Assembly: GCA_037127255.1 (NCBI GenBank)
Contig: JBANSL010000004.1
Location: forward strand, 7,378,001-7,442,000
Direction: 5' to 3'
DNA length: 64,000 nucleotides
From: Persicaria tinctoria
Taxonomy: Eukaryota > Streptophyta > Magnoliopsida > Caryophyllales > Polygonaceae
In this document: positions 1 through 64,000 of the stretch, piece by piece
Layout: each line of letters opens with the position of its first letter
Position numbering within the stretch: the first letter of the stretch is position 1
The notes under the pieces: generated by a model
The model's database searches: none
What the model was told of the DNA's origin: nothing
What the model saw: only the letters and a program-made list of their open reading frames with translations
Translations under genes and position numbers: made by a program

Positions 1-2425
1 ACCAACTTTCCAAAGCCAATACCGTAAACATTTTTTAGACCTTCAATTTTAGCAAATCATGTATCAACCACCAAGGGCAAACTGTCATATTATTTTCTCT
101 TGATCCAAATCCCCTAGGCTATATATGTAGTGAATGCTGATGAAAAATCCAGTATTATAGTTCCAACTCAAGTTTCTAGCAGCAAGGCAAGAAACTCAGA
201 GGAAAAGAATGGCCACATGGCCCACATCCATGCAAGATTTTTCAGCCATAAATAACATTCCAGCCTCCAGAGTCTATGGCCCAAAACTGAAGATGAGAGT
301 AACCTCGTCGCTCTAGAAGCTTGCACATTACTAGAATGTGATTTTGCACGCTTGAATCGTAATTATGGGCTCCTTTAGGTGCAAGTTGCTAAACCAACTT
401 AGGTTATTTTTCTACTCAACGTTTACTGTAGAAATAGAAAGTGATTCTGATTGATTTTAAAGCTTTGGAATTGCATAATTTCAGTCTGGATGACAAGGTC
501 CAACCTTTTGGATTTTCACATTGTTTTGATCTAACCAGTACTCCATTGAAGTTGCTTCATAGCTTCTATCATGTCAACTCAGTTTCATATATTGGTGGTA
601 GTGTTAATATTTCCTAAATAAACAAATGGAAGCTCTTCAACTTGCCTGATGATTGTTTGTGTCCAAACTGTGGCAGTGTGGCCTAACTCAAGTTCTTAGT
701 TTCATGGTGGTTTCTGGATTCTGAAAGAGTAACAATGAATCCTTACACTCAACAGGACGTATGACTCAAATTAAACTTCCAATCTGTCACAGAAGAGGTC
801 ATTCCTGGACCCGTCATTGGCTCTAAGGAGGCTCCAAAGACTTGTCTGCTTGCATTCGCTTTCATATGGCGCAATCTTCTCAATGCTTATGCTACATCTA
901 CTGCTCTCAATCCAAACTGGTACAATTCCTTTCTAGTTTATATTTCAAGGCTTTATTTTGTTTCCTTGTTTTTTTTTTTCATACTTCCTATGCGCATTAT
1001 TGATTGACGAAAACCACAGGGAATGGCATTGACAAAAGGCGCAATCTTGGGCTGTTGGCTTTGCAAGCACAAACCCGGAATCCGTGAAATCGTAGAACCA
1101 AGTACCTTGTTTCTAACAACTTTGAAAAATCCAAACTTGTTGCTCAAAAACCTATGCCATGAGCAGCTAACTATGACAATTTTTTCGTGCACCGGTCAGT
1201 GTTGCATTCGACTTGTTATAAGTTTTACATTGTTTTCGCTTGTTCGTGGAGCAAGTTATCAAGCTTCATCTTCATCATTCTCAAAACCCAAGATATGATT
1301 CTTATCCTTCTACATTCTTATGGAGAAGGATAAAGGATAGCTGATATGAAATGCGTGTAATTATTGACTTTTGTGAGGCTGTCGTTTTCACTTTGTGTGT
1401 CCGACTAATCTAATCCGGCTACGTCAGTTGGGTCGGGTGTACCCACTCCGTTGCGTTTACATGGGTTAGGAGAATCGGAGATGGTTCCGATTTCCGATTC
1501 CGGCTGATGGATGAATGGATGATGACACGAAGAACCCTAGGAAATTGAAAATTTGATTGATTTTGGTGCAGAAATCCGAAGACCCGCGAAATGGATTTTA
1601 ACGGTAGGGGGTGGAACGAAACGAGAAATGGGCCGGGTCGGAAGAGGACACGTGTACGGTGAGATTGGGCCTCCTTGACTGGTCAAAGGGGACATTATTT
1701 AACATGGGAAATTGCTTTAGGAAACGCAATGCGGGCCCCACTATTTTGCATTTGGTACTTGAACAACTGCCTCATCTCTTGTCTTTGTCCTCATTTTTAA
1801 ATTAATTGTGCATCTCATTTGTTTTAGTTTTTCTAATTATTCACATCCAAAGTTTATTTTAATAATTCCTATAATTAGTGCTTTATTATGGATTTATGTC
1901 CTTAAACATGATCAACACTCTGTGTGGACTTTACCAATATCTCACCTCACCTTCAAACCTATTTTTCTAGTAAGTTTTACCATGTATGCTTATCGGTCAC
2001 CCAACGGTTGGTAAAATCTGAACTACGATTAACCTAATTTTGACTCAAAAACATTTGATTTTTGAAGAAGCAATAATTTATTACCCAATAATGTTCTTTT
2101 TTATGAGATTTAAAAGTTTAGGATGAGAAAACAATGAAGTTGAGTCCGAGGAGAACCAAAGTTGGGTCACTTTGTTTGCCATATGTCCCCTTCTACTTCA
2201 AGATGTGTGATCCCTAAATTTCCGGCTGCCATTAGGTGCCGATGAAGGGCTAAAGCCTTGGAGCGTCGTCGTAGAGTCACAAAAATCAGCCTTGCATGCC
2301 CCCCTGCACAGTCATGAACATGGTTATTAAGATCTCGATCTGGATCATAGAATCTCGTGATCCTAGACTAGCTTCTGATCCAGATCGTGTGTAAATACTC
2401 GTTGATGTTAGGATCGGGATATGAT
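1..2425. other. Intergenic DNA, no confident gene
   Basis: No reading frame here resembles a known protein. A pyrimidine-rich tract ending in CCCCTAG at about 117 is followed by an open frame of about 48 codons (118-262, plus strand, ending TAA). It could be the last exon of a gene starting left of the window, but I cannot name it. A CACGTG G-box core lies near 1647. Short open frames at 1023-1298, 1611-1805 and 1808-2014 have ordinary composition and no domain I recognise, so I do not call them genes. Confidence 0.4.
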
Positions 2426-2472
2426 CGGTTAGGATCGTAAGATCCTATGCTAGGATCTTACGATCCTAACCG
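2426..2472. repeat. Perfect 22-bp inverted repeat (hairpin)
   Basis: The arms 2426-2447 and 2451-2472 are exact reverse complements of 22 bp, separated by the 3-nt loop TGC. The arms are built from GATCCTA/TAGGATC words. The surrounding 150 bp also carries GATCTGGATC near 2337 and its inverse GATCCAGATC near 2387, so the block is rich in palindromes. Confidence 0.9.
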
Positions 2473-2484
2473 GTCTCCTAGCCA

Positions 2485-2521
2485 TATAAAGTATTGCTAA
2501 GATTCCTAGCAATACTTTATA
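2485..2521. repeat. Perfect 15-bp inverted repeat (hairpin)
   Basis: The arms 2485-2499 and 2507-2521 are exact 15-bp reverse complements with a 7-nt loop. It lies 12 bp after the previous hairpin, so two perfect stem-loops stand side by side. Confidence 0.9.
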
Positions 2522-3479
2522 ATGTGATGTTATATGTTATTTTTGTTTGGAATTTGGGATTGTAAGCTTACAATAAAGAACATGAGACCCTTAATTTGTA
2601 TTTTTGAACCATCTCCCAAGTGGACAGTTCAATTTATTTTTTGTTTTCATACTTGATAGGGTTCGTTTGGTATAAATTTTGAAAAGATAAATGAAAACGA
2701 GGTGAATATAGTTTATTTGTAATTCAAAATATATCGATAGAAATTTTAATCATCACCCGACCCTTGGTAAAAATTGAAACCCTAAGTCTCATTCTAATTC
2801 ATTCATTGTCGACCCTTCTGAACTCCACTACTTGAAATAAAGAAGAAATTAGGGTGGAAAAGGCAAGCACTTGGGGTGCGATATTTTGGAGTTCTTGGTG
2901 GTGACAAGCAGCTATTATTGTACCTTTTAAGACGTTTCCTTGACTAATTATGACTGTTACGTGGTTATTATCGGACTATGTTAGTTACTTAGTTCGTTTA
3001 ATGGAAAAAACGATTAGTTTTGTTTTAAAATCAAGGTATTTGTTTAGTATGATTCCATCTTAAAGCCTTGCCTTGATCCTACATTATGATCTTGATCCTA
3101 CAAACTTGGATCATGAATAATCCATCCGGCAGGGGCCAAACGAGACTAGATTATCAACCTATCAAAATTCATTTTATAGCTTCTTTTGAGCAGTTTTCTC
3201 CATTTTAGATTTTTCTTGTTTCTTTTATTCAGATTTATTCTTGATCCTTTGATTTTTGGATCCAATTATTCAGCAATTATTTAGTTTTTTAGTTGGAAAA
3301 GTTTTCTACATTTTGATCATTGATTTTTTTTAAAAAAATTCCTAGTACAGTGCACCAACTACTCCTTGAATTTGGTAAATAAATAGAGGTCCGGAATTCG
3401 AACGGGGGACCTTTGAGCACTACCCACAAGTCCTTTTTGGTTAAACCATATACTCCACCAACACATTAATTGTCAATAC
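2522..3479. other. Intergenic AT-rich DNA
   Basis: I see no coding frame or intact transposon end. GATCCTA words recur near 3065-3110, recalling the hairpin block upstream. Confidence 0.4.
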
Positions 3480-4481
3480 TAGAGGTGGCAATTCGGTTGT
3501 TCGGGTCAGAATCGGGTATATTTATTCAGGTTCGGTCATATGTCGGATTGGGTCATATGTCGGTTATACTGTATATTCAGTCGGGTTTGGGTCGGGTCAG
3601 TTTTCGGGTTGGATAAGTTCGGATCAAATGGATTTCGGGTTGGGTCAAGCCGGGTCACATTAAGTTTTATTATAAAATGATGATTTTTTGTTGTTTATCT
3701 TAATTATTGACTATTAAAGTTCATGTTATTTGAGTATTTAAAAATAAAAAAATTAAAGTAATTATAAGGAAGAGTCGGGTCTTGTTCGGGTAGGGTCAAG
3801 AACGGGTTGGGTATGGGTCGGGTCGGGTTTGTTTATCTTCGTGCCCATTTGGGTATCGGGTCAAAATGGATCGGGGTTGGGTTCAGATTGTGCATGGCAC
3901 TAGATTTTCAGATTTCGATCAGATCTGAGTTCAGATGGGTCGGATCGGATCAAATTTTGGCAGCTCACGAAGTCAATACTATCTTTCGTTCATTTGCAAG
4001 CTTTCCAAAGAGTTCAAAGATATGACCCAAAACCCTACCGTATTTGATTTGGCTTGTGGTGATTCAATGCCGGAAAGGACTAACATGAACTTAAAACAAA
4101 AATTGATTTATACGGATTACTCGTAGTTTAGACATACTCCGTACTTTTCAACCCAACTGGATTTGACTTGTGTTGATTCAACCCAATAATAAGTCGACCT
4201 CAATATATGTGACCTGATTACTCCGATAACAACCTAGAAACTAACCAACCTATATGATGATCCGATCCAAATTCGATCGATTTGACTCAAATTTAATTAG
4301 ATTCGATATTGATGCGAATCCAAACCAATGTTCTAAAAACGTTAGACATATCTTTGGCGGTGAGAGACCGTCTAACGTTTAGGCGATGCCCGCCTAGATC
4401 TAGGAAGAAGGGGATCGATCGCCTAGTGTCTAGGCAGAATTTTTAGAACAATGACCCAAACTGACCCGATTTCCACCTCTA
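3480..4481. mobile_element. Non-autonomous TIR element with TCGGGT-rich ends
   Basis: The left end TAGAGGTGGCAATTCGG and the reverse complement of the right end, TAGAGGTGGAAATCGGG, form imperfect terminal inverted repeats. The left 400 bp is filled with degenerate TCGGGT/TCGGGTT words. I could not find a matching target duplication (flanks GTCAATAC and CACTCATG), so the superfamily is uncertain; hAT is likely from the end sequence. It encodes nothing recognisable and carries a nested MITE at 4326-4453. Confidence 0.6.
4326..4453. mobile_element. hAT MITE nested in the TIR element
   Basis: The ends CAATGTTCTAAAAA and TTTTTAGAACAATG are inverted repeats. The 8-bp flanks ATCCAAAC and ACCCAAAC match at 7 of 8 positions, which is the hAT target-duplication length. 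It is 128 bp long, has no coding capacity, and belongs to the same family as the element at 5314-6497. Confidence 0.75.
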
Positions 4482-5313
4482 CACTCATGTATGTCCCTCT
4501 ATACGCACACTGAGAAGTGTGTAGGCATGTAATATGCATATAACGTTAAAACTTAAAAAATGGTTTGTTATGAGATTGATGCTCTCCTCATTGGGAAGGT
4601 CTACTTTGCGTCGAATAGTTCCAATAAATATGAGGTAAAACATCTATTCAAAAGGGCTTGAATTTTTACTTGCTATCCATTCTAAGCGATCCATTCAAAG
4701 TTTTATACCTCTCATTACTAGATACAAAATTGTTAGTGTGTAAGATTTCTATTCGATTTCGATCATGAAATCAACCAAAATAGGATATAGATTTCATATA
4801 ATTCAAACCCTAATTTTATACCGAAGACTAAATTTGGTCCATTAGCGTCTTCGTAGCGGAACCGTTAATCAACTTCTCGCCCCTTTAGCTTTTTCCTTGA
4901 TTTGTCTCTGATGGATGAGACTCTCTACTGTCTTTCTCTTTTCACTTCAGGGACGTTACAAGTTGTCAGGGAGAGGACGAAGAAAACCGTACAAATAAAA
5001 GAAGAAGAATAATCGTTCTCTTCTTTTCTTTTATTTTCTTTTCCTTTTTTTCCCTTTTAATAAATCTCATTATATTAATTTTATGAGAAAAACAAACTTT
5101 AATATATTATAGGCAATGGATGAGGGAGTATATTATAAACTCCTGGATTTAATTCCTTAACTGAGACCGGTCCATCACGGTATCAACTCTTATATTAAAT
5201 CAAACAACATAATATACATGGACCAAATACTCAATTAAACCTAGACACATGAGATGTGCACATCAAATGTTTATAAGCATTCTAACATAGTGTGTCTAAA
5301 AAGATCTCATAGT
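4482..5313. other. Intergenic DNA
   Basis: AT-rich sequence without a recognisable gene or complete repeat end. Confidence 0.35.
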
Positions 5314-6497
5314 CAATGTTCCAAAAAACGTTTGGCGGGTGCTTGGCGGTAGGGTAGGGTCAAGGGTCTAGGCGGGCTCTAGGCAGGTCTTTGCAGTCTA
5401 GGCGGGTTTTTATGACCTTGACTGATACGGGGTTAGCTAGCCGTAGGATGGCCCGATCTTCGACAATCAAATGCGGGACCATCCAAGACACCTTCGGACA
5501 CACCTATACTTGGGGATGGACCTATGATTCGAGATCACGAGAATGATATCATCCTCAAGAGGAAGAAGAAGGCTCCACCTTGGGTCGTTCGTTTTTGGGT
5601 TCGTTCATGCACAGTTGACAGCTTTTCGGCGTCTCAGTAAAATGAGTCGTACGGATTCAAAATTTATCGGATTAGATCGTGCTATACCTTGTCGGAACGA
5701 GGACAAAGAGATCTACAACTTTACTGTTGAAGGTTTTTCCAGATTCGACCTAGAGCTTGGCCGAAAATCACATTCTTTGGGCTGTCACTGTTTTAGACGG
5801 GAAATTCTTAAGTGTTGGAACTCTTTTTATTCCTATTTTTAGAGGCCTTATTTACTTAAGTTATTTTTAGTATTTTAGGGATTTAAGTTAATTTATATTA
5901 TATTTATTATTTTCATTAAAATAAGCTCTAGGGTTTTCTATATTAGAACGGCTGATTCCTCCATTGTAACTCAAACGTCTCTTTTATGAAAATTGCAGTT
6001 TGTGTGAAACACAATTGAGAGAAAGTCAATCGATTCGAAGCGTCGCTCATCGATTGCAACTCTTGGTATAGATCTTGCTTGGTTTGCTTTGAGTTCGTCA
6101 ACCTCGCGAGAGCTTGGTGATCCAGGTAATCACAAGTCCCCTCCTTGTGCCTCCAAGTTGTCCGCTTGGTTGTGTTGTGTAAGGTTGTAGAGGCGGGCTT
6201 TATAGTCGTTGGTATTTGGTTCCTACCCTCTTAGGAGGCCTTGGGTCTTTGCCTCGTTCTATTTTAGTTCGAATCAGTCCTTATCGGTCGAGTCTTTATT
6301 GTTTCTTTGTTTCGAGTCTTGCTGCGTTTTGTTCTTGTTCTTGAGTCTTTGCTTCCGTTCTTGTCTTTGTGTCTTGATTGTCGAAGATCGGGACATCCTA
6401 CGGCTAACCCCGTATCATTGACGGTCTTGGCGGTGGGGTGAGTTCAAGGGTTTAGACGGGGGTCTAGGCGGGTCTTGAAGGGTTTTTTAGAACAGTG
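5314..6497. mobile_element. hAT MITE interrupted by a 995-bp element
   Basis: The ends CAATGTTCCAAAAAACG and the reverse complement of TTTTTTAGAACAGTG form terminal inverted repeats. The flanks carry an exact 8-bp duplication CTCATAGT (5306-5313 and 6498-6505), diagnostic of hAT insertion. Without the inner insertion the MITE is about 184 bp, close to its relative at 4326-4453. Confidence 0.8.
5423..6417. mobile_element. Inner TG...CA element, solo LTR or TIR transposon
   Basis: It begins TGATACGGGG, ends CCCCGTATCA, and is flanked by an exact 5-bp duplication TTGAC (5418-5422 and 6418-6422). About 40 bp at each end are near-perfect inverted repeats, differing by a 4-bp insertion and one mismatch. 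TG...CA ends with a 5-bp duplication fit a solo LTR, but 40-bp inverted termini are unusual for an LTR. The open frames inside (5543-5842 and 6209-6421) do not resemble transposase or gag. Confidence 0.7.
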
Positions 6498-6505
6498 CTC
6501 ATAGT

Positions 6506-7322
6506 CAATCAAATTATATCTTGAAAGATATATTATCCCTAAATAATATATATGAGATAGATCCAGTGTAAACACCTCTTATGATGTGAAATGTGAACAA
6601 ACTGTTACTATAATTATTCGTTTGACGTAATATAATTATTCATATGTACGTGTAAATAGTTTTTTCATATGAAAATTATTCGTCGGTTGCAATATGATTA
6701 TCCGTAGTTATTCGTATGAGTTATGTACGAATAATCATGTTGTTTTAAACGAATAATTTTACTCCTCAAAATTTCCTTTAAATCTCAACCGTTGATTTTT
6801 TAATCCAACACTTCAGATTTATTCACAAATTATACCGTAAGAAGTGTTTACAAATGATCTATTGCCTCTATATATTCTCTCTCACAAACCCTAGATTGCT
6901 TATCCAATTAAAGCCTCATCTTTTTCTTATGCTATTTTAACCAATAAGCATAAGATATACATAAGAAGACATTCTAAAGAATACATCATAATCCCTAGAT
7001 TGAACGATAAAAGCAACTTTTAATGCTATTATGAAATTGCTTAACGAATGGACAGTAATCTAATCCAATTTACATTGTCATAAATCATGAACTATTATTA
7101 ATTATCGTAAATCAGGCACAGAACCAGAAATTAAAATATTCGAATAGGCTAAATAGGCTAACTTTTCCTCGTTAACAAAACCCTTAATTTAATTAATAAA
7201 TAAATAAATTTTTATTAATTTACCTATTAAAAAAAATGAGACGGGCTCCAACCCGCCTCCGATTCCGTCCTTGTCATAAATACAATTTATCTAACCTATT
7301 TCTTAAATGTATAGATAAAATA
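6506..7322. other. Intergenic AT-rich DNA
   Basis: I see no gene or complete repeat end. TATTCGT/ACGAATA words recur near 6615-6750 without a clear period. Confidence 0.35.
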
Positions 7323-7538
7323 TACTTCTTCCCCCGTTACTTAAAACTTGTTATTTTAATTAGAAACCGACACACTTATTAAGAAAGCAAACAAAAATAC
7401 ACTTATACCTCTAATTATTACTCTATTTTTTACTATATCAAAAACTACAACTACCAACTATCTAATAATTACGAGGACAATTTTGTAAAGTGGATGATAA
7501 CATATCTAAAATGACAAGTTTTTTTAACAGAGGGAGTA
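7323..7538. mobile_element. Stowaway-like MITE
   Basis: It runs from TACTTCTTCCCCCGTT to AACAGAGGGAGTA, with inverted ends related to the CTCCCTCCGT Stowaway terminus and TA at both edges. It belongs to the same subfamily as 17305-17572 and 55077-55815: all share the internal words CAAACAAAAATACACTTA and AATTATTACTCTATTTTT or close variants. Confidence 0.7.
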
Positions 7539-7542
7539 TTTA

Positions 7543-8027
7543 GACCTCGTTTGGTTACACGTGGGAAGTAGACTTCCTAGGAAGTAACTTCTCGGGATAT
7601 ATAATTTCCATGAATTCTACTTCATGGGATATGTAAAAATATGTTTGGTTGGAAATAATTTCCCATAAATTCAATTCCTATGTTTTGTTTGGTTAAATAT
7701 GGAATTTTCATAGTAATTTATTTAAAATTACTCTTGTAACCTTTTGCTTTTTGTTTAAAATCAAAATCTATATGGGCAAATTGGAGATTTTGTTTATAAA
7801 AAATAAATTTTATAGGAGATTTGAAAAAAAAAAGAATGGAGGAAGTAGATCTTACCTACCCCCTCCATGTTAAGTTAAATTCCACCATTTCATGGGAATT
7901 TAAATTCATAGAAATTGAAATTCCTGGATTTTCCCATTTTAAAAAAAACATACCAAACACATGTATTGACTCCTAGTTCTTGGGATTTTGAACTTCACGG
8001 GAAGTAGAGAGCTAACCAAACGAACCC
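7543..8027. mobile_element. Tourist/Harbinger-like MITE
   Basis: The inverted ends GACCTCGTTTGGTTA and TAACCAAACGAACCC are flanked by the 3-bp duplication TTA (7540-7542, 8028-8030), typical of PIF/Harbinger elements. It lies 4 bp from the end of the Stowaway at 7323-7538 and is a close relative of the copy at 55155-55636. Confidence 0.75.
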
Positions 8028-8030
8028 TTA

Positions 8031-8845
8031 ATTAGAAAGGCAAACACTAGAAGAAAATAGATAAATCCTAAACAAATATTTAAAAATTGGCTAATGAATG
8101 AATCTAGTAAAAATTCATTTCAAATGTTAAAGACATAAGCTAGAAAATTCATGATAAATATAGCAAGGAAAAGAGGGCGTGTAATCCACGTGCGGGTAAA
8201 AGCGAGTGGAGGAAAAGCAGTTGGCATGCGTATCAAAAGTAGGACTTTTGAGGATGAACATGCTCCTTAAATTTTCCACTTGCCAATGAATGATTCCCCA
8301 TCAGTCCATCCATCGCCATTAACGTTAATTAATTAATTAATTAATTACTGTCATTGATATTAATAATTAAATTAAAGTTAAGCCTTCATGGTGGTGTAGT
8401 GATTTCACTTTATCTTGTGGTCCTCATTTCCTTAATGCTGGTCTTACGGATTCCTTTCCATTAATTTTAAATGATTTTATTATATTTTTGATTGATTAGG
8501 GCACGCACATATATATGCTTAATTGCAAGAGGACAAATGTTACATAAATTAACACAATGCTTAATTAATTGAAGTTAGTATGATGTTATACCGTATAAAT
8601 TTAGTTGTTAGAGTAGTTGATACAAAATAACCAACGAGAGAGTAGAAATCAAAAAGTTATGAAAAGCTTTGGATGACCGAGTTATTCAAAATCTAATTTC
8701 CAAAATTAATTAAGTTAAAATCTTATTTTTATATCATAAAATTACTAAATAATTCGAAAGCTAAAAGCTCCTAATAGCTGCTTACATTATCAGATAATGG
8801 AGCATAAATCCCATGAAAATCACAGTATTTAGGACTTTGCCTCTT
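8031..8845. other. Intergenic DNA with a TTAA microsatellite
   Basis: About six tandem AATT/TTAA units lie at 8324-8346. I see no gene. Confidence 0.5.
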
Positions 8846-8853
8846 TGCACAAT

Positions 8854-10177
8854 TAGGGCTGTTATCTGAGCCGAACAGCTCGAGCTCGGCTCGGGCTCGG
8901 CTCGTTCGAAATGGGTAAACAAGCCGAGCCTGAACAATGTTTATAGCTCGTGTCGAGCCCGAGCCGAGCCCAAAAGCTCGAGTGTTTTAATTTTCCAAAA
9001 ATACCCCTAGGGTTATTATAATGAGTTGTCGCCTCCCTCCTTCAGTCTTTCACATGTGTGCCGCCTCCCTCTTCCAGCGTTTGCCTTATCTTTCACTTAT
9101 TCTCCAAATCTCCAGTTCAGGCCTCCTGTTTTCACCAAATCATCGGTAAGGAAATCTCTAGGTCAGTGTTTCTTCCCTCTTCCCCCTTCACCCTTCTTCC
9201 GGCGGCGACAAGTTGCTGGTATCAGGTAAGTTTCGCACACCTTCCAGCGACGATTTCCTAGCGGCGGCAAGCGTAGGAGAAGATGGATCTGAAGAAAGTG
9301 AAGAAGAGTAGGCCCTCAAATTCGAGATCCGGAGGCGGCGGCGGCAAGCGTCGGAGACGGATCTGAGGAAGGTGAAGAAGAGCAGGCCCTCGAGTTCGAG
9401 ATCCGGCGATGGCGGCGGCAAGCGGAGACGAATCTGAAGAAGGTGATCGAAGACGTTGAGTATCACGCCCTCCGGTACGTTCGAGATCCTCTAGGGTTCC
9501 TTCTTGGCTTCGAGTCCCCAACCAAGTTCTTCATCTTATTCCCTCGATCTATCCTGTCTTCAAATACAGAACGTCTATCATGTCTGGGTTTCTTCCTGGC
9601 TTCAAATACAGAACGTCTTCAAATACAGAACTTGGTTGATGCTTTGATCCAAGTTCTTCCTGGCTTCGGATAGATTGATGCTTTGATTCTGCTTAGATTT
9701 TGTATAAATTAAGATTTGGGATTACTTAGTTGTTGAGTCCTATTTCTGTTTTGTGGTATTTGAAGGTTTTTTGCTTCGATTTTGTATAAAATTAAGAGAG
9801 TTGGGATTACTGCTTCTATAATTTTGCATTTGCTTATCCATTGTTGAAGGGTTATGGATTTGTATTTGGTGAATGGGTGTTCTGCTTGTTTTAGGACTGC
9901 TACTGTAATTTTGCATTTAGGGTTTTAGCTACCAACCGAGCTCGAACGAGCCTGAACGAGCCCAACTGACGAGCTCGAACGAGCTCAAGCTTGTTCGTTT
10001 GGCTTGTTCGAGCCTTTACAAGCCGAGCTCGAGTTTACCCTTGGGCTCGCGAGCCGAGCTTGAGCGTCAAAACAAGCTCGAAAAATTTTTGGGCTCGAGC
10101 TCGGCTCGGCTCGTTTCCCGTTCGAGCCAAGCTTGAACATGTCAAGCTCGGCTCGTTCGGCTCGAATATCACCCCTA
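8854..10177. mobile_element. Non-autonomous hAT element with GAGCCGAGC-rich ends
   Basis: The left end TAGGGCTGTTATCTGAGCC and the inverted right end TAGGGGTGATATTCGAGCC are terminal inverted repeats. The flanks carry an exact 8-bp duplication TGCACAAT (8846-8853, 10178-10185). The subterminal 150-250 bp on each side is packed with GAGCTCG/GGCTCGG words on opposite strands. The core (about 9010-9900) looks like a promoter or 5' UTR with a triplicated GC-rich segment. I see no transposase domain. Confidence 0.85.
9261..9450 (+). repeat. Tandem triplet of about 75 bp inside the hAT element
   Basis: Three units start at 9261, 9338 and 9412, each opening GCGGCGGCAAGCG and continuing through a GGATCTGA-type core. 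The third unit is truncated. The units differ by small indels and substitutions. Confidence 0.8.
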
Positions 10178-10376
10178 TGCACAATGATCCCATCCCTTAT
10201 ATAAAACTTTGCAAAAACCGCCCAATATTATTCTCATATTATACTATGAAAAAGTCCATCAATAACTTCTTTTATTCATCTATTCACAACAACAGAAAGT
10301 GATATTAAAATTATTCAACCCATATCTCTTTCTCGGAGAATGAGAAATTAACAAAACCCCAACAAATGTTGAAATA

Positions 10377-12040
10377 AAAAATGTTATGTTCAGAAGACAA
10401 ATCTCCTGGTCCAAATGGATACCCTCATGAATTTTATACCAAGTACTGGAATATATATAGTTGGACCTTTGCAGGGTCGGCCTTGATGTTTTTAGGGCTA
10501 TAGACGGAAAAAAAAATAAGGCCCTTTACTACAAATTTAGTGACAAATTATATTTTAAAATACATTATTTTAAAATATAAATTTTAAACTTAATTTAATA
10601 CTAGTAAACTTGAGTTATATTTTCATCACTAATTAATGATTCGTAGTATACATCTAATGTTATACATTGTCATTTTACGATTCAAAGCAGCGATTTTATG
10701 CCATTATACTTATTTACTTGAGGTTAATAGATTTCCCTATTAGTGGTATAAAAAGAATGAGAGACTTTACTAGTGATAAATAAAGTTCGAAAAGTATTTT
10801 TTTTACAATGTCTTCGTTTTTTCGATTGTAATTAAAGTTAAACTTAACACCTAACAATATCAAAATTGGCCATACAAATAATTTTTTTTTACTAAAAAAC
10901 CACCTTGTATTATTTGTAAAAATCGAAATTAAGATAAGGTTATCTTGGGCTATATCCGTCATTTATTCACTTAGATTGAAGATTAAATAAGTTATCAAGT
11001 TATGTGACAAAGTACGTGTTTTGTTTATATCATAACATTAATGGTTTTTTTTACTTATACATACAAAAATATTTATATACACATTACCTTAATTATATAC
11101 ATTATACATTTTTTTACGGGGCCCTTCCTGGATCGGGGGCTCGAGGCGGCGGCCTCTTGGGCCTATGCCCAAGGCCGGCTCTGGACCTTCGGTCTACAAA
11201 GTGATAAAATCTTTCTTCCACTATGGGAGCCTTCTCAGAGAAATAAATCAAACCTTTATAGCACCCTTATCCTGAAAACAGATAATCCTGTTAATATCTA
11301 CCACTATATAGACCCATAAGTTTATGTAATACTATTTATAAAGTAATAACAAAAATTCTGGCAAACAGGTTAAAACCAATTCTTCCGAGCCTCATTATCC
11401 CACTCCAAGGTGCTTTTGTGGAAGGGAGATCTATTCAGGATAACACTCTTATAGGCCACGAAATATTTCATACCTTCCAAAAACAAAAAGGTAAAATGGG
11501 CTGGATGACCTTAAAATTAGACATGGAAAAAACTTATGACAAAATCAACTGGTCTTATATTAAAGTAGTATTAACTAAATTTGGTTTTCACCCCCTATGG
11601 ATTAATTGGGTAATGACTTGCCTGACAACCCTTACCTTTTGCGTCTTAGTTAATAATGCCCCGGGAAAGCAATTTAACCCAACAGGGGAATAAGACAGGG
11701 TGATCCTTTAGCTCCATACATCTTTGTGTTAGTAATGGAAAATTTAGCCAGAGAACTTCATCAAGAGGCTCTGCTAGATGACGCTCTTGTGGGCATCAAA
11801 CTTAAAAAAAAAATGCTACCCCTATCCCTTTTTTTACTTTTGCCAACGACACTATCATCTTCGCTAGAGCAGCTCACACGAGTCTCAATACTATACAAAA
11901 TATGATATTTTTTCTTTCAAATATATCAGGATTAACCATAAATTATAACAAAAGCTTTATTCAATTCTCAACTAATGTTAACCCAAATTTAGCTTCTTAC
12001 CTTGCTCATCATATGAGAATCCTCATCTCCAAATCTATTG
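10377..12040 (+). pseudogene. L1-type LINE reverse transcriptase, broken
   Basis: This is a remnant of a plant L1-like non-LTR retrotransposon. The first part (10377-10471) reads a KSPGPNG-type motif found upstream of the L1 reverse transcriptase fingers. After a hAT insertion the frame resumes near 11300 with YRPISLC, KILANRLKP and QGAFVEGRSIQDN, then MTLKLDMEKTYDKINW, and after a frameshift near 11690 GIRQGDPLAPYIFV. The catalytic box reads FANDTIIFA near 11838, with Asn in place of the first of the usual two Asp residues, so catalysis is lost even apart from the frameshifts. There is no endonuclease domain and no clear poly(A) tail. Confidence 0.85.
10472..11183. mobile_element. hAT non-autonomous element inside the LINE
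   Basis: The ends CAGGGTCGGCCTTG and the inverse of CAAGGCCGGCTCTG are terminal inverted repeats. The 8-bp flanks GACCTTTG and GACCTTCG match at 7 of 8 positions. LINE sequence lies on both sides, so insertion came after the LINE. The interior is AT-rich and non-coding. Confidence 0.85.
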
Positions 12041-12372
12041 AAGTTCAAGCGCTCCTCTGCCAAGCGCTTTAAGTATGCGCTTTTCTCGTGTCATGTACAT
12101 CTTCTTTGAATGACATGTTAATAGCAGTTCATGTCATGTTCATCGTCTTTGAACGACAAGTTTGAATTTCCCATAATTACAAAGTGCGTGAACCTACTCA
12201 ATTACTCGTTATGTAGCATAATTTACAACTTACATATGTAAATAAAAATTTTAAAGTAAAAGATTTACAGAAATTTGAAAGATGTACAACTTAGAAGAGT
12301 AGTAAAAACTTGAAAATTTTCATTTCGCAACAAGAGGTCTATATAGTTCCTTAATGGATAATAATTATACAG
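12041..12372. other. Unassigned DNA between LINE and exon-like frame
   Basis: No coding similarity is visible. It ends in an AT-rich tract and TTATACAG, which would serve as a splice acceptor for the frame that follows. Confidence 0.35.
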
Positions 12373-12441
12373 ATATTGATCGGTGTTGCAGTAGCTGGTG
12401 CAGTTGGATTTATGAGTTCTTGTTTGTTGCCTATGCTGGCC

Positions 12442-13890
12442 TGATAGCATGCATTTAGGTAGGCATAATAGGTTGCATTTAGCTTAGTTAAGATGCATAT
12501 CATGCATGATTTAAGTAGAATTTGCATATTTGCTCTCTATGTTGGTGGAGTCGAAATCTACATGCTTTTATTGATTATTTCAGGTAATGGTGGATCCGAG
12601 GAGGAGACATGAGTTGATAACGCATTATTAGATGAGAATGCCTAGTTGATCGAAGAAGCTTACATGAAGATCTAAAGAGGTCCTGAGAAGAAGAAGTGAG
12701 CCTAAACGAAGAACAAGTCTGCAGAAGTTGTCGCCAGACATGCTCAACTTGTTTTGCACTTTTTGGAGGCCTCGGTTGTCCGATTGACTATTATGACCAT
12801 GCGTTGGAAAGCTCTTTCAGAGAGCTACAACTTTCATGTTGACGTCGAGAGCTGATTCAAGACGGAATTTCCATGAAAAGACCAATGCAGCGGCTGCCGC
12901 ATGGTGTGCAGCGGCCGCCGCCAGGGACGTTGCAAAAAGAATACTGATGCTGCGGCCGCAGCATACATGCGGCGGCCGCCGCATCTGCCGACAGCGTTTA
13001 TACGCTGCGTTTTGTTTAAAATTAAACCCTAGAACCTTTTGATTTCTTTTATGACCGACTTTGATGTTTTAAAAGGCCAAGTTTTATCTTATTTTAAGAA
13101 CTTCTATTCTACTCTTTCATTCATAAAACAACAGGAGAGAGAGAGAGAGCGATGTTCGCCATGGGCGGCTAAACTCTCTTCGTTCTACTTGCGATTTGAA
13201 GCTTTATTTGGATTGAATTGTGAGTTTCTAATTCTTGTTCCTTATTTCCTATATTTGAATGCTTCAACTTCTTTGCGCTTATTGATTTATTGTTTTGTTC
13301 TTTCTTGTCTGGCCAACTTGGTAGAATCAATTCAATTGCTAGGGTTTTGTAGATTCCTGATTGTGAACCTTAACCCAAGTGGCAAACTTATCCCTTTAGG
13401 GCTGATTGAACTAATTGGATGGGTAGGAAGTTGGATGTGTTGTTAAATCCTTTTTTAGGGACTGCAAATACCTTGGTTAATCTCTGGTCTTAAAGCTATC
13501 AATTGGGTTAAATCCTTCTTTAGGGACTGTTCGATTGATAAGGGTTTCTAAGACTGATTGGACTAGTAACTATATTAGGTCGGGACAAGGGCGTTCATAG
13601 GAATGACAAAAGGACAAGAAGAAGTTACAATATCAATTCAACCAAATAAAGTGGATAGTTGTAGGTAGATCGGTCTTCTCTAAATTGTTTTGCATCAATC
13701 TGTTTATAGTTTATTTTGTTTTCTTTCTTGTTTCAATCATCCAAAAACCCCCCTTTCACTAATTGGTAAATACACTTTGCAAAGGAATACTTGATTCTCT
13801 GTGGGATCGACCTCTTACTTGCTTGCTATACTAGTTTGTAGGTTTGAGTTTTATTTTGATACGGTTTATGCGACTAAAAACCGTCCATCA
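12442..13890 (+). mobile_element. Solo LTR, Athila-like gypsy
   Basis: The 1449-bp unit begins TGATAGCATGC, ends CCGTCCATCA and is flanked by an exact 5-bp duplication TGGCC (12437-12441, 13891-13895). The orientation is taken from a block near 12800 (GCGTTGGAAAG, then CTACAACTTTCATG) that is also in the Athila-derived LTR at 44681-46653. No internal domain remains, so LTR-LTR recombination has removed the body. The open frame at 13039-13446 lies in the LTR and is not a gene. Confidence 0.85.
12885..12985. repeat. GCGGCCGC palindrome cluster in the solo LTR
   Basis: Within about 100 bp there are several GC-rich palindromic words (GCGGCCGCCGC twice, TGCGGCCGCAGCA once, and GCGGCTGCCGC). They sit directly after the block shared with the other Athila-like LTR. 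Confidence 0.8.
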
Positions 13891-13958
13891 TGGCCCTAGA
13901 TGACTCTCTCTTGTTTTGCTTCCTCATCTCTTTTATCTTTGAGAAATCGACCGAGTAG

Positions 13959-15372
13959 TTCGGAAATGCTTTTTGGTCCCAATCACCAAACTGGGACACG
14001 GACAACCTGGGTCCATTTCTCTGAATCAGAAATTGAAGTAATTTCAATTGTTAACATCAAAAGTATCAAGCATTTGTTCAAATCTCCATACACAAAAACA
14101 CTACAAGGCATGTTTCTTATTAATGGAGTCACCAAGAAACTTCATTAATGCATGCCAAGTTGCCACAAATTCTTGGGGGATAATGCATTATTTGGGAAGA
14201 ATTGGAGTACTCCATATGAGGTATTGTTTCAGAATCTCATACTCCTGACATTGACCTTTCTCCAACCAATCCCAACTCTCTATCATCATCTTCCTCTTTA
14301 CTGACTCCTATCCTTGACATTATCCCTTGCCCAGTTGCCCCACTAGAAAATCCCACGGACAAACTCAAACCCCTATTTGGCAACATCACTTACTACATGA
14401 CACCTACACAAATCAACATGTCAACTGTTTATTCAGACATGACAGACAGCAAACCCCAACCCTAACCGAATGGGAAATTTCAAACCAAACCATTTCAATT
14501 CCGAAATTCGAAATTTCAGTCTCTAGCCCTAAACTAAAAATTCCAATTTAAAGGCTTGGAAGATAGAGCAGAGAAGAAGAAGGGTGAAGGATTGTACCTG
14601 GAATCGCAGAATCGAAGCCAATTGTGGAGATTATCCTCGACGAGGCTCGAAATCGCCTGAAGAAAGAGAGAGTGGAAGGACCTGCGTGAGGGAGGAAGGG
14701 CATGAGGCTTGGCACCCAAGCCCCCGACCCCCTTCCTTCTCCCTTCTTGTGGTTGCCTCAACCATGGCACCCGAGCTCGCCGAATGAGGCGTCTTCTTCC
14801 TCCTCCGGCCTTGTCGAGCCCGGAGGAGACGAATGGGAGGAAGAAGGACCAAGATGAATGCGCTCAAGCCCTCCCGTCGAGCCCGGAGGCCTGTCGCCTA
14901 GAGCCGCAAACCCCGCCTCCGAAGACGACGTCTTCCCTGCTTCATCGAACCCCTCATCCTTCCCTTCCTCTCTCAATGTTGCGCGCTTTTCTCTCTCCAA
15001 CCGGCTGCAGCCCGTGAGAAACCGGGTAAAGAAGGGTTACTTTGCAAATTTTTTTTTGGGGGGTTAAGCCCCGCAATCCAACCGGGTTTTTAGCTTAGTT
15101 TTGCAAATGGCCCTTACACTAAAGGTGCATATGGATAATGGATATGATGGGTTATAGTCTAGATGAAATTGAAAATGTTGTTTATATTTTCATGTATAAT
15201 TGCTTATATACCCATGAAATCTTATTTACTTGTTTATACACCCATTAAAAATTCAAAAATGTTTTTATATCCATTTAAAATATTATATATCTTGTTTAAT
15301 TAATCTAAAGATTTTAAACACTTATGAATTAAAATTTTATTTTAATATCTCATTTAACAAAAAAATATTCGT
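13959..15372. other. Unassigned DNA with a GC-rich segment
   Basis: 13959-14540 is AT-rich with a serine- and proline-rich open frame around 14235-14465 that I cannot assign. 14550-15020 is much more GC-rich, with open frames on both strands (for example 14709-15017 plus and 14758-15000 minus), none resembling a known domain. It may be the core of another non-autonomous transposon, but I found no ends. Confidence 0.3.
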
Positions 15373-15606
15373 TACTCCCTCCGTTCCAAAATACATAGGC
15401 TTTTGCTTTTCAGCACGCTTTTTAAGGAGTGAAAAACTTTATAAAATATCAATTTTTAATTATTTTTTATATAATTTGATACTTATTACTCATAAGTATC
15501 AAATTATATAAAAAATTAATTAAAAATGAACATTTTATAAAGTTTTTCGCTCCTTAAAAATGATGCCGAAAAGTAAAAGCACATGTATTTTGGAACAGAG
15601 GGAGTA
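15373..15606. mobile_element. Stowaway-like MITE, near-perfect foldback
   Basis: It runs TACTCCCTCCGTTCCAAAAT to the inverse complement, ending GAGGGAGTA. The two halves are nearly complementary along the whole 234 bp, so the transcript could form one long hairpin. Confidence 0.85.
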
Positions 15607-15624
15607 TCAATTTTATTTTATTTA

Positions 15625-16842
15625 AGGGAAATTCCGTTTGGTACCCCCGAGTTTTTGACAATTCCAGATGGTGTCCCACACTTTTTTTTTATCTGGATGG
15701 TACCCCTGAGTTTTGTCAAAAGTCCGGCTCATGCCCAAAACTCATAGTTTCTTCTTTTTAATGAACAAAACCACCCATTATTTTTATTTTTTCATAAATA
15801 TGCCCATTTACTTTTAACATTAAACAAAACTACTTATCATTTAACTAAATTCAAAACAAAATTGACAAGATCACCTTTATTTTTTAAAATTAATAAGATC
15901 ACACATTATTGCCAAAGTTGTAGAAAAAAATACCCATTCTTTCCAAATTTTTTTTTTGAAGAAAATCAACTATTATTTTTGACATTACACAAAAGATCCG
16001 TTACATATTTTTCATATTTTATAAAAAATAAATCTCATTATTTGTCAAATATTGCATGTACATAATCACCCATTATTTACAAAATTTTGCACAAATCCAC
16101 TATCTTATTATGTGAACAAAAATAGTTAACCTATACATTATAAAAAAATACTTTGTAAAACCATACTTTGTGTAAAACCACCCTTTATGCTTTAAAAAAT
16201 GCACAAAATCATTTCTTGTGTAATAAAAGAAGGTGTTATTCATTTCTTTTGTTTGGAATACATAAAACCTAATAAAATAAGAATGATTAATCTCTTATTA
16301 TATTTTTCTTTTACAAGAAGAAAAATAAATAAATAAAATTTACTTTTCTTTTTCAAAAAAATTATAATCAAGCATTTGGTTAAATTGATCAATCACATTT
16401 ACAAATGTTTAAAGTTAATGAGATATAAGTTAAATATTGTTTTGAAAAATAATATGTGTTAAAAATATTGCAATAAAATTTTTTGGAAATATTGCAATAA
16501 AAATTTTGGAAATATTGATCAATCACATTTACAAATATTGCAATAAAATTTTTGGAAATAATATGCGATTTTGTAAAATTTTAAAAAATAAAGTTGGTTT
16601 TGTCACTTTTGTGTTGAATTTTGTTAATTAATATGTAGTTTTGTTCAATGTTAAAAGTAAATGGGCATATTTATGAAAAAATAAAAATAATGGGTGGTTT
16701 TATTCATTAAAAAGAAGAAACTATGAGTTTTGGGCCTGGGCCGGACTTTTGACAAAACTCAGGGGTACCATCCGGACAAAAAAAAAGTGTGGAACACCAT
16801 CCGGAATTGTCAAAAACTCGGGGGTACCAAACGAAATTTCCC
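15625..16842. mobile_element. Long-TIR MULE-like non-autonomous element
   Basis: The ends AGGGAAATTCCGTTTGGTAC and the inverse of the right end match for roughly 290 bp inward (about 15625-15920 against 16545-16842) with scattered differences. An 8-bp direct repeat TTTATTTA flanks it. Terminal repeats of hundreds of bp suggest a Mutator-like element, although 8 bp is one short of the usual 9. The loop contains a short imperfect repeat of GCAATAAAATTTTTGGAAAT near 16470-16560. No transposase is present. Confidence 0.8.
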
Positions 16843-16969
16843 TTTATTTAATTGTTTCATATTTATTAAAATGTTAATATTTGGTAAATAAAAAAAATCA
16901 ATGTAAATTGCAATGATATAGCTAGTTTACTATCATAGTGGAAATTCCGTTTCTAATTTATTAATTGAA

Positions 16970-17209
16970 TACTCCCTCTGTTAATTAAAACTTGTCGTTT
17001 ACTATTCATGTACGTTTTTTTAAAACGATAAAAACTATATAAAATATTAACTTTTTTTACATTTGTTTTTATAAATTCATACTTAATAGTAATAAGTATG
17101 ATATTATTTTAAAAAATTATTATAAAAGTTAATATTTTATATAGTTTTTAACACCGAAAAATGCGTGCGTGAATAGTAAAACGTCAAGTTTTAATTAACG
17201 GAGGGAGTA
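16970..17209. mobile_element. Stowaway-like MITE
   Basis: It runs TACTCCCTCTGTTAATT to AATTAACGGAGGGAGTA with foldback internal sequence. It is almost identical to 54428-54668 and related to 33617-33857. Confidence 0.85.
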
Positions 17210-17304
17210 TTATTTTTTATTTAATAATTTAAATTTTGGAATATTATTTAATATTGATTCTAGAAAAATTGATATCATTTTAAAAAATTAAACATATATA
17301 TAAA

Positions 17305-17572
17305 TACTCCATCCGTTAATTAAAACATATTGTTTTAGACATTTACACATTTTTTTAAGAAAACAAATACTCCGTAAAAGCAAACAAAAATACACTTACA
17401 CCCCAAATCACTACTTTACTTAATTTTTCACTTTATTGAAAAATACAACTAACAATTCCTAATCATTAAAAGGGTAATTTTGAAAAGTAAATACCAAAAT
17501 ACCTAAAACGACATGTTTTTCTTAACAAGATTTTATTCCTAAAACGACATATTTTTCTTAACGGAAGGAGTA
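17305..17572. mobile_element. Stowaway-like MITE, second subfamily
   Basis: It runs TACTCCATCCGTTAATT to TTAACGGAAGGAGTA. It is the same subfamily as 7323-7538 and 55077-55815, with an internal partial duplication of AAAACGACATNTTTTTCTTA near its right end. Confidence 0.75.
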
Positions 17573-18168
17573 GAATTTATTATCACATTTTGAATAATCT
17601 CAATATCTCAATGTCATAATACTTAGTTAATGAAATAATATTTTCAAATATTTTTATAAAAAATATTCAACTACTAATTTGGTGCGGAGATCTCAATATC
17701 TCAATGGCTAGACCCTACTAGTCCACCAACCATTAACATCCTAATGGATGAGGGTGTTGAGTTCTCTGTTTGTCCGGAGATCTGGTGTGGAGAGGGTCTG
17801 GAATCGCCGAGCAATACGATCCGCACGTCTGTTGACTTCTCGGAAGACGTGTGAGAAGGACACCGCCTCAAAGCACTTAGCTTTGAAGGAGGAGAAGAAC
17901 ATCGGTGACGAGCATCTCGATCAATCTCCCACGGACATCCATCATCCTTTCAAAGCATTGATCATCGATTCATTGCAAGGTTGTCCCCTTCCATGGTGAT
18001 ATTGGAAAGACCGAGCTCTTTAGCCTTCAAGACCTCTAGTTTGAGAGCCAACGTCGATCGTTGATCGATGAACTTATGCCACAAGAAACCGTTTCACCAT
18101 GATGATGATGAATAATGAATCCAACCGTCATCGGGCTGAGGTCGCATTTGTTACTATCAGAATATATT
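17573..18168. other. Unassigned DNA with an 83-codon frame
   Basis: An open frame at 17748-17999 (plus strand) is arginine- and lysine-rich in its first half. I do not recognise it and see no promoter or splice support. Confidence 0.3.
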
Positions 18169-18720
18169 TTATTTGTAGGTTCCTTCTGGTGGTTTTTCCC
18201 ATCTAACAATTTTCCGTTTTCTAGGTGGGTTGGCTTTAAATGTTGATTTTTGGTCCTTTAGCTCAAGCTTTTTGGTATCTTCCCATTTCTTTAATGTTTG
18301 CCTTGTCGTGTATTCCCTGTTTTGTATTGTCGTCGAGTTAGTTTGGTCGAAAATTTTCATATTTCGATTTGTCCACAAACACCACTATATATATATGTTG
18401 TAACAAGAGTCTCCTTTTGTTTGTGGTTCAGTTTATCAAATATTTCTTTAGTGTTTCTCTTTATAGTTCTATCACTTATATCAATATCTTGTAGGACATG
18501 TTCAATTTTTGGTTATAAACGTCGGATGAGACTTATAGTGTACGTGATGACACTTAAATGAATAAGTGCATGTGTGGGAGTTTCTTCAACATGGTCGCAT
18601 AAAGTGCAATACGTTGAGATGCTAACTCCTTTATTTGCTAGTCGATCTAGTCTTGGTTTGGGATTCCGTCGAGATAGAGTTTCCATAGAATTTTTTTAAC
18701 CATTACTGGATGAATAACAC
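18169..18720 (-). pseudogene. LINE 3' part: zinc-binding and RNase H start, broken
   Basis: Read on the minus strand, 18720 to about 18580 gives a zf-RVT pattern (DRLANKGVS, then C-x2-C with a following THALIHL). The part up to 18169 gives WTNRNMKIF and a WEKPPEGTYK motif that precedes the first catalytic Asp of LINE RNase H. Stops and frameshifts break it, and the RNase H body is missing. Confidence 0.7.
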
Positions 18721-19025
18721 ATGCACACTTTTTTCTTCAATAAATAACAAACTACCCTATTTGTTAGGTTTAAAACAACATATATAAATGCACGCTTAAC
18801 CGCTTTTTTGTGCTAGTTTTGCTCAAAAGATCACCCTAATTGCTTATTAGATCAATTGTGAGTAGAAGCTTAAGTATTTATTAACTTTTAATGACACTCA
18901 AACAATCTAATTAAAATTTCAAATAATAAATCCAAGTTTATTGATTTATATGGTTTGAGATAGTTTTTATAGTTAAGTTCGCTATGAATTTAGATAACAA
19001 TTAAGTGTAATATTTTTTTATATAA
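18721..19025. other. AT-rich intergenic DNA
   Basis: Nothing recognisable. Confidence 0.3.
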
Positions 19026-19030
19026 GAAGT

Positions 19031-19196
19031 TGTTATGAAATCATGGTGGATGGTTCACCTCCCAACCATTGGCCTCCTTTAACCTCCCACCTCCGCCTAT
19101 ATATAAGGCTTGTAAGCTCACTTGGAAATACACACAAGTAATAGAGATCTCTCTTTCTCTGCCTTCTCCTACTCCTTTTTCATTCGATTTATAACA
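19031..19196 (+). repeat. 5' LTR of the copia element
   Basis: The 166-bp LTR contains CTATATATAAGG as a likely TATA box. It differs from the 3' LTR by two substitutions. Confidence 0.92.
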
Positions 19197-19322
19197 CGTT
19201 ATCAGCACGATCGACTCGATTAATAGATTATTTTGTGTGAAAATATCTCTATCTTTTTCGATTTCCCTTTCCAACCTGTCGTTGGATTGATCTCCGAGGA
19301 TTTGGCCGATGGAGTTGGCAAA

Positions 19323-20036
19323 TCAAAAAGACGACTTGAGGCTTATCGTCGACGCCTCCTCGGATCTGCGACCCCATGGACATTGAAGCCTCCCTGCGCA
19401 TCGGTTTCCTCCTCCGCAGGTCTTCGATGCTGAATCTGACGATTGGTAGGATGAGATTTGATGAACCCGATGGATCGACGGAGAACCAGCCCGAGGCAAC
19501 CTAGCCGATGGCGGAGACGCCTCTGTCGATGCGAGCAGTGGCCAGCGCCTCCTCGCAGCCATCGACTCGCGATCGTCATCGCAAGCCCTCATCCTGAAGC
19601 CATCGATTCCATCGTTCTTCTCCTCGGCGGGATGGTTTTTCCATTCGATCAAATTCATTCTGCTTCTATATGCATATATGTCAATTGTTTTTCCTTTGTT
19701 TTGTTTTGCGTACGGATTTCTAATTAGTCCTGTGTGTAGATTATAAGCCGTTGATTGACAACCGCCGCTAAGAAATCCGATCTCTCGACCCTTCCGCTTC
19801 CGAGGCCGAGTGCCTAGGGCCACATTCGGAGCACTGAAGTCTACAATCAGGATCCGCATCCCCAGGCCGCAGCCGATGTTCGATGTCTCCATCGAACCAA
19901 GAACCAAGGCCCAGTCGAGGCGGGCGATGGGGGTGGAAAGCGGTGAGTCGCCGGTGGTGACGGGCGAGCTTTGTTGTAGGCCGGTGGCGGCGAGTTCCTC
20001 CACCATTCTGCAAACCCAGCGAGGAAGATGAATCAA
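19323..20036. other. GC-rich copia leader with opposing open frames
   Basis: This segment is more GC-rich than the rest of the element and has a 237-codon frame on the minus strand plus shorter plus-strand frames. None resembles gag or a host domain. A plus-strand ATG at 19309 opens only about 25 codons. I treat the long minus frame as a composition effect or a captured fragment of unknown origin. Confidence 0.4.
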
Positions 20037-20179
20037 TTTGGTAAAGATTTGTTTTTATTACAAAATTAGCTCCTAAATTCCTGAAAATTACGGATTGGGT
20101 TGTGTTTTTCTGATAACCACAGACAAGACCTAAAACTTCCAGGGTTATAAATTTTGTCCCTAGTGAAGGTACCGATCTC

Positions 20180-20963
20180 CATCCCCGAAGCGATGAGATT
20201 GAACTTGTAAACCAAATATAAAATAAATTTATCCAGTAGATAAATCAATATCCCCCGAAGTGGATAAAAGTGAGGAAATTGAAATTATAAATCACTCGAT
20301 ATGATTAATAAATCTCATCCCCGCAGAGATGATCGAGCCGATAAATTTCATCCCCGTAGAGATGAAATTATATTTATTATTTATGTTTAGTTAATTCATA
20401 TGCATGTTAATTTTATTTTATTTAAACTATACGGAGTATTTGTTTTCTCTCATCCCCGAAGTAGATGAACGAAACCATCACATCTCCCGTAGTAGATGAG
20501 CGGACACATCTCTCAAAAGAGATTATTGTTCTCATCTTCTGAAGTAGGTGAATGAACAAGTCGTATCTTTAAGATAGACCGATTAATTTCATCCCTTAAG
20601 CGATGAACCAAATATTTTCATCCCTATAGTGATGCATCAATGATTATCCTTTTATTTTATTTTATTTACTTGTATTTGTATGTTATATTTTTATTCTTCA
20701 TCTCCCGAAGTAGATGAATAGACATATCTTCCGAAGTAGATGAATGATAAACCGCACCCTCGTAGGGACGAACCGGTAAACGTCATCCTTGTAGTGATGA
20801 TTCGTGTATATCCAGATAAACAAATCAACTATGATCCTTAATGTTTCTCAATCAGTTTCCCGCAGTAAACGATAAAATTGCATATAAGAATACCGCCTCT
20901 TGACGTAGGTGATAAAAGGTCTCGAAGATCTATGTTAAACTTTCTTGTCACTCGAAGTTGGCA
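20180..20963 (+). repeat. Series of mini-hairpins with a conserved 8-nt loop
   Basis: At least 16 short inverted repeats follow one another, most with stems of 4-9 bp and an 8-nt loop close to CCCGAAGT. Examples (stem, loop): 20249-20266 TATCC, CCCGAAGT; 20315-20332 TCATC, CCCGCAGA; 20344-20369 AATTTCATC, CCCGTAGA; 20481-20498 CATCT, CCCGTAGT; 20532-20551 TCATCT with one G-T pair, TCTGAAGT; 20588-20607 TTCATC, CCTTAAGC; 20697-20718 TTCATCT, CCCGAAGT; 20783-20800 TCATC, CTTGTAGT; 20855-20870 GTTT, CCCGCAGT; 20946-20963 TGTCA, CTCGAAGT. Both stem arms change together while the loop stays similar. Units are mostly 25-40 nt apart, with a few longer gaps. Confidence 0.85.
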
Positions 20964-21239
20964 TGAATTTTATTTACTTATTTAAGATTATTGTTGTTCA
21001 TATTCATGTTTCTTAATAGTAGTATGCTTTACTATTTAGTATTTATCTTTTACATAGTTTTATTATTATTATTCCCTTAATGCACCATATTGTGAGTTTT
21101 CATCAAAGCATGCATAAGAGCTAGAAGACTCTAATTTCATATTCTTATAAACTCTAGAAGAGTATAAGATCTTATTTCAAACATTTGTACTCTTGAAGAA
21201 GTACATGGAATATGGGTTATGGCATATTCAGAACTATTT

Positions 21240-23030
21240 TTATTTGGTTAGTACAACCAATATAAATAACCACAAAGCATAATCTGGTTTACAAGGTCAC
21301 TTCCTGACAATCCTCTAAGCATTGCTTGAAGCATGCCCCTCTTGTAGAGGGTGTAAAAGAGGTAATGGTTAAGCGCGCAACCAATGTTATTGTCATGGCT
21401 TATAACTAGGTCATCATTGTACGGTTAATTCTAATGTCCCGATGAACATTATGAATAAGGATAAAGTGTATCTAATGAATACATGTAGTTGGTCATTAGT
21501 TCCATACATGTAGTATGACACCAACAGAAGTTCTGAAAATACCCAGTTAACGGCATCTGATTAAATAAATGGATCATCATATACAAAGTTCAATGGTTAG
21601 AATGTTTTACCATTGAAACTTGTGATATCACTAACTAGAAGTTAGTTGATGATAAAATCTTATTCTTTGTGGCATTTGGTCGCTCAAGAAAAACAATGAT
21701 TTGCAAGATCATTGAAATTCACATGAATACCCACCAAAAGGACTAGAAGATCCTAGGACCGGAAGATCCTCAATAAGGGTGACCATACATATGTACGGCT
21801 TGTTCTCTTGGCAAAATAATAACAAGACCGTCTATAATAAAGAGTAAATGCAAAGTCTCTTATGTCTCTTGATCAAGTTCAATGAGACAACTACGAACAT
21901 AAAACATCGGCATATGGACAATGTTATTCCAATATAGATGCCTTAACACATTGGTCATATGAAAAGGCAGAGAATGTTTGAGGAGCATATAGTAGCTCAC
22001 AACGACCGAGAAGAGTCGTTAGTCAAATGGGCCCATGCAGTTTTGCATTTCGAATTTGACACAATAACTTCTCTCGAATTATCTCCAGAAGAGAGTGTAT
22101 GTTCCGAGGCCTCCTCCAAAATTAACTAAAAGACCACAAAGAAGTTGAATGATACATGGGGTTTGAGTCCCTAATGATATCAAATACCTCGAGCTTTAGA
22201 AAGGTGATCAAATGCTCGGTATTTAGGGGGAGGGGAAATGAGACTGTACTAAGAAAGAGATTGCATGAAAGCAACTTTTCTATATATCATTTGGGATCCG
22301 CGGATGAATGAAAGTGAACCAGAAGTTCAACACTTATGTACACCAAATGATAGTTACATGGTTTAGCATAAAGCCATCAAATGCATCTACTAAGGCCAAG
22401 AGAGTGACTAAGTCACATATATTACATTAGCTAGCTCATTTGGAGGTTCCAGAAGTAACTCCGAAACAAACAAAAATCAAGTGATTCTCAAATATACGAG
22501 AAGTGTTGAAGATCACTAGGCTCTCACTTTAGGATTCCCCGAAAGTGGAAAGAGCTCATGGGAATATGATGATCATCAATCAAATAATGGATGTCGACAT
22601 CGAAATGAAGGTAAAAGAGATAGAAAGAAGAAATTCATGCAAAGATGAATTCTTTAAGCATGATGCTATTGGACCCGTAGTTCCAACATCGAAAAGTATA
22701 ACATCATTGGTTTTAAGTGGGTGTTTATACAAAACCGCAATAAGCGAAATGAAGCTATAAGATATATAGCAAGATAGAAGTCTAGAATGGATTATCTGAA
22801 AATATATTCACCTGTAGTGGGTATAATCTTTGGGTGTCGATGAACCGACTCTAACACGTAATTGACAGGCATAGTAGTTATATACCCATATTGATCATGA
22901 ATAAAAGAACATAAGTGAAAATGATCGATTATTTTGAAATGCCCGAAGCATCAATATGAAAGCCTCGTCATATGTACACGACTAAACCAAAGGGTGCTTA
23001 TAGTACTTGAAGTATTGTGTAAGTGGTGAC
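21240..23030 (+). pseudogene. Copia pol remnants (integrase and reverse transcriptase)
   Basis: The GAG-pre-integrase region is visible near 21670-21790 as a broken frame with RKTMICKIIE and KILGPEDPQ. Reverse transcriptase appears near 22690-22830 with GFKWVFIQNRNKRNEAIRY and then a YSPVV motif after a stop, matching the copia pattern ending ETYSPVVD. Stops, frameshifts and deletions occur throughout and there is no YVDD box. The frame at 22545-22760 is out of register with the true RT frame. Confidence 0.7.
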
Positions 23031-23068
23031 ATAGTGTATTGAGTCCTGAAGTACTATACACAACGTTG

Positions 23069-23600
23069 TACTCTTTTCCTTAATCTTGGTTTTTTATCCC
23101 ACTGGGTTTTTCCAAGATAAGGTTTTTAATGAGGCAACTTATACACCATCTATACATCAGATCCCCCGCATCAAAAGTTGAAAAACACACTAGGTCCTGA
23201 AGTACCTTATATTTGTGTATTGAAAGCAGCTCGGACGAGGAAGTCTATTGCATCGAAATCAAGTGTGATACATGAAGGCTTATATAAAGGCTTTTTAACT
23301 TGCACGCATCGAAGACAAGGTTCAGACTTGACCATGCAGCTCATGAAGTCCGTATTATCAAGAAATTCGAAGATCTTATCAGAATGAGAAAGCTGCAAGA
23401 AGAATGTTGATTTCAGGGGGAGAATATACACACTGCACTCTTTTTCCTACGATCAGGTTTTGTCCCACTAGGTTTTCCTGACAAGGTTTTTAACGAGGCA
23501 GTATCACCAAAGCGTATCAAATGACATATGTACTCTTTTTCCCTTAGTCCTAGTTTTTGTCCCATTGGGCTTTCTAGGCGAGGTTTTTAACGAGACAGAC
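23069..23600 (+). repeat. Three copies of a structured 3' repeat
   Basis: Units at about 23069-23137, 23438-23501 and 23530-23597 share TACTCTTTTTCC or CACTCTTTTTCC, a central TCCCACTGGG-type core and AAGGTTTTTAACGAGGCA or close variants. Flanking stems differ but still pair: ATCTTGG/CCAAGAT, TCAGG/CCTGA and CCTAG/CTAGG. The core can form CCC-loop-GGG in units 1 and 3. Confidence 0.85.
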
Positions 23601-23632
23601 TGTAATATTAGAGGTGTACATCCAAGGGGGAG

Positions 23633-23798
23633 TGTTATGAAATCATGGTGGATTGTTCACCTCCCAACCATTGGCCTCCTTTAACCTCCCACCTCCGCCT
23701 ATATATAAGGCCTGTAAGCTCACTTGGAAATACACACAAGTAATAGAGATCTCTCTTTCTCTGCCTTCTCCTACTCCTTTTTCATTCGATTTATAACA
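23633..23798 (+). repeat. 3' LTR of the copia element
   Basis: This 166-bp copy of the 5' LTR is preceded by the polypurine tract and followed by the GAAGT duplication. Confidence 0.92.
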
Positions 23799-23803
23799 GA
23801 AGT

Positions 23804-24384
23804 GATGTTTTTTTTAAAATGAAAATTGTTTTGGAGAGGTTTTACAATTAATTTGAATTTGAAGGCAACTTAAGGGCTTTTTTTTAATTAACTTGAATTT
23901 GATGGTAATTATTCGAATTTAAATGTAGCAGGAGACTATTTTCTGCAACCAAGTAAATACTTGAGGCTATTTTTTGCATTTTTGATAGTTCAGGCTAATG
24001 AGCCCAACATACTCGACAGTTGGGCTATTTTTAGCAATTTTCCCGAAAATATTTGCTTGCTTTTGCCCCTATTTTATGGCTTTCAAATATAAAGTTTCAG
24101 TTCTCCTGATTACTTAAATTTTAATGCATGATCTATTATATTCGATATCACCACGACCCTTTTGAAAGGCGGTTTACCCTAATTAATAAAGTGAAATTGA
24201 CGGTTCAAGGAAAAGATTCTCAAATTACATACTTCGTATATTTCTAATAGAAGGTAATATAGTTACTTAAAAATATATTCTTTTTTTCATCTTTTGTTAA
24301 AAAAATGAGTAAAACCTTCACTCCAAAAAAATATATAGATTACAATTTACATGCATTATCAAACATTAAGAGAGTTTTATTTGA
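23804..24384. other. AT-rich intergenic DNA
   Basis: No gene or complete repeat end is visible. Confidence 0.35.
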
Positions 24385-24392
24385 GCTGTATG

Positions 24393-25575
24393 CAGGGCCG
24401 ACCAATGGGTTTCGGAGGTCCTGTGCAAAACCTTGAATGAGATAGTATTCGACAATAATTTTAGATGAAATTTACATAACACAATATGTAAGAAAATAGT
24501 TCTTATTCAAAATAACAACAAAATTCTTGTCAAATAATTCTTAATCAAAATAACAGCAAAACAATACTTAACTTATCATATAGTTCAAACTTCACCACCA
24601 TTAGTTTCAATGTCATACCATGAGTATCCACATCAACAACAGGATTTTCAATGCAGGTTACTGGTTTATGAATAGATCAAGTTTGAAATCAATTTCTTAC
24701 TCGTCAAACACTCCAAATATAGAATAATAACAACTATATATAAAAGGCCACAAAAAAAATTAAGGTGCAAATTCCATAATCTGCGTAGGAAATTTATCAA
24801 TGCTAAAAGAGGGGGTAAAAGTCAAACAACTCAACAATCCCTAAACCAGTAACCTAAATAAACCCAATTGAACAAACCCTAAACCACCTTTATCAATTCT
24901 AAAAGAGGGGAAACAATTGAACATGCAATACGTACAGGAACACAAAAAGGCTGAAACAGCAAGCGACGGGTGACCCGCTGCAATGGCCGACGACCTGCTG
25001 CAATGGCCGGAAGAAGAAGCCGGACCCCAACCTCCCATAGTCGCCGACCTGCTGCAATGACTTGAGTACCTTAAACCTCCAACAACCGGAAGAACAAGCC
25101 CGACCCCAACCAGCAGCAGCCGAAAGAAGATTAATTTGTAGAGAAAAAGCGTGAACAACCATTAATTGGGTTTAGATTTTGAGAAATTTTGAAGAAAGGT
25201 AGGAGATTGAAGAGGGGAAGAACCGTGAACAACCATTAATTGGGTTTAGATTTTGATAAATTTTGAAGAAAGGTAGGAGATTGAAGAGGTGAAGAAGCGT
25301 CAACAACCATTAATTGGTTTTAGATTTTGAGAAATTTTGAAGAAAAACAGAAGATTGAAGAGGTATTCTTGAGAATTTGAGAAGTTAAATGGATCGAGAA
25401 GATGAAGAGGCAAGGGAGGCGTGCCCTTTCTCAGTTTCTCTTCCCCGCTTTCAATTCACCAGGAAGCGTGCACATTACAAGACAATTTTTTATTTAAACA
25501 GAAGTATACCTTAGGCCTGAGAAATGTGAGGCGTTGTACAAGTGCACACTTTGCACTTGCCCAGGGTCGAGCCTG
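24393..25575. mobile_element. hAT non-autonomous element
   Basis: The left end CAGGGCCGACCAATGGG and the inverted right end CAGGCTCGACCCTGGGC are terminal inverted repeats. The 8-bp flanks GCTGTATG and GTTGTATG match at 7 of 8 positions. The interior includes a repeated CTGCTGCAATG word (24975-25060) and a 74-bp triplet. The minus-strand frames 24841-25158 and 24899-25162 have no recognisable domain. Confidence 0.8.
25150..25371 (+). repeat. 74-bp tandem triplet inside the hAT element
   Basis: Three units start at 25150, 25224 and 25298, each opening CGTGAACAACCATTAATTGG (CGTCAACAACC in the third). Spacing is exactly 74 bp with few substitutions. Confidence 0.9.
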
Positions 25576-25635
25576 GTTGTATGGAGATTGTAGAGCACAC
25601 GCTAATGCGTTTGATAACTCAGCCGATCCAATTAA

Positions 25636-25959
25636 GGGCTCGTTTGGTATAAAAACGTAAGGTAAACGGAATGAAAATAAATTTTATATAGAAAAATACT
25701 TCTAGATGAGAGAAGAATGCTATTTTTTGTGTGAAAAATAAGATGGGAGGGGTAATGATTAGAGAAGTATAGGGGATATGGTTACCTGACCCCTTACTCA
25801 AATGAGTGATTGAAATAAGAAGAAACAAAACCAATTTTGTATAAAAAGTTGGAAGGAGAGGGTAATGATTAAATCTTTTAACAATATATCTTAAACTATA
25901 ATTGTACTACATTCATTTTCTTTCCCTTTACCTTTTCAAAATTTAAACCAAATGAGCTC
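25636..25959. mobile_element. Tourist-like MITE, second family
   Basis: The ends GGGCTCGTTTGGT and the inverse GAGCTCATTTGGT are flanked by a TAA duplication (25633-25635, 25960-25962). It is related along its length to 29335-29656. Confidence 0.8.
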
Positions 25960-25962
25960 TAA

Positions 25963-27729
25963 ATTTGAGAATTTCGTAGTAGCTAGGTCTTGGGTTTGAT
26001 GATATGAAAAGGGAGTTGGTCATCCCTACTCCAACTGGGTTGCGTTAGCCATCGACGAGCCTAATTTAGGCTCGTCGATGACCAAGTTAACTTCTTGGAT
26101 ATGTGTTAATATGTGACAAACATTATCGATTACAATGGGCAATACTCTGCTTTCGTTTAAACCTCCAAGCGCTCGCATGCACCAAAAGTCGAGTAGGCAA
26201 GGGAAGCACATTCCACTATGCGATGTGAATGAGGGATGAGACACATAGCTCTTCAAGTGCTTGATTAGGTAGGGTGAGTAGGCAGGGACATGAAAGCCTT
26301 GTCAGTCGATCTTGGAGTTCTTCCCCAAGCCTCCTGACGCAACGATAGGATTTGGCCTCTGTCTCGGACCCAAATCTAAAAGGGCTTAAAAAATGGATAA
26401 AAATGAAAACTCAAGAATTCAACTTACCAGGAAGTTAGATTCATCCAATTTGGAGGAAGTTCACTTACTTAGTTCTCTAGGAAAGTTCAACTTCCACTCT
26501 TTTGTATTTGGAAATTTTCAATTCCCCCTTTTAATACTATAAAATAAAAAATCAACCAAACACATTTTCACAATTCTCATCAATTTGACTTCCCGGGAAT
26601 TCAATTCCCATGAAATAACTTCCTAGGAATTTCAATTCCCACATTGAACCAAACGAGCCCTAATTCATGCATGTTATTTGTCTATTTCAAAAAGTATTTT
26701 TAAGTAAAATTAAATATGATTCAATATATACTCTACTCATTGGCTCATAATTAAGCTCGCTCTATTCATCATTAATTTTATTGAAATTTGGCAATATAAT
26801 TTTTTTTTATATCAAAATCATACTTGATTCCCTATCTAAAAGATAATTCACGTTATTTGTGCGATTGTTATTTGTATCTTTCAAAAAGTAGTTTTCAAAA
26901 GAAATTTCATTACGTATATGATTCAAGTTATAATATTCTCATTGTACTCATCTTTTATTAGTGAGAAATGAGAATTTTGAATTCAAGGCGATCATTCATA
27001 ATTCATTAAATGAATAAACGGGTAATTATTTACATTAATCTATATGAATATATTATAAGTTGATGACTTTTGGAGGTTTGAGTAATCTAGTAAACCGACT
27101 CCTTTGTGAGTTAATCTTAAATACTGATAAAGTAAACAAATTATTGCCTATATGAAAATAAGTTAAATAACTAAACAAGATTACTTTAATCCTCATATAT
27201 AAATTCATCTCCGGTTATTCAATGGATTCGAATATTCGATGCATTTAAAATATTACTTTCATCCTAAAACCATATTCAATTATCTATGTTTGATTATTAA
27301 GTATTTAAGTAGATAATATAAAATTCGTTATAGACAAATTATTATCTTTCATTTCTAAATAAAGTTATGATTTTATATTTAACTAGATGTTATCAAACTA
27401 CAACATCAAATTGCTTGTTAATGTTGTTATTCGTATATTTCTGAGTTCATATGCTATAAATCAAGTTTGTTCATTTGTCATTAATTAATGAAGTTTATTT
27501 CTGATTTTTGAGTTAGTTATGGCTTTCACTTGTTTTGTTTTGTTTCTAAGTTGTCCTTAAATTTACCATAAAGTTATGGTAAATTTAACTTTGATCAATG
27601 GAATGCACTTATGTACTAATGGTTTTAAGTTGTAACTTTGATCAATGGAATTTTTATTTTGTTTAGAAATAACATTAACTATCAATATCTCAATATATAA
27701 TAGATTACAGTAAAAAAATACGTTTTGTA
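25963..27729. other. AT-rich intergenic DNA with a partial MITE
   Basis: About 26390-26660 resembles the Tourist-like family of 7543-8027 (runs of GGAATT/AATTCC and a right end CCAAACGAGCCC followed by TAA), but I cannot place its left end. The remainder is AT-rich with no supported gene. Confidence 0.4.
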
Positions 27730-27730
27730 G

Positions 27731-27781
<51 letters not shown>

Positions 27782-28212
27782 ATGGGTAACTTGTGCACAA
27801 GGCTTAGGATGTGCATTGTGCACAAAATATTATTCAGTGAAATGTGAAACATTATTCAGTGAAATTTGAAGCATTATTCAGTGAAATGTGAGTATTGTTT
27901 AGGGGAATGTGAAACATTATTTGGTGAAATTTGAGGCATTCCATATAAATTGTAACTATTGTTTAGGGAATTGAGGTTTCTTTTATTTGAAATGGATAAA
28001 TAAAAAAACTAAACATTATTCGGTAGAATGTTATAAATTATTCAGTGGAATTGGGACGTTTTCATCTGAACTGAACGGAAAAAAAAAACATGACAGTGTT
28101 CGGTAGAATGTTTCACATTTCACCGAATAATGCTTAAAATTTCACCGAATAATGTTTCACATTTCACCGAATAATATTTGTGCACAATGCACACCCCTTC
28201 TCTTGAACCACT

Positions 28213-28257
<45 letters not shown>
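27730..28257. mobile_element. Micron-like foldback MITE between TA microsatellites
   Basis: A (TA)n(GA)n tract (27730-27780) on the left and an (AT)n tract (about 28213-28256) on the right bracket a unit with long inverted ends (about 27812-27892 and 28108-28192). Each arm contains the word ATTCGGTGAAATGTGAAAC or a variant in tandem, about 26 bp apart, ending at the self-complementary GTGCATTGTGCAC. A MITE within TA repeats recalls the rice Micron family. Confidence 0.75.
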
Positions 28258-28259
<2 letters not shown>

Positions 28260-28445
28260 AGGATATTCGGGTCGGTTGAGAGTCGGGTCGATGAGTTGGA
28301 ATTCAGGTCACTTCGGATTTCGGGTCAGCATCGGTCGAGTCCGATTTCGGATTCGGGTTATGTGTATAACCCTAAATTTTCGGGTCAGGTGAATCGATCG
28401 GATTTCTCGGGTCAAGTCAGATCTTGCCACCTCCAGGTGTGAGCT
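28258..28445. repeat. TCGGGT-rich element remnant
   Basis: The words TCGGGTCGG, TTTCGGGTCA and an end TTGCCACCTCCA resemble the TIR element at 3480-4481, but no second end is visible. Confidence 0.45.
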
Positions 28446-29334
28446 AGAGATTGTCACACCTCGCATTTCCAAGGCCTCTATGTTAATGGACACTAGTTTA
28501 GTGGTTGATGCTCGATAAAATAGTTAGAGAGATTTAACTAAGTTGCGTGGGGAGCTAATGCATGTGTGACCCTTCAAATGTCTAAATAAGATGACTCGAT
28601 CGATTACGTTTGAGGGAGCTTGTCACTAGCCTAAATTAATTAAAATCTTAAATTCTCAATCTTACCTATAAATTGAATCTCAAATTAAAATTTAAAGTAC
28701 AAATTGACAAAGTATAATCTGTAAGATAAGAAACACTAACCTTTTCAATTCAACCTTCAACAAATTTGGATTTGGAAATTAGGAATTTGGGACTCACTGT
28801 TAGTGGTAAGGAAAGAAGTGAAATGAAGAAGAAGGGCTGCAACATAGTCGTGGGGAGGACTGGAGGAGCCACCGGTGTCGCCTCCACGTCAGAGAGGAGC
28901 AACAAGGACTGGGTGCGCCGGTCGGAGGTGGAACTGGTGAGGGTGGGTGGATCGAGTTTGTTATCGTTCAAGGTTAGGTTGCTGTTTCTGTCTAAATAAT
29001 AAAAAAAAATGAAGGCTTTGCTGTTTGGAAAAAAAATAAGGGTGGGGCGTATAAGATTCGAATCTGGGTTTATTACTCACTCAGTTAAAAATCCATCCGA
29101 CCTATCCCGTGTCTATACCGCTGAGTCAAGTTGTCTTTGTGTATCTTAGACATCTTTACTTTTATATATTACAAAACTCACAGATATAAAAATAGGCATT
29201 ACCCCTTGTTAGGATAGAGGGGCTTCAGATACCCTGAGCCCTTCTAGGATCTGCCACTGCTCCCATTACACCCAACCCCTCACTTCTTATCATTGACTAT
29301 TGAGTCACCTCATCAAGGGCAATATATATATTTA
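28446..29334. other. Unassigned DNA
   Basis: A 77-codon plus-strand frame (28766-28999) and an opposing minus-strand frame lie in a GC-richer stretch, without a recognisable domain. 29220-29275 resembles the end of a degenerate repeat. No gene is supported. Confidence 0.3.
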
Positions 29335-29656
29335 CGACTCATTTAATATAAGCATGCACGGTAAATGGAATGAAAATAAAATTTGTATATGAAAATATAT
29401 CTAAATAAGAAAAGAATGTTATTTTTGTATGAAAAGTAAGATAGGAGGGGTAATGATTAGAAGAGTACGTATAGAGGATATGATTACCCCTTGTTCAAAT
29501 GAGTAATTGAAATAAGGAGGAACAAAATCAATTTTGTATGAAAAATTGGGAGGAGAGGGTAATGATTAAAATTTTTAACAATGTATTTTAAACTATAAAT
29601 GGACTACATTAATTTCCTTTACCTTTACATTTCTAAAATTTAAACCAAACGAGTCC
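29335..29656. mobile_element. Tourist-like MITE, second family
   Basis: It is homologous to 25636-25959 along its length, with a TTA duplication (29332-29334, 29657-29659). The right end is GAGTCC; the left end is more decayed. Confidence 0.65.
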
Positions 29657-29666
29657 TTAAGGATAG

Positions 29667-31640
29667 AAGAGGGAGGATTCCATTCTTATCCGTTGCAGAT
29701 CATATCATGATCTTTGCCAAGATATCTCATGAATCATGCGTGAAGGTGAGAAGCATAATTGATGAATATTGTCAAATCTCGGGACAAAAAGTAAATTTCA
29801 ACAAATCAGCTTTCCAAGTAACTAAGGGGGTTTTTGCAAACCAAAAACTCCAAATCCAGACCACCCTTCTTATAACGAACCAAGTAGCATTGGACAAATA
29901 CCTACGATTCCCTATAATAAACAATAGTGTCGACAAAGAAACCTTTGAAGATGTTATTGGAAAAACAAAAATGCAACTGATAAAATGGAAAGCGAACTAC
30001 ATCTCCTAACAAGGAAGGGCATTTCTTATAAAAATGAACCTTTTGGCTAAACCCAACTACGTCATTCAAAACTTTATGCTTCCTACAAGTGTGCACAACG
30101 AATTAGACAGAATCAATAGATGTTTTCTTCTGGAACAAGGACCAAAATTACAAACCGCTGCTAGGTTGGGACAAAATATGTAAACCAAAGAGACGAGGAG
30201 GCTTGGGAATTAGTAAAAGATATGGATACAGCCCTACAGTGAAACTTTTATGGAAAATTTTGGCGGAAACCCACAACCAAGTTGATTGCCCTAAAAGATG
30301 AGTTCTGCGCTGGGCTCATCTGGCAAATTGGAAATGGAAAGACAATAAAATTTTTGAAGGACAAATGGTTAAATGATGATAGAAAACTTAAGAATCACAG
30401 TATACTCCATCAGATTGATGATGAAGAAAGAGTTGAAAACTATATCCTGTCAAATAAGACATGGAATGAAGAAAAGATGCGAGAAATCCTAGCTACCTAC
30501 CGACCTTGTTGAGATAATTACAAGTATCCCCCTTCCTTTACATGAGATTGATGACAGACTCTATTAGAAACCTAGCCACGATGGATGGTTCTCAGCATCT
30601 AGCGCTTTAAAATTAATCACGAACTCTAGAGACAATGAGATAGAGTTATTTTCGGGAATATGGAAAATTGATTGTCCACCAAAGGTGAGAAATTTTCTAT
30701 GGAAAATGGGATTGAACGGTTTACCTACTAAAGCTAAACTACGAAATAAAAGAATACACACACCCCCATGGATTGTATATTTGTATCTTCTGTAACACTA
30801 GGGATGAAGATTCTATCCATCTCCTTATTAAGTGCCCCACAACATTAAGAACCATTGGATCTCTGGATAGAGATATTGAATAACAAATAGAAAATGCTGA
30901 CAAAAGTAATCAAAGTATAAAGACCATTACCAACGAGATTTCTCGATTTCTAAACCCTGAACAAAAAGCTACTTTGGCTTTTTCTTGGTGGTGCATTTGG
31001 ACTCAAAGGAACAAGATTATATTTGAAAACCAAAATTTACAATCAATATATAGATGAGCTGGTAGCCATAATAAAAAAAATCACACGAAAAACTAGAAAA
31101 CAACTAAACAAGACGACTCATACGAAGATGAGGGAAAAAATGAGATTCAAACCCAGAAACAACCCTCGAAAAAGGAATATCATAAGACGGCGTAAACCTG
31201 AGGCGGACGTCTTTAAACTAAAATTTGATGGCGCTAAATCTCTGTTTGGGTTTGCTTATGCAGGGTTTGTAATAAGAGATGATGACAATAGGATATATGA
31301 TTGCTTGCGATGCCTGTAGGTGTGGGAGGATGTCAGTTGTCTAGGCTGAAGTAGTTGGTTTGCGGCTTGGGTTGTTGGAAGCTCGGAGGCTGGGGATTCA
31401 AAGAGTTGCAGTGGAAGGAGATTGTCTCGCGATCGTGAATGCGATTAATGATGGTTGGTCGACTCCTTGAGAGATCGAGATCCTTATTTCGGATACTCTC
31501 CGTCTGTTTCACTTTTTCAAGACGGCCTCCGTGTCCCACAATTTCAGGGAGACGAACAGATCGAGCGGCTGATCTCGACTCACCCATATGGCCTTTGAGT
31601 CCGGCTCGGCGTCTTGGAGTTCTGATTTAAAGTTTCAAAC
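29667..31640 (+). pseudogene. Degenerate L1-type LINE: RT end, zinc finger, RNase H
   Basis: This is the 3' half of a plant L1 element. It starts in the reverse transcriptase at RGRIPFLSVADHIMIFAK, where the catalytic pair reads DH instead of DD, and continues through the thumb region to about 30270. It then has a GLIWQIGNGKTIKFLKDKW segment (30315-30370), a zf-RVT motif near 30660-30830 (KVRNFLWKMGLNGLPTKAKL then C-x2-C), and a C-terminal RNase H (31200-31640) with KLKFDGA, AGFVIRDD and VEGDCLAIVNAIN. At least six stops or frameshifts break it. It begins about 10 bp after the Tourist MITE at 29335-29656. Confidence 0.85.
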
Positions 31641-33616
31641 TCTCGTCCGTAGGGACGCTCTTAGATGGTGGTGCAACTGTGGTTGACACCTCCAAATTCT
31701 TGCCTGTATTAAAAAATAAATCCCTTTCTCTATAATATTAATTTACACAATTTTACAATTTTTTTTTTAATATATATACAATATTGTTGTCTATATATAA
31801 ATAATAAAAACAAACATCTTATAGCACGTGTACGTAAACTCGTGTACTCATATACAAATAACCACACATGTGCACTTGTAGGGTTATTTTACCAATCTAC
31901 CGGATCCTATGTAGCACGGAAACGCCTATGTAGGGCACAGTGTCGTGTCGGAAACACGGACACGACACGAAACACCTCGGAAACGTCTGGACACGGTCAA
32001 GAAACGGTCAAGATAATGGGCACAGTTTGGAATTAAAAAAAACCCGGTTCATAATTAAAATAAAAAATGAAAAAAGCAAACCCGGCTATCAACCTTTGCC
32101 TTTTTCTTCTTGAGCGTCCTTTTGCACTAGCCACCGCTGTTCTTCGATCTGCACCAGCCACTGTCGATCGTCGGGCTTTCTGAGCACAAACGAGTGTCGT
32201 TCCTGTCAATCTTCCTTCAACTCTTCTCTCCATATCTCACTCCCTCTCTATACCTTGATTTATTTTTAGATTTAGGGTTACTTTGATTGAGCGATGTTTG
32301 ATTTCAATTTATATGAGATTTAGGTGTAGGATCTAAAAATTGATGATGGTTCAAGCTCACAAACTAATGAAGGTAGCAGAGGGGGTGTTTCTTTGAAGCA
32401 AAAGGTGGAGGTGGAGTGGACCACTTTGGGATTATGTTGATAACTTGATATAGTTGGCAGAACAGCGGGAGAGGGTAACAAGACATGATATGGTGGACCA
32501 CCTCCTCTCTATACTTTTATTTATTTTTAGACTTAGCAATGTTTATTTGTATATATTTTGATTTGAAATGTTATATAATTATTTATTTATATCACATTGG
32601 TCTTAACATCTAGGTGGCTCTTATTAGTACAAATGTATGCATCTTTGCAAGACCTTTAAAATGATATATATTTGCCGCTTGTAATTTTGGTCGGATATAT
32701 GGAGTAATTAAATACCGTACATCCAAAGGCCAAAACTCTTTACTTGTTGAATCGGATGGAGTATTAATTAGTTTTACATTGAATTTAATTGTTGAAATAT
32801 TAAATGAGAGTTATATTTTATGATCACCAATAACAAAATTAAATTGTACAAATAGAGCACCTGAATATTAATGTACTCCATCGATAATGAAATAATTGTC
32901 CTTTTGACCACTTTTTCTTATAACAAAATATTTGTCCTTTTAAACCTAATTAATGTCAAAATTTTCTAATTTTATCAATTCATCTCATTAATTGTGTTTG
33001 ATTTCCAAGATATTCTATTAATACTTCAACTTCCCATACTTTTTTTTTTTCATTGGTCCATTTTTTTTCCACATTATTTATTTGCTAAATTTTTAACTAT
33101 TTCACTTTCTAATTTTAGGTTCCTTAAGAAGTGTGAAAACCCCAAACGGACAATTATTTTGTTACACTTTCTAATTGTACACTTGTTGTGAGATCGTTTT
33201 AATCACAAATGATTTTCTTACCTGAGTTTCAATTTAGTAACCTAAGTTTTCGAATGTGTTTCTCTTTTCACTTCGTAGATTATAGGCATGCACTTAAGTC
33301 ATTACAGTAGGAAAAAAAAAAAAAAGAATTCGAACTCGTGATCGACCTATTAATTATGGCATGTCGTATCTTATTAGCTAGTATAAGCTAATTATAAAAC
33401 TTTAATTATGGCATGTCGTATCTTAATACTGTACTGTATTAGAAATTAATGACGATGAGAATTGTGTGTATATAATAGTCCTTAATGATGCAATGAAAAT
33501 GTATGTAATGGTCAAATGAAGCAACCTAATTAATGTCAAAAGTTATTGTAGGCCAAAGTTACCTTATGTAGTGGTTTCGAGTGCTTTTGGTAGACATTAT
33601 CCGAGTGAGTAATATA
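31641..33616. other. Intergenic DNA with a GTGTCGTGTC hairpin
   Basis: 31940-31949 and 31959-31968 are exact 10-bp inverted arms (GTGTCGTGTC/GACACGACAC) with a 9-nt loop. 32880-33160 carries inverted AATAATTGTCC/GGACAATTATT words and may be a decayed MITE. No gene is supported. Confidence 0.45.
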
Positions 33617-33857
33617 TACTCCCTCCGTTCAACAAAACTTGACGTTTTACTATTCATGCACGTTTTTTTAGGAGCTAAAAACTATATAAAATATCGACTT
33701 TTTAAATAATTTTTTTAAACAATTTCGTAGTTATTATTAATAAGTACAAACTTGTTAAAAAAAAATTTTAAAAAAATGAATATTTTATATAGTTTTTATC
33801 ATTCGAAAAAAACGTGCATGAATAGTAAACGACAAGTTTTATTGAACGGAGGGAGTA
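33617..33857. mobile_element. Stowaway-like MITE
   Basis: It runs TACTCCCTCCGTTCAAC to GTTGAACGG-type inverse ending GAGGGAGTA. It is a foldback relative of 16970-17209. Confidence 0.85.
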
Positions 33858-34938
33858 TTAAAGTTATAGGCTAGGATAAGATCCTAAATCGGAACAAATT
33901 TCCTATAAAAAAAATCGATATTAGAAATCTAATTACAAGAAAAGCTAAACTAATTAAAATTTGAAAAATATTTTCAAATTACTACTTTTACCATATGCCT
34001 ACGCCATCTAAGGACATAAGATAGAAAAATTAATATTAATGCATTATTTTGCCTAACACAAAAAATGAAGTGGTTAGTGATGTTTGAAGGTCACCTAGCT
34101 ATATATAAACCAAAATTAATACATTTATAAGCAATCATATATAATCCAAGTGTGATCACTATATCAATGGTTCAGATCAGAGGGTATATATATGTTTGAT
34201 CGGAATGGCTGCTCTCTATTTACCAATTCAAGGAGAAGATGCAATTCATCATGAACAGATCAATTTAGAAGGAATTAAAATAAATAAACCTAGCTAGTTC
34301 AAATTGGAACCTTTGAAAATTTATTAATTAATGGTGAGCCATCAATATATTCAAGTTCCCGGAGAAACTATAATATAAAAAAAATAGACCACTTTAAGAC
34401 TTTAAGTAGCCCAAAACATTAAAAAAGAAGATATTAATTATAAATATACAAAGTTTGCAGAACCCAGATTTTAATAACATATACATAAACATATAAATAT
34501 GCAATAAGACATTAGTTAATTCAATCCAACAAAAATCTGCAGCTCCAATTAATTAAACTCAACCATCATTTATTAATTTCCAACCATATATGAAAATGCC
34601 AGATTGAGGATAAGGGATTGGATAATGTTAATTACTAAAATCAAACAAACACACAGTGAAACTTAACTGACCATATATCATGATCACCATCATCATCAGT
34701 TCAAAACTAAAGTTGATATGATCGATTGATATTATCTAAACATAAACCCTAAAAAATTTATTAAAAAAAAAACACCATAAAATATACACATCTCTACACA
34801 TTATTATTATTATTCATCATATATATAAAAACCCTTGCAAGTTGCAACCCACACTAAGCTTCATATTATAAGTACTATGCAAAGAAACATATATGATCGA
34901 TTGATCCATCGATCCATCCAATTCGATACCTTCTCCGA
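33858..34938. other. 3' flank of the AHL gene
   Basis: This AT-rich DNA lies downstream of the minus-strand AHL gene. The 3' UTR must lie here; several AATAAA-like words occur on the minus strand but none is decisive. Confidence 0.4.
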
Positions 34939-35904
34939 TCAATACGACGGCCGCCCTCCGCCGTGAGACGTCCAACCGCCGTAAGCGTCGTGGCTAATCT
35001 GCCCTCCTCCATTCCCCAGCAAATTCTGTGGCATGCTGTACATCTGGATCCCCTGCGTCGGATCCGCCATCCCTCCGCTGCTCCCGTTTGCTAAATTGGG
35101 CGGTGGCGACGAGCCGCCAGGAGCTTGGCCTTGGCCACCGCCTGTGATGGCGGCGGCGTCGTCTTCGTTGTCCTCGAGTGGAAGCCTATCATAAGTGGCG
35201 TTGGCGAACGTGGCAGCGATCACCATGACGGGCCCGGCGGCCACGAGCGGGCCCACGACGGAGCCGCCGACGATCTGGCCCTGGCCGCCGGCCAGGTAGA
35301 TGGTCAATCCGGCGGAGCCAGGCGGGGCGGGTCCCGGGAGGAAGGCGCCGGTGAGGGAGAGGATCTCGAACCTGCCCGGGAGGGCCATGATGGCGGAGGA
35401 GGGCTGCGCGGTGGAGGGCTGGCGGAGCGTGACGTTGGTGACGGCGCCGCTGGCGCTGAGGACGCAGACGCCGCGCTGGCGTCGCCGCGCGAACTGCGCG
35501 ACGCAGTCGGCGACGTCAGCGCCGCCCGCCACCTCCATCACGTGGCTCCGGAGCGCGTTAGGACTATCCCGGGTGACGAATATCGGCGGCTTGGGCTTGT
35601 TCTTGGACCCCGGCGGGCGGCCACGAGGGCGGCGGTGGCCGGAGGAGGTGTTGGCCACCTCGATAGCTCCCTCCTTGGGGTCGTCGCTGTGGTCATCCCT
35701 GTCGTCATCACCGCCTCCTCCAAGGGCGGCCTCGACGTTCATGGATATCCCCAGATCTGGCTTCTTCAAGGAGGAGGACCCCGGCGAGGATTCGATGCCG
35801 GATTGGTGGTGGTTGTGGAGGTGGTGCTGCTGGTGGTGGTGGTGCTGGTGCTGGTGCTGGTGCAGACCTACCTGCTGCTGACTAGTCCACCATGGATTCG
35901 CCAT
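34939..35904 (-). CDS. AT-hook motif nuclear-localized protein, clade A (AHL)
   Basis: This intronless gene encodes 321 residues. AHL proteins bind AT-rich DNA in the nucleus and act as complexes repressing growth genes in light, hormone and flowering pathways. After a MANPWW start comes a His/Gln-rich stretch (about 15-34) and an acidic segment (66-78). A type-I AT-hook follows ([15 protein letters not shown], 91-105), then a PPC/DUF296 domain (about 108-246) with the clade-A GRFEIL motif (177-182), and a glycine-rich tail. A longer frame to 35919 would start at TTG, so I place the start at the ATG at 35904, which also gives the family's usual N-terminus. It resembles the AHL19/20/22-24 group; I cannot choose the ortholog. 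No broken residue is visible. Confidence 0.95.
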
Positions 35905-36300
35905 ATATGGTTTCTTCAATTCAAATTGGGGGAGGGTTTCCTAAATTTAATTAGGGTCAAACCTAGTACAAGTATGAAATCTAGGGTTTTGCTTCCCAAA
36001 GATAGTAAGGATTGAAGATATAGAAATAGATCAAAGGCTTGAATTTTAGGGTCGGGATCCGATGAAGCTGTAAAAACAACTCTATTTGCAGAACTCCATA
36101 CCGATTAGGAATTGAAATTGATAGATAGATCTCTCTTATCTTAGAGAGAGGTGTTTTGTTTAGGAGTTGGGATTGAAGTGGGGGAGGAGGAGAGAGAGGA
36201 ATTGCTAAGTATGGGGGGAATTTCCTTTGTGTGTGGGGGGTTTCTCTCTCTCTCTCTAAATTGTCTGCTGTCTAGTCAAGTTTCTCTCTCTCTAAATTAT
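35905..36300 (-). promoter_or_regulatory. AHL 5' UTR and proximal promoter with GA/CT repeats
   Basis: Upstream on the minus strand lie GA-rich tracts (36183-36200) and two CT/GA microsatellite runs (about 36242-36258 and 36281-36295). GA repeats are common in plant 5' UTRs and core promoters. The exact start site is not visible. Confidence 0.4.
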
Positions 36301-38014
36301 CAGACAGATGAAGGTGAAGACTGAGGAGAGAGAGGGTCTTAGAAATTAGGGTTGTGTGTTTGTGTTTGGGGTTAGGGCTTGTTTGGATGGATGCATTTGA
36401 ATTGAATGAATAAGGGAGGGGGGGTGCGTGAAAGTGCGTGCGCATAGGAGCGCGTGCGCATAGGAGCGCGTGCGCGTGGGGGGTGAGGAAGGTGGAGAGC
36501 ACGTCATTGTCTCCCTCCCCCATCCCCGACACCTCACCCAATCACTTGTTGTTTTCTTCATTTCAACACCCATCACCCCTCTTTGTTAGTAATGGTTACT
36601 CCCTACTGTTTACTATCCCTCCCCTTAAATACATTGTCTTTAACACTTGACTATCAATATTCAATACACAATAGTTGTTGTAAATTGTAATTCTTTAATT
36701 AATCATCTATCACATGTATTATGTGTATCATAAATAACAATTTCCCCATTAAAGAAAGATTAGGTTTAAATTTGGGTAAACTATTGCTTGCATATAATAA
36801 CATTTCGTCTTTATGACAAAATTGTTTTATGGAGTAGCAATTGAGTTATTGAAGACATTTATAATATATGTTGGTGTAGTGATTGTGGTGCTATACTTTA
36901 TTATAAGAGATTTAAAGTCAGATCAACCCTTTAAGTGAATCATACAATATTCAATCTAGATTTGGAACTGGTGATCCCATCGATTGAACTAGACTATGAG
37001 TAAAAAATTTAAATATTATTGAAGTGATACTATCATTTCATTAAATTATTTAATAGTGAATCGTGTTGATGCATATATATATTAATCAATTGTTTAATAA
37101 TTATGGACTTTAATACTAATAGGTTTAATATATTAATTTATAATTCATTTGGGACAAATAAAATAAAATTAAGCTATGTCGCTCTGTTAGGGGTCTCGAC
37201 ATTCCCTATGATTCAGGTTTCCAAGACCTCATCCGAAAGAATGCTATCAGGTAGGATCGTTCCATCCGAACCTTTACCTGTTCAAAAAAATAGCCGGGTC
37301 GGCGGTGGCTTTTCTAATCCTTACCCTGCTTCTGGAAAAAAATCATCAAACTCTTTCACTTACTCTATATCCGAAACTGATATTTTATGACCTAATATTA
37401 AAAGGGTAGGCTTTCGCGTATAAGCGAGTCAATATTTTTGAGAGAATTCGAACTTGAATTTCTTAACTCGTGATTGGTCAATTGTGACAGAACTTAAACA
37501 TTGAGGATTTGAATGACTAAATTTAATGGGTAAGGACCTATTAATTTGAGACAAAGGCAAAACGTTAGAGACTATACAGAAAATTACATTTGAGTAAAAT
37601 GTACCTAATTTTGAGCCAAAGAAATTGCAGTGATGACCAATAATATTCGGTATTAATCTCTTGGAAAGATTAAGAAGTAGTTTAGAATTTGGAAGAGGCA
37701 CCATCTTTTCATGGCCATGTAGATGCTAAATATAAGCAATGTCATCTTTTCATTTTCTATAGCTCCTATTTTAACAACTGCGTATACTACAACAGAACAT
37801 GTAGTTTTGAAGTCTCTCGATCTTGTCATAACTTTATTGGGCTTTGTATTGGCCCATTTTCCTTTTCCATAAGGGCCGGCCCTATTAAAAAAATCGGTCC
37901 AGGTTCAGGACAGCCCAAGAATTTTAGTTGCCATGTCTCCTGATAAATTGGTTTTCTCCAAGAAAAGTTGGAATATATAATCACCTATACTTTTTTTTTT
38001 CAAGGTGATATAAG
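36301..38014. other. Intergenic DNA upstream of AHL
   Basis: 36430-36480 has repeated GCGCATAGGAGCGCGTGC words. A 95-codon plus-strand frame at 37103-37390 is not recognisable. No gene is supported. Confidence 0.35.
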
Positions 38015-38313
38015 TGTTGTTTTTGAACTATAGAACTATATGAGGTTGACGAGTTTTGCATTTCATTCATTTTACGTTTTACATTGTTGAGTTAGTTGAG
38101 CTAGTTGTTTTGGGCCTTGTAACTGATTGTGGGTTTGGGCTCGTAGTTACTGGGCTTAGTTCCTTCATCATGTTAATATAAATAGGGAAGTGAGGCTCGG
38201 TTAGTGGTAAGAAATGAACATTCTCCATTTCCATTTTCTGTGAATCAAGAAACACTCCCATCGTCTTCAACCTTCCATCACCAGATTCGGTTGTGCGATC
38301 CTCGGGATCTTTA
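38015..38313 (+). repeat. 5' LTR of a copia element
   Basis: This 299-bp unit contains TATAAATAGGG near 38177 and is followed at once by TGGTATCAGAGC (38314-38325), the primer-binding site complementary to initiator tRNA-Met. A close copy lies at 49509-49805. Similarity between the copies starts at TTGTTT near 38018, which is why I put the LTR start at 38015 rather than at TGTTGAG (38085). Confidence 0.75.
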
Positions 38314-40250
38314 TGGTATCAGAGCTTAGGTGGTGATTCGAAGTTTGATGTCGCAGATGGAGAAGATAGCACAAGCCGTCGCGCAGCAAATCGCATAGGT
38401 CAACGGAGCTGCGCAGGGGGATCCTCTGATGCTTGCGAACTCCGATTCACTTGGAAATTCGCTCACCAACTTCCAATTTGATGGAAGTAACTTCATCGCT
38501 TGGAGCAAGCAAGTTCGGATGGCGCTCCTAGTAAAGATGAAATTGGGATTCGTTAATGGGACGATTTCGAAGCTAGGCGGGGAATCGGGAGATTCGTAGA
38601 GGTGGATCGGGTGCGATAGGATAGTAGGGTGATAGATCTTGAACTCTATTAACACTGATCTTGCAAATTCGTTTATATATGCGAATTTCGCAAGAGAACT
38701 CTAGGTGAAGATCATGGAAAGGTACAATCAAAGTAACGCGTCAGTGATTTTTCGGGTGAGGCAAGAAATGATGAGGCTTACACAGAGAGATCTGAGCGTT
38801 ACGACTTACTACATCAAACTCAAGAGATGCTGGGATGAGATTCAAAACTTGAATGGAGTTTCTTAGTGTACATGTGGCGCTATGGACATATGTGGATGCC
38901 GAATCCTCACGCGTTTTCTTGAGTTGGAGAATCAAGAACGTCTGATGCATTTCCTCGTGAATTTGAATGGGGAATTTGAGGCCATACGGAGTCAAATCTT
39001 GGCCATGGATCCTTTACCTCAAGCAAACAGAGCTTTCTATCTTATTGCTCAGGTGGAGACACAGAAGCAGATCACCAACAAGATTGTGGATGGAGCTGGA
39101 TTCTTTGTGAATTCGGTTAATCAGAAAGGGAGTTCATCAAATTCCACCAAGAAAGAGCACAAAGAGTACATGAAGTCGAAGTCAGGAGAGGAAAAGAAGT
39201 GCAGTCACTGTAATGTGAAAGGACATCCATCTGATCAATGTTTCGAGGTGATCGGGTATGTAGATTGGTACGAAGGAAACAGAAACAAGAGCGGAATGAA
39301 AATGGCAACAAATGTGGTGAATGATCAAGAAGGGTTGATGACGCCACTGGAGTATGAAGAGGGAGCCAATGTTGGAAAGATGAACAACATTGATCCAGAA
39401 TTGGTGCAAGTTGTGTGCCAAGAAATGTTGAAAGCATTCAAAGGAAAAGGAATAGTGAGTGCAAACTTTGCAGGATTCACAGGTAACTCCCTTACTTCTT
39501 TGAATTCGATTGAATTAAGCAAGGATGAGTGAATATTAGACATAGGGGCAACATATCACATGACTCCACATTTAGAATCGTTGATAGATGTGAGGAATTT
39601 GTGTTTCCCTATTCGTGTTAAGCTGCCCGATGGTTCAATTCAGAAAGTTAAAGTGGGTTCAGTTCAAATTAGGAATGATTTTGTAATTTGAGATCTCCTG
39701 CATTTGCCTCAGTTTAAGTTCAATTTGCTTTCAATAAGAAGGGTTATAGTGCAGAAAAAGGTCTTGCCTGTATTTGATGAGGATCGTTGTGAATTTCAGG
39801 ACCGAGTGAGTAAAGTTGTGCTTGCTATTGGAAGAGAGCTTGGAGGATTGTATACAATGAACACAAAGGAAGCTCAAGACGTTGCTGATAAGAAGAGTGA
39901 TGTTGCTTATGGTGTTAGAAATGATAAATGTTCTCTTTCAGTTTTCAGTGACAATAGTTTATTGCATAACAGACTTGGGAAGTTTGTAATAATGTAGATA
40001 ATCCAGACAGCTATATGTGTGATGCTTGTTCTGTAGCCAAGTTTCATAAACTTCCATTTCAGAAGAGTTATAATATATAGAGGTGAACGTTTGTTTGATA
40101 TCATTCATGTTAATCTTTGGGGACCGTATGGGGTGGCAAATGTGAATGGGGAACACTGTTTTTACACAATAGTGGATGGCATGAGCAGGGCTACCTGGGC
40201 ATACCTTATGCATGACAAAACACATGTGATAGGTGTTTTGAGAAGGTTTA

Positions 40251-41094
40251 TGTTGTAGGAGGAAATCGAGTTCAAAATATAACAAAAATAGACCAAACCA
40301 GATTCGTGCCCACGTAAATGATTACAAGACTCCCTCCCGATGTAGCAACAAGAAGTCAGGATCGATCCTCAAGGAAGCGAGTCAGCGGATCTTAGGCAGA
40401 AGAAGAATCTCACGGACAGAAATCGACTTCAGGTTGCTCGACCTCGACTAAGGGTAGTCGATAGGGGCCATGCAAATCGAATTCGAGCTCGAGTAACCAA
40501 CTCGATGTCGAGGAAGCTGGTCGTAGTCGAGTATGGCTGGTCGACTTCGAGTTCCTACAGAGACACAATCGGAAGCGATCTTTGCTCGATCGAAGATCAG
40601 TGGTCGACGTCGACCAAGGGGTGGTCGAAATCGGGAGAACAGAAACTTAAACGAATGCAAATTTCAAATTTAAACTATGTATGAAAAAGAACTTCCAAGA
40701 TCGGGGTTTGCAACAACGATAACCAAACATGCATAAAGCAAGATAAAGAAAAATAATCATGCAAATCGCATCGAAGGATCAAGCTTTCGCCTTTTCCAAC
40801 AATTAGACAACTCTTTCAAGAAACTATAATTGAATTTACCGATTTTATGTTTATAACCCAAGTTGTTAGCATGGGTCTCTATTGAATAGGTAATAAACAC
40901 GTAAAAAGTAGTAGATGATCAAAACATAATAAAGGTCGGATCTTTAAACAGAAACTAGTGTAGACTCTATAATTTGGCAAATAAGCATAAACTACATAGA
41001 TTTTGTACTATTCTAACCCAAATGCATGAAATACATACAGAAATCGATATAAAAGCAAATATAAAACATGGCACAAAACATGGACATGAAATCA
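40251..41094 (-). repeat. 3' LTR with a 1.1-kb internal deletion
   Basis: It matches 44681-45388 and then about 46508-46653 of the 5' LTR; the intervening 1.1 kb is missing. The junction lies at GGATCTTTAAACAGAAAC, where TTTA and TTAAA offer short shared bases. Confidence 0.88.
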
Positions 41095-42968
41095 CCCCAT
41101 ACTTAAGCTTGAATTGCTTGTCCCCAAGCAATAACTTGGATGGTCATTCAGGGGAAGAATTCAAAACTCTCAACATTAAAGATTCATTCTTATATATCCC
41201 TGCAATCAATTACCATCATCGAAAAGGTACTTGTGTCACAATCCATGCATGTGCAATAAAAGCAACATCTACTCATAAAAGAAGGGTTGTGCAAAAAAAA
41301 ATTCATGTGACAAAGCAACAATAATCAAGATGACTTTAATTAAGCTCAATAAAGAGTAAATTGGCGAAAGGCTAAAGGTGGGCAATTTTTGGCAATGTGG
41401 TGCTAATAATCCGGGGAAATGGAGTATTTCCAAAGTTTCTTTACCACATTCCTTCTTGATACGAATCATCACCTTTCATAATGCTTTTTTTTTTAGTCTA
41501 TATTATGCTTTTACCCCTCTAACCTCAGCACTGTCTTCTTGCGAGTCGCAAACATGGGTGTCATGAATGGCCCCGGATACTTAGTGCTTTGGACTCCTCA
41601 CTTGTGTGTCCTATCTCACTGAACTATTATCTCAGTAAGCATGGTCGATATACCTTTATCTCCTGAGGTGACCGGATTTTTTCTCCCTCATTAAATTTTC
41701 CATATATTTTTTTCAATTTCCTGCCAAACTCCAATAATGTTAACAATAACACAAACACCATATAATATCTCCATAATGTAACATCATTCTCAATATAATC
41801 CCCGGATAGGAAATAAGCTAAAGAATGGCAATATTTAGATCATGTGAAGCAATATATAAAATAAGGCATAATATGGCCTTTGTGTAATGCATAAGCATAT
41901 GTAAGGCTAAGGAATGTAAACATATGAGCATTTATATGGAAAATATAAAGTCTTCTATCCTCTTATCATGCAACATGTCAAAAGCAATATCAAATTTTAC
42001 CTCTTTTCATGGTTTTCAAGAAATATTGCACTTCATTGTGACTTCCCTTTACTAGACAATTTCATGCTATATCTCTAATGAATCCAATTTTACATCGTCG
42101 AGTTCAATATAACTTCCATGACACTAATTCTTTGAACAATTTACAAGCATTGGAAGATGTCTCATAGAACTTTGAGTTTAGCAATTATGCACAAAAAATT
42201 AAAAATTTACTCAAAATTCACCATGTTAAACCACAAGCAAGAATAAAACATAAAATAATGATAATGTGCTCATCCCCCACCCCATACTTAAAATATACAG
42301 TGTCCCCACTGTACAAAATCAATATAAAACAAGGGTAAAGGAAGGAACTCACCGAATAACGCGTCGAGTAGGCAAAATAGGAGCTGTCGAGGAAACTGTG
42401 TTGGTCGACGTCGAGGACCATGGTCGACGTCGAGGAAACTGTCAGCGTCGAGGAAACTGTCAGCGTCGAGTGGAAGTCTGAAGTCGAGGAGGCTCATGGC
42501 TTGGTCGACGTCGAGTTGGCCTACTCGATGTCGAGTAATTCTGGGCTGCTCCTCTTGGTCGATTTTGATTAGCCTAGTCGATTTCGACCAACTTTCATGG
42601 ACTTCTTTTTCCACTCGTTGCGATCTTTTTATGCTTCTCGACCTAAATTTGTTAGTTTTCACACAGACAAGACCTTCCACGTGAATTATTCAAAACCAAA
42701 AACAAAAACAAACAAAACCAAAAGCAAAAGTTTCAAAGTCCCAAAATTCAAAAGTTTTATGTACATGCTCTAGATTTTATAGTCGCTAGGCCGACTTCTC
42801 CGTTTGTGCTTAATGAACGTCAATGTGGGCCCCCCTTGTGCTTGACCCTTCTCCCGGATCATCTAGGTCCTGATGATAGTATGCAAGCTCAGCTGATAAG
42901 TTGTTGGTTGCGTAGTCTCCCTTTCCTTCCTTCTTCTTCTTTCCAGCTCTCATCCTTTGCAGATTCGC
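41095..42968 (-). other. Athila-type element 3' non-coding region
   Basis: Non-coding DNA lies between the protease remnant and the 3' LTR. A second CCCCATACTT word (polypurine-like on the minus strand) occurs near 42282. TCGANNTCGA words cluster at 42400-42600. Confidence 0.5.
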
Positions 42969-43748
42969 TCACCACGGGGCCTTACCTCCCCTTAAATTTT
43001 TATTAAATTTATTAATGGACAGAGGAGGGGTTGAAATCATACCTGGACTTACCTTTTCGGGCCCAAAACAGAAATCTTCGGGCTTAGGGTTGGTCGACGT
43101 CGAGTAGGTGTGGTCGACGTTGAGTACAGGGACCCCATACTTAGGCTCTTGGCAAGTTGGGTCCTCAGCAGAGGGAGTCAACCTCAAGTAGGTTTGGTCG
43201 ACGTCGAGTTGTTTGGTCGACATCGAGGAACCTTGGTCGATGTCGAGCTGTTGTTTGGGGCCTTCCTCCGTTGTTGTTTGCTCGCCCTCGTGGTTGCTGA
43301 TGCTCTTCATCTTCAACCATGGAACTTCCTTTTTTGCAGGGCCAAAAGAGAAATCTAAGATCTCGTCGCCTATCGTGAAGGTGAGCAATCACTGCTTTAT
43401 GCTGATTTTAGCATCCGCAGTAGCTAGGAATGGTCTACCAAGAATAATAGGGCTAGTAGTATCTTCAGCACAATCTATAATAAGGAAATCAATGGGGACA
43501 TAGAACTTACCAACATGGACAGGGACATTATCAACCATACCTGTAGGGATGACCACTGTATTGTTCGCCATGTATTGTTTGGCATCCACAAACTCTGTAG
43601 ATCCTATTTTTACCTTTTGCCAGATCGATAAGGGAATGATGCTCACACTTGCTCCTAAATCACATAAGGCATCATAGTTAAATTTTCCAAATCCCACAGT
43701 AATGGAAAACTTACGAGGGTCAGGTCTTTTCTCAGGGAAGTCCATCAT
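42969..43748 (-). pseudogene. Athila-type aspartic protease with a premature stop
   Basis: Reading from 43748, a retropepsin-like domain shows DLGASVSIIPLSIW (the catalytic D-S-G position reads D-L-G) and a flap-side ILGRPFLATADA motif. TGA at 43389-43391 interrupts the frame, which then continues as LLTFTIGDEILDF to 42969. Downstream of the stop the sequence contains repeated LDVDQ-type peptides encoded by the TCGACGTCGACCA motif. Confidence 0.8.
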
Positions 43749-43766
43749 TTTGCATTCACTGGCGAT

Positions 43767-44660
43767 TTATGAGATAGATCGCTTGTTGCTAAGGATTTCC
43801 TTGAGGAACTTGACATATGCAGGCATCTCTTGAGGAGCTTCTGTAAAAGAAATTGCAACATTTAGTTCTTGAAGCATCTTAACATAGCGTTTGAACCTAC
43901 CTGCAGTGGGATCTTTCAGCGCCTTGGAAGGGAAAGACAGCGTCTTCTTCTGTTTCGGAGCCAGAACAGATGTCGGAGGTGTGGCAGAGTTGTCGATGTC
44001 GATTGGAGTCTCCTCGACTTCGACTAGGTCTTCCTCGACATCGACCACTGTACTCGACTTCGAGTTTGAGTGTTGTGCAGAAGCTTCCTCGTCGGCGTGG
44101 AGTTGGTCGACTTCGGGTGCCTTTACTCGATGTCGAGTAGTCTGGTCGACTTCGACTTGGCTCTGCTCGACGTCGAGTTGTTTCTCAGCTTTGTCTTGCT
44201 GCTTTCCGACCTCTGGCTCGCGTAGTTGGTGCCCGCTCCAGAGCTTTACAGCCGCGACGTGTCCAGTCTTCACCTTGTGATTTGGTTCTGTCTGCCTATG
44301 GAGTTTCCTGGTCTCTTTCCGGATGTCCTGGAGCTCTGTATGGTGGGGAATTCCTAGGGCCACCTTGGTTCCACTGTGGTTCATGGAATCTTTGGTCCCC
44401 CATATAGCGGTTGGGACCCCCTGCGTAAGCTACCTCTTCGTGAGTTTCTGCCATCCTGACTTGCTCCGTGTGTGGGAACTAAGTAGTGGTGTGCCGCTGT
44501 GAGCCACATTCAATGCAGGACTGGTTGACAGAAAGATACTTGACTTGCTTGAGGAGCTTGCGATTCTGATCTCTGTAGTACTGCTCCTTGACATCTGGAT
44601 CAATCTCCTTAGAAGGCTCATAGAGGGGCATGGATAGGGCTGGCCTTGCATATGCATTCT
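43767..44660 (-). pseudogene. Athila-type gag, frameshifted
   Basis: From about 44650 downward one frame reads KEIDPDVKEQYYRDQNRKLL, then a zinc-knuckle-like CIECGSQRH near 44510, with a stop soon after. The next frame (44384-43767) carries LDVEQ/VEVDQ repeats and ends with the Athila gag motif RFKRYVKMLQELNV and PAYVKFLKEILSNKR. The two frames differ by one frameshift. Confidence 0.8.
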
Positions 44661-44680
44661 CACCGACAACGGCACCAATC

Positions 44681-46653
44681 TGTTGTAGGAGGAAATCGAG
44701 TTCAAAATATAATAAAATAGATCAAACCAAATTCGTGCCCACGCAAATGATTACAAGACTCCCTCCCGATGTAGCAACAGGAAGTCAGGATCGATCCTCG
44801 AGGAAGCGAGTCAGCGGAAGAATCTCACGGAAATTGACTTCAGGGTGCTCGACCTCGACTAAGGGTAGTCGACAGGGGCCAGGCAAATCGAATTCGAGCA
44901 AGTAGAAGACTCTGAGGTTTCGGTCGATCTCGAGTAACCAACTCGATGTCGAGGAAGCTGGTCGTAGTCGAGTATGGCTGATCGACTTCGAGTTCTTGCA
45001 GAGACACAACCGACATCGATCTTTGCTCGATCGAAGATGAGTGGTCGACGTCGACCAAAGGGTGGTCGAAATCGAGGAGAACAGAAACTTAAACGAATGC
45101 AAATTTCGAATTTAAACTATGTATGAAAAAGAACTTCCAAGATCGGGGTTTGCAACAACGATAACCAAACATGCATAAGGCAAGATAAAGAAGAATAATC
45201 ATGCAAATCACATCGAAGGATCAAGCTTTCTCTTTTTCCAATAATTAGACAACTCTTTCAAGAAACCCTAATTGTATCTACCGATTTTATGTTTATAACC
45301 CAAGTTGTTAGCATGGGTCTCTATTGAATAGGTAATAAACACGTAAAAGGTAGTAGATGATCAAAACATAATAAAGGTCGGATCTTTACCTCAAACAAGC
45401 AGGGCTATCGTCGGGCTCGCCCCGACCCTAGAAGTGGGTGAACTACTCGCGCTTCATCATAATGAAAGACATCAATAATAAAAGGAAATAAACTTGCATT
45501 AATAAAACTAAATAGAGCTTAAAACCAAAGAAAGCCAATTCCGCTCTCGGTTCACAAACTCCTCTTGGCCTCCACTCTCTCTCTCTCCTTCTCTAGACTT
45601 GAATGTATGATTGAATCAATAAAAACCAGCCCTATAGACTCTATTTATAGGCTTCCCATCATTGCTAATCAAGGAAGGAAATTCTATCTATATCTCTATC
45701 TAACATAGAAGATATAATTCTACTTAGGAAATAAATAAATCTAAATAAGTAAAACTAGATAAATCCTAAGGTAATTAAATGTTCAACCCTTAGCATAGAT
45801 AAAAAGATAAAAATATCTAAATCTTCATGTGTTGGAAATCTTCTCTCAGAAATATCTCCATCGGATTCGGGATAGAACCTTAACAAGATTCGGACTAGCT
45901 CGAAGTCGGGTACTGGGGTCAACTCGATATCGAGCAGGCTTACTCGATATCGACCAGCATTTTCCCGTCTTCACTTGAGCAACTCAATTCCGGCCTCCAG
46001 GGATGAAAATCGACCAAATGTTTGCTCGATATCGACTTGTGTTGGTCGATATCGACTTGAATCTTCTTGCTCAGCTTCCTTGGTTGATTCTGGGATCTCT
46101 GCTCGATTTTCAGGCTTGGTCGACTTCGACCAAAGTTGATCGACGTCGAGTAAGGTTTGCTCGAATCTTGGCTTGTTCTTTCTTTCTCGAGTAGCATCTT
46201 CTCGCCGGAATCTAGTTGAGTTTCTGGTTTGGTCGACTTCTACCAATTTGGCCGACGTCGAGTAAACGTGTCAGCTCTCAGCATTTTGCTCCGTTCTTGA
46301 AACACACTTTTCCGAGTCCTCGTTCGTCGGATTGACGCATATGAGTATGCGTTGGAAAGATATTTTCGAGGGCTACAACTCTCATGAAGACATCAAAACT
46401 TGATTCGGAATGATGAATGGCGAAAAGTGGATTTTCTTCAGTTGCACCATCTTTAGCTTCTTCATGACTTTCCTTTAAGCTCCAAAGTGCGTCCGATTTC
46501 TGTGAAATTAAACAGAAACTAGTGTAGACTCCATAATTTGGCAAATAAGGATAAACTACATAGATTTTGTACTATTCTAACCCAAATGCATGAAATGCAT
46601 ACAGAAATCGATATAAAAGCCAATATAAAACATGGCACAAAACATGGAAATCA
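44681..46653 (-). repeat. 5' LTR of the Athila-derived element
   Basis: The 1973-bp LTR contains a block at about 46338-46395 (GCGTTGGAAAG, GGGCTACAACTCTCATG) shared with the solo LTR at 12442-13890. TCGANNTCGA words cluster at 44850-45080 and 45920-46250. Confidence 0.88.
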
Positions 46654-46813
46654 GTTTATTGCCATGACCATAAATCAATTTGGGAAGGCTCCCAATGTAG
46701 TAAGATCAGATAATGACACTAAGATATGTAATGATGAGTGCAAGAAGATGTTTGCTGACATAGGAATAACTTCTGACAAGTTATTGTGCTCCTTAAGAAT
46801 CACAAAAGGGAAA

Positions 46814-47756
46814 TGGGTATTTTGACCATTTTCGCATGCAAGCACCAAAAAAAATGTACTGCCCTACTCATGAATGGAGCAATATGAAAATAGAAATGAA
46901 GAGCATATCTCATAACACTCTCTAGTAGTAGTAGTCTCTACACATATGAAGGGACAAAGATGGTTTTAAACAAGTAAAACTAAATCCTAATGCAATTGCA
47001 AGTCAGCATATATAACTCTTCAAGACAAAATATGTACATGAAAGACGCTAGTAGCTCAGATAAGGTAGCCATTCAAACATCCTTCAGAACAATTCTATCT
47101 AAAATGCATCAACAAAGCAGAAGTTTCAGCCTAATATCGACTTGAAGTAGATGTAATATCCACATACCTAAAATCCCGATCATCGTAGAGTGATTCCACC
47201 AGCAAATCCACCTCCAACTTGCTTATTGAACTCACCAGCAAAGTATTCCACCAGTCGCAGCTTTTAGAATTTAGTACATAAAATTCCGACATAAGGAATG
47301 CATATTGTGCAAATAACCATTAGAAGAGCAAACAAAACAATATCCTTTAGCAAGTGTTAAAGATCATAAACAGAAACCGAAGACAAATTATGCAAATTAA
47401 TGCATTGAAAAGGCAACCAATTAATCCCAAGATGAGACCACCATCGAGTATAAAAATGAATGCCAATCCATGTCAATAACCTCCCTGATTAGTGGTATTG
47501 AAGGATAAGTTCAATGAAATTCAACCTCCATCCAACATAATCTACCTTTCCAGCAAAACAAGATCCAATTAAGCTAAAATCAATGCCAAAAACGAAAGAA
47601 TTTGCATACTAAAAAAGTTACTATATAAACCAATTGGCAATAAAAAGGGTACCCACCGACTCATATACTAGGGCTTGATATGTTCAACTTTCCGATGTGG
47701 ACAACTTTTGGTCTCATTCACATCTCTAACAAACCCAATAAAGAAATAAGCTAAAA
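46814..47756. other. Intergenic DNA downstream of the F-box pseudogene
   Basis: I see no coding similarity. Part of it would be the 3' UTR of the minus-strand pseudogene. Confidence 0.4.
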
Positions 47757-48959
47757 TTAAGAACTTAAGATAGTAACTATCTCCTGGTTTGTGTAAGACT
47801 GAGCTTTTGAATCATCCATCAAAAGCATGGTTTCGTCGTAAACATGTTCACTCGCTATCTCTGTAGAGATATCGCGACTGCGGCCTTTAATCATGTTCCA
47901 AGTGTTGCCAGGGCCATAAGGAGCCAACCTCTCAAATGAAGGATCATATATAAAAATACCAACACCACTTATAATCTAATATAGCTTCTTCCATGAGGTA
48001 GCGACCCCATGCTCCTCCATCACCCATAGGACACTGTCCAAAACCAATGCTGCAAGCATGCCCGCGTACTCGAAAAGCATTACCGGCACTGGCGGCCTCT
48101 CCAAACAGAGTTTTGCAGGGAGGTACATTGTTCTAAACTCTTCGCTCTCACAATCAAACATCAGCATGGAATTGTTGGATTGCACATAACTTTGGCCATT
48201 ACGACGCCTAAAATGTAATGACAGACCCCAATGAATAGTTCCATTTACGAAACAAGGTGAATCATCGCCATTGAAACGCCAAGATACATTAAGATCACCA
48301 GCATGACTAGGCGAAGGCGAATCGAGCTTAACACTGCGAGCTCTACTCCAAGAACCTTTTCGATTTGAGTACTCCTTATAAGTTCATTGCGGGACCCGAT
48401 TAATCAAGACTACCTTGAAATCTTTGCTACTCGTGTCGTATCCAAAGCCTAGAGCATAGCACTGTTTGATACACAACCTAAGGAGAGGGAGGGCTGGGAC
48501 TGGGAGGCTCACATACTTATGAATCGTCGGGTTCCAAAGAAAGACGGAGGGAGACGAGCAATACGAGAGGCAGGAAAAGCAGATGACGCCATGGATGACA
48601 CCAAGAAAAGTGACCCTTTTATAATTGCCATCCTCCCGATCGTCCCGGAATGGAAAATACAGTGGTTGCCTGGAATGCTCGACGACGTCGTTTAGGCCGG
48701 AGACGGGAAACCTGAGCTCGATGAGGTTTCCCCGGTTAGCTTTCACGTGGAGATAGGGTTTGAGGTGAGGAGGCGTGGCGGAACGAGCCAAGGAGTAATG
48801 AAGATCGATGAAGAGAGGGGATGAGATGAGAGAGTTGAACCACTTGCAGACGCATCAGAATCGGCATAGGGTTTTGATCGGTAATCTCTGGAAGATCTCA
48901 TACCACAGATCTTCATCTATTGCCTCAAAGAGGGTGAATTTCTTCTTCGGCGGCGCCAT
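47757..48959 (-). pseudogene. F-box protein with FBA-type domain, three in-frame stops
   Basis: F-box proteins of this kind are substrate receptors of SCF ubiquitin ligases. From the ATG at 48959 the frame gives an F-box (EDLWYEIFQRLPIKTLCRF, then CVCKWFNSLISSPLF), followed by an F-box-associated domain (VFLWNPTIHKYVSLP, GFGYDTSSKDFKVVL, then VNGTIHWGLSLHF and a WVMEEHGVATSWKKLY motif). The reading frame is one uninterrupted register of 401 codons ending TAA at 47757, but with three stops: TGA at 48855-48857, TGA at 48384-48386 and TAG at 47976-47978. The first TGA stands where the family has Arg (CRFRCVCK), so it is most simply a CGA to TGA change. It is intronless and resembles the CPR1 group. 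Confidence 0.9.
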
Positions 48960-49085
48960 TGATTTTGCGCACGACAAATTGATCGATCGAATGGTGATGG
49001 GAATTGAGGGGAAAACCCAGATTAAGATCGGTTTTTATGGGGTACTCTACTAGTATTTAAGGTAAGTTTCTCAAAAAATTAGATT

Positions 49086-49185
49086 AGATAGATAGATAGA
49101 TAGGGGTAATATACATATACATCTTAACCTCGTGATTAGATAGATAGATAGAGATAGGGGTAATATACATCTTAACTTCGTGATT
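49086..49185. repeat. GATA-rich tandem pair
   Basis: Two units of about 50 bp (49086-49137, 49138-49185) each start with AGATAGATAGATAGA and end TAACNTCGTGATT. Confidence 0.85.
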
Positions 49186-49277
49186 AGAAGGGAGATAGTT
49201 CTCCTCTTGCTTCAAAAGCAGTAGTGTATGAAAGTCAAGGCAACGATTTTATTTGCTTGGTTATAAGATAGTTTGAC

Positions 49278-49525
49278 ATGTCGACCGTTCAAATTGATGT
49301 GCCTCCTCGAATCAGCAGCCTTATGTGGAAGATTATGAATGATGGATTAGCAACTAAGGTTAGATTAAATAGATACTTCAACAGAGTACTTTCACATTGC
49401 TGCCTATGCAACCGGGAGGATGAAGACACCTCTCATCTCTTTTTAAAATGCCCGGTTACAAAATCAATAACAAATTTAAACCAGATAGAGGAAAATAACC
49501 ATCAAAGAGTTGTTTCCGAACTACA
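49278..49525 (+). pseudogene. LINE zf-RVT fragment
   Basis: The frame contains RISSLMWKIMNDGLATKVRL and C-x2-C with DEDTSHLFLKCP, the zinc-binding region that follows LINE reverse transcriptase. No RT or RNase H is attached. Confidence 0.75.
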
Positions 49526-49805
49526 GAACTATAGAGGTTGAGGAGTTTTGCATTTCATTCATTTTACGTTTTACATTGTTGAGTTAGTTGAGCTAGTTGT
49601 TTTGGGCCTTGTAACTGATTGTGGGTTTGGGCTCGTAGTTACTGGGCTTAGTTCCTTCATCATGTTAATATAAATAGGGAAGTGAGGCTCGGTTAGTGGT
49701 AAGAAATGAACATTCTCCATTTCCATTTTCTGTGAATCAAGAAACACTCCCGTCGTCTTCAACCTTCCATCCCCAGATTCGGTTGTGCGATCCTCAGGAT
49801 CTTTA
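49509..49805 (+). repeat. Second copy of the copia LTR
   Basis: It is highly similar to 38015-38313 and in the same orientation, but not followed by a primer-binding site. It could be a 3' or solo LTR. I found no matching target duplication with the 38015 copy. Confidence 0.75.
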
Positions 49806-49837
49806 CGAACCATGTTCAGAATTTTTTTCAAAATCGT

Positions 49838-50640
49838 TTTTTTTTTTGATCCCAAAGAAGGCCAGCAGCCCTTAGTTATTCATATAAATAGCAGAAGAGT
49901 CAAACAAATTACAAATGCAGTCTGGCAAAAAATGAAAAACAGCAAAAGGGCTAGAGATTGAGAATGAAGCTTTGGCCATAACATCAGCCAACCGGTTTGC
50001 ATTGCACTTCACATGGGAAATTGCTACTTCCCAGTTAGGTGCAGCCATCCACTCTCTGCACTGAGTGACGAGATGGACTTCGAGACCGGTTGCTTTCCTC
50101 TTCCTTGTGAGTAAGTCGTGAGCCTCTATCGAATCTGTTTCGAGTAGCACCTTGGTGAAATTGTGTGTCCTCGCCGTTTTTAACCCATGGTAGGCTGCCC
50201 AAAGCTCAGCCATCCGGGGTGTACAACGGCCACACACAAGGCTAAAGGCAAGTTTAAACTCCTGGGTTCCCCTTGGCCGCACCATCCACATTAAGTTTCA
50301 CCCATCCTGGTGGAGGAGGGAACCAGTGCGAGCGACTTTCCGAGCCTCCTGGTGGTGGAGTCAAATCCAGTTGCGGAGAGGTGGCTGTTTCGATGTAGTC
50401 TCGAGCGTCTTGGGCTGCCTTCACCACAATCCTTTCAACTTCATCACATCCTTCAAAGACAAGTTTATTCCTGCATTTCCAAATTGTCCACAACATGGAG
50501 GCAAAATGGGTGGATTTCCTGTCTTCCTTTTTTGTGCATTCAAAAATCCAGTCCTTGATGTTCGAAACCGAGAAGAATACAGACTGATCGTAGAGCCTTA
50601 CCTTCTTCCATAAAATTTGTTCATTTTACCTCAAAACTCT
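49838..50640 (-). pseudogene. LINE 3' end with RNase H, 5' truncated
   Basis: Read on the minus strand, 50500 downward gives MLWTIWKCRNKLVFEG and PPPGWVKLNVDGAAKGNPG, the start of the RVT_3-type RNase H. After a frameshift near 50260 it continues AELWAAYHGLKTA, VLLETDSIEAHDLL and NRLADVMAKA. A T-run at 49838-49851 on the plus strand is the poly(A) tail. It lacks the reverse transcriptase, as expected for 5' truncation during insertion. Confidence 0.85.
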
Positions 50641-51842
50641 CTTTAATGGATGGTTTAATGTACTCCGTAGTCTCTACTCCCTCCCTTTCGTATTAAATAT
50701 TGTTTGCCTATTTAACACGTCTCGAAAACTTTTTTTTTAATAACAAAAATACATTATATTCCATTCGATTAATGAACGTTTCAGGCCAAATGTTTAGTCA
50801 AACTAGTGAGCATGCCCTACTAATTGGGGTTTTTAATTAATATATTATCATTGTAATTTTAATACTAATAAATTTTATCTCTAAAAGTTTTAATATGTTT
50901 ATTTATCTTTGAAATTCGACAAATATATTAACTTGGCTCTACTTATCTTTTTACTCACCTCTACATGCAATTCAACTATTTAAGCAAAAAAAATGATAAA
51001 TTGTTTTATAAATGCATGTGTTTAGGTTTAAAACAAATTAAAAAAATATAGTATAAACTTGAAAAATATTGTAGTTATAGAGGACTTATTTTAAATATAT
51101 ATTTAATTATCATTGTAATTTTATTACTAACAATTTTTATCTCTAAAAGTTTTAATATATTTATTTAATTATCTTTGAAATTTGATAAATATATTAACTT
51201 GACTGAAATCGAGGAGTAGTTACTAGGAGAAGTTACAAACAAACAAAACACTCCAGTAATAAAATTATGACTGAAATCAAGGAGCAGTTACAAACAAAGA
51301 GATAAGCTTCAACAAAGTTATTCGAAACTCCTTTTGAAGTTTATCCGAAGCCATTAATTGCTAAAATTTAAATGGAGCAAAGAAGACTATCACACTGCGC
51401 ATGTGTCACGGACACGATAATGGTGGTTCGCACGTAAGAACTCATATGTCAACTCTCAATAACCCACTCTAAAATTTTTCTTTATAAACACCTCTTCGAA
51501 TACCTTTTGAAATAAACGTGAGAGTGGCAGAAGGAAGTTCAAACCCCATTAGATAACATTGCTTCACAATCCAAATTTGGATGCTATTAAATGAAAGTCA
51601 ACTCTTGACATATTTTCAAATTCTTAATCAAAAAAGGAAAAAAAGTTTTCCACTTCGATATTTCTCTTATTAAATTCATATGAATGGTCGTTGATACAAA
51701 TCTAAAACTAATCAAACTTCCCCGATTGGTCACTACAAAAATTTATTTTTCTTATGATAGTTGACTTCTTTAATCATATTATATTCTTAATTCTTAATAA
51801 TTGATCACCGAATAGCTTCTCCCCAAGAACCAACGTCCATCC
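50641..51842. other. AT-rich promoter-side DNA with a partial duplication
   Basis: About 100 bp at 50845-50945 is repeated with changes at 51105-51205 (ATCTCTAAAAGTTTTAATAT and neighbours). A single Stowaway-like end lies near 50674. The proximal promoter of the ATL gene lies at the right edge; I see no clear TATA box. Confidence 0.45.
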
Positions 51843-51923
51843 ATGGCTTCCTATTCGATCAACCCTTACCATCCTACATTAAAGCCATTAATCGCCCTCC
51901 TCCCCCTCGACACCGCACGATGA
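51843..51923 (+). CDS. Upstream ORF overlapping the ATL start
   Basis: An ATG at 51843 opens 26 codons and stops at TGA 51921-51923, overlapping the ATL start codon as ATGA. If the 5' UTR includes it, this arrangement would make ATL translation depend on reinitiation or leaky scanning. Transcript extent is unknown. Confidence 0.35.
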   Translation: MASYSINPYHPTLKPLIALLPLDTAR

Positions 51924-52414
51924 ACTCTACCTCCGGCGACAGCGGATTCATCGGCCACGCAAACGACGCCGGATACACCTACGGCATCGGCGTGTCCGTA
52001 GGGATCGTCATCCTCCTCACCACCATCACCGTGGCCACGTTCTTCTGCACTCGCTCCGAAGCTGATCCCCCAGCTCGGGGCGGCGGAGCACAGCAGCAGC
52101 CGCCAGACTGCGTCGTCGACATCGGGATCGACGAGGCCATGCTCCGCAGCTACCCGAAGCTACTCTACTCGAAGGCGAATTTCGCCGACAAGGACTCCAC
52201 GGCCACCTGTTGCTCCATCTGCTTGGCCGATTACAAGAACGACGACGTTTTGAGGCTTTTGCCTGATTGTAATCACATCTTCCATCTCCGCTGTATCGAT
52301 CCTTGGCTCCGCCTTCATCCGACCTGTCCGGTGTGCCGGACATCGCCTTTGCCCACGCCGCACTCCACGCCGCTCGCTGAGGTGGTGCCGCTCGCCTCCG
52401 CGCGGCGGAATTAG
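51920..52414 (+). CDS. RING-H2 finger E3 ubiquitin ligase, ATL family
   Basis: This intronless 164-residue protein should be a membrane-anchored E3 ubiquitin ligase that recruits an E2 through its RING. Residues about 20-43 form one hydrophobic transmembrane segment. The GLD-box region reads GIDEAMLRSYPKLLYS (69-84), with Ile for Leu. The RING-H2 has all eight ligands at C98, C101, C117, H119, H122, C125, C136 and C139, with the ATL spacing C-x2-C-x15-C-x-H-x2-H-x2-C-x10-C-x2-C. It also has the conserved Trp at 129 for E2 contact and Pro before the final pair. It resembles the short ATL66-69 type proteins. Many ATLs respond to elicitors, but nothing here shows regulation apart from the uORF. 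Confidence 0.95.
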   Translation: MNSTSGDSGFIGHANDAGYTYGIGVSVGIVILLTTITVATFFCTRSEADPPARGGGAQQQPPDCVVDIGIDEAMLRSYPKLLYSKANFADKDSTATCCSICLADYKNDDVLRLLPDCNHIFHLRCIDPWLRLHPTCPVCRTSPLPTPHSTPLAEVVPLASARRN

Positions 52415-52924
52415 GCCACCGGATTTTTTATTTTTATTTTTTTTGTTTCTCCATTTTCGGTTGTAAATTTTTTAATCAATTCCTATACGAAATCGATTGA
52501 TCGCTGTATAGCAAATTTAAAAGATTTAAGTTTGTGTAGTTTTTGACACATTTTAATTAGTTTCTTTTCTACCTTCAACCACATCAAATTAAATTTCACA
52601 AGTTGAAATTTGCTTATATTGATTTGTGCATTATTCTATAATTGGATATATATGTACTGGCTAGTTATTACTTAGTGGCGACTGTATACAGCCCGTATGT
52701 TAAATATGAATGTATTTGTAAAAGATTAATATAGAAATGTATGTATAACATAAGATTTTACTAAAACTTTATTCGATCGGTTCGATTGTATATATTCAAG
52801 ATAAGATTTTACTAACATAACATTTACTCAATCGAACCGTGGAGGAATTACAACATAGTAGGTATAATTAGGAATAGTTATGCATAGGTCATGCATTGAT
52901 ATTTTTCAGACCAAAAAACTTCGA
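52415..52924. other. 3' flank of the ATL gene
   Basis: AT-rich 3' UTR and downstream DNA with a short duplication of AAGATTTTACTAA words at 52751 and 52802. Confidence 0.4.
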
Positions 52925-53267
52925 AGGGCTCAGTTATACAAACTGAAACTCATGCCGTATGTACTCGAATAAAGCTGGTTGTTGAAAGAGGAATTAGAAA
53001 TATCATAGTAGAAGGAGACAATCTTGAGTGATAATAGCTATGGAAGATAAGATGAAAGTGCATTGGAAAATACTGAGAACGATCGAGGAGATAAATCATA
53101 TGAAGAGATGTTTCAACATCATTATCTTTAGACACTGTTAATTCAAAGAATCTAATTCCTGCGCTGACTTCATTGCTAAGTCTAGTGATACTTATGACAT
53201 GTGTACCCTCCCTTTGACCAGGGAGTTTTGTAACATCATCCAAAGGGGTGATCAAGGATGATCTTTG
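52925..53267 (+). pseudogene. LINE-type RNase H fragment
   Basis: The frame reads QTETHAVCTRIKLVVERGIRN, then NIIVEGDNLE followed by stops, and later NSCADFIAKSS and LPLTREFCN. This order (Glu-containing helix, EGD, and the final Asp region) fits LINE RVT_3-type RNase H. The minus-strand frame at 52950-53255 is its shadow. Confidence 0.7.
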
Positions 53268-53360
53268 GTTCTCAAAGACTTCCTAATGTCAGCCCACTGA
53301 AAAAGAAAAGAAAAGATTTTACTAACATTTTATCCGGATCCACTTAATCAATATAGAAAT

Positions 53361-54417
53361 GGCAAATTTACAGAAAATCACCCCTTAAATATATGTTTTT
53401 TCACTTAACCACCCCTTAAATAATATATTACAGAAAACCACCCCTAATACATCTCCTATCAACAGAAAGCCACCCCCCCCCCCCATCTCTTTTGGGTCTA
53501 ATGGGCCATGAAATTTGTGTGAAAAGACCCAAATGCCCCTAATCTTATATTAAATTCATTCACTCTACCCCTCAAAAGAGTCACTCACCTTTCATCCACC
53601 ATTAGAAAGCTCAAAGTCATCCTTGTCGTCGCTCAACCCCGAACTTCGACCTCCCTCATTGACCGACCTTACTCTTGTAGGCTCTCTATTTTGCAACGTT
53701 CAACGGAGACGGAGAACAACGACGGTGTCCAACGAAAATATCAGAATTCGGAGCTAACACTTTTCCGCCCACCCCGCCACGCGAGTACATGCCCAGCCCC
53801 GATGACAAGGTCGCGTCGTCCAAGCACGACCAGATCAGTTGAGGTGCTGGACCAAGTTTAGGAGCCACTCCTTTCCTCCTCGTTCTGTCGTCGATGTGCC
53901 CAATTTGATGTCCTAATTTGAAATCAAATCAAATTGAGAAAATTACTCATAGCAAATAGCAATTAGTAACTCTTTGTTCATCCATCTGACAACCTAATAT
54001 GATATTGTTGGACTTCCCCTAAACACCAAGCCTCTTGAAGAATCTCATCGCCATTACCATCTTCTACTCGGTGCCTTCGATTGTAACCTCGCATGCCTGC
54101 GCATCAATTCCTTGTATTATGCGCTCGTTTTCACCATTGTTGCTGAGTTTGGATCATCATTGCACCAATTTCAAATTGCAAAAAAGACTTGAATCGTGGA
54201 TTTATGTGTTTTGTTGGTAAATTAAATTTCATTTACTTAAAGATTGAGGGTAATTAGGTCTTTTCTCAAGATTTTAACAATCCAGTGGACGGAAAAAGGA
54301 AGGGGTGGCTTTTTGTTGACAACAGGTGTATTAGAGGTGGTTTTTTGTAATTTGTTATTTAAGAGGTGGTTATGTGAAAAAACATATATTTAAAGGGTGG
54401 TTTTATGTAAATTTGCC
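53361..54417. mobile_element. MULE-like non-autonomous element
   Basis: Terminal inverted repeats of about 120 bp start GGCAAATTTACA at both ends, and the flanks carry an exact 9-bp duplication TATAGAAAT (53352-53360, 54418-54426), diagnostic of Mutator-like insertion. The core (about 53560-54240) is mixed-composition DNA with short open frames but no transposase. It includes a run of twelve C at 53475-53486. Confidence 0.85.
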
Positions 54418-54427
54418 TATAGAAATA

Positions 54428-54668
54428 TACTCCCTCTGTTAATTAAAACTTGTCGTTTACTATTCATGCACGCTTTTTTAGAACGATAAAAACTATATAA
54501 AATATTAACTTTTTTTTAAATTTGTTTTTATAAATTCATACTTAATAGTAATAAGTATGATATTATTTAAAAAAATTATTAAAAAAGTTGATATTTTATA
54601 TAGTTTTTAACACCTAAAAATGCGTGCGTGAATAGTAAAACGTCAAGTTTTAATTAACGGAGGGAGTA
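54428..54668. mobile_element. Stowaway-like MITE
   Basis: It runs TACTCCCTCTGTTAATT to AATTAACGGAGGGAGTA and is almost identical to 16970-17209. It abuts the MULE-like element. Confidence 0.88.
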
Positions 54669-55076
54669 TGCTTTAGATAATAATTTTTTTTCTCATTTCG
54701 TTAAATATCAATATATTTTAAAAATATCAGTATAACAATATACATGCGATAAGATTTCACCTAATTATATATAATATTTACCCAATTTTAATTGTTAAAT
54801 ATGATGAATTAAAAAATCAATTAACATATGACAAATATTGTCTCACCTAAAATCAATATTTTAATTGAGTATTACCAATTATATCAATTCCTCTATTATA
54901 TCCAAAATCAATCCTGATAAGATTTGCCCACTAACGTACATAGTATGACTTGTTTGTTCATATAAATAGGACTTTTTGGTCTAACATCTCTCAACAATTT
55001 TTTAAATCTTGTGGCTGACTTTCATATGCTCTAAGGTGGATTACGTCATGAACGTAGCCCGGTCTTGCTTAAACTA
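54669..55076. other. AT-rich intergenic DNA
   Basis: Nothing recognisable. Confidence 0.3.
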
Positions 55077-55815
55077 TACTCCATCCGTTAATTAAAACAT
55101 ATTATTTTAAAAATTTATACATTTTTTTTAAGAAATCAAATAAAAATACACTTAGGGATTGTTTGGTTAAACGTGGGAAGTAGACTTTCCAGGAAGTAAC
55201 TTCCCAGGATATGTAATTCCAATGAGTTCTACTTCATGGAAAATATAAAAATATGTTTGGTTGGAAATAATTTCCCATATATTCAATTCCTATGTTTTGT
55301 TTGATTAAACATGTAATTTTCATAGTAATTTATTTAAAATTACTCTTGTAACCTTTTTCTTTTTGTTTAAAATCAAAATCTATATGGGAAAGTTGGAGAT
55401 TTTGTTTATAAAAAATAAATTTGATAGGAGATTTGGGAAAAAAAAAAAGAAGAAAGTAGATTACCTACCCCTCAATTGTAAGTTAAATTCCACAATTTCA
55501 TGGGAATTGAAATTTCTAGGAATTGAAATTCCTGGGTTTTCTCATTTAAAAAAAATATCAAACAAATGTATTGACTCTTACTTCATTCCTGGAATTTTGA
55601 ACTTCCCAGGAAGTAGACAGCTGATCAAACGAACCCTTATATATATCCCTAATTATTACTCTATTTTTTCACTTTATTTAAAACTATAACTAACATCTCT
55701 CTAATAATTACAAAATACATTTTTGGAAAGTGCACACAACAATATCTAAAATGTCATTTTTTGCTTAACAAAATTTTATCTGTAAAACGACATATTTTTC
55801 TTAACTGATGGAGTA
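55077..55815. mobile_element. Stowaway-like MITE split by a Tourist MITE
   Basis: The outer ends TACTCCATCCGTTAATT and CTTAACTGATGGAGTA belong to the 17305-17572 subfamily. The element is interrupted after CAAATAAAAATACACTTA by the MITE at 55155-55636 and then resumes. Confidence 0.8.
55155..55636. mobile_element. Tourist/Harbinger-like MITE
   Basis: The ends GGGATTGTTTGGTTAAAC and the inverse of GATCAAACGAACCC are flanked by a TTA duplication (55152-55154, 55637-55639). It is a close relative of 7543-8027. Confidence 0.85.
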
Positions 55816-56009
55816 TTGATTAGTGATAGATTCTAGATTATCTAACTAAATGAGATGGTGAAAAAAAAGAAAAGAGGCTATTCTTGGATGTATATTGATC
55901 AATGACAGATTATAGATCATTAGAAAGTCCTAAATATAGGAAGTAGAATGATCGATTGATAGGAGAAGGTATGTGCTAAGAATACATATCCGATCCCGTC
56001 AAAGAAGCA

Positions 56010-56016
56010 TATAAAA
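56010..56016 (+). promoter_or_regulatory. TATA box of the RALF-like gene
   Basis: TATAAAA lies 47 bp before the first ATG (56063), which fits a transcription start near 56040 and a short 5' UTR. Confidence 0.5.
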
Positions 56017-56062
56017 TCCCATCAATTTCATAAACGCCGAGAATCAAATTCGACTCCTTTGA

Positions 56063-56341
56063 ATGCACAAGTGGTTAACCATAGGCAGATCGATCGATTC
56101 GATGAAGCAGCCGATCATGAAATTGGGGCTGGTCTGCCTGGTCATAGTGGCCATGATGTGCATTCAGATGGCGGTAGTCGTCGAGGGGGCGGATCATCAT
56201 CGGAAAATATCAGTGGTACAGGTTTCAGGCGGAGGAGCAGCACCAATACCACGGCCACCACCGAGTGGTCTATCGGCAAACCCATACAGGCGTGGTTGTA
56301 GCCAAATTTCCAGATGCAGAGGAGGATATCTAGCCATGTAA
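56063..56341 (+). CDS. RALF-like secreted peptide precursor, two-cysteine type
   Basis: The 92-residue single-exon precursor ends with ANPYRRGCSQISRCRGG, the conserved C-terminus of Rapid Alkalinization Factors. These are secreted peptide hormones sensed by CrRLK1L kinases of the FERONIA family with LORELEI-like partners. A hydrophobic signal segment spans about residues 20-42 (KLGLVCLVIVAMMC onward). The mature part is short and proline-rich (APIPRPPPSG at 60-69). The N-terminal YISY motif, the first Cys pair and the RRxL processing site of classical RALFs are absent, leaving only Cys79 and Cys85, as in the short RALF subgroup. I take the first ATG after the TATA box (56063); ATGs at 56102 and 56117 would also keep the signal peptide. 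An overlapping frame at 56059-56301 is a shadow. Confidence 0.85.
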   Translation: MHKWLTIGRSIDSMKQPIMKLGLVCLVIVAMMCIQMAVVVEGADHHRKISVVQVSGGGAAPIPRPPPSGLSANPYRRGCSQISRCRGGYLAM

Positions 56342-56726
56342 TTCATGGCTTAATTCTTCATCCTTGAATCTTACTAATTAACTTTAAGAGGCAAACTGGC
56401 TACATCATATGTACCATCCGATCCCCTATCTATTTCCTGAACATATATATGCATATATATCAGCACACTGCACATATATATGATTTTAATTTTCTGTATT
56501 CATATGGTTGTCTACCTACCACATCAATCAAGTTCCTCCTCTTTTTTACTTGATTAAATATTTGTCTCCCTAAAGCATTTATACCGGTGGCAAAAATGTA
56601 CAGAATAATTAAAGCCGAATCAACCGAACCAACAAAATGATAACCAAAGAATTCGTACACGATAAAACAAATCCATTTCCCTACCTTATAACTTACAAAC
56701 ACATGACACAAACAATCAAGAATCTG
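56342..56726. other. 3' flank of the RALF-like gene
   Basis: AT-rich DNA with no gene. Confidence 0.4.
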
Positions 56727-57663
56727 TTAGGACTGGAGGATTGGACGTTAGGCCCATAACTGAGTCGGTGCTGTTTCGGTGGAGTTCAAAATAGAGTTTC
56801 CCATTCATTTCTCAAAAAAAAATATAAAAAAAATTTGAGGATGGTGGTGGGAGGAGGAAAAGAAGGGGGAGTTTTTTTACAAACTCTACCCAAACTGCTC
56901 CCTGAGTGCAATGGAACGGCTTTATAAAAGGTCAAACCGAATTGTAAATAATCAAGCAAATTGATAATAAGAAATTCCTCCTTACCCTCTATCTCTCTCC
57001 TTTCCCTGACTAACTCTCTCTATCTCTTTCCTAAACGCTCAACACATCGGCAACGTGATTTGGTGTCAATTTCGATGCTATATCGTAACATTCGGTAATA
57101 GCGGATGAGACCAGGTTTCGAGCCTTGGAGGCTCAATTTCTGCAATTCAAGGATGTACACCAGAAATTCATCTTCGACACACAACGACTATTCAGCGAGC
57201 AGAGAAATTTGTCTGACCAAGCGATCGGAGATGGAGTCAGAGATCATGAAGTTCGCAAGATCGCAAGAGGAGACAAAGATCGAAATCACGCAGAAGCTTG
57301 AGAGTAATACACAGAAATTGGAGCGCTAGCTTGTAGTGCTTGCGGAATTAGTTTGAAGCATGAACGGGAATTCGAGCGTGGGCACAAGCGCTGGAGGTGG
57401 TGCACCGACGAGGGAGATCTTGCAAGAAGTGTTGAGGATAGCTGACTCCAAAGAAAAGGATGGATCAAGAACGGGTGGTTTGGAGCATATCAGAATCGCT
57501 ATTAGGTTTCAACAGAGCGCCAATGATCGATTTTCCTGTGTTTGACGACTAGAAGCCAAGAAGTTGGATCAGAAAGTGTGAAAAGTATTTCGGGCTTTTC
57601 GGAATCGTCGACGATCAAAAAGTGGAATTAGCATCCATGTACATGAACGACAAAGCGGATTTT
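56727..57663 (+). pseudogene. Gypsy LTR and gag start, broken by a copia insertion
   Basis: An LTR-like stretch starts TGTTAGGACTGG (56727) with TATAAAAG at 56932-56939. The gag that follows gives short frames (57105-57329, 57360-57545) and then, after a stop, WIRKCEKYFGLFGIVDDQK and LASMYMNDKADF, the typical Ty3/gypsy gag motif. It ends abruptly at the copia LTR starting at 57664. The LTR boundaries are approximate. Confidence 0.65.
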
Positions 57664-57885
57664 TGTTAGGATCTGTATTCGGGTTCGGGTTCAGAAGACG
57701 GGGTTTTCCTTTGGGCTTCAATTTGCATATCTGGGCCTGTTGTTTTGGGCTTTGTATAAATAACAACATCTGTATTCAGATTCATTCAATTGAAAGAGAA
57801 AGTTTGTGAAGTTTTCCCTCCAAACTCTCTTCTTCTTCAACCTTCGGATTTTGACCAAATCTCAGCTTGATCTCACAATACAACA
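57664..57885 (+). repeat. 5' LTR of the middle copia element
   Basis: 222 bp from TGTTAGGATCTG to CACAATACAACA, with TATAAATA at 57755-57762. It is followed directly by TGGTATCAGAGC (57886-57897), the tRNA-iMet primer-binding site. Confidence 0.85.
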
Positions 57886-58027
57886 TGGTATCAGAGCAGA
57901 TCTAACGATCTGAGCTGTTTCTGTGTCGAGATTTTACCTTTTTCTTGGATCTAGCTGGCTTGTGTTCACAGATCTGAAGATGGGAGATGAGATTGCGAAA
58001 CTGAATTCAGATGAGCTCGCGAAACTA

Positions 58028-59251
58028 GATTCAAATGATCCATACTTCATACATCCGAGTGACCATCCCGGTTTAGTGCTGGTTACACCTCCGTTCGCAG
58101 GAAAAGGCTTTGGAGAATGGCGTAGATCTATGCGAATCGCCTTGTCGGCTAAAAACAAGGTAGGATTCGTGAACGGAGCCGTCACCAAGCCAGGAGCAGA
58201 TTCTCCGAAGCATAGGCTGTGGGAGAGGTGCAACGACATGTGATAACTCCCTCCCTTGATGAAAATCGGAAAAGATGTTCCAAAGGATTTGACAGGATAT
58301 TTGTGTCAAAGGCCTTGGAGCGTTAACAGTTAATGAAATACAAAACCTATCTTATTATTCGTATATTATTTTATCTTATTATATACTTCCATTATATTAT
58401 ATATATATGAATAACTAACCATTTCAGGAAGTATAAATCAGATTACATCCTTCCTTTTACTTGTTGAGAAGATCGGTTCAAAAATAGATCATGGTTTCGA
58501 AGTGTCCTTAAATAGAAGATCCAAGATCAACCTGATTGGAAAGAGCCGTTGGAGATCTGGTGATGAAGATCCTCACGCTCCATGCTATCTTCTTGCTATT
58601 ATATAAAGGAAAGGAAGGAGAAGACAGAAAGACCAGTGCTCCACACGAGCTTCAATTCATTCAAGCGATCTGTCTTCCAAGTGTCTCTCTGCAAAGTGCT
58701 CAAATAGTTTGTTGTTTATTTCAAAGCCTTTGAGAGTCACTGTGAGCTTATAGGATATATTCATTACAAGTGTTACTCGAGAGTTTATAACTCGGGAAGT
58801 TGCACTATGCTATTGATTTGCGAGAGTTAGAGGATTGTACTAGATAGCTGAGAGAGGTGGGGCTCTTCTAGATTGGTCTAGGACTCCAAGGGAACGTGAG
58901 TTGACTAGATTGCAATTGTATAGGAGAGAGGCTTCTCGGTGAGCTATTAGGATCCTAAGCTAAGCATTCAATAAAGCCTTTGAATCCTAGGGTTGTGGAA
59001 GAACCCTAGGCGGGGACGTAGGCCAGTTGTGCTGAACCTCGTAAACAATTACTCGTGTCCTTTACTTATTTGCTTTACCTTATTTCCGCACTTGGTTCGA
59101 TTGTCTAACTTTGTGATTCAGGTTTAATCTCAAGAGTTTTGATTCTAGCTTCAAAAGTCTTGAGACTTTCTGCGAAAAACGGGCATACTCTATTCAACCC
59201 CCCTTCTAGAGTATTTCTTATTACATTGTTTTTACATTATCGAACCTTCAA
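58028..59251 (+). repeat. Duplicated segment, copy 1
   Basis: This 1224-bp segment (213 bp of gag plus the whole LTR) is repeated at 59932-61155, an offset of exactly 1904 bp. I counted about nine substitutions and no indels. Confidence 0.92.
58241..59250 (+). mobile_element. Sirevirus solo LTR
   Basis: The 1010-bp unit starts TGATAACTCC, ends CGAACCTTCA and has target duplication ACATG (58236-58240, 59251-59255). It is about 99% identical to the LTR at 60145-61154. The small frame at 58536-58733 lies in the LTR and is not a gene. Confidence 0.9.
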
Positions 59252-59931
59252 CATGGTATTTTTGTGGATCACGAACAGCTTGAGTCCTGAGATCAAGCAT
59301 AGCGTGATCTACAATGATTCGGCCGAGGCAGTTTGGAAGCAACTTCATAATCGCTTCAGCAAAGTTGGAGGCACTCAGCTCTACTCGATTCAACAAGATC
59401 TGGTTACCACTGCTCAAGGTACCAGTTCCTTTTCTGATTACTTTACTAAAATGAAAACTATGTGGGATGAATTGGAGAGTGTGAAGAATCTGTCTCCATG
59501 TTCTTGTGGATCTTGCACTTGCAAGTATGTCGACAATTTTCGCAAGTATGAAGAGAATCTGAAGATATTTCAGCTACTGATGGGGCTGAATGATTCATAC
59601 ACTTCTGTGCGAGGCACTATTTTGCTGATGGATCCTTTACCTGATGTGGATCGGTTATACTTCTTGTTGACTCAAGAGGAGGATCAGCGAGAGAGCAAGT
59701 CTCGGAACAACTCTACTCAGAGTGAGGGAGCTTCGATGCACGCCAAGGCGTCTAATTCTGGATCTAAGGCGGGCAATACTGGATCCGGATCTGGAAACTT
59801 GGGAACGAATTATGGAAATTCACAAAACTTCAGTCCAGGAAGGAACTCTGTGGAAAAGGAGAAAGGTCGGTCAGACAGGAAGCCACTGTTTTGCACTAAT
59901 TGCAAAAAGTCAAACCACACCGTTGATAGGT

Positions 59932-61155
59932 GATTCAAATGATCCATACTTCATACATCCGAGTGACCATCCCGGTTTAGTGCTGGTTACACCTCCGTTC
60001 GCAGGAAAAGGCTTTGGAGAATGGCGTAGATCTATGCGAATCACCTTGTCGGCTAAAAACAAGGTAGGATTCGTGAACGGAGCCGTCACCAAGCCAGGAG
60101 CAGATTCTCCGAAGCATAGGCTGTGGGAGAGGTGCAACGACATGTGATAACTCCCTCCCTTGATGAAAATCGGAAAAGATGTTCCAAAGGATTTGACAGG
60201 ATATTTGTGTCAAAGGCCTTGGAGCGTTAACAGTTAATGAAATACAAAACCTATCTTATTATTCGTATATTATTTTATCTTATTATATACTTCCATTATA
60301 TTATATATATATGAATAACTAACCATTTCAGGAAGTATAAATCAGATTACATCCTTCCTTTTACTTGTTGAGAAGATCGGTTCAAAAATAGATCATGGCT
60401 TCGAAGTGTCCTTAAATAGAAGATCCAAGATCAACCTGATTGGAAAGAGCCGTTGGAGATCTGGTGATGAAGATCCTCACGCTCCATGCTATCTTCTTGC
60501 TATTATATAAAGGAAAGGAAGGAGAAGACAGAAAGACCAGTGCTACACACGAGCTTCAATTCATTCAAGCGATCTGTCTTCCAAGTGTCTCTCTGCAAAG
60601 TGCTCAAATAGTTTGTTGTTTATTTCAAAGCCTTTGAGAGTGACTGTGAGCTTATAGGATATATTCATTACAAGTGTTACTCGAGAGTTTATAACTCGGG
60701 AAGTTGCACTAGGCTATTGATTTGCGAGAGTTAGAGGATTGTACTAGATAGCTGAGAGAGGTGGGGCTCTTCTAGATTGGCCTAGGACTCCAAGGGAACG
60801 TGAGTTGACTAGATTGCAATTGTATAGGAGAGAGGCTTCTCAGTGAGCTATTAGGATCCTAAGCTAAGCATTCAATAAAGCCTTTGAATCCTAGGGTTGT
60901 GGAAGAACCCTAGGCGGGGACGTAGGTCAGTTGTGCTGAACCTCGTAAACAATTACTTGTGTCCTTTACTTATTTGCTTTACCTTATTTCCGCACTTGGT
61001 TCGATTGTCTAACTTTGTGATTCAGGTTTAATCTCAAGAGTTTTGATTCTAGCTTCAAAAGTCTTGAGACTTTCTGCGAAAAACGGGCATACTCTATTCA
61101 ACCCCCCTTCTAGAGTATTTCTTATTACATTGTTTTTACATTATCGAACCTTCAA
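59932..61155 (+). repeat. Duplicated segment, copy 2
   Basis: The copy begins GATTCAAATGATCC, directly after the broken zinc knuckle of the gag, and carries the same ACATG before the LTR at 60140-60144. The shared insertion site shows that the Sirevirus was already in the gag when the segment was duplicated. Confidence 0.92.
60145..61154 (+). repeat. Sirevirus 5' LTR
   Basis: This LTR of 1010 bp is followed after AT by TGGTATCAGAGC (61157-61168), the tRNA-iMet primer-binding site. Confidence 0.9.
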
Positions 61156-61212
61156 TTGGTATCAGAGCTTTACTCACTGTTTTTTATCTAACAATCTTGT
61201 GAGTTTGCGATC

Positions 61213-62961
61213 ATGTCTGGTGAAGCAAGCGGAGGATTTGCACAGGGAAGGTCCACAAGCAGACCGCCACTCTTTGTAGGAAACAACTTTGTCCACTGGA
61301 GATCTTTGATGAAGATGTTCATCATAGACCAAGATCTAGAGCTTTGGAACATTATAGAGAATGGTCCGAAGATTCCAGAGAAGGAAGGACCAAACGATAC
61401 CAAAGTGGCAAAGAAGGAGTCTGAATACACCCAAGCAGATCTTGAAATCATCTCCAAAAACTACAGGGCTATTAACTTACTTTATTGTGGTCTTAGCACT
61501 GATGAGTTTAACCGTATTTCCTCTTGTAGGTCAGCTAAAGAGATTTGGGACAAGTTGGTCGTCACCTATGAAGGAACGAGCCAAGTGAAAGACACCAAAA
61601 TCAGCATCTTCCTTCGAAAGTATGAGCTCTTCAAGATGAAATCCGATGAGTCAATCAAAGCCATGTTCACACGATTCACAGAAATCACCAACAACCTTGA
61701 CTCTCTCGGCAAGAGCTTTACCAACGTTGAGAAAGTGAGGAAGATACTGAGGTGCCTTTCACAGGAGAAATGGGGTCCAAAAGTAACAGCTATAGAAGAA
61801 GTTCAGGACCTCACCACTCTACCCCTTGATGACCTCCTTGGGAAGCTGATCACGCATGAGATGATTCTTAATGAAGACGATGGAGAACTTCCAGTTAGCA
61901 CCAAGAACTTGGCACTCAAGTCTAAGAAGGATGAGTCCAAGGATGGATCTGAATCCGAAGATGAAGATGACGATGAGGATGATCCTTTTGCCCTTATCAC
62001 AAGAGGCCTTGCTCGAATTCTCAAAATGAAGAAGCAATTCAACAACAAGGATGGATCAGAGTCTTCAAAATTTCGAGGTAAGCCTCAATACAACAAATAT
62101 GAAAAGAAGACTAAACCGTTGTCTTGTTTTGAATGTGGTGAAACAGATCATCTTGTGAAGGACTGCCCTCAAAAGACTAAGAGCCAGCCCAAGAAAGGTG
62201 ATAAATGGAAGAAGAAAGCTATGGTGGCTACTTGGAGTGATTCCGACTCTGACTCCGACGATGAGAAGGCCAACATCTGTCTTATGGCCTCAGAAAATGA
62301 ATCCCACGATGAAAAGCTTGAAGCTACTGTAAGAGAACTAATGGAAAGTCCAAAAGAGGAGATCACCAAGGTGAAAGAACACAAATGGATTATTGATAGT
62401 GGTTGCTCGAGGCATATGAGTGGGAAGAGTTCTCTCTTTCATGGTCTAAAGAAGCAATCCACGGGAACAATCACTCTTGGTGACAAAGGGAAATGCGACA
62501 TTGTTGGTATTGGTAGTGTTGGAAGTGATTCCAGCCATAGTATTAAAAATGTCTATCTTGTTAATGGTTTAAAGTATAATTTGCTTAGCGTTTCTCAATT
62601 ATGTGATAGTGGTAACAATGTCAGATTTAACAAGAAAAGATGTATAGTGTGCAGAGATGATACAGGTGAAGTTATTCTGACTGCATACCGTTACAACAAC
62701 ATATACGCTGTAAATGCTGATCAAGTGGCACAAGGAAGCTTAACCTGTTTAAAGGCCTTGACGGACGATCCAAAGCTTTGGCACAGGAGACTCGGTCATG
62801 TGAGTCCACATACACTACAGAAGCTTGTGTCCAAAGGACTTGTAAGAGGGCTACCTGAGATGGACTTCAAAGGTATTGACATGTGCAATGCTTGCACACG
62901 AGGTAAACAAACACGTAGCTCCTTCAAACCCAAAAAGGTTTGTTGCAGATATAGATCTTAA
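61213..62961 (+). CDS. Sirevirus-type copia gag, protease and pre-integrase
   Basis: The 582-codon frame encodes a copia gag with the [18 protein letters not shown] and [20 protein letters not shown] segments typical of Sireviruses. It has a CCHC knuckle [14 protein letters not shown] (305-318), an aspartic protease with [13 protein letters not shown] (D395-S-G intact), and a GAG-pre-integrase region (LWHRRLGH, then C-x2-C at CNAC) up to KQTRSSFKP. The frame ends shortly after that because of a deletion: the integrase DDE core is missing and the following pol is in another frame. Acidic Asp/Glu-rich stretches flank the knuckle. Confidence 0.9.
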
Positions 62962-64000
62962 TATCCTTGAAGAGAACGAGGAAGGTGATGTTACCAAGAA
63001 CACAGAGAAGAAGAACATGCAGGAACCGATTCTTAACACTGAAGAATTGGACCAAGGTGTTGAAGATGCGTCCAAAGCCCTTGGTGTCCAATCCAACAGT
63101 GTTGAGACATCTGAAACTGCTGTATCAGAACCTAACAGGACAACGGAGTCAGATGTACCACAAATCAATCCTGATGGTGTGAAGAATCAAGGAGCTGAGA
63201 CTAGCAAAAGGAAATTCAAATACTCCTCATCACACTCATTAAAGGATATCATTTCTGACCCTACTTCTAGTGTTCAAACTCGTTCTAAACTTAAAGATCT
63301 TTGTGCTTTTAACGCGTTTGTTTCTCTTATTGAGCCAAAGAAGGTAAATGAGGCACTTCAGGAGCCAGACTGGATTATAGCTATGCAAAGTGAACTCAAT
63401 GAATTCGAGAGGAACAAAGTCTGGACTTTGAAGCCTAGACCAAAGCATCAATCAGTCATTGGCACTCGATGGGTGTTTCGAAACAAGCTAGATGAGAATG
63501 GCAAGATTGTGAGGAACAAGGCACGGCTTGTTGCTCAAGGCTACAATCAAGAGGAAGGTATTGACTACGAGGAGACCTTTGCTCCCGTAGCCAGGCTTCA
63601 AGCCATTCGCATTTTATTAGCATTTGCATCTTTCATGAGCATAAAGTTATATCAAATGGATGTCAAGTGTGCTTTTCTTAATGGTTTCTTAGAAGAAGAA
63701 GTTTATGTGGCTCAACCCCCAGGTTTTGAAAGTTCAGAATTTCCCAATCATGTTTATAAACTTGACAAGGCGCTTTATGGTTTGAAACAAGCCCCAAGAG
63801 CTTGGTACGAGCGCTTGTCAAAATATCTTTTAGAAAATGATTTTAAAAGAGGGTTGATCGACAAGACTCTTTTTATCAAGACCAAAGGAAAGGACATTTT
63901 GGTTATTCAAATTTATGTTGATGATATATTATTTAGTGCTACTAACACATCTTTGTGCAAGGAATTTTCTGACATTATGTGCAGTGAATTTGAGATGAGC
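62942..64000 (+). pseudogene. Sirevirus reverse transcriptase, out of frame and running off the window
   Basis: From 62942 an open frame without a start codon reads [16 protein letters not shown], then [39 protein letters not shown] and [20 protein letters not shown]. The catalytic box YVDD is at 63914-63925, and the frame continues to the window end. It is +1 relative to the gag frame, at the point where the integrase core was deleted, so it cannot be translated as part of the polyprotein. Confidence 0.9.

Follow-up and report, generated by a model that had tools for sequence, protein, structure and literature searches.

The window, by which we mean the whole 64,000-nucleotide stretch of DNA analysed here, carries an LTR retrotransposon at 19031-23798, and the hairpin interval 20180-20963 lies inside it. 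The element is a Ty1/copia LTR retrotransposon with the features by which such elements are recognised: two LTRs, a PBS, a polypurine tract (PPT) and a 5-bp TSD. Its 5' LTR (19031..19196, plus strand; 166 bp, TG...CA) is immediately preceded by the target-site copy GAAGT. The 3' LTR (23633..23798, plus strand), which is preceded by the PPT AAGGGGGAG (23624..23632, plus strand), is followed by the same GAAGT. As the two LTRs differ at only 2 of 166 positions, the window copy moved fairly recently.

Right after the 5' LTR, the sequence TTATCAGCACGA forms a putative PBS (19199..19210, plus strand), apparently of the half-tRNA-Ile type. We take it to fit the 5' half of tRNA-Ile (anticodon arm) with the wobble base read as inosine, which would make the primer a half-tRNA. 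A PBS of this kind makes the Bianca lineage the candidate affiliation; a half-tRNA-Ile PBS with an edited anticodon is given as typical of that lineage in PMC6317226. The order of LTR, PBS and PPT is shared with Bianca, as is the 5-bp TSD, which most plant LTR elements have. Unlike Bianca, the present family appears to be without coding capacity, and no hairpin array figures in the accessible part of PMC6317226, whose main text has 0 occurrences of the word 'hairpin'.

The host element and its coding state

The pol of the element is degenerate. We take 22664-22777 to be a remnant of copia reverse transcriptase (RT), a stretch that Pfam did not recognise. Searching five frames of the element against Pfam gave no significant match, the one at E 0.046 being to an unrelated family, and the 75-aa frame of the pol remnant had no protein match at E 0.001. 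Internal sense-strand frames longer than 165 codons were absent from the 3' parts of 18 copies, 18 loci and three further loci; the longer open frames encountered belong to other elements or to flanks. Because no long sense-strand frame occurs in the examined copies, the family is most likely non-autonomous (LARD-like), its coding capacity having been lost. As expected of LARD-like elements, copies without a long sense-strand frame are nevertheless mobile: the LTRs of the window copy differ at 2/166 positions.

The 5' stretch of the internal region (19197..20170, plus strand) is free of hairpins; the loop pattern YYNGWAGW used below occurs there 0 times on the plus strand and once, without arms, on the minus strand. 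This stretch is much shorter in loci L194 and L187. Antisense frames were surveyed in the window and three loci, and a 243-codon open frame is found on the minus strand at 19323-20054, within the hairpin-free part.

Hairpins with a common loop

Each element holds about 25 sense-strand stem-loops with a common loop and with arms that are variable yet complementary. Fifteen hairpins with an 8-nt loop, counted as units, make up the array at 20180..20963 (plus strand). The units are clustered, with AT-rich spacers between them and loops near CCCGAAGT. They were taken from 22 places where arms of at least 4 flank a loop of 8; the other seven, whose loops are unrelated or which lie across a unit, were put down to chance. 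The first-pass annotation had counted at least 16 hairpins. All seven stem pairs that it named are in place, each with 8-nt spacing. A further unit, the sixteenth, is one T short near 20450 in the window copy and reads TCATCT-CCCGAAGT-AGATGA in 12/40 alignment rows (counted by eye). The loop length of eight, which it had called fixed, is nearly right: a variant unit at 20508..20523 (plus strand) can also be read as a 6-bp stem with a tetraloop, ATCTCT-CAAA-AGAGAT, in which loop positions 1-8 and 2-7 are paired. In 23/40 rows this tetraloop is CGAA.

Other units of the array, all on the plus strand, illustrate how the arms vary. TATCC-CCCGAAGT-GGATA (20249..20266) also occurs among the copies as CATCC/GGATG (5) and AATCT/AGATT (2), and AATTTCATC-CCCGTAGA-GATGAAATT (20344..20369) has a stem of 9 bp. 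CATCT-CCCGTAGT-AGATG (20481..20498) is followed by TCATCT-TCTGAAGT-AGGTGA (20532..20551), whose U.G pair is present in 40/40 rows, and by TTCATCT-CCCGAAGT-AGATGAA (20697..20718). CGCCT-CTTGACGT-AGGTG (20894..20911) has a G.U pair in 29 rows and A-U in 9. In TGTCA-CTCGAAGT-TGGCA (20946..20963), the middle pair is U-A in 22 rows, U.G in 17 and C-G in 1.

The array had initially been confined to 20180-20963, a limit that has to be moved: about ten further loop-selected hairpins reach through the pol-derived region to 23207. Past 20963 come AGAG-CTAGAAGA-CTCT (21117..21132), TGTACT-CTTGAAGA-AGTACA (21186..21205) and TAATGT-CCCGATGA-ACATTA (21432..21451), the last with the loop CCCGAAGA in 9/18 copies. 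Two hairpins, AGGA-CTAGAAGA-TCCT and AGGA-CCGGAAGA-TCCT, share 21739..21770, and AACGAC-CGAGAAGA-GTCGTT (22001..22020) and GGTT-CCAGAAGT-AACT (22445..22460) follow. TTGGA-CCCGTAGT-TCCAA (22669..22686) has become TTGGG/CCCAA in 3/17 copies; this hairpin may in part be a coding palindrome of a pol remnant (GPVVP, presumably pol-derived). The last clear unit is AGGT-CCTGAAGT-ACCT (23192..23207); all of these are on the plus strand.

Upstream of the purine tract there are also three related repeats of ~70 nt (23067-23136, 23433-23502 and 23529-23598). They have a TCCCAYTRGG-like core and outer arms that differ (CTTGG/CCAAG, TCAGG/CCTGA, CCTAG/CTAGG); compared with shuffles, two of the repeats fold better than the majority and the third does not. 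They may represent a second class of hairpins whose stems are compensatory.

In the interval 20180-20963, hairpins with a loop of 8 and arms of at least 5 number 12, against a mean of 3.65 in 300 dinucleotide shuffles (sd 1.80, largest 10). Beyond the array, loop length alone gives no excess (34 against 29.9 expected, arms of at least 4), and an excess of hairpins appears only with the loop motif as selector. We relied on selection by the loop alone (YYNGWAGW), which avoids choosing sites for their pairing. On the plus strand, arms of at least 4 flank 8 of 11 such sites in the array and 6 of 16 elsewhere in the internal region, giving 14/27 for the element. The corresponding figures are 0/5 for its minus strand, 1/123 for both strands of the remaining window and 15/1064 for 77 unrelated loci.

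Permutation of the arms gave a concordant result. Among the 27 sites, 86 of 135 arm positions form Watson-Crick pairs, compared with 41.4/135 when the 3' arms are re-dealt (sd 6.0, largest 65, n=5000). All 5000 permutations fall below the value for the array alone (41/55, mean 21.7) and below that for the remaining sites alone (45/80, mean 24.6); in the five further strand/region sets that had sites enough for the test, p ranges from 0.05 to 0.84. Fifteen dissimilar units, which differ from one another in five or more of the 10 arm letters, still pair at 45/75 positions versus 21.4, a value reached by 0/20000 permutations. Furthermore, a register scan of 57 GWAG cores had its peak where three bases on the 5' side of the core and one on its 3' side belong to the loop, which corresponds to the 8-nt loop; 17 of the 57 cores pair in this register versus 2.1 expected from 504 control cores. 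A chance origin of the hairpins is ruled out by the shuffles, the loop-only selection and the arm permutation.

Variation among copies and subfamilies

Searching the plant's own genome (1.68 Gb) with the array located it in at least 44 places, with 40 of 828 candidates scored. The LTR gave 414 candidates and the pol-derived stretch 1249, 40 being scored in each case; from these candidate numbers the copy number must be large. In another 39 arrays, which are 82-98% identical, the hairpins are for the most part kept, and certain copies have lost individual units. Stems show a mean diversity across copies of 0.053, compared with 0.114 for spacers and 0.121 for loops. Within the loops, the G and A are conserved (about 0.07), while the C (0.18) and T (0.14) are variable. 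The loop logo is C-Y-Y-G-H-A-G-T (518 loops from 14 units, excluding unit 20508 and rows with gaps). Loop positions 2/7 could pair in 486/518 loops and positions 1/8 in 11/518, one of them G.T. With 2/7 pairable and 1/8 mismatched, a tetraloop such as CGAA may cap the stem.

For the pol-derived region, 20 copies were fetched and 13 hairpins were traced in 15-18 of the 18 usable ones; the change from TTGGA/TCCAA to TTGGG/CCCAA noted above was found in three of them. L154 and L163 were dropped, as other elements follow the array there. These are other retroelements directly after the array, probably nested insertions, and L163 carries frames that we take to be integrase- and RT-like. The two loci serve as a small negative control: each has one paired unit, from the array end, and their remaining motifs are unpaired (2 and 5 on the plus strand, 4 and 2 on the minus strand).

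When 11 hairpins were aligned over 40 rows, pairing held in 98.3% of cells, compared with 29-58% with slid partners. Changes on both sides of a pair are few in this set (2/59 pairs, with as many in 45/500 shuffles), and the covariation score was equalled in 4/500 shuffles. Unaided, RNAalifold recovered 6 of the 11 named hairpins, and 2 of its 100 pairs had changed on both sides. Folding the whole array with RNA parameters, against 20 shuffles per strand, gave z of -2.62 (plus) and -4.05 (minus), the minus strand folding better than the plus; four hairpins folded singly were weak (-3.3 to -5.8 kcal/mol). Consensus fold and whole-array fold thus support the array only in part, and thermodynamic support for it is modest. 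On the minus strand of 20180-20963, the loop complement is often cUNCGg-like (ACUUCGGG, ACUACGGG), presumably belonging to a tetraloop class.

More distant relatives were obtained by fetching 20 loci from weaker LTR matches. Eighteen of them bear 5-19 hairpins on the sense strand; the other two, L186 and L188, have no hairpins and only LTR-like sequence in common. With flanking DNA counted in, 216/534 motifs on the plus strand of all 20 loci have arms, versus 0/75 on the minus strand. In three more loci, the plus-strand counts are 14/32, 1/7 and 9/25, and the minus-strand counts 0/2, 1/6 and 0/6. Inspection of six loci revealed new stems that still pair, among them TCATTT/AAATGA (repeated) in L178, TTTCAATC/GGTTGAAA in L183 and GCGATCT/AGATCG in L180. 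Tandem units at 26-nt spacing are present in L178 and L180.

We then pooled the window and the 18 loci under a slightly wider loop pattern, which gave 419 distinct 26-mers. At the right register 64.6% of their cells pair, against 37.4-51.1% at slides 1 to 4. All four Watson-Crick types occur at the first stem pair (T-A 102, C-G 74, A-T 66, G-C 14); slides 0 and +2 both give 30 pair types, so that this measure does not single out the right register. The 325 distinct arm pairs from all loci match at 766/1625 positions versus 458.8 (sd 18.4), and minus-strand arm pairs at 106/345 versus 95.7 (sd 8.0). Under very strict thinning (46 arm pairs, flanks and singletons kept), the effect shrinks to 80/230 versus 60.2, which 53/20000 reach.

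Two-sided covariation is therefore weak among close copies and strong among units and subfamilies, where it exceeds the relatedness background as controlled by slides and thinning rather than by a tree. The first-pass annotation had read the exchange of stems under a constant loop as selection on RNA structure and not drift of a tandem repeat. Stems that vary while pairing and loop are kept are indeed seen on the sense strand between units and subfamilies, and its expectation of similar hairpins in related elements was borne out; within close copies the predicted covariation is weak. The case against drift is incomplete, since reverse transcriptase could also keep the arms complementary through palindrome correction.

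Candidate roles of the hairpins

A conserved loop on variable arms, confined to one strand, suggests recognition of the loop in a folded strand by some partner, for such a partner would require the loop and let the stems be exchanged. Since the sites are kept in the absence of any long frame, their function must act in cis. We propose that the hairpins may be multivalent docking sites for the Gag of a hypothetical autonomous partner, which would admit the coding-dead RNA into the partner's particles. Individual hairpins, being weak, would sum to avidity, and the number of sites would vary, partly via tandem duplication of units of ~26-33 nt. Multi-site Gag packaging via loop-sharing hairpins is the best explanation that we can offer, and we hold it tentatively. 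It is favoured by analogy, because BARE2 is packaged without a Gag of its own and because zinc knuckles hold loop guanosines.

Barley BARE2, which is unable to make Gag, is packaged into VLPs and has retained its cis RNA signals (PMC3735527, accessible part). A series of ~25 hairpins with one common loop is not described for it there, the word 'hairpin' occurring 0 times, and in this respect the present family differs. In HIV-1, the NC knuckles bind the loop guanosines of GGAG and GGUG tetraloops, and replacement of the GGAG loop had little effect on packaging, according to the accessible part of PMC7599994. Hairpins SL2 and SL3 of HIV-1 psi resemble ours in their short stem, small loop and exposed guanosines (GGAG and GGUG, versus GHAG here); psi differs in having few hairpins in a compact leader with binding demonstrated (PMC7599994, same part), whereas here there are dozens over 3 kb and binding is a prediction. 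Loop-specific packaging is thus not guaranteed, given that the HIV-1 loop replacement was nearly neutral. In small RNA viruses, dispersed packaging signals consist of many stem-loops that have a loop motif in common while their stems vary; the present hairpins belong to a retrotransposon instead, no capsid protein is known to bind them, and their loop motif is not known to be related.

That a coding-dead element evolved some 25 putative Gag-docking hairpins and keeps multiplying them, out-competing its helper for packaging and extending the series into its former pol, is in our judgement rather doubtful. Little is understood about the selection of plant LTR retrotransposon RNAs for packaging and about the way in which coding-dead elements succeed in it. 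The loop described here, short and repeated on interchangeable stems across a large family, provides a concrete motif that one binding experiment can test, and the hairpin family would be a natural case of multi-site RNA recognition.

Among the alternatives to Gag docking, the most probable is recognition of the loop by an RNA-binding protein of the host, serving nuclear export, stability or silencing escape, with Gag uninvolved. Host proteins such as Smaug/Vts1 (CNGG loops) read a short loop on any stem, and the GNAG core is short enough for a single domain. The anatomy of the hairpins (loop-only selection, arm permutation, divergent loci, pooled register) would be the same under this explanation. 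The rest of the window, however, is without such hairpins (1/123 motifs, within the window), and we consider a host protein unlikely.

The next alternative in rank, also unlikely, is mutational: a hairpin-prone unit would have been amplified in tandem and its arms perfected by RT template switching (palindrome correction), so that complementarity is a by-product and the loop is whatever the ancestral unit contained. The tandem units of L178 and L180, with their 26-nt spacing, fit this account. Sequences of the type C-GNA-G make very stable DNA mini-hairpins, and the cUNCGg-like loop of the minus strand agrees with it as well. Among distinct arm pairs, G.U has no clear excess over A.C (22 versus 19). 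Single changes among copies lean to G.U (53 versus 30 A.C in the array, 18 versus 15 in the pol-derived region). As G.U is not clearly commoner over distinct arm pairs, the hairpins may act as RNA or as DNA. On the other side, the loop G and A are conserved while the loop pyrimidines vary, stem columns are constrained relative to spacers (0.053 versus 0.114), and the sites are spread across 3 kb with dissimilar stems (the 15 units above). Correction would also remove the U.G pair that persists in 40/40 rows at 20532.

It is very unlikely that the hairpins act as single-stranded DNA while the element is reverse-transcribed or integrated, for instance as sites of pausing or strand transfer. The loop type would suit stable DNA mini-hairpins, as mentioned above, and the minus strand folds well (z -4.05, RNA parameters), yet the weak strand hint in the single changes (53 versus 30) favours sense RNA.

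Translation control and a small-RNA source, both raised by the first-pass annotation, are the least probable of these readings. The leader-like position of the array would suit either; no long sense-strand frame exists in any examined copy, hairpins are present in the former coding part too, and the Rfam matches are sub-threshold only. MicroRNA precursor stems are far longer than the 4-9 bp found here. Dimerisation, a further suggestion of that annotation, is unlikely to proceed through kissing loops because CYYGHAGT (518 loops) is not self-complementary; the motif has 27 occurrences on the plus strand of the element and 5 on the minus. A protein on duplex DNA is rejected because its binding would keep the arms conserved, not the spacer, and a known RNA family, the hammerhead included, because all four Rfam matches (E up to 10) are far below gathering.

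Retrozymes are non-autonomous plant retrotransposons with hammerhead ribozymes. The present family resembles them as a plant non-autonomous retroelement with conserved RNA structure and differs in that Rfam finds no hammerhead in 18800-24200. In the open-access literature, with subscription papers outside the scope, the titles and abstract openings among the matches listed mention no such array in a plant retrotransposon.

Viral contigs contained 0 matches to the LTR/PBS 19-mer. The 3' motif was found in 7 viral and 70 prokaryotic loci, none of them element-like (blastn, E 0.001), and the hairpin pattern in 19 viral loci, where 5/466 motifs were paired, which is the background rate. A copia gag-pol protein from the window had no match in viral contigs either. 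Elsewhere in the window, a 589-codon open frame at 61192-62961 presumably belongs to another copia-like element, and two unrelated tandem arrays with a 74-bp period lie at 9261-9446 and 25143-25364. Finally, a 333-codon open frame at 34939-35940 encodes what we take to resemble an AT-hook nuclear-localised (AHL) protein.
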